Shown: one piece after another, positions 1 to 64,000 of the stretch
Numbering within the stretch: position 1 is the first letter of the stretch
Layout of the letters: each line of letters begins with the position of its first letter
Origin: Catenulispora acidiphila DSM 44928
GTDB taxonomy: Bacteria > Actinomycetota > Actinomycetes > Streptomycetales > Catenulisporaceae
Length of the DNA stretch: 64,000 bases
Direction of reading: 5' to 3'
NCBI RefSeq assembly: GCF_000024025.1
Contig: NC_013131.1
Coordinates: forward strand, 2,418,001 to 2,482,000
Translations under genes and position numbers: made by a program
Notes under the pieces: generated by a model
Told to the model about the DNA's origin: nothing
Database searches by the model: none
The model's input: only the letters and a program-made list of their open reading frames with translations

Positions 1-1343
1 CCTCGCCGGCGGACATGGACCGCGCGGTCGCCGCCGCCCGCCACGCCTTCGACGAGGGACCGTGGCCGCGGATGGCGGTGGCCGAGCGCGTGGAGATCCT
101 GCGCCGGCTGCGCGACCGGTACGAGGCGCGCGCGGACGAATTGGCCAAGCTGATCAGCTCCGAGACCGGATCGCCGTACTCCTGGTCGATCCTGGCGCAG
201 GTGTGGGCGCCGATCATGATCTGGGACTACTTCCTGGGGCTGGCCACGGAGTACCCGTGGGAGGAACTGCGGCAGGGCATGCTCGGTCCGACCATCGTGC
301 GCAGCGAGCCGGTGGGGGTCGCGGCGGGGATCGTGGCGTGGAACGTGCCGCAGTTCATCACCGTGAGCAAGATCGCGCCGGCGCTCGTGGCGGGCTGCGC
401 GGTGGTGGTCAAGCCGTCGCCGGAGACCGCGCTGGACTCGTATCTGCTCGCTGATATGGCCCTTGAGGCCGGGCTGCCGGAGGGCGTGCTGAACATCGTG
501 CCGGCGGGGCGCGAGAACAGCGCGTATCTCGCGGCGCATCCGGGGCTCGACAAGATCGCCTTCACCGGCTCGACGGCCGGCGGCAAGGCGGTCCTGGCCG
601 CCGCCGGCGCGAACCTGACGCGCGTGACGCTGGAACTCGGCGGGAAGTCCGCGGCGATCATCCTGCCGGACGCGGATCTGAGTACTGCGATTCCCGGACT
701 GCTGCCGAATTCGTATATGAACAACGGACAGGCATGTGTTGCCCAGACACGGGTTCTGGTGCAGCGCGATCGGTACGCCAAGACCGTCGAGGCGATGGCG
801 GAGGCTGTCAAGGCACTGAGAACCGGCGACCCGCTCGACCCCGAGACGCAGATCGGTCCTCTGGTCGCCGAGCGGCAGCGCGATCGAGTGGAGTCCTATA
901 TCGCCAAGGGGATCGGCGAGGGCGCGCGGGTGGTCGTCGGCGGCGGGCGTCCGGCGGATCTGCCCAAGGGGTGGTTCGTCGAGCCGACGCTGTTCGCGGA
1001 CGTCGACAACCGCATGGTGATCGCGCAGGAGGAGATCTTCGGTCCGGTCGTCGCGATGATCCCGTACACCGACGAGGCCGACGCGGTGCGGATCGCCAAC
1101 GATTCCGATTACGGGCTCTCGGGATCGGTGTGGTCGGCGGACGTGGAGCACGGGCTGGACGTGGCGCGGCGCGTGCGAACCGGCAACTACGGCGTCAACA
1201 CCTTCGGGATGGAGTTCAATTCGCCCTTCGGCGGGTTCAAGCAGTCCGGGGTCGGCAGGGAGTTCGGGCCCGAGGGCTTGCGGGCATATCTGGAAACGAA
1301 GACCGTGCACTTGCCGAGCGGCTATACCCCTGAAGGGTTTTGA
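1..1343 (+). CDS. Aldehyde dehydrogenase family protein (5' end outside window)
   Basis: NAD(P)-dependent oxidation of an aldehyde to an acid in the cytoplasm; substrate unknown. The frame is open to the left edge (first full codon at 3), so the true start lies upstream; an internal ATG at 15 is not credible because it would remove the N-terminal strand. Visible are the FTGSTAGG nucleotide-binding turn, the ELGGK motif with the general-base Glu codon at 633, and GQAC with the nucleophilic Cys codon at 735. The EEIFGPV and FGGFKQSG motifs of the C-terminal half are also present. About 446 residues are visible against a usual length near 490. The ferredoxin gene starts 4 bp after the stop, so the two are cotranscribed. 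Seen: motifs. Inferred: the operon may continue upstream with a P450, the usual partner of such ferredoxins. Confidence 0.93.
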   Translation, partial: SPADMDRAVAAARHAFDEGPWPRMAVAERVEILRRLRDRYEARADELAKLISSETGSPYSWSILAQVWAPIMIWDYFLGLATEYPWEELRQGMLGPTIVRSEPVGVAAGIVAWNVPQFITVSKIAPALVAGCAVVVKPSPETALDSYLLADMALEAGLPEGVLNIVPAGRENSAYLAAHPGLDKIAFTGSTAGGKAVLAAAGANLTRVTLELGGKSAAIILPDADLSTAIPGLLPNSYMNNGQACVAQTRVLVQRDRYAKTVEAMAEAVKALRTGDPLDPETQIGPLVAERQRDRVESYIAKGIGEGARVVVGGGRPADLPKGWFVEPTLFADVDNRMVIAQEEIFGPVVAMIPYTDEADAVRIANDSDYGLSGSVWSADVEHGLDVARRVRTGNYGVNTFGMEFNSPFGGFKQSGVGREFGPEGLRAYLETKTVHLPSGYTPEGF

Positions 1344-1347
1344 TTCG

Positions 1348-1584
1348 GTGGCAGAGACCAAGTGGCGTGTGACTGTCGATACCGACCTGTGTATCGGCTC
1401 CGGGGGGTGCGTGCTGCGCGCGCCCGACGCGTTCGAGCTGGACACGGCGCGGCAGTCGTGCCCGAAGCACGAGGTGATGGCGCCGTCGGACGACGTTCTG
1501 GAGGCTGCGGAGACCTGTCCGGTGGAGGCGATCACGATCGTGGAGGAGGGGAGCGGGGCGGAGGTGTTCCCGCCGGCCGACTGA
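1348..1584 (+). CDS. Ferredoxin, [3Fe-4S] type
   Basis: Small electron carrier of 78 residues with a GTG start 4 bp after the aldehyde dehydrogenase stop. The cluster ligands are Cys15, Cys21 and Cys57 (CxxSxxC and a later CP pair). The position that holds a fourth Cys in [4Fe-4S] proteins is Ser18, which is typical of the [3Fe-4S] ferredoxins that feed actinobacterial cytochrome P450s. An extra Cys38-Pro pair lies in between and is not in the canonical position. No ferredoxin reductase or P450 is seen in the window; a partner upstream of the window is likely. Confidence 0.9.
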   Translation: MAETKWRVTVDTDLCIGSGGCVLRAPDAFELDTARQSCPKHEVMAPSDDVLEAAETCPVEAITIVEEGSGAEVFPPAD

Positions 1585-1627
1585 CGGGTCCGCCGCTCGC
1601 CGCCGGTGTCCAGGGCGCCCGAAATTC

Positions 1628-1654
1628 TTTGACTCAGTCATTGACTGAGTCAAA
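1628..1654. promoter_or_regulatory. 27-bp perfect palindrome, probable MarR operator
   Basis: Two 13-bp arms, TTTGACTCAGTCA and its exact reverse complement, flank a single T at 1641. The site ends 22 bp before the ATG of the MarR-GNAT gene. Position, symmetry and size fit autoregulation by that MarR protein. No other copy was noticed in the window. Confidence 0.75.
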
Positions 1655-1676
1655 CGATGCTGCCTACCATGGCCGA

Positions 1677-2645
1677 ATGGTGGATCTAGCACCCGCGGTG
1701 GCGGCCGTCCGTTCGTTCAACCGGAGCTACACGAAAGTCATAGGCGTCCTCGAGGACGGGCTGTTGAAGAGCCCTTACACCCTGACCGAGGTCCGGGTCC
1801 TCTTGGAGATCGCGCACGCCGGGCCGGAGGGCTCGACCGTGGTGCGGATCCGGGAGGACCTCGGTCTCGATCCCGGCTACCTGAGCCGCATCCTGGCGCG
1901 CTTCGACAGCGAGGGGATGGTGGTCAAGGGGCGCGCCGCCGATGACGCGCGGCGCGGAACGGTGCAGCTGACCGAGCGCGGGCGCGGGGTCTTCTCAGGG
2001 CTCGACGAGCGCTCGAGCGAGCAGGTCGGGGAGTGGCTCTCGCGGCTGGGGGCGGGGGACCGGGGGCGGCTGGTCGAGGCCATGGGGCAGATCGGCGGGC
2101 TGCTGGGGTTCGCCGAGAACAAGGCGTCCGCGAGCCAGGCGCCGCCCTCCAAAGCTGATGTCGTGCTTCGGGCGCCGCGTCCCGGCGACTACGGCTGGGT
2201 CGTGGAGCGCCATGGAGCTCTGTACGCGAGCGAGCGCGACTTCGACGAGACCTTCGAGGCGGACGTCGCGCGCATCGTCGCGGACTACGCGGGCTCGCAC
2301 GACGCCGAGCGCGAGGCGTTCTGGATCGCCGAGGTGCAGGGGCGGCGGGTCGGATGCGTCGCCTGCGTCCGGCGTCCGACCGAGGACGGCGTGGACACGG
2401 CGCAACTCAGGATCCTGCTGGTCGACCCGTCGGCGCGCGGGTTCGGCGTCGGACGGCGGCTGGTCGATGAGTGCCTGGAGTTCGCGCGCAAGGTTGGCTA
2501 TCAGCGAATGATGCTGTTCACCGTGGACGGGCTCAGCTCGGCGCACCGGATCTACCGCGCGAGGGGGTTCGAGATCGTGCGTCAGGAGGCAGTCGAGATG
2601 TGGGGACACCACTTGGTGGAGCAGGAGTGGGAGTTGGAGCTGTAG
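1677..2645 (+). CDS. MarR-family regulator fused to GNAT acetyltransferase
   Basis: A 322-residue two-domain protein. Residues about 1-150 form a MarR-type winged helix (a DPGYLSRIL recognition region and a wing around DDARRGTVQLT). Residues about 160-322 form a GNAT acetyltransferase with the acetyl-CoA loop RGFGVG inside the RILLVDPSARG segment. The frame stays open far upstream, but ATG 1677 is preferred because MarR similarity starts there and the palindrome lies directly upstream. Such fusions are known in bacteria; the acetylated substrate and the ligand are unknown. The gene stands alone between the ferredoxin and the Rsm22-like gene. Confidence 0.88.
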   Translation: MVDLAPAVAAVRSFNRSYTKVIGVLEDGLLKSPYTLTEVRVLLEIAHAGPEGSTVVRIREDLGLDPGYLSRILARFDSEGMVVKGRAADDARRGTVQLTERGRGVFSGLDERSSEQVGEWLSRLGAGDRGRLVEAMGQIGGLLGFAENKASASQAPPSKADVVLRAPRPGDYGWVVERHGALYASERDFDETFEADVARIVADYAGSHDAEREAFWIAEVQGRRVGCVACVRRPTEDGVDTAQLRILLVDPSARGFGVGRRLVDECLEFARKVGYQRMMLFTVDGLSSAHRIYRARGFEIVRQEAVEMWGHHLVEQEWELEL

Positions 2646-2675
2646 CGGCGTGCCGGATGGCAGGATGGAGCCGCT

Positions 2676-3674
2676 ATGGACCTCCCCACCGACCTCGCCG
2701 CGGCGCTCGACGCCGCCACCGCCGACCTGCCGTTGCGTGAGCTGGAATCGTCGGTCGACCGCCTGATCGCGCGGTACCGGACCCCGGGGCGTGCCGATCG
2801 CCCGATCCTCAGCGGTCACATCGACGCCGCGGCTTATGCGGCGTACCGGATGCCGGCGACGTGGGGTGCGGTGCGCGCCGCGCTCGCCGCTACCGCGGAG
2901 CGGCGGCCGGGCTGGGCGCCGCAGAGTCTGGTGGACGTCGGCGGCGGGACCGGGGCGGCGGCGTGGGCCGCGGCGACGGTGTTCGGCGATTCGCTGAAGG
3001 AGGTCACTGTTCTCGACCAGGTGACCGAGGCGCTGGAGTTGGGGCGAGGGCTCGCGCGTAATGCTTTCTCGGGCGCACTGCGGCATGCGGAGTGGCGGAA
3101 GGTGCGCTTCCCGGCGGAGGTTCCCGGGGCGGATCTGGTGACTGTCTCCTACGTCCTCAGCGAGCTGGCACCGGACGCGCAGCAGGCTCTGGTCCGCGCG
3201 TCGGCAGCCGGCGCCGAGACCATCGCGATCCTCGAGCCCGGCACGCCCGACGGCTACCAGCGCATCATCGCGGCACGCGACGTGCTGATCGATATGGGAC
3301 TACGGGTAGCGGCACCGTGTCCGCACTCGGAAACGTGCCCGCTGCTTGCCACAGGCGACTGGTGCCACTTCGCCTCCCGCATCCACCGCACCCCGCTCCA
3401 CCGTCGCCTCAAGGGCGCCGACCTCCAGTACGAGGACGAGAAGTTCGCCTACGTCGTCGCGACCCGCACCCCGGTCGGCGCATCGCCGGCGCGCATCCTG
3501 CGGCATCCCCAGACCCGCAAGGGACTGGTGATGATGCAGCTCTGCCAGCCGGACGGCACGGTCGCCCAAACGCTCGTCTCCAAGCGCCAGGGCGACGTCT
3601 ACCGCGCCGCGCGCGACGCCGACTGGGGAGATGAGTGGCCGGTGTTGGGAAGCGCGCAGCAGCCAACCGACTGA
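2676..3674 (+). CDS. Rsm22-family small-subunit rRNA methyltransferase-like protein
   Basis: Protein of 332 residues with a SAM-binding glycine motif (VDVGGGTGAA) and the family's Cys-rich segment (CPHSETCPL then DWCHF), which binds metal or an Fe-S cluster in mitochondrial Rsm22/METTL17. The family is tied to small ribosomal subunit assembly; methylation activity is not proven for the bacterial members. The start is ATG 2676 with GGATGGAG 6 bp upstream. It begins 30 bp after the MarR-GNAT stop and could be read through from it, but no functional link is evident. Confidence 0.86.
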   Translation: MDLPTDLAAALDAATADLPLRELESSVDRLIARYRTPGRADRPILSGHIDAAAYAAYRMPATWGAVRAALAATAERRPGWAPQSLVDVGGGTGAAAWAAATVFGDSLKEVTVLDQVTEALELGRGLARNAFSGALRHAEWRKVRFPAEVPGADLVTVSYVLSELAPDAQQALVRASAAGAETIAILEPGTPDGYQRIIAARDVLIDMGLRVAAPCPHSETCPLLATGDWCHFASRIHRTPLHRRLKGADLQYEDEKFAYVVATRTPVGASPARILRHPQTRKGLVMMQLCQPDGTVAQTLVSKRQGDVYRAARDADWGDEWPVLGSAQQPTD

Positions 3675-3700
3675 TCGCCGGACCTTGTGCAGCCACTCAC

Positions 3701-3732
3701 CTAGACGCGAGATCTGCTAGACGCGAGATCTG
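3701..3732. repeat. 16-bp perfect tandem duplication
   Basis: CTAGACGCGAGATCTG occurs twice back to back (3701-3716 and 3717-3732) in the 77-bp gap between the convergent Rsm22-like and kstR-like genes. It looks like a recent slippage duplication. No hairpin or T-tract accompanies it. Confidence 0.9.
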
Positions 3733-3751
3733 TGCCCCTGTGTACCGCTGC

Positions 3752-4390
3752 TCACTCCGCCGACGTAGCCTGCGAGACCAGCGTGCACGCCGTGTCGATG
3801 TCCGCCTTCACCTGCGAGATGGAGGCGCGGCCGGACAGCCAGGTGATGAGGGTCGAGTGCCAGGTGTGGGTCACCACGCGGACCGCTGCCAGCTCGGCGC
3901 GGGTCAGGGGGCGTCCGGAGTGGATGGCGTCGGCGATGACGTCGGTGATCAGGCGGTTCACCGCGTCGACCTCGGCGGAGACCGAGCGGTCGGCGAAGGT
4001 CAGGGCGCGCATCATCGCCTCGGCCAGGTGGGGTTCGCGCTGGAGGGCCTTGAAGGTGCGCATCAGGGTTTCCGCCACGCGTTCGCCGGGGTCGGTGCTG
4101 ACCGGCGGTTTGCGGCGGAGCTGGTCGTGGAGCTGCTCCAGTTGGTCCTGCATGGTGGCCACGAGAAGGTGAATCTTGGAGGGGAAGTAGCGGTACAGGG
4201 TGCCCAGGGCCACCTCCGAGGACTCCGCCACCTCGCGCATCTGCACCGCGTCGAAGCCGCCGCGGGCGGCGAGCTGCTGGGTGGCGCGCAGGATGCGCTG
4301 GCGGCGGGCTTCCTGACGCTCCGTCAGGGCCGGGACCGGCGACGGCGCCGAAGCGGGGGGTCCGGCGGGTGCCGACGCGTCAACCGTCAT
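3752..4390 (-). CDS. kstR: TetR-family regulator, KstR-like
   Basis: A 212-residue TetR regulator. The helix-turn-helix near residues 45-75 reads QMREVAESSEVALGTLYRYF, and the ligand domain keeps LAEAMMRALTFAD and a WLSGRAS segment. Both regions resemble mycobacterial KstR, the repressor of cholesterol catabolism genes that is released by a steroid-CoA. A degenerate Pro/Ala-rich N-terminal tail of about 23 residues precedes the DNA-binding domain. A near-consensus box lies 97 bp upstream of the start, suggesting autoregulation. KstR-type boxes occur elsewhere in the window before acyl-CoA genes, supporting the assignment. The ligand is inferred, not shown. Confidence 0.82.
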   Translation of the reverse strand: MTVDASAPAGPPASAPSPVPALTERQEARRQRILRATQQLAARGGFDAVQMREVAESSEVALGTLYRYFPSKIHLLVATMQDQLEQLHDQLRRKPPVSTDPGERVAETLMRTFKALQREPHLAEAMMRALTFADRSVSAEVDAVNRLITDVIADAIHSGRPLTRAELAAVRVVTHTWHSTLITWLSGRASISQVKADIDTACTLVSQATSAE

Positions 4391-4486
4391 GGGCTTTCCT
4401 CAACCTCTGTGAACTCTGGGAAATCTGCTGAACCGTCTGTGAACTGTGTCACGCACCAACTCTGCCACCTGCGGCGCGGGCGAAGT

Positions 4487-4500
4487 AGGAACTTGTTCTA
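4487..4500. promoter_or_regulatory. KstR-like box upstream of kstR-like gene (one mismatch)
   Basis: AGGAACTTGTTCTA fits TnnAACnnGTTnnA at seven of eight fixed positions (first base A instead of T). It lies in the 202-bp region between the divergent regulator (start 4390) and glycosyltransferase (start 4593), so it could serve either. Confidence 0.55.
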
Positions 4501-4592
4501 GATTAGCGCCACGGATTATGCTCCGTTGACCCGCTCGTGATGCCGTCTAAGCCGTGAAGGCGGGACACGGACTTACGAAGCGAGGATCGAGC

Positions 4593-5915
4593 ATGGCAGA
4601 TAGGCCGCTGCGCATAGCCTTGCTTGCTTATAAGGGAAACCCCTTTTGCGGAGGCCAGGGCGTCTACGTCCGGCATCTCTCCCGGGAACTGGCCAAGCTC
4701 GGGCACACGGTGGAAGTGCTGGCCGGGCAACCGTATCCGGTGCTCGACCCCGAACCCGGCGTCACGCTCACCGAGATCTCCAGCCTCGACCTGTACCGCC
4801 AGCCCGACCCGTTCCGCACCCCCAAGCGCGGCGAGTACCGCGACTGGGTGGACATGCTCGAGGTCGGGACGATGTGGACCGCCGGGTTCCCCGAGCCGCT
4901 GACCTTCTCCCTGCGCGCGCTGCGCCACCTGTCCGCGCGGCGCGGCGAGTTCGACGTGGTCCACGACAACCAGTGCCTGGGCTACGGCCTGCTCGGCATG
5001 CCGCGCCTGGGCTTCCCGACGATGGCGACCATCCACCACCCGATCCAGGTGGACCGCGAACTGGAGCTGGCCGCCGCGCCGACCAAGTCCCGGCAGGCCT
5101 CGCTGCGCCGCTGGTACGCCTTCACCAAGATGCAGACCCGCGTCGCGCGGCGGCTGCCGGAGATCATCACCGTCTCCTCCTCCTCGGCCGCGGAGATCGA
5201 GCAGTACCTCGGCGTCCCGCAGCGGCGGATCAGCACGATCCCGATCGGCGCCGACACCGACTCCTTCGCCCCGGACGCCTCGGTGGCCAAGGTCCCGGGG
5301 CGGATCGTCACCACCGCCAGTGCCGACGTGCCGCTGAAGGGCCTGCTGCCGTTGGTCGAGGCGCTGGCCAAGGTGCGGGTCGAGGTCGACTACGCGCAGC
5401 TGGTCGTCGTCGGCAGGGCCAAGGAGGACGGCGTCGTCGCCAAGGCGATCGAGCGCCTGGGCCTGTCCGACGCGGTGCGCTTCGTGCACGGCATCTCCGA
5501 CGCCGAGCTCGTCGAGCTGATCCGCTCGGCCGAGGTGGCTTGCGTGCCCTCGCTGTACGAAGGCTTCTCCCTGCCCGCCGTCGAGGCGATGTCCTGCGGG
5601 ACCGCTCTGGTGTCCACCACCGGCGGCGCGATCCCCGAGGTGGCCGGCCGGGACGGCGAGACCACGCTCGCGGTGCCGCCGGGCGATCCCTCGGCGCTCG
5701 CCGGGGCGTTGACGCGGGTGCTGCGGGACGCCGATCTGCGGGCCCGGCTGGGTGCCGCGGCGCGGGAGCGGGTCCTGGAGAAGTTCACGTGGCGCGCCGC
5801 CGCGATCGCCACCGCCGAGCGCTACCGCGCGCTCATCGAGGCCGACCGGGATCCGGTCGACTGGGACCGCATGGCCGCCGACAGGCTCCGCCGTGGCAGA
5901 AAGGCAGGGGTCTGA
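4593..5915 (+). CDS. Glycosyltransferase family 4 (GT-B fold)
   Basis: Transfers a sugar from an activated donor; acceptor unknown. The 440-residue protein has the N-terminal GGQGVYVRHLSREL acceptor-side loop and the C-terminal donor motif EGFSLPAVEAMSCG (the E-x7-E pattern) of GT4 enzymes. An in-frame ATG at 4554 exists, but 4593 is chosen because GCGAGGA precedes it and homology starts at MADRPLRIALL. It is the first gene of a tightly packed trio: the methyltransferase GTG follows its stop by 1 bp. The pathway is probably glycolipid or polysaccharide modification (inference). Confidence 0.9.
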   Translation: MADRPLRIALLAYKGNPFCGGQGVYVRHLSRELAKLGHTVEVLAGQPYPVLDPEPGVTLTEISSLDLYRQPDPFRTPKRGEYRDWVDMLEVGTMWTAGFPEPLTFSLRALRHLSARRGEFDVVHDNQCLGYGLLGMPRLGFPTMATIHHPIQVDRELELAAAPTKSRQASLRRWYAFTKMQTRVARRLPEIITVSSSSAAEIEQYLGVPQRRISTIPIGADTDSFAPDASVAKVPGRIVTTASADVPLKGLLPLVEALAKVRVEVDYAQLVVVGRAKEDGVVAKAIERLGLSDAVRFVHGISDAELVELIRSAEVACVPSLYEGFSLPAVEAMSCGTALVSTTGGAIPEVAGRDGETTLAVPPGDPSALAGALTRVLRDADLRARLGAAARERVLEKFTWRAAAIATAERYRALIEADRDPVDWDRMAADRLRRGRKAGV

Positions 5916-5916
5916 C

Positions 5917-6630
5917 GTGCTCACCGTGGACTTCGAGAAGTTCCCGATCGCCAAGGGCGAGAAGGTGCTGGACATGGGCTGCGGCTTCGGCCGGCACGCC
6001 TTCGCGCTGCTGCGTCAGGGTGCTGACGTGGTCGCCCTGGACTACAGCCAGGACGAGGTCGCCGAGGTGACCAAGTGGTTCGCGGCGATGCAGACGGCCG
6101 GCGAGGTCCCCGCCGGGGCGAGCGCGATCGCGGTGCGCGGTACCGCCTACGGCCTGCCGTTCGCCGACGGCACCTTCGACGCGGTCGTCGCCGCCGAGGT
6201 GCTGGAGCACCTGCCCGACGACCGGCTGGCGATGTCCGAGCTGGTCCGGGTGCTCAAACCCGGCGGGCGGCTCGCCGTCACGGTCCCGCGCTGGTTCCCT
6301 GAGAAGGTCTGCTGGGCGCTGTCCGACGCCTACCACGAGGTCGAGGGCGGACACATCCGGATCTACAAGCGGCGCGAGATGATCGACAAGCTGCGCGCGG
6401 CCGGCGTCGTGCCCGGCGAGCTGCACCACGCGCACGCGCTGCACGCGCCGTACTGGTGGCTGAAGTGCGCCGTCGGCGTCGACAACGAGAACGCCCCGGT
6501 GAAGGCGTACAAGAAGCTCCTGGAATGGGACATCATCAAGGCGCCGGCCCTCACCCGCGCCAGCGAGGCGCTGCTGAACCCGGTGCTCGGCAAGAGCCTG
6601 GTCGTCTACGCGCAGAAGCCCGCCGCATGA
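5917..6630 (+). CDS. Class I SAM-dependent methyltransferase
   Basis: Cytoplasmic methyltransferase of 237 residues. Motif I is VLDMGCGFGRHAF, the post-I acidic residue is in VVALDYS, and FDAVVAAEVLEHLPDD with LKPGGRLAVTVPRW forms the rest of the methyltransferase 11/25 core. The GTG start at 5917 follows the glycosyltransferase stop by 1 bp, with GGCAGGGG upstream. Its own stop overlaps the next start (ATGA). Its substrate is probably the product of the neighbouring glycosyltransferase (inference). Confidence 0.9.
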   Translation: MLTVDFEKFPIAKGEKVLDMGCGFGRHAFALLRQGADVVALDYSQDEVAEVTKWFAAMQTAGEVPAGASAIAVRGTAYGLPFADGTFDAVVAAEVLEHLPDDRLAMSELVRVLKPGGRLAVTVPRWFPEKVCWALSDAYHEVEGGHIRIYKRREMIDKLRAAGVVPGELHHAHALHAPYWWLKCAVGVDNENAPVKAYKKLLEWDIIKAPALTRASEALLNPVLGKSLVVYAQKPAA

Positions 6631-7778
6631 CGGTGCGGTCCGCGCGGTCCGCATCGCCGGTCGAAGGGCTCGCCGCCGCGACCGAACTCCTGGCTTGTGA
6701 AGGGGTTCTGAGCGCCGCGCAGATACGGACCACTGTCGAGGCGATAGCCGCGCTCCAACGTCCCGACGGCGCGATCCCGTGGTTCCACGGCGGCCACCTG
6801 GACCCCTGGGACCACATCGAGGCGGCGATGGCGCTGGACGCGGCCGGGCTGGCGGACCGCGCGCTGGCCGCCTACCGCTGGCTGGCGGCGTCGCAGAACC
6901 CTGACGGTTCCTGGTACGCGGCGTACGCCGACGCGCCGGGCGGCGTCACCGAGCCGACCAACCGGCTGCGCGAGACCAACTTCAGCGCCTACATCGCGGT
7001 CGGCGTGTGGCACCACTGGCTGGCGACCGGCGACGAGGACTTCCTGGCCCAGATGTGGCAGCCGGTGCAGCGCGCGACGGACTTCGTGCTGAGCCTGCAG
7101 ACCGCCGGCGGGGAGATCCTGTGGTGCCGCGACGAGCAGGGACGCGAAGCCGACGAGGCGCTGCTGACCGGCTGCTCGTCGATGTACCAGGCGCTGCGCT
7201 GCGCGCTGGCGGTCGCCGAGCGCCTCGGACGCGATCGCCCGGACTGGGAGCTGGCGTGCGGCCGGTTGGGGCACGCGCTCACGGCGCACCCGGAGCGCTT
7301 CGCGGACAAGGGCACGTACTCGATGGACTGGTACTACCCGGTGCTCGGCACGGCGCTGCGCGGAGCGGCGGCCGAGCAGCGGATCGCCGAGGGCTGGGAC
7401 GATTTCGTGGTCCGGGACCTCGGCGTGCGCTGCGTCTCGACGAACCCGTGGGTCACCGGCGGCGAGACCTGCGAACTGGCACTGGCGCTGTGGGCGATCG
7501 GCGACACCGAACGGGCCCGGATGCTGCTGCGCGACATCCAGCATCTGCGCGACGACGCCGACGGGATGTACTGGACCGGCCGCGTCTTCGAGGCGGACGG
7601 CGCGGGGCACGAGCCCGCGCTGTGGCCGGTGGAGAAGACCACGTGGACGGCCGGCGCCCTGCTGTTGGCGCTCGCGGTGCTCGCCGAGGAGAAGGCGACG
7701 GTCGCGGTGTTCGGGGGCGACGGGCTGCCCGAAGGGTTGCCGGTGGCGTGCTCGGTCGCGGAGTGCGTCGCGGCTTGA
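6627..7778 (+). CDS. Alpha/alpha-toroid protein (prenyltransferase/terpene-cyclase-like or glycosidase-like)
   Basis: A 383-residue soluble protein built of helical hairpins, with a QW-like repeat QNPDGSW near residue 92 and LQRPDGAIPWF near 48. Automatic annotation of such proteins often says prenyltransferase, but the DxDD signature of terpene cyclases is not evident. The fold is shared with six-hairpin glycosidases, and a stretch around ETNFSAYIAVGVWHHWL resembles those. The start ATG overlaps the methyltransferase stop by 4 bp, so the three proteins are translationally coupled and likely act in one pathway. Enzymatic activity is not established. Confidence 0.7.
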   Translation: MTVRSARSASPVEGLAAATELLACEGVLSAAQIRTTVEAIAALQRPDGAIPWFHGGHLDPWDHIEAAMALDAAGLADRALAAYRWLAASQNPDGSWYAAYADAPGGVTEPTNRLRETNFSAYIAVGVWHHWLATGDEDFLAQMWQPVQRATDFVLSLQTAGGEILWCRDEQGREADEALLTGCSSMYQALRCALAVAERLGRDRPDWELACGRLGHALTAHPERFADKGTYSMDWYYPVLGTALRGAAAEQRIAEGWDDFVVRDLGVRCVSTNPWVTGGETCELALALWAIGDTERARMLLRDIQHLRDDADGMYWTGRVFEADGAGHEPALWPVEKTTWTAGALLLALAVLAEEKATVAVFGGDGLPEGLPVACSVAECVAA

Positions 7779-8080
7779 GTGCGGTGCGCGGGGCACGAGG
7801 CTGACACCGGCTGCGAAGGCTGAGGCTGGCAAGACTGAGGCTGGCGTGCATCTCGCGCTTCGCCGGCGAGCACCCCACACAGTGCGGTGCGCTGAGCAGC
7901 AGGCTGACATCAGCTGCGAAGGCTGAGGCTGGCAAGACTGAGGCTGGCGTGCATCTCGCGCTTCGCCGGCGAGCACCCCACACAGTGCGGTGCGCTGAGC
8001 AGCAGGCTGACATCAGCTTCGAAGGCTGAGGCTGGCAAGGCTGAGGCTGGCGTGCATCTCGCGCTTCACCGGCGAGCGCA
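7779..8080. repeat. About three tandem copies of a 103-bp repeat
   Basis: Copies start at 7799, 7902 and 8005 (exact 103-bp period); the tail of one further unit (GTGCGGTGCG type) lies at 7779-7798. Copies differ by a few substitutions, and the third diverges after its first 80 bp. Each unit contains two GAGGCTGGC motifs. The array fills the 364-bp gap between the convergent toroid gene and Ser/Thr kinase gene. Open frames through it on the minus strand only reflect the repeat and are not called genes. Confidence 0.9.
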
Positions 8081-8142
8081 CCATGCCACACCACACCCCA
8101 CCGGACCGCATCCCTTCCGCGGCCGGTGTCATCGGTGGAGAG

Positions 8143-9741
8143 TCAGGAAGTGCAAGCCGTGTTCACCGCGGCGATGTCCTTGGTGGTCAACGGGATCTGC
8201 TTGTTCATCCCGGTGGTGTCGTTGTGCTGGTAGGCGTTGGCGAACGTGTTCCAGCCGTCCGCCTCGCTCTGGATCGCCGCCTTCACCGCCGGATCGGTGG
8301 CCTTCGCAGCGTCCGCGGCCAGTTTGTCGGCCAGCGCGTGGTCGGCCGCGATCTGGAAGTCCTTGCCGCCGTTGGCGGCCGGGTCGGCGGCGTTGAAGGC
8401 GTCGAGGTCGCGGGAGGCTTCGGCGCAGCCGGCCTTGCTGCCGCCGGTGTCCGGCGGGGTGCTGGTCGATGTCGAGGTGTCGGACGTGTCGGACGTGTCA
8501 GAGGTGTCCAGCGAATCCGGGCTCGTCGGGCTCGTCGGGGTCGTCGCGGAGGGCGTCGGCGTCCCGGTCGGCGTGCCGGTCTTCGAGGTCGTCGACGTGG
8601 TCGGTCCGGCCTGCGGCGTGCCGGAGTGCGATAGCGCCGTGATGCCGAGCGTCGTCAGCGCCGCGACGGCGACGACCCCCATGGCCGCCAGCCCGACCTT
8701 CATCCCGGTGCCGCTCTTCGGCGGCGGGGGAGGGGTCAGCGTCTGGCCGGCCAGATACGGCGCCGGCTGGTGCGGTGTGGGGTGATACGGCGGGACGTTC
8801 CCCGCGTGCCCCGCGTGCGACACGTTCGCCAGCTCCCGCGTCGGCGGGATCAGCGGCGTGGGCGGTGTCGAGGCGGACGCCAGGGTCGGCGCCGGGCTGG
8901 GGACGCCAGCCGGGTTCTCGTTCAGCATCCGCAGTGCCGCCTGCACCGTCGGCCGCTGGGCCGGGTCCTTCGCCAACAGCGCCGCTAACAGACCGGTCAG
9001 GCGCCCGGCGTTCTTCGGCGGCTTCGGCTGCTCGAACAAGACCGCGGTCATCGTGGCGGTCGGCGAGTCGCGGCGGAACGGCGAGACGCCCTCGACCGCC
9101 TGGTAGAGCGTCACGCCGAGGGAGAACAGGTCCGAGGCCGGACCGGCTTCGGCGGCGCGGGCGCGCTCGGGCGCCAGGTACTCCGCCGAGCCGATGACCG
9201 CGCCGGTCATCGTCAGAGAGCTGTCGTTCTCGTGCTGGGCTATGCCGAAGTCGGTGAGCAGGACCCGGCCGTCGCTCGCGAGCAGCACGTTCGCTGGCTT
9301 CACGTCGCGGTGCACGATCCCGGCGGCGTGCGCCGCGGCCAGCGCGCGCAGCATCGTGTCGGCGACCTTCGCGGTGTTCTCCACGCTCAGCGGGCCGTGC
9401 TCGGTCAGGTGCTCGTCCAGCGAGGTGCCGGAGACCAGCTGCATCACGATCCACGGCGCGTCGTCGTCGATCACGACGTCGTGCACGGTCACGATGCCCG
9501 GCTGGTCGCGCAGCCGCACGGTGTTGCGGGCCTCGCGCTCGGCCCGGCTGAGCCGCTCGGCCAGCTGCGCCTCCGAGAGCATGAAGGGCAGCGAGACTTC
9601 CTTGATGGCCACGTCGATGCCCAGCGTCTGATCATGGGCCCGCCAGACGCGGCCAATTCCGCCGGCGCCCAACCGGTCTACCAGGCGATACCGGCCGCCG
9701 ACCAAGCGGCCGGGCCGTGATGGGTCAGTCCCGATCTGCAT
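8143..9741 (-). CDS. Membrane Ser/Thr protein kinase (PknB/Pkn-type)
   Basis: Protein of 532 residues. The N-terminal kinase domain (about 17-275) has the glycine loop GAGGIGRV, catalytic Lys47, the HRDVKPAN loop (Asp146), DFG (Asp164) and APE. A Pro-rich juxtamembrane segment is followed by one transmembrane helix (about 349-370), a Thr/Ser/Asp-rich linker with DTSDTSDTS repeats, and an extracytoplasmic domain of about 110 residues with Cys at both ends (a possible disulfide). It therefore senses outside and phosphorylates inside. ATG 9741 is preferred over TTG 9750. The ligand of the sensor domain is unknown. Confidence 0.92.
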   Translation of the reverse strand: MQIGTDPSRPGRLVGGRYRLVDRLGAGGIGRVWRAHDQTLGIDVAIKEVSLPFMLSEAQLAERLSRAEREARNTVRLRDQPGIVTVHDVVIDDDAPWIVMQLVSGTSLDEHLTEHGPLSVENTAKVADTMLRALAAAHAAGIVHRDVKPANVLLASDGRVLLTDFGIAQHENDSSLTMTGAVIGSAEYLAPERARAAEAGPASDLFSLGVTLYQAVEGVSPFRRDSPTATMTAVLFEQPKPPKNAGRLTGLLAALLAKDPAQRPTVQAALRMLNENPAGVPSPAPTLASASTPPTPLIPPTRELANVSHAGHAGNVPPYHPTPHQPAPYLAGQTLTPPPPPKSGTGMKVGLAAMGVVAVAALTTLGITALSHSGTPQAGPTTSTTSKTGTPTGTPTPSATTPTSPTSPDSLDTSDTSDTSDTSTSTSTPPDTGGSKAGCAEASRDLDAFNAADPAANGGKDFQIAADHALADKLAADAAKATDPAVKAAIQSEADGWNTFANAYQHNDTTGMNKQIPLTTKDIAAVNTACTS

Positions 9742-9845
9742 TACCCGCAAAACCCCCCCGGGTCGACTGTGTTTCCGACATCGGACAGACTACGGAAGCG
9801 GCGTGTTGATCACATCCGCCGAGGTACTCAGAAAGGGATGCGTAC

Positions 9846-10325
9846 ATGTCCTACCCGGACCCGCGTTATTTCGCCGACACCGGCGAGGTCAGCGCCACGT
9901 TCCGGCCGGCCGGCGCCGAGCCCGAGATCACCTTCGCCTCCGGCGGGACCTGCAGCCTGCTGTCGACCTCCGACACCTCCGGCGGTTTGTACGGACTCTA
10001 CCGCTGGGACTTCGCGGCGGCGCCGAGCGGTCCGGGCACGCACTTCCACAAGACCATGAGCGAGGCCTTCTTCGTCCTGAAGGGCGCCGTGCGCCTGTTC
10101 AACGGCGAGAAGTGGGTCGAGGCGACGCCCGGCGACTACCTGTTCGTGCCGCCCGGCGGGCTGCACGCGTTCCGCAACGAGTCCGGCGAGCCGGCCTCGA
10201 TGCTGCTGATGTTCGCCCCCGGCGCGCCGCGCGAGAACTACTTCCGCGGTCTGGTCGAGGGGATGCAGAACACGATGGGAGAGGCTTTCTTCCTGGAGCA
10301 CGACCAGTACAACGTGAAGGACTGA
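9846..10325 (+). CDS. Cupin-domain protein
   Basis: Small 159-residue beta-barrel protein. The cupin motif 1 region is GTHFHKTMSEAFFVLKGAVR, with two His and a Glu as likely metal ligands, and motif 2 is PPGGLHAFRN. AAAGGGA precedes ATG 9846. Such single-domain cupins range from dioxygenases to sugar-binding regulators, and nothing here decides the function. A strong hairpin follows the gene. Confidence 0.85.
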   Translation: MSYPDPRYFADTGEVSATFRPAGAEPEITFASGGTCSLLSTSDTSGGLYGLYRWDFAAAPSGPGTHFHKTMSEAFFVLKGAVRLFNGEKWVEATPGDYLFVPPGGLHAFRNESGEPASMLLMFAPGAPRENYFRGLVEGMQNTMGEAFFLEHDQYNVKD

Positions 10326-10365
10326 CAACAGGCTCATTCGCCGCTGCTGAGCTGCGCGAACGGCC

Positions 10366-10395
10366 GCCTCCCGAAGTTCGAGGACTTCGGGAGGC
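10366..10395. terminator. Bidirectional stem-loop between convergent genes
   Basis: CCTCCCGAAGT at 10367-10377 pairs perfectly with 10384-10394 around a 6-nt loop; one more G-C pair at 10366/10395 extends the stem to 12 bp. It sits between the ends of the cupin and DUF899 genes. There is no T-tract, as is common in actinomycetes. Confidence 0.75.
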
Positions 10396-10422
10396 AGCCC
10401 GGGGATGAGTGGTACAGCGGCT

Positions 10423-11142
10423 CTAGAACGGTTCCTTCTTGCCGGCGCTGAGCTGGACCCACTGCGCCGTCGGCCGACCCTCGACCCGGAACTGCTCACC
10501 GGAGACGCCGAACTCCTTCGGCCAGCCCTCGGGCGAGTCCTCCCAGGTCTCCTGGCGGCCGTAGAGCGTCTCGTCCAGGATCGCGTAGCTCGGCGCGGCA
10601 CGCTCCACCCCGCGTCCGGTGGTCCAGTAGGTCTCGAACACGCGGTCGCCCTCCCGCAGGTAGCTGACGCGCATACCGAACCAGCGGTCGGCGAGCAGCT
10701 GTTCGGCGGAGTCGCGCGCCGAGTACCAGGGCACGTCCCAGCCGAGGAAGTCGTAGTAGGCGCGGCTGAGCTCGTACGGGCCCTGCGAGAAGACCGCATA
10801 GGTGACGTCGCGGGAGTGCAGGTACGCCAGCTCCTGGACCTCGGCGGTGAAGAAGGTGCAGCCTTCGCACTGGTCCTTCGGGGCGCGGTCGTCGTGCCAC
10901 ATGGCGTAGTACACGGTCAGCATGCGCCGGCCCTCGAACACGTCGAGCAGCGGGACCGGGCCCTGCGCGCCGACGACCGGGATGGACGGATCCACCTCGA
11001 CCATCGGCAGCCGGCGGCGGGCCGCGGCGAGCCTGTCGCCCTCGCGGGTGTGCGCCTTCTCGCGGACGGCCAGCTCGTCGAGCTGGGCCTGCCAGGTCTG
11101 GCGGTCGGTGACCTCCGGGAGCGGGGGTCGGTCTGCGGTCAT
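10423..11142 (-). CDS. DUF899-family thioredoxin-like protein
   Basis: Protein of 239 residues with the family layout: an N-terminal helical part, then RRMLTVYYAMWHDD and a CEGCTFF motif (CxxC in a thioredoxin-like fold), and a C-terminal YAILDETLYGRQETWEDSP segment. The family is assigned to the thioredoxin superfamily, but no substrate is known. GGAGG lies 5 bp upstream of the start. It stands alone. Confidence 0.85.
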   Translation of the reverse strand: MTADRPPLPEVTDRQTWQAQLDELAVREKAHTREGDRLAAARRRLPMVEVDPSIPVVGAQGPVPLLDVFEGRRMLTVYYAMWHDDRAPKDQCEGCTFFTAEVQELAYLHSRDVTYAVFSQGPYELSRAYYDFLGWDVPWYSARDSAEQLLADRWFGMRVSYLREGDRVFETYWTTGRGVERAAPSYAILDETLYGRQETWEDSPEGWPKEFGVSGEQFRVEGRPTAQWVQLSAGKKEPF

Positions 11143-11249
11143 GGGTGCCTCCGGATCGGTGCGGGGTCGGGTGCGTCGGGTGCCCTGAAAGGGTCAGACG
11201 ATCCGGGGCGGCAGAACTCATCGGTGCGCGATCGCGCTCTTCGTGCCGG

Positions 11250-11843
11250 TCAGTGCAGCGACTCGTCCGCCGGGCCGATGGTGAACTTGGTGAAGCGGAC
11301 GTCCAGTCCGGCGCGGGTCGGGGCGCAGCACGCCGGACCTGCCTGCGCGACGGCGTCCGGGTCCAGCGGCGCCAAGCGGACCAGGCGCCAGGGACCGTCC
11401 TCGCAGCGGGCCCGCACGGTGAGGGCGTCGCCGGCGCGGCTGACCCGGATGGTCACCTCGCGGTCGGCCCACTCCGGGACCGGCGCCGTCGACCAGTCCG
11501 ACATGCCGCGGGTGACGACGGCGCCGAGCTGCGGCGCGCCGTCCGCGAACTCGACGCCGGACTTGGTCCAGGTCTGCTCGTCCACCCGGACCAGTACGCC
11601 GGCCTGGTCGAACTGCTCGGTCAGCGCGCACCGGAAGGAGACCTCGACCGCGCTGCCGGCGGGGAAGTCGGTGAGCAGGGCGTGGCCGTCGTCGTGGACG
11701 AAGCCGTAGCTCGTGGTGCGCCAGAAGTCCGACTCGGCGGCGGCGGTGACGACCAGGTCGCCGCCCTCTTCACGGACCGCGGGCGGCGGGTTCAGCCAGG
11801 ACCCGGCGGACCAGGGGACTATCGTCTCTGTGGTGTGGATCAC
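11250..11843 (-). CDS. DUF1349 (concanavalin-like) protein
   Basis: Protein of 197 residues with an all-beta jelly-roll pattern typical of DUF1349 proteins related to yeast YNR034W-A: WLNPPPAV, DFWRTTSYGFVHDDGHAL, QAGVLVRVDEQTWTKSGVEF. It has no signal peptide. The family is presumed to bind carbohydrate or act as a lectin-like domain. The GTG start has no obvious ribosome site. No operon partner is evident. Confidence 0.82.
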   Translation of the reverse strand: MIHTTETIVPWSAGSWLNPPPAVREEGGDLVVTAAAESDFWRTTSYGFVHDDGHALLTDFPAGSAVEVSFRCALTEQFDQAGVLVRVDEQTWTKSGVEFADGAPQLGAVVTRGMSDWSTAPVPEWADREVTIRVSRAGDALTVRARCEDGPWRLVRLAPLDPDAVAQAGPACCAPTRAGLDVRFTKFTIGPADESLH

Positions 11844-11963
11844 CGCGCGAGCCTACTCCGCCGTCCCGATCGCGCAGCGGTCGTGTCGATCCGCGGCGTC
11901 CCCCGTTCGACCTATGGGGGAACGGGCCCGGAAGGGGTCCGGAGCACCTGAGGAGACACGACC

Positions 11964-12383
11964 GTGAAGTACATGCTGATCTTCCGCGCCGACGACAAGG
12001 CCCTGGAGTCCATGGCCACCACCGACTTCGCCGCCATGATCGAGAAGGTCGGGAAGATGAACGACGAGCTGATCCGCGCCGGCGTGCTGCTGGCCGCCGA
12101 GGGTCTGGCCGGACCCGAGGAGAGCGTCATCGTCGACTACTCGGCCGAGCCGCCGGTGGTGACCGACGGGCCCTACGGGGAGACCAAGGAGCTGTTCAAC
12201 GGCTTCTACATCCTCAACGTCGCCTCGATGCAGGAGGCCGTGGAATGGGCCAAGCGCTCGCCGATCACCGGTCCCGGATTCAAGACCGAGATCCGCCGGG
12301 TGACCACGATCGACGAGATGCCGCAGGACAACGAGTGGATCAAGAAGGAGCGCGCGTGGCGCGAGGCCACCGGGCAGCTCTGA
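11964..12383 (+). CDS. YCII-related (DGPF) protein
   Basis: Protein of 139 residues with the YCII/DGPF ferredoxin-like fold; the signature DGPYGETKE lies near residue 72. GTG start with AGGAG 8 bp upstream. It is followed by an ECF42-type sigma factor, the standard genomic partner of DGPF proteins. Its biochemical role is unknown; it is usually a target of, or sensor for, the sigma factor (family knowledge). Confidence 0.9.
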   Translation: MKYMLIFRADDKALESMATTDFAAMIEKVGKMNDELIRAGVLLAAEGLAGPEESVIVDYSAEPPVVTDGPYGETKELFNGFYILNVASMQEAVEWAKRSPITGPGFKTEIRRVTTIDEMPQDNEWIKKERAWREATGQL

Positions 12384-12392
12384 GCAGCCCGG

Positions 12393-12463
12393 TCTGCGCG
12401 GTCGGCATGGTCGGCATGGTCTGCGCAGTCGGTGTGGTCAGCGCGGTCGGCATGGTCGGTGGG
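12393..12463. repeat. Degenerate short repeats (TCGGCATGG units)
   Basis: The 109-bp gap between the YCII and sigma genes is filled with about seven degenerate 9-bp units related to TCGGCATGG, some extended by TGCGCGG. This is a slippage-prone microsatellite-like spacer; length variation here would alter the YCII-sigma distance. Confidence 0.7.
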
Positions 12464-12492
12464 GGCGTCATGCCTCGCGAGGGGGTCGTGAC

Positions 12493-14397
<1,905 letters not shown>

Positions 14398-14413
14398 CTA
14401 TCTTCCAGAAAAC

Positions 14414-14427
14414 TGAAACGTGTTCTA
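14414..14427. promoter_or_regulatory. KstR-like box, exact consensus
   Basis: TGAAACGTGTTCTA matches all fixed positions of TnnAACnnGTTnnA. It lies 11 bp upstream of the GTG of the fused acyl-CoA dehydrogenase and 25 bp upstream of the divergent methyltransferase. It probably controls both. Confidence 0.75.
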
Positions 14428-14438
14428 CTATCCGCCTC

Positions 14439-16625
14439 GTGGCTTCAGTGACCGCCGGAATCGGCTCCATAGGGATCACCAGTGAGCACCGCGACCTCGC
14501 CGAGGCGGTCAGGGGGTGGCTCGCGCGAGCCGTCCCGCCGGCCGCCGTGCGCGCCGCGCTGGACGCTGAGCAGGAGGAACGCCCTGCGTTCTGGGGCGAT
14601 CTGGCGAAGCAGGGACTGCTCTACGGCGACGAACTCGACGGCCTGCTGCCCTTGGCGGTCACGCTTGAGGAGACCGGACGCGCCGCGACGCCCGGACCCT
14701 TCCTGCCGACCGTCACCGCCGCTGTTTTCCTGCAAGCGGCAGGCGGTTCCGGCAGCGCGGACATCCTCGCGGCGCTCGCCGACGGCAGCGCCACCGCCGC
14801 CGTCGCGTCGCACGCGGGAACCGTCGTCGCCGAACCCATCGAGGGCGGCTATCTCCTTGTCGGAGAGGTAGAACCGGTTATCGGTGCGGCGCTCGCCGAC
14901 TGGCTGCTGCTGACCGCGCGGCGGTCCGACGGCTCCGAGATCCAGGCGCTGGTTCCGGCTGCCGATGTGGTTATCAGCCCCCTGGTTTCGCTCGACCGGA
15001 CTCGGCGCGTGGCGAAGGCGGGTGTCGAGCGCGTCTTCGTGCCTCGGGCTCAGGTGATCGTCGCCGCGACTGCGCTGCTCGACCGGATCGCGGCACTGCT
15101 GGCGTCCGCCGAAGCGGTCGGCATCGCGGACTGGTGCACGCGTACCGCTGCCGAGTACGCGAAGGTCCGTGTCCAGTTCGGCAAGCCGATCGGCCAGTTC
15201 CAGGGCGTCAAACACCGTTGCGCCGCGATGGTCGCGCGGATGGAGCAGGCTCGGAGCGCGGTCTGGGATGCGGCGTACGTTGCCGGGTCCGGCATCGCCG
15301 GCGAGGACGCGGAAGTGCCGGTCGCCATCGCGGCCGCCCTCGCGCTGGAGGCAGCGGTGGAATGCGCGAAGGACTGCATCCAGGTGCTCGGCGGGATCGG
15401 CTTCACGTGGGAACACGATGCGCACGTCTATCTCCGCAGGGCCCTGACTCTCCGGCAGATGTATGGTCCGAGCAGCCGCTGGCGTGCTCGCGTCGCCGAG
15501 CTCACCGCTGCCGGGCGGCGCCGTGAGCTGAAGGTCGAGCTGCCCGAGGAAGCCGATGCCTACCGGGAAGCGGCGCGCGAAGCGTTTGCCGGTGTCAGGG
15601 AGCTGACTCCCGCCGAGCAGCGCAAGGCGCTCGCCGTCACCGGCTACGCCGCGCCGTACCTCACCAAGCCCTACGGTCTGTCGGCCGGTCCGGTCGAGCA
15701 GATCGTCATCGCGCAGGAGATGGCCGCGGCCAAGGTGCGGCTGCCCGACATCATCATCGGCAACTGGGTGGTCCCGACGTTGGTCAAGTACGGCAGTGAC
15801 GAGCAGCGCGAGCGCTTCGTGCTGCCGACGCTGCGCGGCGAGGTCATCTGGTGCCAGCTGTTCAGCGAGCCCGGCGCCGGGTCCGACCTGGCCGCGCTGA
15901 CCACGCGCGCGACGCGTGTCGCCGGCGGCTGGCGGCTGGACGGGCAGAAGGTGTGGACGTCGGTGGCGAACTTCGCACAGTGGGCGATCTGCATCGCGAG
16001 GACGAGCCCTGACAAACCCAAGCACGAGGGCATCACGTACTTCCTGGTGGACATGAAGTCCGACGGCGTGGACGTCCGGCCGCTGCGGGAGATCACCGGC
16101 GCGTCGATGTTCAACGAGGTGTTCCTCGACGGCGTGTTCGTGCCCGACGAGCTGGTGGTCGGGGAAGTGGACGGCGGCTGGCCGCTGGCGCGCAACACGC
16201 TCGGGAACGAGCGGGTGTCGCTGGCCTCCGGTCCGGTGCTCGGTGGTTCGCTGGAAGGGCTGCTGACGTCGGTGGCGGCGCGGAGCGAGCTGGATCCGGT
16301 GCTCGCGGACCGGCTCGGCGAGCTGGTGTGCCAGGGGCAGTCCGCCGCGCTGCTCGGGCTGCGGACGACGCTGCGCCAGCTGTCGGGGATGGAGCAGGGA
16401 CCCGAGGCGAGTATCAGGAAGCTGATCTCGATGAAGCTCGCGCAGGACGTCGCCGAACTCGGGCTGGAGCTGCTGGGCGGCGCGGGCGCGACCGAGGCGG
16501 GCGGCGCGGCGGCCGGGTGGACGCAGGCGTTCTTGTCCAGCCGCTGCCTGACCATCGCCGGCGGGACCACCGAGGTGCAGTTGAACGTGATCGGGGAGCG
16601 GATCCTCGGGCTGCCGCGCGACTGA
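14439..16625 (+). CDS. fadE34: Two-domain fused acyl-CoA dehydrogenase, FadE34-like
   Basis: Protein of 728 residues, twice the usual length, with two acyl-CoA dehydrogenase units in one chain (about 1-365 and 375-728). The C-terminal half has the FAD/substrate segment LFSEPGAGSDLA and a NERVSL segment that could hold the catalytic Glu. The N-terminal half is more divergent, with VQFGKPIGQFQGVKH and a normal C-terminal helix bundle. This matches mycobacterial FadE34 (ChsE3), a fused steroid acyl-CoA dehydrogenase under KstR control. The Ltp1-like thiolase follows 58 bp downstream. The start GTG lies only 11 bp after the operator-like box, so translation may be leaderless. Steroid substrate is inferred. 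Confidence 0.87.
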   Translation: MASVTAGIGSIGITSEHRDLAEAVRGWLARAVPPAAVRAALDAEQEERPAFWGDLAKQGLLYGDELDGLLPLAVTLEETGRAATPGPFLPTVTAAVFLQAAGGSGSADILAALADGSATAAVASHAGTVVAEPIEGGYLLVGEVEPVIGAALADWLLLTARRSDGSEIQALVPAADVVISPLVSLDRTRRVAKAGVERVFVPRAQVIVAATALLDRIAALLASAEAVGIADWCTRTAAEYAKVRVQFGKPIGQFQGVKHRCAAMVARMEQARSAVWDAAYVAGSGIAGEDAEVPVAIAAALALEAAVECAKDCIQVLGGIGFTWEHDAHVYLRRALTLRQMYGPSSRWRARVAELTAAGRRRELKVELPEEADAYREAAREAFAGVRELTPAEQRKALAVTGYAAPYLTKPYGLSAGPVEQIVIAQEMAAAKVRLPDIIIGNWVVPTLVKYGSDEQRERFVLPTLRGEVIWCQLFSEPGAGSDLAALTTRATRVAGGWRLDGQKVWTSVANFAQWAICIARTSPDKPKHEGITYFLVDMKSDGVDVRPLREITGASMFNEVFLDGVFVPDELVVGEVDGGWPLARNTLGNERVSLASGPVLGGSLEGLLTSVAARSELDPVLADRLGELVCQGQSAALLGLRTTLRQLSGMEQGPEASIRKLISMKLAQDVAELGLELLGGAGATEAGGAAAGWTQAFLSSRCLTIAGGTTEVQLNVIGERILGLPRD

Positions 16626-16683
16626 GGTCGAACTCTGATGAGCCTGATCGAACTCTGACAAACATGACTGAGGGGACACGGCT

Positions 16684-17877
16684 GTGAACAAGGTCTACGT
16701 CGTCGGCGTCGGCATGACGAAGTTCGAGAAGCCCGAGACCAGGCAGTGGCGTTACTTCGACATGGCGCGCGAAGCCGGCGGCGCGGCGCTGGCCGATGCC
16801 GGCGTCGGCTACGAGCAGATCGAGCAGGTGGCGGCGGGCTACGTCTTCGGTCCCTCGACGTGCGGCCAGCGCGCCGCGTACGAGCTGGGCCTGACCGGCG
16901 TGCCGGTCTACAACGTCAACAACAACTGCGCGACCGGCTCCACGGCCCTGATGATGGCCGCGCAATGGATCCGCGGCGGCCTCAACGAATGCGTGCTGGC
17001 GCTCGGCTTCGAGCAGATGAAGAAGGGCTCGCTCGGCGGCGGCATGAACAATGACGACTTCGCCGCCTCGCCCCTGGCCCGCCAGTACACCCTGATGGCC
17101 GAACTGCACCCCTTCGAAGCCTCGCCGCCCACCGCGCAGATCTTCGGCAACGCCGCCCGCGAGCACATGGAGCGCTACGGCACCACCGCCGAGCAGTTGG
17201 CGATGGTCGCCGCCAAGAACCACCGCCACTCGGTCCACAACCCCAACGCCCAATTCCAGGACGAGTACACGGTCCAGGACGTGCTGGAGGCGCGCGAAAT
17301 CCACCGCCCCCTGACCAAGCTCCAGTGCTCACCGACCTCCGACGGCGCCGGCGCGGCAGTCGTCGCCAGCGAACGCTTCGTCGACGAACACAACCTCGCG
17401 GACCAGGCCGTCGAGATCATCGCCCAAGCCATGACCACCGACACCGCCGAGGCCTTCGACACCCGCAGCTGCATCGACCTCGTCGGCCGCCCCATGAGCC
17501 GCGACGCCGCCCGCAAGGTGTACGACGCATCAGGACTGGGACCCGACGACCTCGACGTGATCGAACTCCACGACTGCTTCTCCATCAACGAACTGATCAC
17601 CTACGAAGCCCTCGGCCTGTGCGGCGAAGGCGAAGGCGGCAAACTCGTCGCGGCCGGAGCCACCACCTACGGCGGCCGCTGGGTCGTGAACCCCTCCGGC
17701 GGCCTGATCTCCAAAGGCCACCCCCTCGGCGCGACAGGACTGGCGCAGTGTGCTGAGATCTCCTGGCACCTGCGCGGCAAAGCCGGGATGCGGCAGGTCG
17801 GCGGCGCCCGCGTCGGTCTGGCGCACAACATCGGGCTCGGCGGCGCGGCGGTGGTGACGCTGTTCCGGAGGGTGTGA
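16684..17877 (+). CDS. ltp1: Lipid-transfer/SCP-x type thiolase, Ltp1-like
   Basis: Protein of 397 residues, very similar throughout to mycobacterial Ltp1: VYVVGVGMTKFEKP at the start, NNNCATGST with the thiolase nucleophile Cys, IELHDCFSINEL, and GGLISKGHPLGATGLAQC carrying the catalytic His. It belongs to the thiolase superfamily as the thiolase half of SCP-x; these enzymes do thiolysis or retro-aldol cleavage in side-chain degradation. GTG start. It is cotranscribed with the fused dehydrogenase 58 bp upstream. Confidence 0.9.
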   Translation: MNKVYVVGVGMTKFEKPETRQWRYFDMAREAGGAALADAGVGYEQIEQVAAGYVFGPSTCGQRAAYELGLTGVPVYNVNNNCATGSTALMMAAQWIRGGLNECVLALGFEQMKKGSLGGGMNNDDFAASPLARQYTLMAELHPFEASPPTAQIFGNAAREHMERYGTTAEQLAMVAAKNHRHSVHNPNAQFQDEYTVQDVLEAREIHRPLTKLQCSPTSDGAGAAVVASERFVDEHNLADQAVEIIAQAMTTDTAEAFDTRSCIDLVGRPMSRDAARKVYDASGLGPDDLDVIELHDCFSINELITYEALGLCGEGEGGKLVAAGATTYGGRWVVNPSGGLISKGHPLGATGLAQCAEISWHLRGKAGMRQVGGARVGLAHNIGLGGAAVVTLFRRV

Positions 17878-17899
17878 AAGGCGCGGCGGTGAGGACGCC

Positions 17900-19087
17900 C
17901 TACGATCCCAGCGCCGCCATCAACTTCTGATCCGTCTCCCCGAGCACCATCGCCACCGCCCCCAGCGCGCACGCCTGCGGCCCGAGCGAACCGACCTGCA
18001 GTGTCATCGCATCCCCCGCCAGGGGCAGCGAAGCCGTCGCCGCGGCCTCGCGCAGTGGGCCCATCAGCAGTTCTCCCGCCGCGGACAGGGCGCCGCCGAT
18101 GATGACGCTCTGCGGGTTCAGGATGTTGCCGAGCATGCCGACGGCTCGGCCGGCCATGGTCCCGGCGTCTGACAGGGCCCTGATGCAGCCGCGATCGCCC
18201 TGCCAGGCCATGGTGATCACGTTGCGGAGGGTCAGGCGGTCACCGTAGGCGGGTTCCAGGGCGCGCATCACCACCGGGAGGCCGACGAAGGTCTCCAGGC
18301 AGCCGCGGTTGCCGCAGCGGCACAGGGGACCGGTGGCGTCGACGACCAGGTGGCCGATCTCGCCGGCGCCGCCGTTGATGCCCCGGGCCAGTTGGCCGTT
18401 GGAGACGAACGCTCCGCCGATGCCTCCGTGCAGTTTCAGGTACACGAATTCGTCGCAGCCCCGGGCTGCGCCCCAGCGGCGTTCGGCCAGGGCGCCCAGG
18501 CGGGTGTCGCCGTCGGCGAGGACTGGGAGGTTCAGGCGTGCGGCGAGCTCGGTGGCCACGGGGATTCCGGCCCAGCGCGACGGCATGCCGGAGCTGGGGA
18601 CGCCGCGTTTGGTGTCGAAGGGACCCGGGACGCTGACGCCCACGCCGAGGATGCGGCTGGGGTCGGTGCCGGCTTCGTCGATGGCGGTGCGGATCAGGTC
18701 GGAGGCGACGTCGAAGCCCTGGGCCGGGTCGTAGCCGACGGGGAGGCGGACGGATTTGGCGATGCGGACGGCGTGGGCGACGTTGGCGATGATCACGTGG
18801 ACGTGGCGGTAGCCGAAGTCCACGCCGATCGCCTCGCCGCTGGCCGGGTTGAGCATCACCGCCGCCCCTGGGCGGCCGGCGCCGCCGCCGGCCGGGGCGA
18901 GCTTGGCGTCCAGCTCGACCACCAGGTCGTCGGCGACCAGGGCGGCGATGATGCCGGAGACCGTGGAGCGGGACAGTCCGACCGAGCGGGCTATGTCGGC
19001 GCGGCTCATCGTCCCGCGCTCGCGCAGCAGCCGTACGACGGCCAGTCGGCTGCGCTCGGCACGGGACTCCGTGGGGGGCGTCCTCAT
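17900..19087 (-). CDS. ROK-family transcriptional regulator
   Basis: Protein of 395 residues. The N-terminal winged helix-turn-helix (about 10-65, SRADIARSVGLSRSTVSGII) is followed by a ROK sugar-kinase-like domain with the zinc motif CRCGNRGCLE and a GEIGHLVVD segment just before it. Sugar-kinase fold regulators of this type control sugar uptake. It is divergent from the sugar ABC importer at 19299-24160 and most likely represses it; an inverted repeat at 19164-19181 between them is a candidate operator. Confidence 0.92.
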   Translation of the reverse strand: MRTPPTESRAERSRLAVVRLLRERGTMSRADIARSVGLSRSTVSGIIAALVADDLVVELDAKLAPAGGGAGRPGAAVMLNPASGEAIGVDFGYRHVHVIIANVAHAVRIAKSVRLPVGYDPAQGFDVASDLIRTAIDEAGTDPSRILGVGVSVPGPFDTKRGVPSSGMPSRWAGIPVATELAARLNLPVLADGDTRLGALAERRWGAARGCDEFVYLKLHGGIGGAFVSNGQLARGINGGAGEIGHLVVDATGPLCRCGNRGCLETFVGLPVVMRALEPAYGDRLTLRNVITMAWQGDRGCIRALSDAGTMAGRAVGMLGNILNPQSVIIGGALSAAGELLMGPLREAAATASLPLAGDAMTLQVGSLGPQACALGAVAMVLGETDQKLMAALGS

Positions 19088-19163
19088 GACCCTGAGGATG
19101 CTGCGATGGAGCGTGATTAGTCAAGGATCAAACAAATACAGGGGTTGAAGCCCCCGTTAGTTC

Positions 19164-19181
19164 GGTCGAATTTGTTCGACC
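19164..19181. promoter_or_regulatory. Inverted repeat, candidate ROK operator
   Basis: GGTCGAA and TTCGACC are perfect 7-bp arms around TTTG. The site lies 76 bp from the ROK start and 117 bp from the solute-binding protein start in their 211-bp divergent region, among AT-rich sequence unusual for this window. Confidence 0.55.
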
Positions 19182-19298
19182 ATCACGGAATCGCAACATG
19201 CTTGACGCCTTCATTTCGTCGCCTTTACGTTTCCGGCATCGCCGCCCCGCATCACACACGACAGGTCCCTCACCCGAGTTGATGAAAGAAGGCTGATC

Positions 19299-20699
19299 AT
19301 GGGCGCACGCTCCCACCGGTCCGTCACGGTTGTCATAGCCGTCGGACTGGTCTCCGGCCTGGCACTGGCCGGCTGCTCCTCCAGCTCCTCCAAGCCCTCG
19401 GCGGGCGCGTCGACCTCCTCGGCCGCCGGCACCTCGGCGCCGAGCACGTCCGCGGCTTCCTCCTCCGCCGCGGCCGCCGGGCCCGCGCTGCCGGACCTGT
19501 CCGGCAAGTCGATCCAGGTGCTGGCCGAGTGGTCCGGCCAGGAGCAGCAGGACTTCCAGAAGGTGATCGACGCCTTCACCGCCAAGACCCACGCCAAGGT
19601 CAGCTACCAGGGCGCCGGCGACCAGACCCCGACCGTCCTGCGCAGCAAGCTGGCCGGCGGCGGCGCCCCCGACGTGGCGCTGCTGGCCCAGCCCGGCGCC
19701 ATCGCGCAGTTCGCGAAGGCCGGGCAGATCAAGCCGCTGGGCGCCAACGTGCTCTCGGAGATCGACGCCAACTACGACCCGAGCTGGAAGAAGCTCGGCA
19801 CGGTCAACGGCCAGGTCTACTCGATCATGTTCAAGGCGGCGAACAAGTCGACCTTCTGGTACAACACCGCGCAGTTCTCGCAGGCCGGCATCACGCCGCC
19901 GAAGACCTGGGCCGACTTCCTCAAGGACTGCCAGGCGCTCTCCGACGCCGGCATCACCCCGGTCTCGATCGGCGGCGCCGACGGCTGGACGCTCACCGAC
20001 TGGTTCGAGAACGTCTACCTCTCCCAGGCCGGCGCGGACAACTACGACAAGCTCGCGCACCACCAGATCCCCTGGACCGACCCCACGGTGGTCCAGGCGC
20101 TGACCACGATGAAGCAGCTGTTCGGCAACGACCAGTTCATGGCCGGCGGCAAGGCCGGGGCGCTGCAGACCTCGTTCAACGACTCGGTCACCCAGACCTT
20201 CAAGAGCCCGCCGAAGGGCGCGATGGTCTACGAGGGCGACTTCTCCGGCTCGGTGATCACCTCGACCACCTCGGCCAAGCTGGGCACCGACGCCAAGTTC
20301 TTCGCCTTCCCGGCGGCCGGGTCGCTGACCAACTTCGTGGACGGCGGCGGCGACGCCGCGCTGGCCACCAACGACAACCCGGCGACGATGGCGTTCATCC
20401 AGTTCCTGGCCTCCCCGGAGGCGGCCGAGGCGTGGGCGTCGGCCGGCGGCTTCGTCTCGCCGAACAAGAACGTCCCGATGTCCTCCTACCCCGACGACAC
20501 CACCCGCGCCGAGGCGCAGATGCTCGTCAGCGCCGGCGACGGCTTCCGCTTCGACATGTCCGACCAGGCTCCGGTCGGCTTCGGCGGGACCAAGGGCGCC
20601 GGGGAGTGGAAGGACCTGCAGGACTTCCTGAGCAACGGCGACGTCAACGGCACCGCCGCGCAACTGGAGAAGGACGCGGCGAAGGAGACCTGGCAGTAG
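19299..20699 (+). CDS. Sugar ABC transporter substrate-binding lipoprotein
   Basis: Family 1 extracellular solute-binding lipoprotein of 466 residues. The signal peptide ends in the lipobox LALAGC with Cys26 lipidated; a Ser/Ala-rich linker (about 27-65) precedes the mature domain. Oligosaccharide-binding features include STFWYNTAQFSQAGITPPKTW, typical of bacterial maltose/alpha-glucoside binders. GAAGG lies 6 bp before ATG 19299. The permease gene follows 2 bp after the stop. The sugar is unknown. Confidence 0.93.
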   Translation: MGARSHRSVTVVIAVGLVSGLALAGCSSSSSKPSAGASTSSAAGTSAPSTSAASSSAAAAGPALPDLSGKSIQVLAEWSGQEQQDFQKVIDAFTAKTHAKVSYQGAGDQTPTVLRSKLAGGGAPDVALLAQPGAIAQFAKAGQIKPLGANVLSEIDANYDPSWKKLGTVNGQVYSIMFKAANKSTFWYNTAQFSQAGITPPKTWADFLKDCQALSDAGITPVSIGGADGWTLTDWFENVYLSQAGADNYDKLAHHQIPWTDPTVVQALTTMKQLFGNDQFMAGGKAGALQTSFNDSVTQTFKSPPKGAMVYEGDFSGSVITSTTSAKLGTDAKFFAFPAAGSLTNFVDGGGDAALATNDNPATMAFIQFLASPEAAEAWASAGGFVSPNKNVPMSSYPDDTTRAEAQMLVSAGDGFRFDMSDQAPVGFGGTKGAGEWKDLQDFLSNGDVNGTAAQLEKDAAKETWQ

Positions 20700-20701
20700 C
20701 C

Positions 20702-22138
20702 ATGGACGAGAGCCTGTCCGCGTCGCCCGCCGCCGGGTCCGTCCCGGCGGCGGGACCGCCCACCGCAAGCGCCCCCGGCCCGGGGCCCGGGCCGCATCCT
20801 TCTCCCCATCCTTTGGCCGACCACGGTCGCAGCCCTCTGCGTATCCCGGTCCGGGTGCGCGCGGGCTTCCTGATCCCGGCGGCGGTCATCCTGGCGGCCA
20901 TCATCATCTGGCCGGCGGTCGACTCCCTGTGGCTCAGCCTGCACAACGCCGACGGCTCCAAGTGGGTGGGGCTGCACAACTACCACACCCTGTTCACCGA
21001 CTCCGCGACGCTCACGGCGTTGAAGAACAACGTCATCTGGGTGGTCTGCGCGCCGACCGTGGCCTGCGCGCTGGGCCTGATGTTCGCCCTGATGGCCGAG
21101 AAGATCCGCTGGTCGACCGCGTTCAAGGCGGTCATCTTCATGCCGATGGCGATCTCGTTCCTGGCCGCCGGCGTCATCTTCGAGCTGGTCTACCAGCAGG
21201 ACCCGCACCAGGGCGTGGCCAACGCGGTCGCGGTCGGGGTGCACGACACCTTCGCGCCGTCCTCGAAGTACCCCGGCGCGCGTCCCCGTCCGGTGACCGC
21301 CAAGCCCGGCTCGGCCGGCTCGTTCACCTCGGCGCAGACCTTCCACGCCGGCTCGCTCGCGCAGCTGCCGCTGGTCGGCATCCAGGCCGCGAACCTGCCC
21401 GGCAAGGCGGCGCAGGCCGCGGCGCCGAGCGCGGCGCCGGCCGCGGACCAGATCGAGGGCACGATCTGGCTCGACATCATCTACGGCGGCGGGGGCACAC
21501 CGAACCATCTGGACGCCGGCAAGAAGGGCATGCCGGGGATCTCGGTCAAGGCGATCGACACCGCGACCGGGAAGAGCGCCGGAACGGCTACGGCGCACAA
21601 CGACGGCACCTTCACTATCAAAGGTCTCAAACCCGGTGATAGCTACAGACTTCAGCTGCCAGGAAGCAATTTCGCCCAGCCCTACCGAGGCATCCAATGG
21701 CTCGGTCCCTCACTGGTGACACCGGCGATCATCGCCTCCTACCTGTGGATCTGGGCCGGCTTCGCGATGGTGCTGATCGCCGCCGGGCTCGCCTCGATCC
21801 CCCGTGAGCTGCAGGAGGCGGCGCGGGTCGACGGGGCGAACGACAGACAGGTGTTCTGGCGCATCACCGTGCCGCTGCTGGCGCCGGTGCTGCTGGTGGT
21901 GATGGTCACCCAGATCATCAATGTCCTGAAGGTCTTCGACCTCGTCTACGTCATCGCCCCCGGCTCCACGCTGCCCAACGCGAACGTGCTGGCGGTGCAG
22001 ATGTGGAACGTGTCCTTCGGCGGCGGCGCGGACCAGGGCCTGGGCAGCGCGATCGGGGTGTTCCTGTACGTGCTGGTGCTCCCGGCCATGTACTTCAACA
22101 TCCGCCGCCTGCGGAACGAACGGAAGGAGGGGCGATGA
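20702..22138 (+). CDS. Sugar ABC permease 1 with large extracytoplasmic insertion
   Basis: MalF-type permease of 478 residues, against about 300 for most actinobacterial homologues. It starts at ATG 20702, 2 bp after the lipoprotein stop. A cytoplasmic Pro-rich tail (1-50) is followed by transmembrane helices near 54-80, 108-132 and 138-164. An insertion of about 160 residues (167-330) has a beta-rich core, GISVKAIDTATGKSAG to FTIKGLKPGDSYRLQL (277-319), resembling a carboxypeptidase-regulatory/CNA-B fold. The remaining helices and the EAA coupling loop (369-391, ELQEAARVDGAN) are normal. E. coli MalF also has a large TM3-TM4 loop (P2) that holds the binding protein, so the position is meaningful. 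The stop overlaps the next start. Confidence 0.9.
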   Translation: MDESLSASPAAGSVPAAGPPTASAPGPGPGPHPSPHPLADHGRSPLRIPVRVRAGFLIPAAVILAAIIIWPAVDSLWLSLHNADGSKWVGLHNYHTLFTDSATLTALKNNVIWVVCAPTVACALGLMFALMAEKIRWSTAFKAVIFMPMAISFLAAGVIFELVYQQDPHQGVANAVAVGVHDTFAPSSKYPGARPRPVTAKPGSAGSFTSAQTFHAGSLAQLPLVGIQAANLPGKAAQAAAPSAAPAADQIEGTIWLDIIYGGGGTPNHLDAGKKGMPGISVKAIDTATGKSAGTATAHNDGTFTIKGLKPGDSYRLQLPGSNFAQPYRGIQWLGPSLVTPAIIASYLWIWAGFAMVLIAAGLASIPRELQEAARVDGANDRQVFWRITVPLLAPVLLVVMVTQIINVLKVFDLVYVIAPGSTLPNANVLAVQMWNVSFGGGADQGLGSAIGVFLYVLVLPAMYFNIRRLRNERKEGR

Positions 22139-23022
22139 GTGTCACGCGTCCCGTCGCAGTGCCCGGCCGGGTCCCGGTCGGCGCCCGCGTCGCCAAGCGC
22201 CTGTCCGGAGGCGCGATCTACCTCATCGTGCTGGCGGTCGGCGTCGTCTGGCTGATCCCGACGCTGGGGCTGTTCATCAGCTCCCTGCGGAAGGCCTCCG
22301 ACATCAGCAACAGCGGCTGGTGGACGGTCTTCTCCCACCCGGCGCAGCTGACGTTCAAGGACTACACCACCCTGTTCGCCAACCACGGCATCATCCAGTC
22401 GCTGTGGAACACCGTCATGATCACCGTGCCGGCGACCGTCCTGGTGGTGTTCCTCGGCGCGCTGGCCGCCTACGCGTTCGCCTGGATCGACTTCCGCGGC
22501 CGGGACTGGCTGTTCGTGGTCGTGGTCGGCCTGATGGTGGTGCCGATCCAGGTGGCGCTGCTGCCGGTGGCCGCGCTGTACCGCAACCTGCACATCTTCG
22601 GCACGATCCTGGGCGTGGTGCTCTTCCACGTCGGGTTCGGGCTGCCGTTCGCGATCTACCTGCTGCGCAACTTCTTCGCGGCGATCCCGCGCGAGCTGCT
22701 GGAGGCCACCCGGATGGAGGGCGGCAGCGAGTGGACGATCTTCCGCAAGGTGATCGTGCCGCTCGGGCTGCCGGCCATCGCCTCGCTGGCCATCTTCCAG
22801 TTCCTGTGGGTATGGAACGACCTGCTGGTGGCGTTGGTCTTCTCGAACGCGAAGACGCAGCCGCTGACCGTGGCGCTGCAGTCGAACATGCGGCAGTTCG
22901 GCAGCAACATCGACATCCTGGCGCCCGGCGCCTTCCTGTCGCTGTCGGTTCCCCTCGTCGTCTTCTTCGCTTTCCAGAGATACTTCGTCCAGGGACTCAT
23001 GGCCGGGTCGGTCAAGGGCTGA
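22135..23022 (+). CDS. Sugar ABC permease 2 (MalG type)
   Basis: Protein of 295 residues with six predicted helices. The EAA loop is near residue 185-210 (ELLEATRMEGGSEWTIFRKV) and the C-terminus is GLMAGSVKG, typical of MalG-like permeases. ATG 22135 overlaps the preceding stop (ATGA), with AAGGAGGGG just upstream. It pairs with the insertion-bearing permease to form the membrane channel. Confidence 0.93.
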   Translation: MSVTRPVAVPGRVPVGARVAKRLSGGAIYLIVLAVGVVWLIPTLGLFISSLRKASDISNSGWWTVFSHPAQLTFKDYTTLFANHGIIQSLWNTVMITVPATVLVVFLGALAAYAFAWIDFRGRDWLFVVVVGLMVVPIQVALLPVAALYRNLHIFGTILGVVLFHVGFGLPFAIYLLRNFFAAIPRELLEATRMEGGSEWTIFRKVIVPLGLPAIASLAIFQFLWVWNDLLVALVFSNAKTQPLTVALQSNMRQFGSNIDILAPGAFLSLSVPLVVFFAFQRYFVQGLMAGSVKG

Positions 23023-23074
23023 CGGGGAGACCAGGCGAAACAGGCGACGAACGAAGGCAGGAGAGAGCACGACC

Positions 23075-24160
23075 GTGGCGGACGTCCGTTTCCTCGACGC
23101 CACAAGGGTGTTCCACGGGGCGTGGCGGCCCGCCGTCGACGGCGTCGACATCGACGTCCGCGACGGCGAGCTGCTCGTCCTCACCGGCCCTTCCGGCAGC
23201 GGCAAGAGCACTCTGCTGCGCATGCTCGCCGGGCTCGAGCCCTTGGACCGGGGCAGCGTGCTGATCGGCGGCAAGGACGTCGGCCGCACCGCCCCGGACA
23301 AGCGCGGTGTCTCGATGATCTTCCAGGGCTTCGCCCTGTTCCCGCACCAGACCATCCGCGAGAACATCGCCCTGCCGCTGACCATGCGCAAGAGCTCGGC
23401 GAAGTCCGCCGCGGCGCGGGTGCAGCAGGTCGCCGAACTGTGCGGCGTCGCGGACCACCTGAACAGCAAGCCGGACGCGGTCGGCTACGACGTCCGGCAG
23501 CGCACCACGATGGCGCGCGCGATCGTGCGCCGCCCGGACGTGGTCTGCCTGGACGAGCCGCTGGCCGGCTCCGGCGTCCCGCTGATGATGCGCGGCCGCT
23601 CGCCGATCGCGGCGCTGCAGCGCGAGCTGGGCATCACGACGCTGTACGCGACGTGCAGCTCGGTGGACGCCTGGTCGATCGCCGACCGGATCGCGGTCCT
23701 GGACAGCGGCCGCGTGCAGCAGGTCGGCGCCCCGGCGGAGGTCTTCAGCAAGCCCGCGACGATCGCCGTGGCGCAGTTCCTCGGCGAGCCCGGCATGAAT
23801 CTGGTGACGGCGCTGGCCGAGGAGGGCGTGGCGCGGCTCGGCGGACTGGCGGTGGGACTGACCCCGCCGCAAGCCTCGGCCCTGACGGGCAACCGCTTGG
23901 TGATCGGGGTCCGGCCCGAGGACCTGTCGATCGGCGCCGAGTCGGACGGTATCCGCGCCACAGCGGTCCTGGTCCGCGACACCGGACGCGACTATCTGGT
24001 GACCGCGCGCACGGTGGTCGACGGCGAGGAGAGCGACCTCGTGGTGCGGCACACGAACGGCCCGGTGCCGGTGAAGGGCGAGAGCGTGGTGCTGGGCGTG
24101 CGCGCCGGGGCGACGCTGCATCTGTTCGACGCGGGAAGCGGAGCCCGGCTGCCGGATTGA
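23075..24160 (+). CDS. MalK/MsmK-like ABC ATPase with degenerate signature, D-loop and H-loop
   Basis: Protein of 361 residues with GTG start, 52 bp after the permease. The nucleotide-binding domain keeps Walker A (GPSGSGKST), a Q-loop (IFQGFALFPHQT) and Walker B with catalytic Glu (VVCLDEP). The signature LSGGQ is replaced by VGYDV, the D-loop SALDA/SNLDA by AGSGV, and the switch His region VTHD by ATCSS. The C-terminal MalK-type regulatory domain (IGVRPEDLSIG) is intact. The frame is full length, so this is not simple decay. It may bind ATP yet hydrolyse poorly, or work with a second ATPase. Confidence 0.88.
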   Translation: MADVRFLDATRVFHGAWRPAVDGVDIDVRDGELLVLTGPSGSGKSTLLRMLAGLEPLDRGSVLIGGKDVGRTAPDKRGVSMIFQGFALFPHQTIRENIALPLTMRKSSAKSAAARVQQVAELCGVADHLNSKPDAVGYDVRQRTTMARAIVRRPDVVCLDEPLAGSGVPLMMRGRSPIAALQRELGITTLYATCSSVDAWSIADRIAVLDSGRVQQVGAPAEVFSKPATIAVAQFLGEPGMNLVTALAEEGVARLGGLAVGLTPPQASALTGNRLVIGVRPEDLSIGAESDGIRATAVLVRDTGRDYLVTARTVVDGEESDLVVRHTNGPVPVKGESVVLGVRAGATLHLFDAGSGARLPD

Positions 24161-24662
24161 GGAGTGCGAAGTCCGCGGGATACCCGCGCCGGCGCCGTTT
24201 GACCGCATACCGTGAACGATGGCGGAAAGTCGCTGTGCGAGGCGATGACAGTGTTCTGTCTTTCGTCACAGTGCTCTGCTATTCCGAGTCCAAACTGTTT
24301 CCGAAAGCGGGGGGCGATCGCCCCTTCCCGCTACTACGCTGCCGCTGTTGGCCTTGGCGGAAGCCGGGGGTCCGGCGCCGGGGCGGCGTTAGCGTCGCTG
24401 CGGTGTGTCCGGATTCCGGGCGTGCCGAGAGGCGGGTGGCTGGTACCCGTCATCGGTGGGGGCGCCTGTGCTTCTCGCCTGGGGCCGTGTTGGATCCGGA
24501 TGACGGGCCGTCGGGGGGAAGGAGTTGGCGATGGTGCTGATGTGAAGGAGTGCTCTGCGATGAGCACCGTCCGATAGGCGCCGCGCCACATGTGGGGCGG
24601 CCGCCGGACGGCGGGTCCCGGCGCCGGAAGCCCTCGGGGGGTCGGCGTCGGGACCCGCGCCC
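24161..24662. other. 502-bp gap, no supported gene
   Basis: Lies between the ABC ATPase and the HAD gene, convergent. It holds a short hairpin (24174-24188, CGCGGG/CCCGCG around ATA) just after the ATPase stop and the larger stem at 24611-24658. AAGGAG at 24543-24548 precedes ATG 24560, but the frame stops after five codons (MSTVR). Overlapping frames on both strands lack coding character. Confidence 0.6.
24611..24658 (-). terminator. Stem-loop after HAD hydrolase gene
   Basis: GCGGGTCCCG at 24611-24620 pairs perfectly with 24649-24658. The 28-nt loop is large and there is no T-tract. It begins 5 bp past the stop of the minus-strand HAD gene. Confidence 0.55.
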
Positions 24663-25370
24663 TCAGACCTCGTCGGCGAGCAGCCCCGGAAGTTGGTCCA
24701 GGGCGGTCAGGTAGAAGTCGGTCTTGGCCACCAGATCCGGGTGGTCGCCGTGCACCATGCCCCAAGGGCCGCGCCGGATGAACGCGGTCCGCAGACCGGC
24801 GCCCCAGGCGGGACGCAGATCGTTGTCGAGCCGGTCCCCGACGTACAGGACGCTGCCGGCGCCGGGCAGCGGGCCGCGGCCCTGCCCCCGCGAGACCTCG
24901 TCGCAGACCTCGACGACCTTGGCGAAGAACGCCGGATCAGGTTTCTCCAGACCGCCCCACATGCCGGAGGTGGTCACCAGGTGCACCGGCAGGTCGAGCG
25001 ATTCCAGGATGCGGTGCGAGGCCGTCGTCTGGTTCGCGGCTATCAGGACCAGATAGCCGGCGTCCTTCAAAGCAGCCAGGGTGGGGCGCGCGTCCGGATA
25101 CAGATCGCGCTCCCCGTAGCCCTCAGGACGACCCGCGACGATGCGGGCCCGGCGCTCGGCTTCCAGATCGAAGCCAGGCCGGAAGTACTCGAAGGCCTCC
25201 AGATGCGAGCGGCCGGCCGAGACGACCGCTCCGAACACGGCCGAGAACGTGTGCCGGGGCACGCCCAGCCAGTCGGCCCAGTTGTGGTACTCGATGCTCT
25301 CGTCCACGAGCGTCTCCCCGACGTCGAAGACGACCGCCTCGATGGTGCGTGACTTGCCCGGGATGTGCAT
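24663..25370 (-). CDS. HAD-family hydrolase
   Basis: Protein of 235 residues with HAD motif I VVFDVGETL (nucleophile Asp, with Gly where many family members have the second Asp), a motif II segment LIAANQT, the motif III Lys in EKPDPAFF, and motif IV YVGDRLDND. An alpha-helical cap lies between I and II. Likely a small-molecule phosphatase or haloacid dehalogenase-like enzyme. The frame is open 82 codons further upstream, but ATG 25370 has GAGAGGAA before it and starts right at the domain. Confidence 0.88.
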   Translation of the reverse strand: MHIPGKSRTIEAVVFDVGETLVDESIEYHNWADWLGVPRHTFSAVFGAVVSAGRSHLEAFEYFRPGFDLEAERRARIVAGRPEGYGERDLYPDARPTLAALKDAGYLVLIAANQTTASHRILESLDLPVHLVTTSGMWGGLEKPDPAFFAKVVEVCDEVSRGQGRGPLPGAGSVLYVGDRLDNDLRPAWGAGLRTAFIRRGPWGMVHGDHPDLVAKTDFYLTALDQLPGLLADEV

Positions 25371-25733
25371 GCTCAGGGTTCCTCTCACGGGACGCTGCGG
25401 CAGCGTCAGACAGCTCCCCATTCCAAGCAGTGCCCGAGGGACGGCGATGGCAGTGACGATCGCGATTGTAGAGAAGAGTTTCGACCAAGGGGACGCCGGT
25501 ATCGGAAACTCATGCCAACGGGTTACGGCGTGGGGGTGGCGTGAACGCGGCGTAGCGGGAAGGACGCGTAGCGCGCACGCGACGGGTGCTCGCGCGGGCG
25601 TGGCGGCGGTGCACACCTGGACCGGCGGCCGAGCCGTTGCCCGACCGCTGGATGCGCGAGTTCCGAGCCCCGATGCTCGATGCCTGATACGCGATGCTCG
25701 ATGCCTGATACGTGGTTCTGTCTGGGTCCTGAT
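25371..25733. other. 363-bp gap, no gene seen
   Basis: Upstream of the HAD gene and downstream of the GH15 gene, both on the minus strand. Apart from the HAD ribosome site and the 21-bp tandem repeat at 25671-25712, nothing recognisable. Frames through it are short or lack coding character. Confidence 0.6.
25671..25712. repeat. 21-bp perfect tandem duplication
   Basis: Two identical adjacent copies of a 21-bp unit starting CGATGCTCGATGCCTG (25671-25691 and 25692-25712), just past the 3' end of the GH15 gene. Each unit itself contains CGATGC twice. Confidence 0.9.
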
Positions 25734-27608
25734 TCAGCCCCGGGCTACCGCACCGCGACTCTCCGAAGAACCGTCCCCCACCCTGTCCAGCGCCTCATCC
25801 AGTGCCAGCGCCGCCCAGATCACGCCGAGGTGCGTGAACGCCTGCGGGTAGTTCCCCAGTTGCTGGCCGCCTGGGGTCAGTTCCTCGGCGAACAGGCCGG
25901 TGGGACCGGCGTGGCGGAGGAAGGCCTCGAAGAGTTTCTGCGCCTGCTCGACGGCGCCGCTTTGGGCGAGTGCGATGTGGTACAGGGTGGTGCACAGGTC
26001 GAAGCTGGACTCGTCGCCGGCGAGGCCGTCGCTGAATTCGCTGAGGCGGTAGCGGTGGCACAGGCCGTTGTGGATCAGGCTGCGTTCGATCGCGTTCAGG
26101 GTGCCGGTCCAGCGTTCTTCGTGCGGCGTTGTGAAGCCGACCATGGGCATGAACAGGATCGAGGCGTCCAGGGCGGCGTCGCCGTAGGTCTGGATGTAAG
26201 CCTGCTGATCCTCGTCCCAGCCCTTGGTGCGGATCTCGCCGGCGATCGAGTGCGCCATCACGGCCCACATGCCCGCGTTCTCGTGCGTCGGGGCGATGCG
26301 CAGTCCGTATTCGAAGGCGGCCCAGCACATCAGGCGGCTGTAGGTGAAGTCGCGGCGCCCGCCGCGGGTCTCCCAGATGCCTTCGTCCGGGCGGGCCCAG
26401 TGCTCGACCAGCCAGTCCAGCAGCCGACCGACCGCTGCCTGCCCCTCGGGGCTGTGCAGGTGCTCGGTGCCGGCCAGGGAGTAGAGGAACTCGCCGTAGA
26501 TGTCGAGCTGGAGTTGCTCGGCCGCGCCGTTGCCGATGCGGACCGGCGCCGAGCGGCGGTAGCCCTCCCAGTGCGGCAGCTCCTCCTCCAGGAGGTCCGC
26601 GGTGCCGTCGACGCGGTACATGATGTGCAGCGGCTCGCCAAGGCTTGTCGGGCCGTCGGCGAGGCGGCCGGTGACCCAGCGCGCGAAGGCCTCGGCCTCC
26701 TCGTGGAAGCCGAGGTCGGACAGCGCCCGGGCGCTGAAGGAGCCGTCGCGGATCCAGGTGTAGCGGTAGTCCCAGTTGCGGAAGCCGCCGATCTCCTCCG
26801 GCAGCCCGGTGGTCGCCGCCGCGAGGAACGCCCCGGTCGGTGAGTATGTCAGGAGTTTGAGAGTGATCGCCGAGCGGTGCACGGGGTCCGCCCAGCGGCC
26901 GCGGTACGTGCTCTGCGACAGCCAGCCGTGCCAGAAGATGAGCGCTTCCTCCAGCGCGCGCTCCACCTCGGCGGCGACGTCGGGCTCCCAGTCCTCGGGC
27001 GTGGCGAGACTGGCGACCAGGACGAAGGCGGCCGCCTCGCCGGCGCCGAGCAGGACCTCGGCCCTCGCGCTGCCGGAGTCCGCGTCCAGGCCCAGCGGCG
27101 CGGTCGACAGCAGGCTCAGGGTGCAGTCCGGTCCGGAGAAGACCGCGGCCTGCGTGCCGCCGCGCCGCACCAGCTCGACGGGCTCGCCGAAGGAGCGGCC
27201 GTAGTCGAAGCGCGGCCGGCAGTCCACCGAGAACTGGATGTCGCCGGCCACCGCGCGCACGATCCGGTACAAGGTCGTCGTGCCCGGCGTGAAGGAGGCC
27301 CGCGCCTCGTCCGGGACCATGAAATCGACGATCTCGCCGACCCCGCCGTCGGGGCTCTCGAACCGCGTCACCACCACCGCGCTGCGCGGCAGATAGGACT
27401 GGCTGGAGGCCGCGCCCTCGACCCAGATCCGGAACGCCCCGCCCCGTTCCCGGTCCAGCAGCGCGCCGAAGACGCTCGGCGCGTCGAACCGCCCGGGACA
27501 GAACCAGTCCACGGCGCCGTCACCGGCGACCAGCGCGCAAGTGCGCAGGTCACCGAGCAGACCGTGGTCGTCGATCGCGGGGTAGTAGGGGGGCGTGGTC
27601 GAGGTCAT
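25734..27608 (-). CDS. Glycoside hydrolase family 15 protein (glucoamylase/trehalase-like)
   Basis: Protein of 624 residues, the usual length for bacterial GH15 proteins. The N-terminal beta-sandwich domain begins with IDDHGLLGDLRTCALV and FCPGRFDAPSVFGALLD. The (alpha/alpha)6 catalytic domain holds RNWDYRYTWIRDGSF, the general-acid region PVRIGNGAAEQLQLDIYGE, and the C-terminal GLFAEELTPGGQQLGNYPQAF with a second acidic pair. There is no signal peptide, so it acts on an intracellular alpha-glucan or trehalose. Actinobacterial members include trehalases, and specificity cannot be read from sequence alone. Confidence 0.93.
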   Translation of the reverse strand: MTSTTPPYYPAIDDHGLLGDLRTCALVAGDGAVDWFCPGRFDAPSVFGALLDRERGGAFRIWVEGAASSQSYLPRSAVVVTRFESPDGGVGEIVDFMVPDEARASFTPGTTTLYRIVRAVAGDIQFSVDCRPRFDYGRSFGEPVELVRRGGTQAAVFSGPDCTLSLLSTAPLGLDADSGSARAEVLLGAGEAAAFVLVASLATPEDWEPDVAAEVERALEEALIFWHGWLSQSTYRGRWADPVHRSAITLKLLTYSPTGAFLAAATTGLPEEIGGFRNWDYRYTWIRDGSFSARALSDLGFHEEAEAFARWVTGRLADGPTSLGEPLHIMYRVDGTADLLEEELPHWEGYRRSAPVRIGNGAAEQLQLDIYGEFLYSLAGTEHLHSPEGQAAVGRLLDWLVEHWARPDEGIWETRGGRRDFTYSRLMCWAAFEYGLRIAPTHENAGMWAVMAHSIAGEIRTKGWDEDQQAYIQTYGDAALDASILFMPMVGFTTPHEERWTGTLNAIERSLIHNGLCHRYRLSEFSDGLAGDESSFDLCTTLYHIALAQSGAVEQAQKLFEAFLRHAGPTGLFAEELTPGGQQLGNYPQAFTHLGVIWAALALDEALDRVGDGSSESRGAVARG

Positions 27609-27718
27609 GCGCAGACCTTACAGTTTCCGCCCCCCTGCTCCGCGCACGTTTCGGTGCGATTCAGCGCGGCTCGTTGTGCGGCTCGATATGCGGCTCGATG
27701 TGTGCCTCAAACCGCGGC

Positions 27719-28975
27719 TCAATGCGGCAGCGCGCTGCCCGCGATCCAGTCGCTCCAGCTCAGGTTCCAGTCCCCGAATCCGTTGTCGGCGCGCACCGTG
27801 TCCTTGGAGTTCACGACCGTCACCGGATCGCCGGGGATCACCTGGTTGAAGAACCACTCGGCGTCCGAGGTCGACAGCCCCACACAGCCGTGGCTGCCGT
27901 TGACGTTGCCGAACTTGCCAGCGTTCCACGGCGCGGCGTGCACGAACGTCCCCGAGGGCGTCAGCCGCACGTCCCAGTACACGTTCGGGATGTCATAGGC
28001 GTTCACGCCGAAGATCCCCACGGTGGTGGAGTTCATGCGGATGTCCTGGTCCTTCTCCAGCACCACCATCGTGCCGTTCCAGGTCTCGAAGCCGGGCTTG
28101 CCGGAGCTGGTGAGCAGCGTCGTGGTCTTGCCGCCGGTGGTCACCGTCATCCGCTTGGTGGCGGCGTTCATCGTCGCGATCAGCGAGCGCCCGATGGTGA
28201 AGGTGACGTCCCGGTTCTGCTTGCCGTACAGGCTGCCGCTCTTCACGCCGTCCAGGCGCATGTGCAGCGTCACCTTGGTCCCCGGCGCCCAGTACTGCTG
28301 CGGTCGGAAGTCCACGCGCTCGGAGCCGAACCAGTGCCAGGAGCCGGCCACCGGCGGGTCGGAGGTCACCGTCAGCTGCTTCTCGACGGCGGCCTTGTCC
28401 GGGATCGGCTTGTCGAAGGTTATCGACACCGGCTGCGCGACGCCGTAGGTCGTGCCGGGGTCCGGTGTGTACGTGCCCGCATAGGTGTTGCCGGGCGTGC
28501 TGGTCGTGAACTGCGACGTGGCGGTCTGCTGTTTGCCGTCGTCGCCGACCGCGACCGCCGTCACCTTGTAGGTGTGCCCGATCCCGACCGGGTTCGCCGA
28601 CGTCCACGACGCGCCCGAGGGGTCCAGCGTCCCGGAGACCGCGTCGCCGCCGGACAGCTGCGCGGTGACAGAGGTCAGCTTCCCGTTGGCAACACTCACC
28701 GCGATCGGCGAGGAGGGGTCGACCCCGGAGGAGTTCGCCGCCGGTTTGATCACCACCAGAGCCGGGGAGGTGGGAGCCGAGGACGAGCTCGACGGGGCGC
28801 TCGGGGCAGTACTCTGCGACCCGCCGCCCGGCGAAGAGGCTGATGAAGAGGCCGAAGACCCGTTCCCCACCGGGGCGACAGCCGTGGTCTTCGACGAACT
28901 TCCGCCCCCGCCGCACGCCGCGGTCAAGCCCGCGACCGCCGCCGCGACAGCGAGCTTTTGCAGTCTGCGCATCAT
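27719..28975 (-). CDS. L,D-transpeptidase lipoprotein (YkuD, Ig-like domains)
   Basis: Protein of about 418 residues that makes 3-3 crosslinks in peptidoglycan, or anchors proteins to it. The lipobox LTAAC (Cys21) is followed by a Ser/Pro-rich linker and two Ig-like domains (about 75-250), then a YkuD domain with NGSHGCVGLS holding the catalytic His and Cys (Cys near 363). The layout equals that of mycobacterial LdtMt2-type enzymes. Tandem ATGs at 28975 and 28972 both follow GGGAGG; the second has the better spacing. It is divergent from the GlnX-like gene. Confidence 0.93.
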   Translation of the reverse strand: MMRRLQKLAVAAAVAGLTAACGGGGSSSKTTAVAPVGNGSSASSSASSPGGGSQSTAPSAPSSSSSAPTSPALVVIKPAANSSGVDPSSPIAVSVANGKLTSVTAQLSGGDAVSGTLDPSGASWTSANPVGIGHTYKVTAVAVGDDGKQQTATSQFTTSTPGNTYAGTYTPDPGTTYGVAQPVSITFDKPIPDKAAVEKQLTVTSDPPVAGSWHWFGSERVDFRPQQYWAPGTKVTLHMRLDGVKSGSLYGKQNRDVTFTIGRSLIATMNAATKRMTVTTGGKTTTLLTSSGKPGFETWNGTMVVLEKDQDIRMNSTTVGIFGVNAYDIPNVYWDVRLTPSGTFVHAAPWNAGKFGNVNGSHGCVGLSTSDAEWFFNQVIPGDPVTVVNSKDTVRADNGFGDWNLSWSDWIAGSALPH

Positions 28976-29144
28976 CGCCTCCCGTGCTCGATCCTATAAC
29001 TGGCTGGTACCAATGGCACCGCAGCCTGCTGGTGAACCGTTAGGTTTTCCTTAACCGGCGGGAGTGGCACAAGAGAAGGCAAGGACGACCACCCATCGGG
29101 ACGGGTGCGAGAACCGGAACAGATCCACAAGGGGGGCTCGGAGG

Positions 29145-30578
29145 ATGACGACGGCGAGCGCACAAGCGTCGACCCAAGTATTGGCCGCCGCGCAGGGCGG
29201 TGCGGCAGCGGCCGCTCCGAGCGGACCGGGCGGGCCGGGTAAGCCGAGCGGGCCGGGCGGACCCAGCGAACCGGCGAAACCAGTACGGTCGCGGACTGAT
29301 CGCCGGCTGGTCCGGCTGCGAGCCTCGCTGGCCGTCGGAGCGCTGCTGTTCGGCGCGGCGGGGATCATCGGGACGCAGGTCCGCGCCGACGGCGCCGACG
29401 ACGCCAAGGCCCACAGCGGCGTCATGATCCAGCAAGCCGAGCAGCTCTATCACAGCCTCTCGGACGCGGACGCCACCTCGACGACCATCTACCTGCACGT
29501 CGGTGAGGCGCCGGCGGACCTGTTGGGCACGTACAACTCCGATCTGCAGAAGGCGCAGGCGGCACTGCTCGCGGCGACCAACGAGGCCGGAGACGACGCC
29601 GCGGCCAAGAAGGCGCTCGGCGCGGTCGCCTCGCAGCTGCCGCAGTACGTCAAGCTGAACGCGACCGCCGCGGCGAACAACCTGCTCGGGTATCCGGTCG
29701 GCTTCCGCTACCTGACGCAGGCCTCGAACTTGATGCAGGGCACGATCCTGCCGGCGGCGCAGAGTCTGACCGACACCGAGGCGAAGAACCTGGCCTCGGC
29801 GGAGGACACCGCCAAGCAGTTCCCGTTCCTGATGACCGTATTCGGCGTGCTGCTCCTGTTCGCGCTGCTGATGGTGCAGGTCCGTGAATCGCGGCGTACG
29901 AACCGCGTGTTCAACGTCGGGCTGCTCGCCGCCACGGCGGCGCTCGTGCTCTCCTTCGCCTGGACCGGGATCGACGTCACGGTCCAGAACGGCCACGAGG
30001 ACGACGCCCGCAAGCGCGGCTCGGATCAGGTGAGCGCACTGGCCACAGCTCGCATCCTGTCCCTGCAGGCGCGGACCGACGAGATGCTGACGCTGGTCGG
30101 CCGCGGCACCGCGGACGACAAGGAGACCGACTACGCCGGGGTGACCGCGGCGAGCGGGACGCACACCCCCGGCACCGAGGAACTGCTCGCCGCGAAGCTG
30201 CACGACGCGGTCGGCATCGCGACCGACGACACGGGGAAGAACCTCGCGCAGCACGCCGCGAGCGACGAGAGCTCGTGGCACACATTGCACCTGGCGCTGC
30301 GTGCCTCCGACGCGCAGAACCAGTACCAGAAGGCGGTGGACTCGGCGCTGGGCCAGCACGACTTCGCCGCTCCCAAGCCGAGCGCCGCCGCCTCGTTCAC
30401 CGCGTTGCAGGCCGACTTGGACCAGGCCATCAAGCACGCCGAGGCGTCCTTCCAGTCCGAGGCCGACTCCGGCGCGAGCGCGCTGGCCGGCTTGGAGATC
30501 GGCCTGGGACTTCTGGCTTTGGCGATGGCGGCGGCGGTGCTCCGGGGGCTGGGCCGCCGGATCGCGGAATACCACTGA
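29145..30578 (+). CDS. glnX: GlnX-like four-helix membrane sensor protein
   Basis: Protein of 477 residues. A Pro/Gly-rich cytoplasmic N-terminus (1-55) precedes TM1 (about 60-78). A helical extracytoplasmic domain of about 150 residues follows, then TM2 and TM3 close together (about 228-270), a second helical extracytoplasmic region, and TM4 near the C-terminus. The shape resembles a chemoreceptor-type four-helix sensor. First gene of a seven-gene cluster; in mycobacteria the equivalent membrane protein GlnX sits with GlnH and PknG and relays amino-acid availability. ATG 29145 preferred over 29064 because AAGGGGGG lies 8 bp upstream. Sequence similarity to GlnX is weak; the call rests on topology and context. 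Confidence 0.72.
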   Translation: MTTASAQASTQVLAAAQGGAAAAAPSGPGGPGKPSGPGGPSEPAKPVRSRTDRRLVRLRASLAVGALLFGAAGIIGTQVRADGADDAKAHSGVMIQQAEQLYHSLSDADATSTTIYLHVGEAPADLLGTYNSDLQKAQAALLAATNEAGDDAAAKKALGAVASQLPQYVKLNATAAANNLLGYPVGFRYLTQASNLMQGTILPAAQSLTDTEAKNLASAEDTAKQFPFLMTVFGVLLLFALLMVQVRESRRTNRVFNVGLLAATAALVLSFAWTGIDVTVQNGHEDDARKRGSDQVSALATARILSLQARTDEMLTLVGRGTADDKETDYAGVTAASGTHTPGTEELLAAKLHDAVGIATDDTGKNLAQHAASDESSWHTLHLALRASDAQNQYQKAVDSALGQHDFAAPKPSAAASFTALQADLDQAIKHAEASFQSEADSGASALAGLEIGLGLLALAMAAAVLRGLGRRIAEYH

Positions 30579-30588
30579 GGGGGCGGGG

Positions 30589-31656
30589 ATGACCACGATG
30601 AACGGCAGGCGCCACAACAGAATGCGCTTGTGGGGAGCAGCGGCGGCCGTGGCGGCCGTCGGGCTCGCCGGGGCGTGCAGCAGCACCAAAGGCGAGTCCG
30701 GCGCCGTCACGGTGCCCCGCTCCGGGCAGGGCATAGGCCCGGGCGCGCTTCCCAACGCCCCGAGCGTGCCGCCGAAGGCCTGCGGGCCGGAGGCCACCGC
30801 GGCGACGTGGAACGGACCGCTGCCCGGCCCGAACGACCCGGTCCCCGCCGGCGGGACCCTGGACAAGATCCGCAAGCGCGGGTTCCTGATCGCCGGCATC
30901 GACCTGAACACCGAGCTGTTCGGCTACGACCCGCAGCACGACAACAACCCGCAGGGCTTCGACGTCGACATGGCCCGGCAGATGGCGCGCGCCATCTTCG
31001 GCTCCGACGGCCACATCCAGTTCCGCGTGGTCACCCTCGGCGATCCGAAGACCGGCGAATACGCGCAGCTGCACGCCGGCAACGTGGACCTGGTGGTGCA
31101 GACCACGACGATCACCTGCGCGCGCATGCAGGGCGCGCAGCGGATGAGTTTCTCCAACCCCTACTACACCGCGCAGCTGAAGCTCCTGATGGCGCTCGGC
31201 GACGACGGCAAGCCGCAGAGCGCGTCCCTGGAAAGCCTCAAGGGCAAGAACGTCAAGGTCTGCGCGACGGCGAACTCCACCTCGATCGGCGAGATCGGCC
31301 AGGTGCTCGGCAAGACGAACGCCTTCCCGGCGCCCAACGCCTTGGACTGCCTGGCATATCTGCAACAAGACGAGGTCGGCGGGATCTTCACCGACGACGC
31401 CATCCTGCTGGGCATGACGCGCCAGGATCCGCACGTCGCGATGACCACCGCTCCGGCGGAGGAGAAGCAGCCGTACGGCATCGTCACGAACTATGACGCC
31501 GGCAAGGCGAACGACCTGACGCCCTTCGTGAACACCGCGCTGGCGAACATGATCCAGGACTCCGGGCCGAACGGCTGGCGCTCACTGTTTGCAAAGGATT
31601 TGGGTATCCAGCCCACGTCCCTGCCGGAGATCCCGGCGCAGTACCCTCTGGGATAG
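30589..31656 (+). CDS. glnH: GlnH-like glutamate/amino-acid binding lipoprotein
   Basis: Family 3 solute-binding lipoprotein of 355 residues. Signal peptide with lipobox LAGAC (Cys30). The ligand-binding core begins LDKIRKRGFLIAGIDLNTELFGY and GFDVDMARQMARAIFG, typical of Asp/Glu-binding proteins, with two Cys (in TITCARM and KVCATA) that may form a disulfide. No amino-acid permease or ATPase gene is adjacent, which fits a sensor and not an importer. In mycobacteria GlnH binds Asp/Glu and signals through GlnX to PknG. ATG 30589 lies 10 bp after the upstream stop. Confidence 0.88.
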   Translation: MTTMNGRRHNRMRLWGAAAAVAAVGLAGACSSTKGESGAVTVPRSGQGIGPGALPNAPSVPPKACGPEATAATWNGPLPGPNDPVPAGGTLDKIRKRGFLIAGIDLNTELFGYDPQHDNNPQGFDVDMARQMARAIFGSDGHIQFRVVTLGDPKTGEYAQLHAGNVDLVVQTTTITCARMQGAQRMSFSNPYYTAQLKLLMALGDDGKPQSASLESLKGKNVKVCATANSTSIGEIGQVLGKTNAFPAPNALDCLAYLQQDEVGGIFTDDAILLGMTRQDPHVAMTTAPAEEKQPYGIVTNYDAGKANDLTPFVNTALANMIQDSGPNGWRSLFAKDLGIQPTSLPEIPAQYPLG

Positions 31657-31720
31657 CCGAGCTGATGGAACGGGCGATACAGACCAGTCAGACGGGCATG
31701 GGGGGAGCAAGAGCACGACC

Positions 31721-32968
31721 GTGACGACCATGTGGACCCGGCAGGCGATCGACGCCGCGATCGAGCGCCGCGCCCAGGAGCGCTCGGGGGTCTCCGCCGG
31801 CCTGCTGGAACTGGACGACCATCCGGGCCGGCGGCTGCTGGACGGCGCCAAGCTGTCCGGTGCCACCGCGCAGGCCTGGGAGCGGGCCTCGGCCGAGCTG
31901 GCCGGGCTGTGGACCGTCTTCGAGGCCTACCAGCAGGTGCTGGACCGGGTCGCGGCGATGCGCGGCGGGCCAAAGACCCGGCTCGGCGACCGGGAACTGG
32001 CGGCCATGGCCGATCTGCTGACCGGCCGGTCCGTGGCGCTGCCCCGGCAGGCCGTGCCGTTCGAGCGGCGCGGACTGCTGGACCCGGCGAGTACGCAGGA
32101 CCTGCTGACCCTGGACGAAGCCGTGCAGTCCATGACCCGGATCTACGACGTGGTCAAGAAGGTCGCGGTCGACGCCGAGAACGCGTGGAACCGGCTGCTG
32201 GAGCCGTTGGACGACCTGCAGGCCAAGGCCCGCGCCGCGCGCGCCACCGCCGACGGCGTCGGGGGCGGCGGAGGCGGCGGAGGCGCCGATCCCGTCTTCG
32301 ACCGGCTGGCCGGGATCGAGGTCCAGACCGCGGACCTGCGGCGCCGGGCGCTGTCGGACCCGCTCGGCCTGGTGGCCGGCGGGTCGGGGACGCCGGCGCA
32401 CGTGACCCGGCTGCTGGCCGACCTGGCCGGCGTCCAGAGCGAGCTGGACCAGGCGCTGACCGCGCGCACCGAGTTCGACCGCCGGCTGGCCGGCGTCCAG
32501 GACGTCATCGTCCTGATAGCGCAGGCCGAAGCCGAGGCCGAGCGGGTCCGCGCCGAGGTGCGGGAGAAGATCGCCGCGCCGAAGCTGCCGCTGGCCTCGG
32601 CCGCGGCGGCGCATCTGCGCGGCAAGGTCGCCGACCTCCAGCGGGAACGTTCCGGCCAGTCCTGGACGTTGCTCGGCCGGAACCTGTCGGCCTTGGAGAA
32701 GAACAGCCGCGTGATCCTGGAGAACGCCCAGAAGCGGGTCGGGCAGATCCGCGCGCCGCTCGACCGGCGCGACGAGCTGCGCGGGCTGCTGGAGGCCTAC
32801 CGGGCGCGCGCCGCCCGGCACCGGGTCGCCGAGACCCCGGCGCTGTCCGCGGCGCACGCGCTGGCGCGCGACTTGCTGTGGTCCGCGCCGTGCGACCTGG
32901 CGGGCGCCGAAGCCGCCGTCCACCACTACCGGGCAGCCGTGGGCGCGGCGCTGCCGAGCATGTCATAG
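31721..32968 (+). CDS. Coiled-coil protein of the PknG cluster, unknown function
   Basis: Soluble protein of 415 residues, mostly helical, with Ala/Arg/Glu-rich coiled-coil stretches (about 130-200 and 265-380) split by a run of nine Gly near 190. There is no signal peptide, membrane helix or known catalytic motif. GTG 31721 (or ATG 31730) is chosen because the upstream frame lacks coding character. It sits between the GlnH-like and PknG-like genes, so it may couple the membrane sensor to the kinase (inference). Confidence 0.75.
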   Translation: MTTMWTRQAIDAAIERRAQERSGVSAGLLELDDHPGRRLLDGAKLSGATAQAWERASAELAGLWTVFEAYQQVLDRVAAMRGGPKTRLGDRELAAMADLLTGRSVALPRQAVPFERRGLLDPASTQDLLTLDEAVQSMTRIYDVVKKVAVDAENAWNRLLEPLDDLQAKARAARATADGVGGGGGGGGADPVFDRLAGIEVQTADLRRRALSDPLGLVAGGSGTPAHVTRLLADLAGVQSELDQALTARTEFDRRLAGVQDVIVLIAQAEAEAERVRAEVREKIAAPKLPLASAAAAHLRGKVADLQRERSGQSWTLLGRNLSALEKNSRVILENAQKRVGQIRAPLDRRDELRGLLEAYRARAARHRVAETPALSAAHALARDLLWSAPCDLAGAEAAVHHYRAAVGAALPSMS

Positions 32969-32987
32969 GTCTGGTGTCCACTGATGA

Positions 32988-36661
<3,674 letters not shown>

Positions 36662-36680
36662 CAGGAGCAAGTCAGCAGCC

Positions 36681-38003
36681 ATGAGCCAGTACCCGGACTT
36701 CGCCTTCGAGATCAACCAGAACGAGTTCCTGGCCGCCGGCGTGCGCGAGGTGCACGCGGTGGTCACGCTGACCGCCACCGCGGCGGCCGGCGGCGCTCCG
36801 GCCGCGGCCTCCTACGGCGCCCCGGCTTCGGGATCGGAGAACGTCGAGGTCATCATCATCGACTGCTCGGGGTCCATGGACTACCCGCGCACCAAGATGA
36901 TGGCCGCCAAGGAGGCGACCAAGGTCGCCATCGACACCCTGACCGACGGCGCCTTCTTCGCGGTGGTCGCCGGCACCGAGGGCGCGCGCGTGGTCTACCC
37001 GACCGGCGGGCAGCTGCTGCGCGCCGACTACCAGAGCCGCGCGGCGGCCAAGGAGGCCGTCGGGCGCCTGCACGCCAACGGCGGCACCGCGATGGGCCGC
37101 TGGCTGGCCCAGGCCGGCCGGATCTTCGACACCGCCCCGAGCGCCATCAAGCACGCGATCCTGCTCACCGACGGCAAGGACGAGTCCGAGACCCCGGCGG
37201 ATCTGGCGCGCGCGATCCAGTCCAGCATCGGCAACTTCACCGCCGACTGCCGCGGCATCGGCGAGGACTGGGAGCCCAAGGAACTGCGCAAGATCGCCGA
37301 CGCCCTGCTGGGCACCGTGGGCATCATCCGCGACCCGGCCACACTGGCCGAGGACTTCCGCGAGATGACCGCGAAGTCCATGGGCAAGGAGGTCGCCGAC
37401 GTCGCGCTGCGGCTGTGGGCGCCCAAGGGCGCGACGATCCGCTACGTCAAGCAGGTCAGCCCGAACCTGGCCGACCTGTCCGGGATGCGCGTGCCCGGCG
37501 ACAACCCGCTCACCGGCGACTACCCGACCGGCGCGTGGGGCGCGGAGAGCCGCGAGTACCACATCTGCGTCGAGGTCGAGCCGGGCAACATCGGCCAGGA
37601 GAAGCTGGCCGGCCGGGTGCAGCTGGTGGCCAAGGACGCCGGCGGCGCCACGCTGCTGGGCGAGGGCAAGATCCGCGCGGTGTGGACCGAGGACACGGAT
37701 CTGTCCACGCGCATCAACGGCCGGGTCGCGCACTACACCGGCCAGGCCGAGATGGCCGCGGCCATCCAGGAGGGTCTGGACGCCCAGGCCGCCGGCGACC
37801 TGGACACCGCCACCGCGCGCCTGGGGCGCGCCATGGACCTGGCGGTGGAGTCCGGGCACGAGGACACCGTGAAGATGCTGCGCAAGGTGACCGAGGTGGA
37901 CCCGGCCACGTCCAAGGTGCGGGCCAAGGCCAAGGTGGACAAGGGCGACGCGATGGAGCTCGACGTGGTGTCGACCAAGACCGTGCGCGCCAAGCGGAAC
38001 TGA
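36681..38003 (+). CDS. von Willebrand factor A domain protein (TerY-like position)
   Basis: Cytoplasmic protein of 440 residues, with no signal peptide. The MIDAS motif DCSGSMD (Asp61, Ser63, Ser65), a Thr in NGGTAMG and Asp in LLTDGKDE give a complete metal-ion-dependent adhesion site. A C-terminal beta-rich and helical part (about 240-440) is of unknown fold. The gene starts 19 bp after the PP2C stop. A vWA protein with a kinase and a PP2C phosphatase recalls the TerY phosphorylation triads described in tellurite-resistance-type clusters. Confidence 0.92.
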   Translation: MSQYPDFAFEINQNEFLAAGVREVHAVVTLTATAAAGGAPAAASYGAPASGSENVEVIIIDCSGSMDYPRTKMMAAKEATKVAIDTLTDGAFFAVVAGTEGARVVYPTGGQLLRADYQSRAAAKEAVGRLHANGGTAMGRWLAQAGRIFDTAPSAIKHAILLTDGKDESETPADLARAIQSSIGNFTADCRGIGEDWEPKELRKIADALLGTVGIIRDPATLAEDFREMTAKSMGKEVADVALRLWAPKGATIRYVKQVSPNLADLSGMRVPGDNPLTGDYPTGAWGAESREYHICVEVEPGNIGQEKLAGRVQLVAKDAGGATLLGEGKIRAVWTEDTDLSTRINGRVAHYTGQAEMAAAIQEGLDAQAAGDLDTATARLGRAMDLAVESGHEDTVKMLRKVTEVDPATSKVRAKAKVDKGDAMELDVVSTKTVRAKRN

Positions 38004-38083
38004 GATCTGCGGGGGGTACTTCAGATGGCGACGGTGAACAATCCGCGGCGGTGTGCCGCGGCCGGCGTTGAGGCGGGTGGACG

Positions 38084-38995
38084 ATGATGGCCACGTGTCC
38101 GGACGGACACCAGTCGGTCGCGACCGACTACTGCGACGAGTGCGGCTTGTCGATCGGCGCGCCCTCGGCGGCGGCCGCCGGCTCGTCCGCGAGCGGCGGC
38201 GCCGCGGCGCCGAGCTACGGCTCGGCCGGCGAGCCCTGCCCGAACTGCCTGCTGCCCAGGCAGGCCGGCGACACCTTCTGCGAGGGCTGCGGTTTCGACT
38301 TCGCCAACGAGCAGACCGGCAAGACGATCGACCAGCCGGAGCTGGACATCGAGGAGGAGCTGCGCAAGGCCGAGCGCGCGCGGCGTGAGGCCGAGGAGGC
38401 CGAACGCGCGGCCGGGATCGGTGCGTCGACGGGCTCAACGGGTTCGACTGGCTCGACCGGTCAGACCGGTTCCGGCGGCTCGGCGCCTCAGGGCCCGCAG
38501 ACCGACCCCGACGACGACCCGCTGGCCAGGACCGTCGCCTCGACCCCGACCGGCGTGCACGGCGGCGCTGTGTCCACGGCCCCGGCCACGGCCACGCAGT
38601 GGATCGCGATTGCCAGCGCGGACCGCGCGTACTACGACGCGGTGGTCGCCGAGGGCGAGATCGACGCCAACGCCTACCCCTTCCCGCCGTACTGCCCGGA
38701 GCGCCAGTACGAGCTCAAGGGCGACACGGTGCGCATCGGCCGCTCCGGCAAGCGCGGGAACGTCGACATCGACCTGACCGGCCCGCCGACCGACCCCGGC
38801 GTGTCGCATCTGCACGCGGTGCTCCAGCAGCGTGCGGACGGCGGCTGGCAGGTGGTGGACCTGGAGTCGATGAACGGCACGGTGCTCAACGACGACACCG
38901 CGCCGATCCCGCCGAACCAGGCGTTCCCGGTCGAGGCCGGGCACCGCATCCATGTCGGGGTGTGGACGACTCTGACGCTGATCCAGCTGTCCTGA
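38084..38995 (+). CDS. FHA-domain protein with zinc ribbons
   Basis: Protein of 303 residues. The first ribbon uses Cys5, His9, Cys17, Cys20; the second Cys52, 55, 66, 69. A charged coiled-coil helix (about 87-115) and a GSTGSTGSTG linker lead to a C-terminal FHA domain (about 205-303) with IGRSGKRGNVD, SHLHA and MNGTVLN. The phosphopeptide Arg, Ser and Asn are kept; the second Arg of the usual SRxH is His. It could be the phospho-reader or a substrate for the kinase, in the role of GarA/OdhI. Last gene of the cluster. Confidence 0.92.
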   Translation: MMATCPDGHQSVATDYCDECGLSIGAPSAAAAGSSASGGAAAPSYGSAGEPCPNCLLPRQAGDTFCEGCGFDFANEQTGKTIDQPELDIEEELRKAERARREAEEAERAAGIGASTGSTGSTGSTGQTGSGGSAPQGPQTDPDDDPLARTVASTPTGVHGGAVSTAPATATQWIAIASADRAYYDAVVAEGEIDANAYPFPPYCPERQYELKGDTVRIGRSGKRGNVDIDLTGPPTDPGVSHLHAVLQQRADGGWQVVDLESMNGTVLNDDTAPIPPNQAFPVEAGHRIHVGVWTTLTLIQLS

Positions 38996-39063
38996 GGCGA
39001 CGAGCGCCCCGCGCGGGAGGGAGTCCGGCCGAACCAGGGCGGGCCTGGATACGTGCCATCAGT

Positions 39064-39081
39064 GGAGGTTCGAAAACCTCC
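39064..39081. promoter_or_regulatory. Hairpin upstream of lipoprotein gene
   Basis: GGAGGTT and AACCTCC (7-bp arms, CGAA loop) lie 22 bp before ATG 39103. In RNA the 5' arm copies the Shine-Dalgarno core, so it could be an operator, an attenuator or the weak terminator of the FHA cluster. Confidence 0.4.
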
Positions 39082-39102
39082 GCTGCTGAAGGAGGCACGA
39101 TC

Positions 39103-39672
39103 ATGGTCAAGCCGGGAATCCCTCCCACCGCGCGGGTCGCCGGGGTGGTGTCGGCGGTGGCGCTGCTGGCACTGGCCTCGGCCTGCTCTTCCTCGTCGGG
39201 GAAGAGCAACAGTGCGTCCTCGAGCGCCCCACCGAGCTCGTCCAGCATGTCCGGCACCGCCGGTCCCACCATCACCAGCGCCTCGGCCAGTGTGAGCGGC
39301 GCGCAGACCATGGTGCTCACCGCACCGGACGGCCACACGTTGTACTACTTCACCCCGGACACCGCCGGCGGCATGCCGACCTGCACCGGCGCCTGCGCCT
39401 CGGTCTGGCCGGGTCTGACCGCGACCAGTCCGACGGCCGCCTCGGGCGTCACCGGCAAGCTGACCGTCGTCAGCGGCCACGTGGTCTACAACGGACACCC
39501 GCTGTACGAGTACAGCGGTGACAGCGCTGCCGGACAGGCGAAGGGCGAAGGCATCGGCGGTACGTGGTACGTCGCCACACCGACTCTGGCCGTCGGCGCC
39601 GGACCGGCGTCCACCCCCGCGCCGTCCAGCTCCTCCACTTCCGGTGGCGGCAGCGGCGGTGGCGGTTACTGA
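39103..39672 (+). CDS. Secreted lipoprotein, COG4315 (DUF repeat) family
   Basis: Lipoprotein of 189 residues. The lipobox ALASAC (Cys28) is followed by a Ser-rich linker and two short repeats: LTAPDGHTLYYFTPDT...CTGACASVWPGL and VVYNGHPLYEYSGDSAAGQAKGEG. This is the pattern of predicted lipoproteins with conserved Yx(FWY)xxD motifs. The C-terminus is Ser/Gly-rich. Function unknown. AAGGAGG lies 8 bp before ATG 39103. Confidence 0.9.
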   Translation: MVKPGIPPTARVAGVVSAVALLALASACSSSSGKSNSASSSAPPSSSSMSGTAGPTITSASASVSGAQTMVLTAPDGHTLYYFTPDTAGGMPTCTGACASVWPGLTATSPTAASGVTGKLTVVSGHVVYNGHPLYEYSGDSAAGQAKGEGIGGTWYVATPTLAVGAGPASTPAPSSSSTSGGGSGGGGY

Positions 39673-39704
39673 GTTCGCGCTACTGCTCGGCTCCTAGCCG
39701 GCGG

Positions 39705-39800
39705 CTACTTGTCGCGCTTGCGGATGGTGTCCACCCACAGCGCCGCCCCTCCGGCCGCCGCGAGCACGATCAGGATGATGCCGAAAACGGTCCCGTTCAT
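39705..39800 (-). CDS. 31-residue single-pass membrane peptide
   Basis: Short frame coding one hydrophobic helix (about residues 5-23) followed by DTIRKRDK, a basic tail predicting an outside-in orientation. GGGGAG lies about 11 bp upstream of the ATG. It follows the phosphodiester glycosidase gene on the same strand 74 bp downstream, and the two may be cotranscribed. The length is below most gene-finder limits. Support is the hydrophobic/basic pattern only. Confidence 0.5.
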   Translation of the reverse strand: MNGTVFGIILIVLAAAGGAALWVDTIRKRDK

Positions 39801-39874
39801 AAAAAACAGCGCTCCCCTCTCGCTACCGGATCCAAAGTAGCGACCGGGGAGCCACAGAGCGAGTGAGCTTTCGG

Positions 39875-41785
39875 TTAACGGCTGTATACGGCCACGAAGT
39901 CGCGTTCCTCGGTGGAGAAGTACCGCTGTCCGGTCCTGGCGAAGTCCAACAGCTTCGTCGACACCGGACTCGCAGGGTCCTTGCTCCCGTCGTAGGTCAT
40001 GTAGGACACCCACTCCTGGTTGATGTCCAGCTCCATCCCGCGCACCGCGCCGGCCCGCTGCAACAGCTCGGCCAGGGTTCGCACGGACAGCGCCGGGCCC
40101 ATCGCGTAGACCAGGTTGCCGTCGGCGGTGACGCCGATGCCGGAGCGCCAGACGAAGTAGGCGTTCTTGACCGTCACGCCCCACAGCTTCTTGTCGTCGC
40201 TGTCCACGCTCGGGTTGACCTGTCCGTTGTCCACCAGCAGCTGCAGGTTCTGCCGGACGCCGACCACGTTCGGCGCCATCTGCAGGCCCGGACCCGAATT
40301 CCAGGACCCGACGTTCATCGTGCCGTCCTTGTAGAACACCTCCGAGGCCTGGCCCGGCACCAGCGTGCCGTAGGTCTTGCCGTTGAGGTAGAAACCGCCG
40401 TGCGCGTCGTTCGGGTTCAGCAGGAACGCGCCGTTCCAGGTCGCGATCAGGTTCTTGAACTGGTCGCCGGACAGGTGGTCGGTCTGGTTGTAGCCGGCCG
40501 TGCCGGGCTGCTGGGAGCCGGGGTGCAGCACGAAGCTGGCGTGCTTCTGATCCATCCACGCCACCGCCGACAGGTACTCCAGGTGCTGGGGGTCCGAGCG
40601 CAGCTTCGCGGTCTGGATCACCGGGACGCCGTTCACCACGACCGCCGGGGACCAGGTGCCCTCCCCGGGCGCCGGGTTCGGCACGAACGGCTTCATCGGG
40701 GTCAGCAGCTTCTGGGTCGGCGCCAGCGTCGGCGTCGCCGACGGCGGCGCGATGTCGGCCAGCTGCTGCGGGGACAGGGTGCCGCCGGTCTTGGGCTTGT
40801 TGTCCTGGTACTGCTGGTTCTCCATCCAGGTCACGGCCCAGCCCATGGCGTGCCCGCGGGCCCATTCGGCGACCCGGGCCTGGTTGCTCATGTTGCCCGG
40901 GGCGCTGAGCGCGCCGTAGAGCGAGTAGCTGGTGAGGAAGACGAGTACGGCCAGCAACGTGGAGAAGGTCCGGAAGGCTATCTTGCGGCGGCGGCGCTGG
41001 CGCGGGGTCAGCCGGTCCTTGCGGCGCGAGCCCGCGCGCCGGTGGCCGCGGCCGCCCTGCTCAACGGACTCCAGCAGGTCGTCGGCCGGATCGGCGTCCT
41101 CGCCGTAGCCGTCGTGGAAGGCCGAGGAGTATTCGTCCTCGTCTATCGCGCCGGGGGAGTAGCCGCTCTCTCGTCCGCGCGGGCCGGGGACGCCGGCCGG
41201 GCGCAGATCCTCAGGGTTTTGAGGGACTCTGCGACGAGTCCCGCGCGGAACGTGGGTCTCGTCCAGCGAGCGTATGTCCTGGGTCGCGCGGTCCACGCGC
41301 TGGAAGCTCGGGCTCTGCTGAAAGCTCGGGCTCTGCTGGTAGCTGGGATTCTGCTGCTGTCCCCGGCCTTGCTGCTGGCTCGGATGCGGTTGGAAGCTCG
41401 GGCTCTGCTGATAGCTCGGCGCCTGCTGCGGATAGCCTGCCTGCCGATGCGCCGCAGGCTGCTGGTAACCCGGCTGCGGGTAGCCGTTCTGCGGGCGGTC
41501 CGGCCGCGGCTGGTGGCTCGGGTCGCGCGGATCGCGCGGGTCGCGCTGTTGCGCGGCGCGCGGATCACGGCCCTGCGGGCGCGGCGGGTATTGGGGAGCC
41601 TGGGGGTCGGAGTACTCGTCCCACGGAGTCCGGGGCTCCGCCGCGGGTCCCTGACGGGGGTCCTGTGGAGGCCGGGGGCGTGGTACGTCACGGCTGCGGG
41701 GCGGTCCCTGCGGCCGGTCCGGCCGCGGAGGTACCCCGCGTCCCGGATAGCCGTCTCCGGTCCTTCCCGTCGGTGCCGGTGTCAT
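39875..41785 (-). CDS. Phosphodiester glycosidase (NAGPA-like) membrane-anchored protein
   Basis: Protein of 636 residues. A long cytoplasmic Pro/Gln/Arg-rich N-terminus (1-270) with repeats of QQSPSFQ is followed by a basic stretch (RRRRKIAFR), one transmembrane helix (about 282-302) and an extracytoplasmic NAGPA-type domain (ATWNGAFLLN, GGFYLNGKTYG, RGMELDINQEWVSY). NAGPA-fold enzymes remove sugars linked through phosphodiesters and occur on bacterial cell surfaces. The frame is open far upstream into the GlxA-type gene, but ATG 41785 has GAGAGGATCG before it and avoids the overlap. Confidence 0.85.
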   Translation of the reverse strand: MTPAPTGRTGDGYPGRGVPPRPDRPQGPPRSRDVPRPRPPQDPRQGPAAEPRTPWDEYSDPQAPQYPPRPQGRDPRAAQQRDPRDPRDPSHQPRPDRPQNGYPQPGYQQPAAHRQAGYPQQAPSYQQSPSFQPHPSQQQGRGQQQNPSYQQSPSFQQSPSFQRVDRATQDIRSLDETHVPRGTRRRVPQNPEDLRPAGVPGPRGRESGYSPGAIDEDEYSSAFHDGYGEDADPADDLLESVEQGGRGHRRAGSRRKDRLTPRQRRRRKIAFRTFSTLLAVLVFLTSYSLYGALSAPGNMSNQARVAEWARGHAMGWAVTWMENQQYQDNKPKTGGTLSPQQLADIAPPSATPTLAPTQKLLTPMKPFVPNPAPGEGTWSPAVVVNGVPVIQTAKLRSDPQHLEYLSAVAWMDQKHASFVLHPGSQQPGTAGYNQTDHLSGDQFKNLIATWNGAFLLNPNDAHGGFYLNGKTYGTLVPGQASEVFYKDGTMNVGSWNSGPGLQMAPNVVGVRQNLQLLVDNGQVNPSVDSDDKKLWGVTVKNAYFVWRSGIGVTADGNLVYAMGPALSVRTLAELLQRAGAVRGMELDINQEWVSYMTYDGSKDPASPVSTKLLDFARTGQRYFSTEERDFVAVYSR

Positions 41786-41877
41786 CCACGATCCTCTCAG
41801 TCCGGTCCCCGATCCAGCCTCAGAGTATGGCCATTCGTTGATGGGTACCGCCAGCTTGCAAACTTTCCTGCTGGTTC

Positions 41878-42840
41878 TCAGACGTCTATGCGGGGGCTCG
41901 TGGTTGCGCCGTGAGAGGGCGCAAAGGGCGTGTCCTCCATCACGCGCGAGCGCAGCCGGCGCAGCATGCGGGCGTCGGCGAAACCGACCGCGTGCGCCGC
42001 GGCCTCGACCGTCGCGCCGTGCCCGATCAGGTGCTCGGCGCGTTCCAGGCGCAGGGTTTGCTGGTAGCGCAGCGGGGTCATCCCGGTGCTCTCGACGAAC
42101 TGCCGGGTCAGGGTGCGCTCGCTGACACCGCCGGCGCGCGCGAGGTCGGTGAGCCGCAGCGGCTCGGCGTAGTTCGCGTCGATCCGGTCCTGCGCGCGGT
42201 GCACGGCGTCGCGCAGATGCCAGCGGTGCCGCAGCATCGCACTGTCCTGAGATTCCTCGCCCGAGCGGCGCGCGTAGACCACCATGTCGCGGGCGACCCG
42301 GGCGGCGGCCGCCGGGCCGTGGCGCTCGGCGACCAGGTGCAGCGCCAGGTCGATCCCGCTGGCGATGCCGGCCGAGGTCACCACCCGGCCGTCGGCGACG
42401 TAGACCACGTCGCGCTCGACCCGGGCCCGGGGATAGCGCGCGGCGAGTTCGTCCCGCAGATCGTGGTGGGTGGTGCAGCGCCGGCCGTCCAGCAGCCCGG
42501 CCTGGCCCAGCACGTCGGCGCCGGAGCAGACGCTGGCCACGGTGCCGCCGGCGGCGTGGTGCGCGACCAGCCGGGCCAGCAAGCCCCGGCCGGGGCGCGG
42601 ACCGCCCTTGAGCGTCGGCGAGCGCCAGCCCGGGACCATGACCAGATCCTCCGGGCCGGCGCCGGGCCACGCGGTCTCCGCGCGCAGCCGGACGCCCTGC
42701 GCGCTGACGATGTCCTCCTGCTCGGCGCAGTACCGCAGCTCGTACGGGAACCCGAGATCGTCGGCGGTGGAGAACACCTGGGCCGGACCGGAGAGGTCCA
42801 GCAGGTGCAGGCGCGGGATGAGCAGGAAGACGACCCTCAC
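41878..42840 (-). CDS. GlxA-family regulator (DJ-1/PfpI domain plus AraC HTH)
   Basis: Protein of 320 residues. The N-terminal class I glutamine amidotransferase-like domain (about 1-180) has SVCSGADVLGQAGLL with a Cys at the nucleophile elbow. The C-terminal AraC-type double helix-turn-helix (about 215-310) has RLTDLARAGGVSERTLTRQF and AAAHAVGFADARML. GTG start, 7 bp after the stop of the upstream cysteine hydrolase, so the two form an operon and the regulator probably responds to a substrate or product of that hydrolase. Confidence 0.93.
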   Translation of the reverse strand: MRVVFLLIPRLHLLDLSGPAQVFSTADDLGFPYELRYCAEQEDIVSAQGVRLRAETAWPGAGPEDLVMVPGWRSPTLKGGPRPGRGLLARLVAHHAAGGTVASVCSGADVLGQAGLLDGRRCTTHHDLRDELAARYPRARVERDVVYVADGRVVTSAGIASGIDLALHLVAERHGPAAAARVARDMVVYARRSGEESQDSAMLRHRWHLRDAVHRAQDRIDANYAEPLRLTDLARAGGVSERTLTRQFVESTGMTPLRYQQTLRLERAEHLIGHGATVEAAAHAVGFADARMLRRLRSRVMEDTPFAPSHGATTSPRIDV

Positions 42841-42847
42841 AATCCGG

Positions 42848-43483
42848 TCAGCTTACCGGCTCCGGTGCCGGCTGCGGCGCCGGCTTCGAGGCGTCCGCGC
42901 CGACGACCTCGTCCACGGTCGCGATGGTCGCGAAGCGGTGCGCGAGAGCGAAGACGGTGCGCTCGACGACCGCGGCGGCGGGCAGCGTGCGCGGGTCGGC
43001 GACCAGCTCCTCGGGGGTGATGTCCGCCGGGGCGTCCGGGTGCGCGATCGGGTTGGTCGCGGTCGCGTCGACCACGAACGTCACCTGATAGCCCAGGTCG
43101 GAGCCCAGGCGCGCGGTGGTCTCGCAGCACTGCTCGGTGCGGATGCCGCAGACCGCCAGCTCGCCGACGCCGTGCTCGGTGAGCACCTGCTGCAGGTTGG
43201 TGGTGGTGAACGCGTTGTGCGAGGTCTTGCGGATCTCGGGCTCGCCGTCCTCGGGCGCGCGCAGTCCGTCCAGGTAGCGGACGTGGCCGGAGGCGGGGTC
43301 GAAGACGTCGCCGCTGCCGGGCTCCTGGTGCAGGACCCAGACGACCAGGTCGCCGTTCCCCCGGGCGTGGTCGACCAGCCGGTTGACGTCGTCGGCGATG
43401 TCGGGGTTGTCGATCAGCCGCCAGAGCGGGCGGACCCGGAAGGACTCCTGGACGTCGATGACGATGAGGGCGCGTTGTGTCAT
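42848..43483 (-). CDS. Isochorismatase-family cysteine hydrolase
   Basis: Protein of 211 residues with the catalytic triad of the family: Asp in IVIDVQESF, Lys in EIRKTSHNAF, and Cys in GIRTEQCCETTAR; the first of the two adjacent Cys aligns with the nucleophile. These enzymes cleave amides or vinyl ethers such as nicotinamide, N-carbamoyl compounds or isochorismate; specificity is open. The frame extends 35 codons upstream, but ATG 43483 matches the domain start. Cotranscribed with the GlxA-type gene. Confidence 0.9.
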   Translation of the reverse strand: MTQRALIVIDVQESFRVRPLWRLIDNPDIADDVNRLVDHARGNGDLVVWVLHQEPGSGDVFDPASGHVRYLDGLRAPEDGEPEIRKTSHNAFTTTNLQQVLTEHGVGELAVCGIRTEQCCETTARLGSDLGYQVTFVVDATATNPIAHPDAPADITPEELVADPRTLPAAAVVERTVFALAHRFATIATVDEVVGADASKPAPQPAPEPVS

Positions 43484-43687
43484 GTCTTCATGATCGCGCT
43501 CCGGCGCGCCTCCCGGCAGGCCCGTTCCGGCCGCGATGCGGAACGATCCGGTCAGTGCCGCGCGGGCTCGCAGCAGGCAGATCATCATCTGCGGCTCAAC
43601 AGAGGTTCATCGTGAAGACGCTTTCAAGGTCTTGATTACGCCCGACTATGTCCGTATTTCAGGGGATTCCGAGATGACGGTTCGATA

Positions 43688-43703
43688 ACTGGTCTATACC
43701 TGA
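43688..43703. promoter_or_regulatory. DasR-like operator 1
   Basis: ACTGGTCTATACCTGA: the core TGGTCTATACC differs by one base from the symmetric TGGTCTAGACC core of the DasR-responsive element. The upstream half-site is perfect. It lies 139 bp before the binding-protein start. Confidence 0.6.
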
Positions 43704-43709
43704 GGACTC

Positions 43710-43725
43710 TCTGGTCTATACCGCC
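43710..43725. promoter_or_regulatory. DasR-like operator 2
   Basis: TCTGGTCTATACCGCC repeats the same 12-bp core CTGGTCTATACC exactly 22 bp after the first copy (two helical turns), so two GntR-type dimers could bind the same DNA face. Confidence 0.6.
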
Positions 43726-43841
43726 GGGCCAAACCTGATTAGCGTGTCCCAGCGTCACGACTGATCGACGTCACGACTAGATCGACCTGTAGATCGACCT
43801 GAATTCCCCAACCCTCACCCTTCCTACAAAGGTGGACCCAG

Positions 43842-45128
43842 GTGAAGCGTCTCGCCCTCCTCGCCGCGACCGGTCTGGCCGCGTCTCTCGCCCTGTCGGC
43901 GTGCTCCTCGAGCAAGTCCTCGGGCGGCTCGTCGACGTCCGACAGCTCCTCCAAGCCGGTGACCATCACGCTGCTCGCCCCGAACTACGGCAGCACCGAC
44001 AAGGACGACACCAAGCTGTACTGGCAGAAGATCATCAACGACTTCCAGGCCAAGTACCCCAACGTCAAGGTCAACCTGGAGATGGCGACCTGGGACAACC
44101 TGGCCACCAAGCTGACCACGGCGCTGCAGAACAACGACGCGCCGGACCTGTTCGAGGGCGGCGGCTACGCCGACGTCGCGGCGCAGGGCCTGCTGTACAA
44201 GGCCTCGGACATCGTCTCCCCGCAGACCGTGTCCAACCTGATCCCGCACGTGGCGCAGCTGGGGCAGACCAAGGGCTCCGACGGCCAGTCGGCCCAGTAC
44301 GGCATCCCGTTCACCACCTCCACCCGCGCGTTCTTCTACAACACCACGCTGTTCCAGCAGGCCGGCATCACCTCCGCGCCGCAGACCTGGGCCGACGTGG
44401 CGGCGGACGCCGCGAAGATCAAGGCGCTGGGCAAGACCGGCTACGGCCTCCCGCTGGGCTCGGAGGAGGCGCAGGCCGAGACCTACCTGTGGACCCTGGG
44501 CAACGGCGGCGGCTACAAGGACGCCTCGGGCAAGTGGGCGATCGACTCCCCGGCGAACGTGCAGACCTTCCAGTGGCTGACCGACAACCTGGTCAAGCCC
44601 GGTCTGACCGAGGCCGACCCGGGCACCAAGGACCGCACCGACCTGTGGAAGGACTTCGCGGCCGGCAACATCGGCATGCTCAACGGCTCCCCGGCGCTGG
44701 TCCCGATCCTGAAGGCCGGCAGCATCGGCGACAACTGGAAGTCCGCGGCGATCCCCGGCAAGTCCGGCGCGCTGACCTCCCCGCTGGGCGTCGCGGACTT
44801 CATCGAGGCCTTCAACACCCACTCCGACCACAAGGCCGCGATCGGCGAGTTCCTGAACTTCGCGCTGCAGAAGCAGTACCAGGAGCAGTTCGACAACGAG
44901 TACGACCTGCTGCCGGCCACCCAGGACGCGGCCACGGACCTGTCGGGCTCCAACCCGACCCTGAAGCCGTTCATCGACGCGCTGCCCTCGGCCGCCTGGT
45001 ACCCGAGCTCGGACCCGAACTGGGACCCGGCCTCGCAGAAGGTCAAGGACATCGTGGGCAAGGCCGTGAGCTCGGACCCGAAGGGCGTCCTGGACCAGAT
45101 CCAGGCCGTCGCGACAGCCAGCAACTAA
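43842..45128 (+). CDS. Sugar ABC transporter substrate-binding lipoprotein (DasA/NgcE-like context)
   Basis: Lipoprotein of 428 residues. The lipobox LALSAC (Cys21) is followed by a Ser-rich linker and a family 1 solute-binding domain (LYWQKIINDFQAKYPNVKVN, DLFEGGGYADVA, TRAFFYNTTLFQQAGI). GTG start with AAAGGTGG 8 bp upstream. Two DasR-like boxes upstream suggest an aminosugar such as N-acetylglucosamine or chitobiose as substrate (inference). Two permease genes follow; no ATPase gene is present, so a shared MsiK-type ATPase encoded elsewhere is expected. Confidence 0.92.
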   Translation: MKRLALLAATGLAASLALSACSSSKSSGGSSTSDSSSKPVTITLLAPNYGSTDKDDTKLYWQKIINDFQAKYPNVKVNLEMATWDNLATKLTTALQNNDAPDLFEGGGYADVAAQGLLYKASDIVSPQTVSNLIPHVAQLGQTKGSDGQSAQYGIPFTTSTRAFFYNTTLFQQAGITSAPQTWADVAADAAKIKALGKTGYGLPLGSEEAQAETYLWTLGNGGGYKDASGKWAIDSPANVQTFQWLTDNLVKPGLTEADPGTKDRTDLWKDFAAGNIGMLNGSPALVPILKAGSIGDNWKSAAIPGKSGALTSPLGVADFIEAFNTHSDHKAAIGEFLNFALQKQYQEQFDNEYDLLPATQDAATDLSGSNPTLKPFIDALPSAAWYPSSDPNWDPASQKVKDIVGKAVSSDPKGVLDQIQAVATASN

Positions 45129-45150
45129 GGCAGTACGGGACGTCCCAGCG

Positions 45151-46089
45151 ATGACGACGCACACAGAGCGGGGCCGGCTCGGCCGGTCCCGCCCCGCCCG
45201 GTCCAGGTCGGTCTTCTCCGGCCTGGCCCCGCTGGCCTGGATCGGCCCGGCGATCGCGCTGATCGCCTTCGCCGTGCTGTGGCCGGTGGTGAAGATGGTC
45301 CAGTCCTCGACCACCCACTGGTCGCGCTACGGCGTGAACCTGGGGTCGAACGGCACGGACAACTACAACAAGCTGTTCAAGGAGCAGGATCTGTCCGGTG
45401 TGCTGGAGCGCACCGGGATCTGGGTGGTGGTGGTCGTCACCCTCACGATGGTCATCTCGCTGGGCGTCGCGCAGCTGTTCAACCAGAAGTTCCCGGGGCG
45501 CACCGTCGCCCGCTGGGCGCTGATCGCGCCCTGGGCCGCCTCGGTGATGATGACCTCGATCATCTTCAAGTGGATGCTGTACCCCGGCTACGGGTTCATC
45601 AACATCATCCTGAACGACCTGGGCCTGGTGGACCGCAACAGTCCCACCGCGGACTGGCTGGGGCACTCCGGCTCCGGGTTCATCTGGGAGATGGCGGTCG
45701 CGATCTTCGTCTCGATCCCGTTCACCAGCTACACGGTGATCGCCGGCCTGCAGACCGTCCCGGCCGAGGTCTACGAGGCCGCGCGGGTCGACGGCGCGTC
45801 CAAGGTGCGCACGTACTTCTCCATCACGCTGCCCCTGCTGCGCCCGGCGCTGCTGGTGGCCACGGTCATCAACGTGATGAACGTGTTCAACAGCTTCCCG
45901 ATCATCTGGGAGATGACCCACGGCGGACCGGGGTACGACACCTCGACCACCACGGTCTTCATGTGGATCCTCAAGCGCCAGAACATCGGGGAGTCCGCCG
46001 CCTTGTCGGTGGTGAACTTCGCGCTCGTGATCGTGATCGTCTTCGCCTTCCTGAAGGTGAGCAAGTGGAACAGTGAGGGCGAGGCATGA
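45151..46089 (+). CDS. Sugar ABC permease (MalF type)
   Basis: Protein of 312 residues with six helices and the EAA loop EVYEAARVDGASKVRTYFSI. It has the usual short loop between TM3 and TM4, unlike the 20702-22138 permease. It starts 22 bp after the binding-protein stop; its stop overlaps the next start (ATGA). Confidence 0.93.
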   Translation: MTTHTERGRLGRSRPARSRSVFSGLAPLAWIGPAIALIAFAVLWPVVKMVQSSTTHWSRYGVNLGSNGTDNYNKLFKEQDLSGVLERTGIWVVVVVTLTMVISLGVAQLFNQKFPGRTVARWALIAPWAASVMMTSIIFKWMLYPGYGFINIILNDLGLVDRNSPTADWLGHSGSGFIWEMAVAIFVSIPFTSYTVIAGLQTVPAEVYEAARVDGASKVRTYFSITLPLLRPALLVATVINVMNVFNSFPIIWEMTHGGPGYDTSTTTVFMWILKRQNIGESAALSVVNFALVIVIVFAFLKVSKWNSEGEA

Positions 46090-46979
46090 CAGCCGTGACG
46101 ACCTCCAACCCGACCGCGGCCCGGGACCGGGTGCCCTCGGCGCCCAAGCGCTCGCGCGGCCTGCCCTCGGTGAAGAAGATCGCGCTGATCGGCGGCGCCT
46201 ATCTGATAGCGCTGATCTTCATCACCCCCTACCTGGAGATGTTCCTGACCGCCCTGCGGCCGGTGAACGAGACCTCCGACCCGACGATCATCCCGAAGCA
46301 CCTGCAGTGGTCGAACTTCACCTCGGTGTTCTCCGGCTCCTCCAGCTTCGGCACCAACATGCGCATCACCCTGGAGGTCGCCTGCGGCGCCACCCTCCTG
46401 GTGCTCCTGGTGGCCCTCCCGGCGGCGTACTACACGGCCCGCAAGAAGTTCCGCGGCCGCAAGGCCTTCCTGCTGCTGGTCCTGGTCACCCAGATGTTCC
46501 AGCCCACCGCCATGGTCGTCGGCATCTACGGCGAAATGCGCGACCTGGGCGGCATCAACTCGGTCTGGGCCCTGGTCATCGTGGACGCCGGCTTCAACCT
46601 GGCCTTCGCGGTATGGATCCTGTCGGCCTACTTCGCCGCCATCCCGGTCGAGCTGGAGCAGGCAGCCATGATCGACGGAGCATCCCGCTTCGGGGCATTC
46701 CGCCGCGTCACCATCCCCCTGGCCATGCCCGGCATCGTCACCGCCCTGATCTTCACCTTCATCGCCGCCTGGAACGAATTCATCGTGGCCCTGACCCTGA
46801 CGACCAGCCCGGACAAAGCACCCCTGTCCGTAGCGGTGGACAACTACATAGGCCAATACACCGTCGACTACGGCCACCTGTTCGCCAGCACAGTGATCGC
46901 CACCATCCCGGTGATCGTCCTGTTCGGCCTGATCGAACGCAAGGTCGTCGACGGCCTGACAGCAGGCTCGATCAAGTAG
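46086..46979 (+). CDS. Sugar ABC permease (MalG type)
   Basis: Protein of 297 residues with six helices. The EAA loop is ELEQAAMIDGASRFGAFRRV and the C-terminus is VDGLTAGSIK, standard for MalG-like permeases. ATG overlaps the preceding stop by 4 bp. Last gene of the importer operon; a strong stem-loop lies 37 bp downstream. Confidence 0.93.
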   Translation: MTAVTTSNPTAARDRVPSAPKRSRGLPSVKKIALIGGAYLIALIFITPYLEMFLTALRPVNETSDPTIIPKHLQWSNFTSVFSGSSSFGTNMRITLEVACGATLLVLLVALPAAYYTARKKFRGRKAFLLLVLVTQMFQPTAMVVGIYGEMRDLGGINSVWALVIVDAGFNLAFAVWILSAYFAAIPVELEQAAMIDGASRFGAFRRVTIPLAMPGIVTALIFTFIAAWNEFIVALTLTTSPDKAPLSVAVDNYIGQYTVDYGHLFASTVIATIPVIVLFGLIERKVVDGLTAGSIK

Positions 46980-47016
46980 CACCCGCCCCACCCCCCGCGG
47001 TCCCCAGCCGCGACCC

Positions 47017-47056
47017 AGAGCCCGCCGACGCGTCCTGAGCTGCGTCGACGGGCTCT
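47017..47056 (+). terminator. Stem-loop after sugar importer operon
   Basis: A 15-bp stem with one mismatch: AGAGCCCGCCGACGC at 47017-47031 pairs with 47042-47056 around a 10-nt loop. No T-tract. It is placed 37 bp after the last permease stop. Confidence 0.75.
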
Positions 47057-47205
47057 CTGGCGCGCGGCGGGAATCGGCGGCGGCTGTCGCAGCCTTCTTG
47101 CCGCGCTGACGGCTCGCAACGCGATCGGCTTGCCCGAAGCTGTGGCGCACTGGCGCACTGGTGCACTGGCGTGCCGGGGCGTGGCGATGTGTTCTGGGAG
47201 CTGGT

Positions 47206-47520
47206 GCTCTTACTCTGGCGGCGCGCAAAAGCAGCGCCATCGGTGGCCGAGGTGCGCTGGCGAATCGCGAAACGGGAAGCTGGTGCTGCTGCCCTGATGG
47301 CTCGCGACACCATCGGCGTGCTAGCGGCCGGAGCCTGTTGGCGTACCGAGCCCGTGGTGCGTTGCGGCAAGTCGATGCTCTTGCTCTCGCGGCGCGTAAA
47401 GCCAGCGCCATCGGTGGCCGCCCTGATGGCTCGTACACCATCGGCGTGCGAGACATGGAGGGCTGGCGTACTGAGGCGGTAGTGCGCTCGGGAAGCCGAT
47501 GCTCTTGCTCCGGCGGCGCT
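47206..47520. repeat. Composite degenerate repeats
   Basis: A 43-bp element ending CAGCGCCATCGGTGGCC occurs at 47206-47248 and 47377-47419 (about 85 percent alike), with a partial third copy from 47501. A second element, GCCCTGATGGCTCG to CACCATCGGCGTGC, occurs at 47291-47321 and 47420-47449. Units are shuffled, not simply tandem. Confidence 0.75.
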
Positions 47521-47879
47521 GCGGTGTGCGTGTCCAGCTGGTGTCGTCAGCGGTTCAGGTGCGTCGAGGCGCTCGCGAAGTCGGGCTACTTCTCGCTGTT
47601 CGCCGCCCTCGCGCTGGAGAACCCGCGGTGGCCTGCGGGTGCTGATACCGCAGACCACCGGGGGTCGGAACCGGTTCCCGACAGGCCGGGGGGCAACCTG
47701 TCGGGAGCCTGCTACCAGGAGGCAGGCTCGGCGGCGGCGCGCTCGCGGAGGGCAGGAACGCGGGCTACGCCGGGGCCGGGCCGCTTACTAGATGTATCGG
47801 CATGTGCGGCGGGGAACTTTAGGGTTCTGCTTCACTATTTTTTGCGGGTCGCGCACGGTATCAGCTTGTTGATGAAAAT

Positions 47880-47923
47880 GGCGGGTGCGCCGCGCCGTAT
47901 CAGCGCACGCACCCGCCGTTTTT
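47880..47923. terminator. Rho-independent-like terminator, probably bidirectional
   Basis: GGCGGGTGCG at 47880-47889 pairs with 47908-47917 and is followed by GTTTTT; AAAA precedes the left arm, giving a T-run on the minus strand as well. It ends the desaturase transcript coming from the right and any read-through from the left. Confidence 0.75.
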
Positions 47924-47974
47924 CGTTCAGTCCGTCGGCGTCAGGGCGCCGGCGGCAAAGCTGCCACCAGCCGT

Positions 47975-48964
47975 CTACTTCGCCGCCCGCTCGCGGCGCG
48001 CCGCCTGCTTCGCCAGCAGGGCTTCGCGCTTCTCGCAGAAGCGGGTCGCCGCACCGTCGAGGCCGTCGAGGAAGGCCACGAGTTCCTCGCGGGCGATCTC
48101 GCCGTCGGCGCCGAGGTCGTCGCGCTCCAGGGCGCGGGTCTGGCGCAGGATGGGCATGACCACCTCGTCGTGGTGGATGCGGAGGTCGTAGATGCCGGCC
48201 TTGGCGATCATCACCGACTTGCGGCCGAAGTCCGCCAGGCCCGAGCCGGGCATCTGGAACTGCTGGACCACGTTCGCCACCGCGCGCATCGTCTGGTCCG
48301 GGTCCAGTTCGAAGGAGGCGTCGAGCAGGTTGCGGTAGAAGAGCATGTGCAGGTTCTCGTCCTGCGCGACGCGGGCGAGCAGGCGCTCGCAGTCCGGGTC
48401 GCCGGAGACCTTGCCGGTGTTGCGGTGCGCGATGCGGGTCGCGAGCTCCTGGAAGCTCACGTAGGCGATCGAGTGCACCGCGTCGTAGGTGTCCGGCTGG
48501 GCGTACCCGGTGGACATGTGGATCATGCGCTCGCGCTCCAGCGCCACCGGGTCGACGGCGCGGGTGGTCAGCAGGTAGTCGCGGATCGCGATGCCGTGCC
48601 GGCCCTCCTCGGCGGTCCAGCGGTGGACCCAGGTGCCCCAGGCGCCGTCCTGGCCGAACTGCACCGCGATCGCGCGGTGGTAGCTGGGCAGGTTGTCCTC
48701 GGTCATCAGGTTCAGGACGAGGCTGGTGCGCGCGATCTCCGGGATGCGGGACTGCTCCGGGCTCCAGGGCTTGCCGCCCAGGACGCCGTCGAAGTTCTCG
48801 CCCTCGCTCCACGGCACGTACTCGTGCGGGAACCATTCCTTGGCGCAGGACAGGTGCCGGTTCAGATTGGTCTCCACGACCTGCTCGAGTTCGGTGAGCA
48901 GGGCCGTCTCCGGCATCGCGTGTGTCGGGCGGGCGCCCTGCCTGGGCAGGTCGGTGACGGTCAT
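47975..48964 (-). CDS. desA: Acyl-ACP desaturase (ferritin-like diiron enzyme)
   Basis: Protein of 329 residues that introduces a double bond into acyl-ACP. The diiron ligands are visible as EEGRH and DENLH (two ExxH motifs about 85 residues apart) plus earlier Glu residues. The length matches mycobacterial DesA1/DesA2. AGGAG lies 9 bp before the ATG. Two tandem TTACG-type half-palindromes at 49031-49060 lie upstream. It is on the same strand as the downstream-reading FadD operon but separated from it by 181 bp and the repeats, so probably separately regulated. Confidence 0.93.
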   Translation of the reverse strand: MTVTDLPRQGARPTHAMPETALLTELEQVVETNLNRHLSCAKEWFPHEYVPWSEGENFDGVLGGKPWSPEQSRIPEIARTSLVLNLMTEDNLPSYHRAIAVQFGQDGAWGTWVHRWTAEEGRHGIAIRDYLLTTRAVDPVALERERMIHMSTGYAQPDTYDAVHSIAYVSFQELATRIAHRNTGKVSGDPDCERLLARVAQDENLHMLFYRNLLDASFELDPDQTMRAVANVVQQFQMPGSGLADFGRKSVMIAKAGIYDLRIHHDEVVMPILRQTRALERDDLGADGEIAREELVAFLDGLDGAATRFCEKREALLAKQAARRERAAK

Positions 48965-49030
48965 GGGGTCGGCTCCTACACGCTCAGGCCGGGAAGCGGG
49001 CCTTGGGGGACGGACCTACGCTCCCGAAAC

Positions 49031-49060
49031 TTACGGGTTCGTAGGTTACGTTAGCGTAAG
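49031..49060. promoter_or_regulatory. Two tandem 15-bp operator-like repeats before desaturase
   Basis: TTACGGGTTCGTAGG at 49031-49045 and TTACGTTAGCGTAAG at 49046-49060 are adjacent copies of TTACGnnnnCGTAnG. The second is a perfect 5-bp dyad (TTACG/CGTAA), the first is one base off. They lie 67-96 bp upstream of the desaturase start. A TetR-type fatty-acid regulator is a plausible ligand. Confidence 0.6.
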
Positions 49061-49145
49061 TCACCGTGTCGGCAAAGGTCCAGTGGTGAGAGCACCCGGA
49101 CTGTCAACTCATTTCCGCGCCGGAGGCCTTTTTGTGACCCAGATC

Positions 49146-50768
49146 TCACCCCGCGTGCCGGGCCGCCTCGGTGACCAGCTCTTTAGCCCAAGGGTAGTCG
49201 GGTTTGCCGCTCGGTGAGCGGCGGATATGCGACACCCGAACCACCAGCCGGGGCACCTTGTACCCGGACAGTCTGGCCCGGCAGAACTCCGCCAACTCGC
49301 CGTCGGTCGGCGCCCCGGCACCCTCCTCGCGCGGCTGGATGACGGCCGCCACGCGATGGCCGAACCGCACGTCGGGCGCCCCGGCGACGATCGCGTCGAA
49401 CACCCCCGGATGCGCCTTCAGCACCGCCTCGACCTCCTCGGGGAAGACCTTCTCCCCGCCGGTGTTGATGCACTGCGAGCCGCGCCCGAGCACCGAGACC
49501 GAGCCGTCCGCCTCCAGCGTCCCCATGTCGCCGAGCAGAACCCAGCGGCGCCCGTCGTGCTCGAAGAACGTCTCGGCGGTTTTCGCCGGGTCGTTGTAGT
49601 AACCCAGCGGAACGTTCCCGTGCTGCGCCACCCGGCCGACCCGGCCGTCGCCAGGCGTTGCCGGCCGCTGCTCCTCGTCGAGGAAGACCGTGGTCCGCTC
49701 GTTGACGGTGAAACGCATCCCCCCAGCCGGACCGCTGCCGGGCGCGGCGTCGCCGTTGAAACCGCTCTCCGTGGAGCCGAAGTTGTCGCGGATCATCACG
49801 TTCGGCATCTGCGTCTGCAACTGCTCGCGCACCGCCTCGGACAGGATCGCGCCGGCGGAGCTCAGTACGAACAAGCTGCTGACGTCGGTCCCGGCCAACG
49901 GTCCGGCCAGCGCCTCGGCCAGCGGACGGGCCATGGCGTCGCCGACCATGGAGATGACGTTCGCCTTCTCCTGCGCGACCGTGCGCAGCACCTCGTGCGC
50001 GTCGAACTTCCGGTTCAGGACCACCTTCTGGCCCATGTTGAAGCTGATGAACGTGGCGAGCTGGGCCGCGCCGTGCATGAGCGGCGCGACAGGGAACGTC
50101 GCCATCTGACCCGCTGCCGGGTCGATCCCGTCGGCGACCTCCGAGGGGTCCTTCATCGGCTCCCCATAGGGGCGCCCGCCTGCCATCCCCGCATAGAAGA
50201 TGTCCTCGTGGCGCCACATGACGCCCTTGGGCATCCCCGTGGTCCCGCCGGTATAGATGATGTAGAGGTCGTCAGCGGAGCGTTCGCCATGGGGGAGTAG
50301 TCCGTCGCGCTCCTCCGACTGCCCACGGACTGCGTCCTCATAAGTAGCAGAAGGCAGATCCGCTATAGAGCCGCCGACGGAGACGATCGTCTTGAGCTTC
50401 GGCGCGTCGTCGCTGATCTCGCGCACCCGATCGCCGAACTCCACGTCCACTACTGATGCGACCAGATCCGCGTCCTTATAGAGGTAACGGAGTTCGTCGG
50501 CTACATAGCGGTAGTTGATGTTCACCGGTACTGCGCGGATCTTCAAGCACGCCAGTACCGCGACCACGTACTCCGACCCGTTGTACATGTGCATCCCGAC
50601 GTGGTCCCGCACTCCCACTCCGCGCGCCAGCAGGAAGTGCGCCAGACGGTTCGCCTCACGGTCCAGTTCCCTATACGTCCATCGCCTGGCGCCGAAAACG
50701 ACCAGAGCCTCCTTCTCGGGGATCTTGTCGACGACGCTCTCGAACAGGTCCGCGAGGTTGAACTGCAT
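49146..50768 (-). CDS. Acyl-CoA synthetase, FadD17/FadD19-like
   Basis: Protein of 540 residues that activates a carboxylate to its CoA ester through an adenylate. The P-loop YTGGTTGMPKGVMWRHED (about 172-189), GSTESGF, the VLLGD segment and the C-terminal catalytic Lys context SPSGKPDYPW are present. The whole sequence closely resembles mycobacterial FadD19/FadD17, steroid side-chain CoA ligases. It is third in an operon after two acyl-CoA dehydrogenases (9-bp gap), the same order as fadE26-fadE27-fadD17. AAGGAC lies 6 bp before the ATG. Steroid substrate is inferred. Confidence 0.9.
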   Translation of the reverse strand: MQFNLADLFESVVDKIPEKEALVVFGARRWTYRELDREANRLAHFLLARGVGVRDHVGMHMYNGSEYVVAVLACLKIRAVPVNINYRYVADELRYLYKDADLVASVVDVEFGDRVREISDDAPKLKTIVSVGGSIADLPSATYEDAVRGQSEERDGLLPHGERSADDLYIIYTGGTTGMPKGVMWRHEDIFYAGMAGGRPYGEPMKDPSEVADGIDPAAGQMATFPVAPLMHGAAQLATFISFNMGQKVVLNRKFDAHEVLRTVAQEKANVISMVGDAMARPLAEALAGPLAGTDVSSLFVLSSAGAILSEAVREQLQTQMPNVMIRDNFGSTESGFNGDAAPGSGPAGGMRFTVNERTTVFLDEEQRPATPGDGRVGRVAQHGNVPLGYYNDPAKTAETFFEHDGRRWVLLGDMGTLEADGSVSVLGRGSQCINTGGEKVFPEEVEAVLKAHPGVFDAIVAGAPDVRFGHRVAAVIQPREEGAGAPTDGELAEFCRARLSGYKVPRLVVRVSHIRRSPSGKPDYPWAKELVTEAARHAG

Positions 50769-50777
50769 GAGAAGTCC

Positions 50778-51905
50778 TTACTCTGCCAGGTGTGCGCCGA
50801 TGCGGAGGAGCTGCCGGGTGGCGGTGCCGAGGGTCTGCTCGATCTGCTGTCCCCGGACGAAGTAGCGGTGCAGCGGGTAGTCGGTGTCCACGCCGATGCC
50901 GCCGTGCAGATGCTGCGCGGCGTGCAGGACGCGCGATCCTGCGTCCCCCGCGTGGAACTTCGCTATAGCGACGTCCGCGGAGATCTCCGCAGAGGACGCG
51001 GAGTGCCCGCCGCGCGCGGCGTCGTCCATCAGCCAGGCGGCGTGCAGCACGCACAGGCGCAGCGCCTCGGCACTGATGAAGGCGTCGGCGGCGCGCTGAG
51101 CCACAGCCTGGAAGGAGGCGATCGGCTCGCCGAACTGCTTGCGCGTACTGGTGTAGCGCGCGGTCATGGCGACCGCTTCGGTGCACACGCCGGACGCCTC
51201 GGCGGCGTAGGCGACAGTGCCGAGGTCGCGGAGCCAGTCCAGCGCTTCGGTTCCGCGCGCGAGCAGCGCTGACTCCGGCACGCTCACCGCGTCCAGTTCG
51301 AGGTCTGCATAGGGCTGCCGCCCCGTGGTGAGCAGCGACGTCACCTTGAGTGCCGAGCGCGGGACAACGAACAGCGCCGGCACGTCGTCCAGGGCAGCGG
51401 GGATCAGAATGGCGTCGGCGAGGTCGCCGTACGGAACCATGATCTTGGCGCCGTCCAGGACGAAGGTCTTGCTGCCTGCCTCGCCGTGGCGCGCCGTCGT
51501 GATCAGGGAGTCCGGCTCGCCAGGCTCCTCCAACGCGGCGGTGACCAGCTTGGAGCCAGAGGCCACCGCGTCGAGCAAGTCCGCGTGGCCGCCGAAACGC
51601 GCCAAAGGCAAGGCGCCGAGCGCGATCGCCGCGACCATCGGGACGTACGCCGTGTGCTTCCCCACCGCCTCGGCGAGCAGCGCCAGACCCATGATGCCCA
51701 GGTCGCCGTCGTCGGGGAGCAGCGCCGAGACGGCTCCGGCGGCGGCCAGCGCGCGCCAGGCCTGGGCGTCGTGCACGGACCCGAGACCGCTGCCGCGCGC
51801 CTCCTTCTCCAGCTCGGCCAGACGCTCGTTGCCGCAGTGGTCGGCGAGGATCTGGTCGACGAGGTCGACCAGCGCCCGCTGATCCTCGGTCAGCTCGAAA
51901 TCCAT
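50778..51905 (-). CDS. fadE27: Acyl-CoA dehydrogenase, FadE27-like subunit
   Basis: Protein of 375 residues with acyl-CoA dehydrogenase N-terminal, middle and C-terminal domains; RYTSTRKQFGEPIASFQAV and LHGGIGVDTDYPLHRYF are clear. The usual catalytic Glu region is not obvious, as in the beta subunits of the alpha2beta2 steroid acyl-CoA dehydrogenases (ChsE5 = FadE27). The start lies 9 bp after the upstream FadE26-like stop, with AGGAG 6 bp ahead, so the pair is likely made in equal amounts. Confidence 0.88.
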   Translation of the reverse strand: MDFELTEDQRALVDLVDQILADHCGNERLAELEKEARGSGLGSVHDAQAWRALAAAGAVSALLPDDGDLGIMGLALLAEAVGKHTAYVPMVAAIALGALPLARFGGHADLLDAVASGSKLVTAALEEPGEPDSLITTARHGEAGSKTFVLDGAKIMVPYGDLADAILIPAALDDVPALFVVPRSALKVTSLLTTGRQPYADLELDAVSVPESALLARGTEALDWLRDLGTVAYAAEASGVCTEAVAMTARYTSTRKQFGEPIASFQAVAQRAADAFISAEALRLCVLHAAWLMDDAARGGHSASSAEISADVAIAKFHAGDAGSRVLHAAQHLHGGIGVDTDYPLHRYFVRGQQIEQTLGTATRQLLRIGAHLAE

Positions 51906-51914
51906 GGCGGGCTC

Positions 51915-53105
51915 CTAGTGGCGGGGGATGCGGGGCATGTTGAGCCCGAACAAGGCGATCAGGTCGCGCTGGATCTCGTTGGTGCCGCCGCCGAAGGTGA
52001 GGATCAGCACTCCGCGATAGGCGCGCTCGACCCGCCCCGCGAGCAGGGAGCCGGGGGAGTCCTTCTTCAGCGCGCCGGCCGCGCCGAGCACTTCCAGCAG
52101 CAGGCCGTACGCCTCGCAGTACAGCTCGGTGCCCCAGACCTTGGTGGCCGAGGCGTCGGCGACGTCGAGCTCGGCGGAGGCGGCGACCTTCCAGTTGAAC
52201 AGCCGCAGCGCGGCGAGCTTGGCCTGGATGCGCGCCAGGTGGACGCGGACCCACTCGCGGTCGATGACCCGCGAGCCGTCGGCCAGCTTGGTCTGCCGGG
52301 CCCACTCGACGACCTCGATGAACGGCCGCTCCAGCGATCCGGACGAGCACAGCGCGACCCGCTCGTGGTTGAGCTGCGTGGTGATCACGCGCCACCCCTC
52401 GCCGGGCTCGCCGATGACGTTCTCAGCCGGCACGCGCAGGTCGGTGTAGTAGGTGGCGTAGGTGGAGGCCTCGCCGATGGTGTGGATCGGGGTGTAGGTG
52501 AAGCCCGGATCCGAGGTCGGCACCATCAGGATCGAGATGCCCTTGTGCTTCTTGCCGGTCCGCGCCGGCGCCTCGGGGTCGGTCCGGCACGCCAGCCAGA
52601 CGTAGTCGGCGTGGTCGGACAGCGAGGTGAAGATCTTCTGACCGTTGACCAGGTAGTGCTCGCCGTCGGGCTCGAGCACCGCGCGCGTCTTCAGACTCGC
52701 CAGGTCGGTCCCGGAATCCGGCTCGGAGTAGCCGATGGCGAACATGCACTCCCCGGCCAGGATCCGCGGCAGGATCTCCGTCTTCTGCTTGTCGGTGCCG
52801 AACCGCATGATGGCCGGCCCGACGGCGTTGATGGTCAGGAACGGCACCGGAGCCCCGGCCCGCTGCGCCTCGTCGAAGAACACGAACTGTTCGACAGGCG
52901 TGAACCCCAGTCCGCCGTACTCCTCGGGCCACCCGACGCCCAGCCAGCCGTCGCGCCCCATCTGCCGCACCGCCTCACGGCTGCGCGGCCCGCCGAACTC
53001 GCCGGTGGACATCTCCTCGGCGACCTCAGGGGTGACCAGTTCGGTGAAGTAGGCGCGGAGAGTGTCACGCAGCTGCGCCTGCGCCTCGGTGTACGCGATC
53101 CGCAT
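51915..53105 (-). CDS. fadE26: Acyl-CoA dehydrogenase, FadE26-like subunit
   Basis: Protein of 396 residues. GYSEPDSGTDLASLKTRA binds FAD/substrate, LNHERVAL holds the probable catalytic Glu, and the C-terminus keeps GGGTNEIQRDLIALFGL. It pairs with the next gene as the alpha subunit of a FadE26-FadE27-type heterotetramer acting on steroid side-chain CoA esters (family knowledge). No Shine-Dalgarno is evident; an exact KstR-like box lies 9 bp upstream of the ATG, so the mRNA may be leaderless. Confidence 0.9.
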   Translation of the reverse strand: MRIAYTEAQAQLRDTLRAYFTELVTPEVAEEMSTGEFGGPRSREAVRQMGRDGWLGVGWPEEYGGLGFTPVEQFVFFDEAQRAGAPVPFLTINAVGPAIMRFGTDKQKTEILPRILAGECMFAIGYSEPDSGTDLASLKTRAVLEPDGEHYLVNGQKIFTSLSDHADYVWLACRTDPEAPARTGKKHKGISILMVPTSDPGFTYTPIHTIGEASTYATYYTDLRVPAENVIGEPGEGWRVITTQLNHERVALCSSGSLERPFIEVVEWARQTKLADGSRVIDREWVRVHLARIQAKLAALRLFNWKVAASAELDVADASATKVWGTELYCEAYGLLLEVLGAAGALKKDSPGSLLAGRVERAYRGVLILTFGGGTNEIQRDLIALFGLNMPRIPRH

Positions 53106-53114
53106 GAGGTGAAT

Positions 53115-53128
53115 TAGAACGTGTTACA
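53115..53128. promoter_or_regulatory. KstR-like box, exact consensus
   Basis: TAGAACGTGTTACA matches all fixed positions of TnnAACnnGTTnnA and lies 9 bp upstream of the FadE26-like start. The divergent DUF5336-like gene starts 152 bp away. Confidence 0.75.
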
Positions 53129-53280
53129 CCTGCGATGGCAAGAGTTTCTGATGGATCATCAGATCCATCCGCCGGGTCGCCCGAACGGGTTCGACGACGC
53201 GCGGCCGCACGGCGGGACTGGTCGGCTGAGGACTCGGAGGACATGGCGGACAGGACCGCCGACCTGGGAACGGAGCGCCG

Positions 53281-54210
53281 ATGAGCAGCGGAGCCAACGG
53301 GGATTCGGCGCCGGGGACGCCGGGGCGCGGGCCGGAGCAGCCGCAGCCGCAGCCAGGACGGAATCAGCCGCCGGAGACGCCGCCGGGAGCGCTGCCGCAG
53401 CAGTCGGCCGCGGGTCAGCCGATGAGCGAGCCGCAGCCTCAACCGCAAGCTCAGCCGCCGAGTCAGATGCCGAGTCAGATGCCGCAGCCACCGCATCAGC
53501 CTGCCGGCCAGCCGCAGCCGGCGAGTCAGCCTCAACCGCAAGCTCAGCCGCCGAGCCAGACGCCGCAGCCACCGCATCAGCCTGCCGGCCAGCCGCAGCC
53601 GCAGCCGCAACCGCCGAGTCAGATGCCGCAACCCGCAGGTCAGCCGCAGCCGCAACCGCAACCGCAACCAGCGAGCCAGCCATCGCCGCAGTATCAGCCT
53701 CCCGCAGCAGCGAGCCCGCAGCACCCCCACCAACCCCCGCCCCATCAGGGCCCGCCGTCACCCCCGCCGCCGCACTACGACCCCACGCTGCACCCGCATC
53801 CCCTCCACCCGCCGCCGCCCGTGGCCGTCACCGTCCCGCTCGGCAAGATGCTCTACCTCTGCGTGGCGGCGCTGGGGGTGATCAACCTGTTCCTCGGCTA
53901 CGTCAGCGCCGGGGATGGCGACTCCATGAACCTCTACAAGGTCGGCGTCGCGATCTACACCCTCGCGCCGACCATGTTCTTCCTCGCCGGGCTGGTCGCG
54001 GTGCGGGGGTTCCTGCCGCGGGAGCGGGCGCCGGGGGCGTTGCCGGCCATGATCAGCTCGGCGATCTTCGTCACCCTGGTGCTCTCCGCGATCAGCTCCG
54101 ACGGTGCCGGCGACCTGCAGACGCTCTTTCTCGTCTTCGGTGCGGTGCAGTTCGTGATCGCGTGGTTGGCGTACCTGTTCGACTCCGGGGTGATCGCCGC
54201 GCGGCGGTAG
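53281..54210 (+). CDS. Pro/Gln-rich four-helix membrane protein (DUF5336-like)
   Basis: Protein of 309 residues. The N-terminal half (1-180) is low-complexity Pro/Gln/Ser with repeated SQMPQPPHQPAGQPQP units, and the DNA shows a matching internal duplication (53437-53520 and 53530-53601). The C-terminal half holds four hydrophobic helices (about 185-305). The layout resembles the mycobacterial 34-kDa antigen family (Rv0954, DUF5336), implicated in cell-division-site or envelope functions. Cellular role here unknown. It is divergent from the FadE26-like operon. Confidence 0.72.
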   Translation: MSSGANGDSAPGTPGRGPEQPQPQPGRNQPPETPPGALPQQSAAGQPMSEPQPQPQAQPPSQMPSQMPQPPHQPAGQPQPASQPQPQAQPPSQTPQPPHQPAGQPQPQPQPPSQMPQPAGQPQPQPQPQPASQPSPQYQPPAAASPQHPHQPPPHQGPPSPPPPHYDPTLHPHPLHPPPPVAVTVPLGKMLYLCVAALGVINLFLGYVSAGDGDSMNLYKVGVAIYTLAPTMFFLAGLVAVRGFLPRERAPGALPAMISSAIFVTLVLSAISSDGAGDLQTLFLVFGAVQFVIAWLAYLFDSGVIAARR

Positions 54211-54211
54211 G

Positions 54212-54667
54212 TCACATCTTCGAGTGGTCCCAGGACGCAGTCCGCTTGGCGCGCACTCGGACCACCACGCGCTTGTGCGCCTGCTGCTCGACGAAGGGCC
54301 GCATCGCCTCGGGGTCGGCGCCGAAGACCTCGGGATAGCGGGCCGTGAGGGCCATGCCGAAGGACAGGATCTGGTCGTAGTCCTCGATCAGCTCCACGTC
54401 GCCGTAGACAGTGACGCCGCGCAGCTCGTCGTAGGCGATGCCGTCCTCGACCAGGCATGTGATGCGCGGGTCGCGGCGCAGGTTGACCGTCTTCTGGGAC
54501 TTGCCGTACGTCCAGAACGCCAGGTCGCCGTCCAGCTGCGCGTAGTACATGGTCACCAGGTGCGGCGTGCCGTCGGCGTTCGCCGAGGCGACCTGGAGCT
54601 TGCGCCCCGCCGCGAAAAAGGTTTCGATCTCTTCATCGGACATCCGGATGCGGTCCCGCTGGCTCAT
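54212..54667 (-). CDS. Pyridoxamine 5'-phosphate oxidase-like (split beta-barrel) protein
   Basis: Protein of 151 residues with the FMN/F420-binding split barrel: MSDEEIETFFAAGRKLQVA, DGTPHLVTMYYAQLDGDLAFWTYG, and SQKTVNLRRDPRITCLVEDG. In actinobacteria such proteins are often F420-dependent reductases; the cofactor is not decided here. It starts 9 bp from a KstR-like box shared with the divergent MpaB-type gene, and its 3' end abuts the DUF5336-like gene tail to tail (1 bp). Confidence 0.88.
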   Translation of the reverse strand: MSQRDRIRMSDEEIETFFAAGRKLQVASANADGTPHLVTMYYAQLDGDLAFWTYGKSQKTVNLRRDPRITCLVEDGIAYDELRGVTVYGDVELIEDYDQILSFGMALTARYPEVFGADPEAMRPFVEQQAHKRVVVRVRAKRTASWDHSKM

Positions 54668-54676
54668 GGCGAAAAG

Positions 54677-54690
54677 TAGAACAGGTTTCG
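54677..54690. promoter_or_regulatory. KstR-like box (one mismatch)
   Basis: TAGAACAGGTTTCG fits TnnAACnnGTTnnA except for the last base. It sits in the 27-bp divergent region between the PPOX and MpaB-type genes, 4 bp before the latter's ATG. Confidence 0.5.
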
Positions 54691-54694
54691 ATTG

Positions 54695-55663
54695 ATGACG
54701 GCAAGGCTCACCGCCTTCTCCGGCCCGGCGCGCGGGCTGAAGGCTTACATCCGGCACGAGCTGAACACCAGCGTCCACGGCTCCGGCGGTCTGCGTCTCA
54801 AAGAGCGCTACGCCGAGCCGCCCGGGGACCCCGGCCTGTTCGGACCCGGCGCCGTGACCTGGCGCGTGCACTCCGACGCCCCGGGCATGCTCATGGGCGG
54901 CTTCGCCTCGCTGATGCTCCAGGCGCTGCACCCGCTGGCGATGGCCGGCGTCGATCAGCACTCCGACTTCCGCACCGACCCGCTGACCCGGCTCAACCGC
55001 ACCGCCGCCTACGTCCTGTCGACGACCTTCGGCTCCAAGGACGTCGCCGAGGCAGCCGTCGCGCACGTCCGCGACCGCGTCCACCCCCACATCAAGGGCA
55101 CGGCGCCCGACGGCCGCACCTACAGCGCCGAGGACCCGCACCTGCTGACCTGGGTCCACGTCGCCGAGGTCCGCTGCTTCCTGGCCGGCTATGAACGCTT
55201 CGGCGCCCCGCCGCTGACCCCCGCCGAACGCGACCAGTACTACCGCGAGGTGGCGGTCCCGGCGCGGATGCTCGGCGCGCGGGACGTGCCGGAGTCGGCG
55301 GCCGAGGTGGCGCAGTACTTCCACGACATACGTCCCGAACTGCAAGCCACCGAAGCCGCGATCGAGGGCATCCACTTCATCCGAGGCTTCGGCGCCAACC
55401 CGCGCGAGCGCGCGGCGGTCCGGGTCCTGATGAACGGCGCCTCAGCGCTGCTGCCGGACTGGGCCCGGGAGCCGCTGCAGCTCGGCCGCCCCGATGCCGT
55501 CCGGCTGCTGATCGACCGGCCGCTGGCGCAGGCCGCGGGGCGCGCGCTGCGCTGGGCGTTGGAGCCCTCGGAGGTCGTCGGAACCGCCTACGCGCGCATG
55601 GGTCTGACGCCGCCTCCGCAGCACCGCGACTGGAGGACGGCGCCGGGGTCGTCGCACGGCTAG
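54695..55663 (+). CDS. DUF2236/MpaB-type oxygenase family protein
   Basis: Protein of 322 residues of the family that includes rubber oxygenase Lcp and fungal MpaB; these bind a b-type heme and cleave carbon-carbon double bonds or have unknown roles. Visible are a GPGAVTWRVHSDA segment, the LQALHPLAMAGVDQHSDF core with His residues, and THVHVAEVRCFLAGYERFG-like middle helices (WVHVAEVRCFL). ATG 54695 chosen; a TTG lies just upstream. No Shine-Dalgarno; the operator-like box touches the start, so it is probably leaderless. Context suggests a role in steroid or terpenoid breakdown (inference). Confidence 0.87.
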   Translation: MTARLTAFSGPARGLKAYIRHELNTSVHGSGGLRLKERYAEPPGDPGLFGPGAVTWRVHSDAPGMLMGGFASLMLQALHPLAMAGVDQHSDFRTDPLTRLNRTAAYVLSTTFGSKDVAEAAVAHVRDRVHPHIKGTAPDGRTYSAEDPHLLTWVHVAEVRCFLAGYERFGAPPLTPAERDQYYREVAVPARMLGARDVPESAAEVAQYFHDIRPELQATEAAIEGIHFIRGFGANPRERAAVRVLMNGASALLPDWAREPLQLGRPDAVRLLIDRPLAQAAGRALRWALEPSEVVGTAYARMGLTPPPQHRDWRTAPGSSHG

Positions 55664-55712
55664 CCAGCCCGGCGCCGCCCCACGCCCCGGTCAGCCCTCC
55701 CACTCAGCACCG

Positions 55713-56714
55713 CTACTCAGCCGCCAAAACCCGCGGCAGCCCACACGCCGCCGCCACTCCCACCTCGAAGTGCGTCAGCTCGTCGACCCGGTCCCCGGAA
55801 AACCGCGCCACCAGCATCCCGACGCAGTGCAGCCGGCCGCTGAGCCGGTCCCGCGCGTACTCGCCCCACGCCGGCTGCCCGTTGGCGCGCGTCGGCACCA
55901 GGTGGCAGATCGCCCGCCGGTGCTCCTTGACCGCGACGAAGAACCGGCGCACGTCGTGGAGCCCGCGGTACTCGAAGGACATCGGAGGCATCCGGATCCA
56001 GACGTCGTCGGTCATCATCGCCAGCAGCGCGTCGACGTCGTGCGAGGTGAACGCCGCGACGAACCGCTCGGTCAGCGACCGCTCCTCCGCGCTGCCCGGC
56101 ACCGGTCCCGGACGCTCCGGTCCCCGCGTCGTCGCGTCCAGGGTCGCCCGCGCGCGCTTCAACGCGCTCGTCACCGCGCTCTCGCTCAGCCCCAGCAGGT
56201 CGGCCGCCTCGGCAGCGCGGTACCCGAGCACGTCCCGCAGCAGCAACACCGCACGCTGATTCGGCGGCAGCAGCTGCAACGCGGTCAGGAACGCCAGCGA
56301 GATCGCCTCGGCCGACTCGTACTTCGCCTCCGGTCCCGGCTCCTCATCCGGCAGCCGGTCGATCAGCAGATCCGGGTACGGCTGGAGCCACAGCACCTCG
56401 CTGTGCACCGAGGGCTCGGGGTACTCCTGGAACAGCGCCGTGGACACCGGCCGCCGTGTCGCCGAACGCAGCATGTTCAGACACCGGTTCGTGGTGATGC
56501 GGTGCAGCCAGGTCCGCAGCGAGGCCCGCTCCTCGAAGCCGGCCAGCCCGAGCCAGGCCGCCAGCAGCACCTCCTGGAGCGTGTCCTCGGCGTCCTGGTA
56601 GGAACCCAGCATCCGGTAGCAGAGCAGATGCAGCTCGCCCCGGTAGGGCTCGACCAGTTCGGCGAAGGCCTCCCGGTCTCCGGACCGGGCGCGGTGCAGC
56701 AGATCGGCTGACAT
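55713..56714 (-). CDS. ECF sigma factor with SnoaL-like C-terminal domain (SigG/SigJ type)
   Basis: Protein of 333 residues. Region 2 (DREAFAELVEPYRGELHLLCYRML and YQDAEDTLQEVLLAAW), region 4 (LPPNQRAVLLLRDVLGYRAAEAADLLGLSESAV) and a C-terminal SnoaL/NTF2-like domain (about 215-333) replacing an anti-sigma factor. The frame extends upstream, but the ATG at 56714 begins homology. Divergent from the SDR gene across a mirror-symmetric region (56769-56851), which suggests that both are read by the same sigma factor, perhaps this one. Confidence 0.9.
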   Translation of the reverse strand: MSADLLHRARSGDREAFAELVEPYRGELHLLCYRMLGSYQDAEDTLQEVLLAAWLGLAGFEERASLRTWLHRITTNRCLNMLRSATRRPVSTALFQEYPEPSVHSEVLWLQPYPDLLIDRLPDEEPGPEAKYESAEAISLAFLTALQLLPPNQRAVLLLRDVLGYRAAEAADLLGLSESAVTSALKRARATLDATTRGPERPGPVPGSAEERSLTERFVAAFTSHDVDALLAMMTDDVWIRMPPMSFEYRGLHDVRRFFVAVKEHRRAICHLVPTRANGQPAWGEYARDRLSGRLHCVGMLVARFSGDRVDELTHFEVGVAAACGLPRVLAAE

Positions 56715-56768
56715 CTCCACGCTCCTCACCGCCTTTCCTTGTGCTTGTGCGTCCCCGTCGGCTCGCTT

Positions 56769-56851
56769 CACCTGTCCTGACACCGGAGAACGCGGAAACT
56801 GGGCGGTCCGCGAGCACCCAGTTTCCGGCGAAGCTCTTGTCAGTGCAGGTG
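56769..56851. promoter_or_regulatory. Mirror-symmetric divergent promoter region
   Basis: Two nested inverted repeats share one centre (56810). Inner: GGAAACTGGG at 56794-56803 and its exact complement at 56817-56826. Outer: TGTCAGTGCAGGTG at 56838-56851 (plus) and TGTCAGGACAGGTG on the minus strand at 56769-56782, 12 of 14 alike. The 11-bp spacers between inner and outer elements differ in sequence but not length. TGTCA recalls the -35 element of SnoaL-type ECF factors. Confidence 0.7.
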
Positions 56852-56888
56852 TCAACGAAAAAACCGCCTCCGATCGGAGTGAGACACC

Positions 56889-57608
56889 ATGTCGAACGAC
56901 TTCCTCACCGGCAAGACCGTGCTGATCACCGGGTCCAGCCGAGGGTTGGGCCGGGCGCTGGTCGACGCCGCCCTGGACCTCGGCGCCGGCCGGGTCTACG
57001 CCGGAGCCCGCAAGCCCGCGGCGCACGCGGACGCCCGCGTCGTCCCGCTGGCTCTCGACATCACCGACGCCGCGCAGATCGAGGCCGCGGCCAAGACCGT
57101 CGAGGAGCTGGACATCCTGGTCAACAACGCCGGCGCGGCCTCCTACGCCGAGATCGACGACCGCGCGGAGCTGGAGCGCATGCTCGCGGTCAACCTCTAC
57201 GGTCCCTACGACGTCTCGCACGCCTTCCGCCACCACCTCACCGCCTCGCACGGCACGCTGGTGAACGTCCTGTCCACGACCTCGGTGGCGGCCGTGCCGA
57301 TGCTGCCCGCCTACTCGATCTCCAAGGCGGCGGCGTACTCCTTCACCCAGGTGCTGCGGGCGCTGCTGGCGCCCAAGGGGGTGTCGGTGCACGCGATCCT
57401 CGCCGGGCCGCTGGACACCGATATGTCGCAGGACCTGGAGGTGCCCAAGACCGCGCCGGAGGCGGTGGCGGCGGAGATCTTCGCCGCGCTGGCCGACGGC
57501 ACCGAGGACGTCTTCCCGGACCCGTTCGCCGCGATGCTGGCGACGGGGTGGGCGGAGGCTCCGGTCACGCTCATGCAGCGGGCGGCGGCCGAGATGATCC
57601 CGGCGTGA
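56889..57608 (+). CDS. Short-chain dehydrogenase/reductase
   Basis: Protein of 239 residues. The TGSSRGLG nucleotide-binding loop, LVNNAGA, catalytic Ser in LSTTSV and the YSISK active-site Tyr/Lys are all present. Classical SDR; the basic residue after the glycine motif suggests NADP. Substrate unknown. It is the probable target of the divergent ECF sigma factor. Confidence 0.92.
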   Translation: MSNDFLTGKTVLITGSSRGLGRALVDAALDLGAGRVYAGARKPAAHADARVVPLALDITDAAQIEAAAKTVEELDILVNNAGAASYAEIDDRAELERMLAVNLYGPYDVSHAFRHHLTASHGTLVNVLSTTSVAAVPMLPAYSISKAAAYSFTQVLRALLAPKGVSVHAILAGPLDTDMSQDLEVPKTAPEAVAAEIFAALADGTEDVFPDPFAAMLATGWAEAPVTLMQRAAAEMIPA

Positions 57609-57681
57609 GTCACGGCGCTCTGAGCTATGGCGCCCTGAGCTACAGCGCTAGGAGCCACGGCGCCCTGTGAACGACCGCGCT

Positions 57682-57712
57682 GCCGCCTTCAGCCCGTCAA
57701 GCTGAGGGCGGC
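57682..57712. terminator. Stem-loop between convergent genes
   Basis: GCCGCCTTCAGC at 57682-57693 pairs with GCTGAGGGCGGC at 57701-57712 (one G-T pair, 7-nt loop). It sits between the SDR and LLM oxidoreductase gene ends. Confidence 0.7.
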
Positions 57713-57722
57713 GGCGCCACCA

Positions 57723-58592
57723 TCAAGCCTTCGACTCCCAGGCGGCAGCCACGACGGCCAGCGTCCGCCACGCCTCCTCCGGCTGCTCCAGCTCCGCCGG
57801 ATCGCCGTGGTACGGATCCAGCACCACGATCTCCGATCCCAGCGCGCGCAGCCGGTCCAGGTCGTCGAGCACCTGCTCCAGGGTCCCGATCCCGGCCTGC
57901 CGGTCCGCGTCGGTGACCGGCTCGGCGGTCAGCCGCAGCTTGATCCGCGGCGCCAGCGTCGGGACCGCGCGCCCGGCCTCGTCGGCGAACGCCTTCAGCC
58001 GGCCGACCGCGTCCTCGATCCAGTCCATCGTGAAGCCCAGCGGATGCCAGCCGTTGCCGGACACCACCGCGCGCCGGATGCCCGCGTCGCTGTTGCCGCC
58101 GATCCACACCGGCGGTCCGGGCAGCTCCTCGGGAGCCAGCGCGGGCGCCACGCCCTCGACGCCGCCGCCCCAGATCTGGTGCATCTCGTCCAGGTGCTCA
58201 TCCGTCAGGGCGCCGCGCTTGGTGAAGGGGACTCCGAGAGCCTCGAACTCCTTACGCGCCCAGCCGACCCCGACGCCGAGCACGAAGCGTCCGCGCGAGA
58301 GCCGGTGCAGGCTCGCCGCCATCTGCGCGGTGAGCGCCGGCTGGCGGTAGGGCATGATCAGCACGGTCGTGCCCAGCCGGATGCGCGAGGTGCGCCCGGC
58401 GAGCCAGGCCAGCGTCGTGAACGGGTCGTGGAACGGACCGGGGTAGCCGCGCGCCACATCCTCGGTGACCAGCACGTGGTCCGACATCATCAGCATGTCG
58501 AAGCCGAGTCCCTCGGCGACGTGCGCCCAGCGCTCCAGCACCTCCACCGATGTGGCGGGACCGAAATTCGGGACGTTGACCCCCAGCCGCAC
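57723..58592 (-). CDS. LLM-class oxidoreductase, probably F420-dependent
   Basis: Luciferase-like TIM-barrel protein of 289 residues: RLGVNVPNFGPATS at the start, LMMSDHVLVTED, RLGTTVLIMPYRQP, GRFVLGVGVGWARKEFEALGVPF and PPVWIGGNSDAGIRRA are standard for TIGR03619-type F420-dependent enzymes. The GTG at 58592 has GGAAGGAAAG before it; the longer frame is rejected. Substrate unknown. Confidence 0.92.
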   Translation of the reverse strand: MRLGVNVPNFGPATSVEVLERWAHVAEGLGFDMLMMSDHVLVTEDVARGYPGPFHDPFTTLAWLAGRTSRIRLGTTVLIMPYRQPALTAQMAASLHRLSRGRFVLGVGVGWARKEFEALGVPFTKRGALTDEHLDEMHQIWGGGVEGVAPALAPEELPGPPVWIGGNSDAGIRRAVVSGNGWHPLGFTMDWIEDAVGRLKAFADEAGRAVPTLAPRIKLRLTAEPVTDADRQAGIGTLEQVLDDLDRLRALGSEIVVLDPYHGDPAELEQPEEAWRTLAVVAAAWESKA

Positions 58593-58700
58593 GGGCTTTC
58601 CTTCCGCTCGCCTAGGTCCGCAACTGGACCAGTCATGCAAACTACCGCGCCGGGAGCAACTGTTCCCGGCGCGATGTCTCAGTTTCGCAAACCAGCCGTC

Positions 58701-60350
58701 TCAGTTGCCCGCGACGACTGCCGGCGCCTCCGCCGGAATCTGTGTCGAACCTGAAATCTCCGGCAGCTCGCCGTCCTCGGCGGTCAGCGGACGCGCCACC
58801 AACTTGCGGTCGTCGCTGGTCAGGCAGCGGCCGGAGGCCAGGTCGAACTGCCAGCCGTGCATCGAGCAGGTCAGCACGCCGTCGGCGACCGTGCCGAAGC
58901 GCGTCAGGTCGGCCTTCAGGTGCGGGCAGTGCCGCTGCACCGCGTAGCCCTCGGCCTTCGCCAGGTCCGTGACGTCGCTGGACTCGGCGTAGTACCCCTC
59001 GACATACGTCATGTGTTCTTCGGACAGCGACTTGAAGAACGTGTAGATGTACTCGTTGTAAGGGCCCTTGCGCGATGCCTGGAACCGGCAGGACAGGAAG
59101 AGCTCGTTCACCCAGTCCGGCGTCCGGGTCCGCACCAGGTGCTCGATCAGCGGCCGGTCCGTGCGGAACTTGTAGCGGCACTCCGCCTCGCCGTCCCAGG
59201 TCCCGATCGTGCGGGTGAGGAAGTCGAAGACGATCTGGTCGTCCACCTCGCCGGTCGCGGGGTCGGCGGTCTCCAGCAGGATGCGGCCGTTCAGCCCGGC
59301 GCAGGTGTGGTCGGCCCACGCCAGCAGCGGCTCGATCCACTCCTTGAGCTGGCCGACCAGGTCGGACTTGTCCTGCGGCAGCCCGGCGTGCATCGCGTCG
59401 ATCTGCGGCTGCGCGCGCTTCTGGTAGTTCGTCAGGTAAGTGCGGCGGTCGCCGTAGATCTCGTCGATCTGCGCCTGCGGGACCTGCTCCATCTCGCACT
59501 TGCCGTCGGCGCCGAGGACGACTGTCGTGCCCGGGACGAACAGGTGGCCGTTGTCGTGGCCCTGCTCGCGCATGAACTCCAGGAACGCCAGCTGGCTGGG
59601 GAAGACGTTCGCGGGGTCGTCGTCGAAGTCGTTGATGGCGAACAGGTTGTCGCGCTCGTCGAGGAAGCAGGGCGGGCCGGCGAAGGGGAACACCTGCTTG
59701 GCGCCGTACTGCTCGACGTAGCGCAGCGCGCGCGCCATGCCGTTCTCGCGCTTGCGGCGGCCGACGGTGGCCTTCATGCGCTCCGGGAAGTCGTAGACCA
59801 TCGGGTACCAGATGGCGCCGGAGTACTGCAGGAAGTGCGCGTCGTAGGGACCGAACGCGGCGACCGGGCCGTCCTCGACCGGCCGGGCGTCGTTCTGGTT
59901 GAAGATCCGCACCTCGCCGTCGTCGATGGCGATGCCGCTGTCGCCGAGCGGGCCGTCGGTCGGGGTGATCAGCGCGTCGATGAGGATCCGCAGACCGCCG
60001 GGGAGTTCGGTGACCTCCCGGTTGCGGGTCTGCATGAAGTTCCGGAAGCCGAGCTTCTCCAGTTCGTCACGCAGGTCCGGGACCTGGTAGTCCGGCAGCA
60101 GGACCGTGGTGTCCTTCGACATGTTGGCCGACAGCCAATGCGGGTCGAAGTGGTCGTGGTGCAGGTGGGAGACGAAGAGGTATTCGGCCGTCCGGATCCC
60201 GGCGGGGTCGGCGGCCGAGCCGAAGGCCGAGTTGTCCGGGAAGGGGAACCAGGACGCGAAGTACGCCGGGGTGAACCACGGGTCGCAGACGATCCGGCCG
60301 GCGGCGGTCTCCACCAGCATGCCGGCGTGACCGATCGACGTGATGCGCAT
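58701..60350 (-). CDS. Metallo-beta-lactamase fold protein fused to Rieske [2Fe-2S] domain
   Basis: Protein of 549 residues. The N-terminal hydrolase fold (about 1-260) carries HLHHDHFD, the HxHxDH metal motif. A helical middle part (about 270-430) follows. The C-terminal Rieske domain (about 440-535) has CPHLKAD and CSMHGW, the CxH and CxxH cluster ligands. CMP-sialic acid hydroxylases join the same two folds in the opposite order, so an iron-dependent oxygenase is possible. Mycobacterial Rv3818 appears similar in design. Frame is open 20 codons further, but ATG 60350 starts the domain. Confidence 0.85.
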   Translation of the reverse strand: MRITSIGHAGMLVETAAGRIVCDPWFTPAYFASWFPFPDNSAFGSAADPAGIRTAEYLFVSHLHHDHFDPHWLSANMSKDTTVLLPDYQVPDLRDELEKLGFRNFMQTRNREVTELPGGLRILIDALITPTDGPLGDSGIAIDDGEVRIFNQNDARPVEDGPVAAFGPYDAHFLQYSGAIWYPMVYDFPERMKATVGRRKRENGMARALRYVEQYGAKQVFPFAGPPCFLDERDNLFAINDFDDDPANVFPSQLAFLEFMREQGHDNGHLFVPGTTVVLGADGKCEMEQVPQAQIDEIYGDRRTYLTNYQKRAQPQIDAMHAGLPQDKSDLVGQLKEWIEPLLAWADHTCAGLNGRILLETADPATGEVDDQIVFDFLTRTIGTWDGEAECRYKFRTDRPLIEHLVRTRTPDWVNELFLSCRFQASRKGPYNEYIYTFFKSLSEEHMTYVEGYYAESSDVTDLAKAEGYAVQRHCPHLKADLTRFGTVADGVLTCSMHGWQFDLASGRCLTSDDRKLVARPLTAEDGELPEISGSTQIPAEAPAVVAGN

Positions 60351-60442
60351 CGATCCAACGTATCGCACCGCGAGACCCCCGAACGGTACTCTGCCACCGG
60401 GGCGGATCACACCTGGTCTCCCTGAGGGCGGGACAGGGGGCA

Positions 60443-61516
60443 GTGAGTCAAGTGATCGTGGACGGGGTTCTTCTCGGCAACCGGACGGACAGCGACCCGG
60501 CGCTGACCGTCCGGCTGGCCTGCCTCGCCGACGAGCTCGGCTACCAGGAGATCTGGCTGGGGGAGTCGACCGGGCACGACGCCTTCGCGCTGGCCGTGGC
60601 GGTCGCCGCCGCGGCCGGGGAGCTGCCCTCGGCCGGTCCCGGCCCTGACGGCAAGGCTCGGCCGCCCGGCGCGAATCCGGCCACCGCCGGGGAGTTCCGG
60701 CGCACGAACCCGACGCGGCCGCTCGCCGCGCTCACCCTCGGCCCGCTCCCGGCCGCCGTCCGCGATCCGGTCACCGCGGCCCGAGGCGCCGCCAGCGTCG
60801 CGGCGCTCACCGGCCGGGACATCGGCTTGGCGCTGACCGCCTCCACCGGTCTGGTCGTCGTCGACTGGCACGGCCGCCCGCGCACCGACCCGGCGACGGC
60901 CTTGGCGGAGAGCCTGTCTGTGCTGGCTCCGCTGACCCGTGGCGAGCCGGTCAGCTTCCAGGGCGTCTCTGTACGCTCCCGCGGCTTCCGCTCGCGTCTG
61001 GAGCCCTCCCACGCCTCCCTGACGGTCCTCGCCTTCGGGTTGGAGGCCTGCGAGGTCGCCGTGGGACGCGCGGACCGCGTCGCCGTGCCGCTGGCGACCG
61101 TCGAGCACGCCGCGCGCATCAAGGCCCGGCTGGCGCTGACCTCCGACCGGATGAACCGCGCCGTACCCCGCTTAGCCGTCTTCCTGCCGACGGTCGTCGA
61201 CCCCGACGCCGAGTCCTTGGACTGGATCCGGCGCTCTTTGCTGCCCTATCTCGACGCCGACGGCTTCGGCCGGATGTTCGCCGAGGCCGGGCACGGCGAG
61301 CTGATCGACCTGGCGCGCGGCGGAGCCCACGAGCGCTCGCTGCTGGCGGCGATGCCCGAAGAGGTGCTGCGCTCGATCGCCGCGGTGGGCGACCTGAACC
61401 AGGTGTGCACGGCGTTCGAGGACTACCGGCAGGCCGGCGTCGACGAGATCGTGATGCTGCCGGAGTCCTACGACGCAGGTGTGATTGAGCACACGATCCG
61501 GGCACTAGCGAAGTAG
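60443..61516 (+). CDS. LLM-class flavin/F420-dependent oxidoreductase
   Basis: Protein of 357 residues with a divergent luciferase-like fold: LADELGYQEIWLGEST near the N-terminus, an Ala/Gly-rich insertion (about 55-95), and the C-terminal AVGDLNQVCTAFEDYRQAGVDEIVMLPES. GTG start, 92 bp from the divergent Rieske fusion gene. The weaker conservation makes cofactor choice uncertain. Confidence 0.87.
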   Translation: MSQVIVDGVLLGNRTDSDPALTVRLACLADELGYQEIWLGESTGHDAFALAVAVAAAAGELPSAGPGPDGKARPPGANPATAGEFRRTNPTRPLAALTLGPLPAAVRDPVTAARGAASVAALTGRDIGLALTASTGLVVVDWHGRPRTDPATALAESLSVLAPLTRGEPVSFQGVSVRSRGFRSRLEPSHASLTVLAFGLEACEVAVGRADRVAVPLATVEHAARIKARLALTSDRMNRAVPRLAVFLPTVVDPDAESLDWIRRSLLPYLDADGFGRMFAEAGHGELIDLARGGAHERSLLAAMPEEVLRSIAAVGDLNQVCTAFEDYRQAGVDEIVMLPESYDAGVIEHTIRALAK

Positions 61517-61593
61517 GGGTTCGCTGGCAGACTCTTTGGTGCGAGCGTGTCCTTGCGCACACGTTAATAGTTGCAACAAAGGAGTTGCCCCAT

Positions 61594-63165
61594 ATGACGG
61601 AATCAGGCGTGCCACCGCACACCCTTCCGCACCATGACCTGCCCGAGCTGACCGCGGAGATCCTGCGCGGCGGGGCGGAGAAGTACCACGCGGCCAATGA
61701 GAAGAAGGGCAAGCTGTTCGCCCGCGAGCGGGTCGAGCTGCTGGTCGACGCGGAGTCGTTCGTCGAGGACGGCCGGTTCGCCAACGCCATGGCCGGCGAC
61801 CTGCCCGCCGACGGCGTGGTCACCGGGACCGCGCGCATCGCCGGCCGCCCGGTGTGCCTGATGGCCAACGACTCGACCGTGAAGGCCGGGTCCTGGGGCG
61901 CGCGCACCGTCGAGAAGATCATCCGGATCATCGAGACCGCGTACCGCACCGGCGTCCCGATGGTCTATCTGGTGGACTCCGCCGGCGCCCGCATCACCGA
62001 CCAGGTGGACCTGTTCCCGGGCCGGCGCGGCGCGGGCAAGATCTTCCACACCCAGGTCCGGGCCTCCGGCTCGATCCCGCAGGTCTGCGCGCTGTTCGGG
62101 CCCTCGGCGGCCGGCGGCGCCTACATCCCGGCGTTCTGCGACGTCGTGGTGATGGTCGAGGGGAACGCCTCGATGTACCTGGGCAGCGACCGGATGGTCG
62201 AGATGGTTACCGGGGAGAAGACCACGCTGGAGGAGATGGGCGGCGCGCGCGTGCACTGCGCCGAGTCCGGCGTCGGGCACTTCCTGGTTAAGACCGAGCA
62301 GGACGCGCTGGAGACCGTCAAGCGCTACCTGTCCTACCTGCCGTCGAACTGGCAGCAGGACGCTCCCTCGGCTGAAGCCGCGGACTCCCCGGCGAACATC
62401 GACCTCGCCGCCCTGGTCCCGGCCAGCGAGCGCCAGGCGTTCGACATGCGCCGGTTCATCAAGGGTCTGGTGGACGCCGACTCCTTCTTCGAGTCGTCGT
62501 TTTTTGAAATTCACGCACTGTGGGCCCGGGAGCTGACCGTCGGCTTCGCGCGGCTGGACGGCAAGCCGGTCGGGATCATCGCGAACAACCCGATGTTCAA
62601 GGGCGGCGTGCTCTTCGTCGACTCCGCCGACAAGGCCACGCGGTTCATCCAGCTCTGCGACGCGTTCAACGTGCCGCTGCTGTTCCTGTCCGACGTGCCC
62701 GGCTTCATGGTCGGCACGGCCGTGGAGAAACAGGGCATCATCCGGCACGGCGCCAAGATGATCACCGCGGTCTCCGAGGCCACGGTCCCGAAGATCTGCG
62801 TGGTGGTCCGCAAGGCCTACGGCGCCGGCCTGTACGCCATGGCCGGTCCCGGCTTTGAGCCGGAAGCCACCATCGCGCTGCCCACCGCCAAGATCGCGGT
62901 GATGGGCGCCGAGGCGGCGGTGAACGCCGTCTACGCGAACAAGATCGCCGCGCTCGACGATCCGGTCGCCGCCGCGGCCTACGTCGCGGACAAGCGCGCC
63001 GAGTACGAGACCGACATCGACTTCGTGCGCCTGGCCAGCGAGCTCGTCATCGACGACATCGTCGAACCGTCCGACCTGCGGTCCGCCCTGATCGCCCGCT
63101 ACCGCGCGGCTGAGGGCAAGGACCGCTTCTTCTCCCGCCGCCGTCACGGCGTCACCCCCGTCTGA
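61594..63165 (+). CDS. Acyl-CoA carboxylase beta (carboxyltransferase) subunit, AccD1-like
   Basis: Protein of 523 residues with both carboxyltransferase halves: RERVELLVDAESFVEDG, DSAGARITDQ, FGPSAAGGAYIPAFCD and, in the C-terminal half, GIIANNPMFKGGVLFVDSADKA, SDVPGFMVG and AYGAGLYAM. It transfers carboxyl from biotin to an acyl-CoA. The acyl-CoA dehydrogenase 14 bp downstream resembles the AccD1-FadE19 pairing of mycobacteria, which suggests methylcrotonyl-CoA and leucine breakdown. AAAGGAG lies 9 bp before ATG 61594; the upstream TTG is rejected. Confidence 0.9.
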   Translation: MTESGVPPHTLPHHDLPELTAEILRGGAEKYHAANEKKGKLFARERVELLVDAESFVEDGRFANAMAGDLPADGVVTGTARIAGRPVCLMANDSTVKAGSWGARTVEKIIRIIETAYRTGVPMVYLVDSAGARITDQVDLFPGRRGAGKIFHTQVRASGSIPQVCALFGPSAAGGAYIPAFCDVVVMVEGNASMYLGSDRMVEMVTGEKTTLEEMGGARVHCAESGVGHFLVKTEQDALETVKRYLSYLPSNWQQDAPSAEAADSPANIDLAALVPASERQAFDMRRFIKGLVDADSFFESSFFEIHALWARELTVGFARLDGKPVGIIANNPMFKGGVLFVDSADKATRFIQLCDAFNVPLLFLSDVPGFMVGTAVEKQGIIRHGAKMITAVSEATVPKICVVVRKAYGAGLYAMAGPGFEPEATIALPTAKIAVMGAEAAVNAVYANKIAALDDPVAAAAYVADKRAEYETDIDFVRLASELVIDDIVEPSDLRSALIARYRAAEGKDRFFSRRRHGVTPV

Positions 63166-63179
63166 GCGGAGGAACTTCC

Positions 63180-64000
63180 ATGGATCACCGTCTGAGTGAA
63201 GAGTACGAAGCCCTGCGCGCCACCGTGGAGGAGTTCGCCCACGACGTCGTAGCCCCCAAGATCGGGGCGTTCTACGAGCGCGAGGAGTTTCCCTACGAGA
63301 TCGTGGCCCAGATGGGCCGCATGGGCCTGTTCGGCCTGCCGTTCCCGGAGGAGTACGGCGGCATGGGCGGCGACTACTTCGCCCTGTGCCTGGCGCTGGA
63401 GGAGCTGGCGCGCGTCGACTCCTCGGTGGCCATCACGCTGGAAGCCGGCGTCAGCCTCGGCGCCATGCCCGTCTACCGCTTCGGCACCGAGGAGCAGAAG
63501 CAGCAGTGGCTGCCCAAGCTCTGCTCCGGCGAGATGCTCGGCGCCTTCGGCCTGACCGAACCCGGCGGCGGCTCGGACGCCGGAGGCACCCGCACCACCG
63601 CGGTCCTGGAGAACGGCGAGTGGGTGATCAACGGCACGAAGTGCTTCATCACCAACTCCGGCACGGACATCACAGGCCTGATCACCGTCACCGCCGTCAC
63701 AGGAACGAAGCCCGACGGCCGCAAGGAAATCAGCAGCATCATCGTCCCCTCCGGCACCCCTGGCCTGACCGTCGCCCCGAAGTACAGCAAGGTCGGCTGG
63801 AACGCCTCGGACACCCGCGAGTTGTCCTTCACCGACGTCCGCGTCCCCGAAGCGAACCTTCTGGGCGACCTCGGCCGCGGCTACGCCAACTTCCTCCGCA
63901 CCCTGGACGAAGGCCGCATCGCCATCGCCGCCCTGTCCACCGGCCTGTCCCAAGGCTGCGTCGACGAATCAGTGAAGTACGCCCGTGACCGCGAAGCCTT
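63180..64000 (+). CDS. Acyl-CoA dehydrogenase (3' end outside window)
   Basis: Begins at ATG 63180 with GGAGGAA 6 bp upstream, 14 bp after the carboxylase stop, and stays open to the window edge (about 273 residues seen of some 385). MGLFGLPFPEEYGGMGGDYF, FGLTEPGGGSDAGGT, VINGTKCFITNSGTD and DEGRIAIAALSTG are typical of short/branched-chain enzymes such as isovaleryl-CoA or FadE19-type dehydrogenases. With the carboxylase it likely serves branched-chain amino acid breakdown. The C-terminal part is outside the window. Confidence 0.92.
   Translation, partial: MDHRLSEEYEALRATVEEFAHDVVAPKIGAFYEREEFPYEIVAQMGRMGLFGLPFPEEYGGMGGDYFALCLALEELARVDSSVAITLEAGVSLGAMPVYRFGTEEQKQQWLPKLCSGEMLGAFGLTEPGGGSDAGGTRTTAVLENGEWVINGTKCFITNSGTDITGLITVTAVTGTKPDGRKEISSIIVPSGTPGLTVAPKYSKVGWNASDTRELSFTDVRVPEANLLGDLGRGYANFLRTLDEGRIAIAALSTGLSQGCVDESVKYARDREA

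Follow-up and report, generated by a model that had tools for sequence, protein, structure and literature searches.

A seven-gene cluster of Catenulispora acidiphila joins GlnX, GlnH and PknG to phosphatase, vWA and zinc-ribbon FHA genes and may encode an ArnA-ArnB-like phospho-switch

We analysed a 64,000-nt stretch of the genome of Catenulispora acidiphila DSM 44928 (assembly GCF_000024025.1, contig NC_013131.1, positions 2,418,001-2,482,000 of the forward strand), referred to below as the window. The ORF list of the window contains seven plus-strand ORFs in the order X-H-C-K-P-V-F, where the one-letter names stand for GlnX (X), GlnH (H), a helical rod protein (C), PknG (K), a PP2C phosphatase (P), a vWA protein (V) and a zinc-ribbon FHA protein (F). 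The genes and the features within them are:

29145..30578, plus strand: X, GlnX family membrane signal transducer (family model NF058618: 330 bits, cut-off 250)
30589..31656, plus strand: H, GlnH solute-binding lipoprotein sensor (SBP_bac_3), Asp/Glu-specific pocket residues partly lost
31721..32968, plus strand: C, all-helical rod protein, probable scaffold (structure and family searches)
33081..35378, plus strand: K, PknG kinase (zinc ribbon, Ser/Thr/Arg-rich linker, rubredoxin, kinase, PknG_TPR)
33090..33146, plus strand: N-terminal zinc ribbon of K, C4-C22 (strict pattern)
33150..33356, plus strand: acid-free Ser/Thr/Arg-rich linker of K (26 Ser/Thr, 11 Arg and 0 Asp/Glu in 69 residues)
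35375..36661, plus strand: P, PP2C phosphatase with a double zinc ribbon (family match and ribbon cysteines)
36681..38003, plus strand: V, vWA, beta-sandwich and helical bundle, ArnB-like (PDB 4FX5; VWA_3 and VWA_3_C)
37971..37985, plus strand: STKTV tail of V (S431-V435), candidate phospho-docking site for F (tail-pattern comparison)
38084..38995, plus strand: F, zinc-ribbon FHA protein with ArnA-like architecture (FHA match and ribbons)
38096..38143, plus strand: zinc ribbon 1 of F (sequence)
38237..38290, plus strand: zinc ribbon 2 of F (aligns to the ArnA ribbon; resembles ribbons fused to V elsewhere)
38729..38959, plus strand: FHA domain of F (domain search)

The intergenic gaps from X to F are 10, 64, 112, -4, 19 and 80 nt, the negative value being the overlap of the kinase and phosphatase genes at the ATGA of positions 35375-35378. 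The edges of the cluster are clear, since it is flanked by a minus-strand gene for a Big_10/YkuD protein and a plus-strand gene for a Lipoprotein_15 protein. An earlier note on this DNA had described seven plus-strand genes with short gaps and one ATGA overlap, and a GlnX, GlnH, PknG line as in mycobacteria; both descriptions hold, with a GlnX-family protein, a solute-binding lipoprotein and a PknG with rubredoxin and TPR parts in the same order. Zinc ribbons lie near the N-termini of three of the proteins, the kinase, the phosphatase and the FHA protein; neither these nor the solved structure of the vWA protein had been remarked upon in that note. A promoter and terminator scan was uninformative (0 promoter-like sites, and a single terminator-like site, on the minus strand, where 2.1 were expected).

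Conservation of gene order had been proposed beforehand as a check. The complete X-H-C-K-P-V-F order, tightly spaced, was seen at 41 of the 122 PknG loci examined, so the cluster is more than a chance arrangement, and its genes travel as one unit. A different arrangement occurs in family f68 only, where C-K-P-V-F-X-H (8 loci) or K-P-V-F-X-H (3 loci) is found; X-H there lies downstream of the rest, with linkage retained. Neighbouring genes at PknG loci are closely packed, with median gaps of 10 for X-H (103 pairs), -4 for C-K (67 pairs), 3 for K-P (74 pairs) and 16 for V-F (66 pairs); V and F are direct neighbours at 58 of 71 V loci. Among 246 genomes of the class, PknG is present in 87, and it accompanies V in 55/55, X in 85/86, C in 54/55 and F in 62/67 of the genomes bearing these genes, counts that, like those of loci, ignore the relatedness of the organisms. 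The later genes of the cluster thus rarely occur without pknG, and are not mostly away from glnXH-pknG as they would be if the earlier note were mistaken; the exceptions for F include four Frankia-like genomes (G209, G266, G294 and G312). Two GlnX paralogues of C. acidiphila (L208 and L209) have no other cluster family nearby.

Studies of PknG centre on mycobacteria and corynebacteria, where the operon consists of three genes, and the earlier note took the cluster for an extension of the mycobacterial line. In the PknG tree the three-gene clade is nested within full-cluster lineages, its sister being a full cluster from Nocardia (99/97), and a quick outgroup-rooted tree, rooted with paralogues, gave the same nesting (SH-aLRT 99). 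Given this nesting, the three-gene X-H-K loci are probably a stripped form of the full cluster, and the direction of change is probably the reverse of the one first suggested. The zinc ribbon of K, as defined by the strict pattern, is present in 63/80 clusters with P, V or F and in 0/21 three-gene loci (a looser pattern matched 100/120, and the strict one was used for the counts). Should the three-gene operons be trimmed forms, a phosphatase and an FHA-vWA output would both have belonged to the ancestral circuit, and Streptomyces, which encodes these parts together, may be the easier place to work out how GlnX signals to PknG.

Compared with the GlnH-GlnX-PknG-OdhI/GarA cascade of mycobacteria and corynebacteria, the order of GlnX, GlnH and PknG is shared, and a GarA homologue is encoded elsewhere in the C. 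acidiphila genome (L204, 172.9 bits, under the family cut-off of 200), built, like F, of a zinc ribbon and an FHA domain. The cluster differs in adding C, PP2C, vWA and FHA genes, in the N-terminal zinc ribbon of its PknG, which 21/21 three-gene loci lack by the strict pattern, and in a partly changed side-chain pocket of GlnH. In mycobacterial GlnH the side chain of Asp/Glu is contacted by Arg147, Thr162 and Trp232. The protein studied here keeps the Thr, as well as Arg169 and Asp250, but has Ala in place of Trp and, depending on the alignment, Glu or Pro in place of Arg, beside a 4-residue insertion; in the alignment that gives Glu, two corynebacterial MAG proteins also lack Arg147 and Thr162. 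Since two of the three side-chain-specific residues are changed, Asp/Glu sensing, which the earlier note had mentioned for the mycobacterial genes, is unsupported here, and we reject it in that form for this protein. Judged from these residues, the pocket changes speak against the same ligand, not against membership in the cascade.

One could suppose that two circuits share one operon and its promoter, GlnX-GlnH-PknG acting on GarA while P-V-F forms an Arn-like module of another kinase. GarA is present here and in 242/246 genomes, whether or not PknG is, Frankia-like genomes without PknG retain P and F, or F, and several clusters of f68 (L119, L120, L124, L133, L134 and L136) have a degenerate V or none that was detected, all of which would fit such a division. 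Against it, V never occurs without PknG in the 246 genomes, K and P nearly overlap, the ribbon of K goes with the P, V or F genes, and V also adjoins PknG paralogues, with a kinase-vWA fusion encoded in the C. acidiphila genome itself. We consider two separate circuits distinctly unlikely.

A crystal structure of V exists (PDB 4FX5). Its fold consists of a vWA domain, a beta-sandwich and a C-terminal helical bundle, as in ArnB, and besides itself its best structural match is the archaeal ArnB of 8s05 (Z 30.8, 366 residues, rmsd 3.6), to which V aligns over its whole length. An inter-alpha-inhibitor heavy chain also aligns over 332 residues (Z 24.5), and by sequence the match to ArnB is confined to the vWA domain and ranks below two animal proteins. 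The resemblance of V to ArnB is not new, as both the fold of 4FX5 and its likeness to ArnB are reported in the available text of PMC6509490. When the profile of F was compared with the PDB, ArnA came out on top (E 1.1e-13), with both the ribbon and the FHA stretches aligned, and F has the architecture of ArnA, an N-terminal zinc ribbon and a C-terminal FHA domain. ArnA leads only when the ribbon is counted: the FHA stretch alone scores 45.6 bits against GarA and 30.8 against ArnA.

ArnA-ArnB is a nutrient-dependent phospho-switch of the archaeal starvation response. According to the Arn literature, in the texts available (including PMC6509490), unphosphorylated ArnB is bound by the zinc finger of ArnA, and the C-terminal bundle of ArnB, once phosphorylated, by the FHA domain, while ArnC and PP2A serve as kinase and phosphatase; its authors consider such architecture widespread and mostly not phospho-dependent. 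As in this part of the Sulfolobus archaellum regulatory network, a vWA/beta-sandwich/helical-bundle protein adjoins a zinc-ribbon FHA protein here, and a Hanks-type kinase and a phosphatase belong to the circuit. Unlike in Arn, kinase, phosphatase and membrane receptor are gathered in one operon, the phosphatase is PP2C rather than PP2A, the candidate phospho-site lies in an ST-x-T tail, and F carries two ribbons; F resembles ArnA in architecture and is at most a candidate orthologue of it.

The ST-x-T tail follows the presence of F. By the strict pattern it is found in 66/70 V proteins with F beside them. Only 1/8 V proteins without F matches, and that match lies inside a zinc ribbon. Five V proteins have a C-terminal ribbon of their own, all of them without F. 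Four V with F miss the strict tail, and one without F (L143) has a similar tail; a looser pattern gave 68/70 and 1/8, and the stricter one was used. Six incomplete V (L069, L059, L165, L119, L134 and L161) were left out under either pattern, and the V of the window was included along with 12 V encoded at second loci.

F itself might be the main phospho-partner of PknG, a second GarA whose FHA domain docks on the autophosphorylated N-terminal stretch of K, with V as a passive platform. Consistent with this are the FHA scores given above, the architecture of the genome's own GarA, the 26 Ser/Thr among 69 residues of the K linker, which is, to judge by its composition, a possible autophosphorylation and FHA docking stretch, and the recruitment of an FHA substrate by the autophosphorylated N-terminal extension of PknG in mycobacteria and corynebacteria, as described in the available text of PMC8546545. 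A passive platform would need neither a tail that tracks F nor F as its usual neighbour, and no conserved Thr motif was noticed by eye in the linker of F. A second GarA seems rather unlikely to us. F is not GarA itself, scoring 17.8 bits against 200 required by the OdhI family model.

The earlier note likened the kinase, PP2C and vWA genes to TerY phosphorylation triads. The vWA, PP2C and zinc-ribbon Ser/Thr kinase classes are indeed shared, but the comparison is loose: according to the available text of PMC11090510, the ribbon of the TerY-P kinase is C-terminal, whereas K has its ribbon at the N-terminus and TPR at the C-terminus, with receptor genes attached; the position of the ribbon rules out TerY-P as a family label. 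For the vWA/FHA pair, ArnA-ArnB is the closer comparison. A stress or defence triad of the TerY-P type that took on the GlnX-GlnH receptor is highly improbable. Such an origin would agree with the kinase/PP2C/vWA theme of actinobacterial GTPase systems (PMC7159879) and, by eye, with a V-family protein beside a trypsin-like gene in genome G406; it sits badly with the PknG architecture and with stable vertical conservation beside amino-acid receptors in several families. A PADLOC search at E 0.01 gave no match for P, V, F or C, though the library may not hold TerY-P models. In the GAP1-N2 GTPase systems of PMC7159879, actinobacterial zinc-ribbon kinase, PP2C and standalone vWA genes likewise occur together, but these are predicted conflict systems, and its available text does not name PknG, GlnX or GlnH. 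No description of the seven-gene cluster was found among the open-licence PubMed Central titles and abstract openings that the searches listed; the main texts of PMC6509490 and PMC12852372 do not mention PknG, and that of PMC6069109 mentions neither vWA nor phosphatase, though its Figure 2B (STRING neighbourhoods) may show some neighbours.

The coiled-coil protein C, described in the earlier note as a new member between receptor and kinase, is real and conserved, but at PknG loci its constant companion is the kinase rather than the receptor. It had no Pfam match up to E 1 and no Foldseek match in the PDB at E 0.001. The best structural candidate, EzrA (VIA, Z 11.2, 193 residues, rmsd 7.2), falls below the level that the tool treats as meaningful for helical bundles, and hence no relative is claimed.

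The sense-write-erase-read circuit proposed for the cluster fits the gene layout and is otherwise an interpretation. We regard it as on balance probable that one operon encodes a receptor, a kinase and a phosphatase driving an ArnAB-like switch, and that the mycobacteria, with their three genes, have a reduced descendant of that operon. The circuit rests on gene content, order, co-distribution, nesting, the tail and ribbon correlations and the fold of V. The small molecule bound by GlnH would probably be an amino acid or a related compound, and the signal would reach PknG through GlnX, as in the mycobacterial and corynebacterial cascade. PknG may then phosphorylate the C-terminal tail of V. 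By analogy with ArnA-ArnB, and considering that a ribbon is found on either F or V, ribbon 2 of F would bind the body of V; the FHA domain of F would, again as in ArnA-ArnB, bind the phosphorylated ST-x-T tail. PP2C would reverse the phosphorylation of V, rod C, staying by the kinase, probably tethers or spaces the complex, and the three-gene mycobacterial operon would have kept sensor and kinase. Points against an ArnAB-like switch are that organisms with the three-gene form signal although they lack C, P, V and F, that the FHA domain of F is nearer to GarA, and that V in some f68 clusters and F in Frankia-like genomes depart from the common pattern.

A broader proposal, which we put forward tentatively as a real possibility, is that an ArnA-ArnB-type switch is what PknG drives in most actinobacteria other than the mycobacterial-corynebacterial group. 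The receptor, the kinase, the phosphatase, the rod and the vWA and ribbon-FHA proteins would make up a single complex that responds to nutrients and predates the GarA-only version, and its receptor would have been re-tuned to different ligands by lineage. The cluster would be a bacterial counterpart of the archaeal ArnA-ArnB starvation switch in which a single candidate docking site can be named precisely, and 4FX5, an isolated crystal structure, gains a genomic setting.

The region 29145-38995 is filled by seven plus-strand genes encoding GlnX (X), GlnH (H), a helical rod protein (C), PknG (K), a PP2C phosphatase (P), a vWA protein (V) and a zinc-ribbon FHA protein (F). The gaps between them are 10, 64, 112, -4, 19 and 80 nt, which confirms the seven-gene line noticed from the DNA earlier. 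The genome is a single contig of 10,467,782 bases, and the V gene is designated caci_2163 by Hoffmann et al. in the accessible text of PMC6509490. The cluster is flanked by an opposite-strand Big_10/YkuD protein and by a Lipoprotein_15 protein. Upstream, on the minus strand, lie a Big_10/YkuD L,D-transpeptidase-like protein (27719-28975) and a GH15/trehalase-like protein (25734-27608).

X scored 330 bits against the GlnX family model (cut-off 250); at 123 bits, it fell far under the 780 required by the narrower equivalog model for GlnX. K is PknG over its full length, with rubredoxin, kinase and TPR parts (2pzi, E 1.1e-160). The relatives of P carry NED (70/71), GD[ST]R (71/71) and DN[IV]T (67/71), the SDGxW pattern, as we wrote it, being found in just 36/71; those of V carry DxSxS (62/66) and TDG (64/66), and those of F carry GR (66/66) and NGT (64/66). 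We take these motifs to be marks of active proteins. N-terminal zinc ribbons, often ending in DGYCDxCG, are common to K, P and F; a loose ribbon pattern was absent from V (n = 68), C (n = 63) and H (n = 108) and matched 1 of 107 X proteins.

The PDB entries nearest to H are 6h2t and 6h1u, both named GlnH (E 1.5e-32). According to the accessible text of PMC6069109, Arg147, Thr162 and Trp232 of mycobacterial GlnH contact the aspartate side chain; Ser164, Arg169 and Asp250 contact the groups that amino acids have in common. In an alignment of GlnH relatives, Arg169 and Asp250 are mostly kept, as is Thr162 (Asn in 5/5 proteins of family f75), and Arg147 is retained in most families, Catenulispora excepted. 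Trp232 is kept in 18/18 proteins of family f4; the window's GlnH has Ala at this position, while f2 has Gln (4/4) and f68 has Tyr (15/15). Given this pattern of pocket residues, the ligand is likely amino-acid-like and may differ among lineages. The earlier note's proposal of Asp/Glu sensing is unsupported, since Trp232 is replaced by Ala and Arg147 is changed in Catenulispora GlnH.

Gene order was compared in 122 loci, 42 from a single PknG scan across named genomes and 80 from stretches around PknG_TPR matches (80 of the 109 listed); one of the 122, L096, is merely a distant kinase. The order X-H-C-K-P-V-F was found in 41/122 loci, so the view of these genes as one unit was right. X-H-K alone was found in 21/122, 18 of them in family f4, apparently the mycobacterial group. 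Both named Corynebacterium loci are X-H-K, and an operon of these three genes has been published for M. tuberculosis, M. smegmatis and C. glutamicum. C-K-P-V-F-X-H (8/122) and K-P-V-F-X-H (3/122) were confined to f68, which includes Nocardiopsis, and one genome of a different class (G169) has C-K-P-V-F with X-H on the opposite strand. The remaining patterns are in part contigs cut short. With start codons picked by script, median gaps were 10 for X-H (103 pairs), -4 for C-K (67), 3 for K-P (74), 54 for P-V (65), 16 for V-F (66) and -4 for F-X (14). Spacing between H and C is looser (median 145, 50 pairs), which makes an internal promoter possible there. Since C stays beside K where X-H relocates, it goes with the kinase. 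The model of C is confident and all-helical (pLDDT 87.7, pTM 0.62), and no clear relative of it was found; its best conserved end lies near RRDELRG...AEDP...LWTAPCDL. Its shape and position suggest that it may serve as a scaffold.

Co-distribution was counted over one set of 246 class genomes: 87 have PknG_TPR (E 1e-30), 86 GlnX, 67 F, 55 V and 55 C. Within the 87 PknG genomes these counts were 85 for X, 62 for F, 55 for V and 54 for C (hypergeometric P < 1e-29 for the overlaps, relatedness being ignored). G313, an exception, has a degraded cluster, and four genomes of the Frankia-like family f69 (G209, G266, G294 and G312) retain F without PknG, P adjoining F in 3/4 fetched loci of such genomes. 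V was found in 9 of 197 phylum genomes, all 9 with PknG. GarA/OdhI is present in 242/246 class genomes and is therefore not bound to PknG. V matches lay at most 5 kb from a PknG_TPR match in 57/72 cases. Ten of the other 15 were fetched: a K-like gene adjoins V in four (L193, L195, L198, L202), V is fused to a kinase in L190, L200 is at a contig edge, and K was not detected in four (L192, L194, L201, L203).

These last four and L214-L217, all Frankia-like, are P-V-F, P-F or F loci in which PknG was not detected; the first four lie near genes that look by eye like ispD, ispF and cysS. In some streptomycetes (L171-L174) a divergent PknG_TPR kinase stands without the other six families. The Catenulispora genome has two further GlnX-like genes (L208 and L209, C1 near 2530000 and 8743000; 200 and 166 bits), neither of which has a member of the remaining six families nearby.

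In a midpoint-rooted PknG tree of 63 rows, 12 X-H-K rows and two lone K rows group into a single clade (100/100), and the full cluster of Nocardia acididurans branches as its sister (99/97). The X-H-K row L125 (family f91) is a separate case placed apart. A quick tree of 37 rows, rooted on eight PknG-like streptomycete paralogues, placed seven X-H-K rows next to that N. acididurans row (SH-aLRT 99), inside a group with Catenulispora and Streptomyces (95). Because X-H-K rows nest beside the Nocardia full cluster in both trees, the three-gene operon would most simply reflect loss of C, P, V and F. The mycobacterial line had been thought to be extended here; the trees indicate that this is probably reversed, the three-gene form looking derived. 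Parsimony required 5 changes on the unrooted tree and by itself gives no direction. Two further PknG copies are present in the N. acididurans genome, where duplication or transfer may thus have occurred. The K zinc ribbon follows the same split: a strict pattern matched in 63/80 loci where P, V or F adjoins K, in 4/42 without P, V and F (three of the four on cut contigs) and in 0/21 X-H-K loci. Of the 17 misses in the first group, 14 were inspected; several are ribbons missed by the pattern or lack the last cysteine, and others seem to have a misplaced start.

For V, the AF2 model (pLDDT 90.7) best matched, besides the crystal structure of V itself (4FX5), ArnB in the ArnA-ArnB complex 8s05 (Z 30.8 over 366 residues, rmsd 3.6), followed by 5a8j, a paralogue of ArnB (Z 28.1 over 346 residues, rmsd 3.6). 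Lower scores went to 9c4f (Z 24.6 over 179 residues) and to heavy chain 1 of inter-alpha-inhibitor (Z 24.5 over 332 residues, rmsd 5.8); Sec23/Sec24 entries came next in the Foldseek list. By sequence, the V profile matched ArnB in the vWA domain only (E 9.5e-10, rank fourth). The V-ArnB resemblance is already in print in PMC6509490, whose accessible text makes no mention of V's neighbour genes. ArnA was the best PDB match of the F profile (E 1.1e-13; ribbon stretch 0.0014, FHA stretch 2.3e-6). The FHA domain alone scored higher with GarA (45.6 bits) than with ArnA (30.8 bits), and the F profile also aligned with a ribbon-FHA GarA homologue of the same genome (97.9% probability). This homologue (L204:1291-1827, C1 near 3437500) carries an N-terminal zinc ribbon ahead of the FHA domain as well as RTSTMS, a stretch rich in Thr; the preceding gene looks gcvH-like by eye. 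In Sulfolobus, according to the accessible texts of PMC6509490 and PMC12852372, unphosphorylated ArnB is held by the ArnA zinc finger and the phosphorylated ArnB C-terminal bundle is bound by the ArnA FHA domain, ArnC being the kinase and PP2A the dephosphorylating enzyme, and the tightness of the pair varies with nutrients; the same authors state there that the ArnB architecture is widespread, mostly without such phosphorylation. We file the cluster as one of the GlnX-GlnH-PknG kind with a proposed output module that would work like ArnA-ArnB, and do not claim F as an ArnA orthologue. The likeness to TerY triads suggested earlier holds only loosely.

V encoded together with F has a short C-terminal tail, mostly STKTV, STRTV or STKTT. 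A strict tail pattern matched 66/70 such proteins (46 distinct tails) and 1/8 V without F, where the match (L191) lies inside a zinc ribbon; another V without F (L143) has the similar tail TDRTT. T434 of V shows at least 90% conservation across an alignment of 16 rows. A zinc ribbon similar to ribbon 2 of F sits at the C-terminus of five V without F, four of them from streptomycete K-V pairs and the fifth from G406; 0/70 V with F have one. As the V rows are mutually related, the tail and ribbon counts are not independent. A ribbon carried by F in some loci and by V itself in others would be expected if it docks on V. In G406 (L195) the PknG-like kinase and ribbon-bearing V adjoin a gene whose start looks by eye like a trypsin-like protease, an arrangement as in described conflict systems. 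A direct kinase-vWA link is supported by a kinase-vWA fusion of the V family in the Catenulispora genome (L190:8322-11228; kinase residues 12-260, vWA 393-549). The fusion protein has 968 residues; F was not detected beside its gene, which lies within G000:C1:1273500-1293400.
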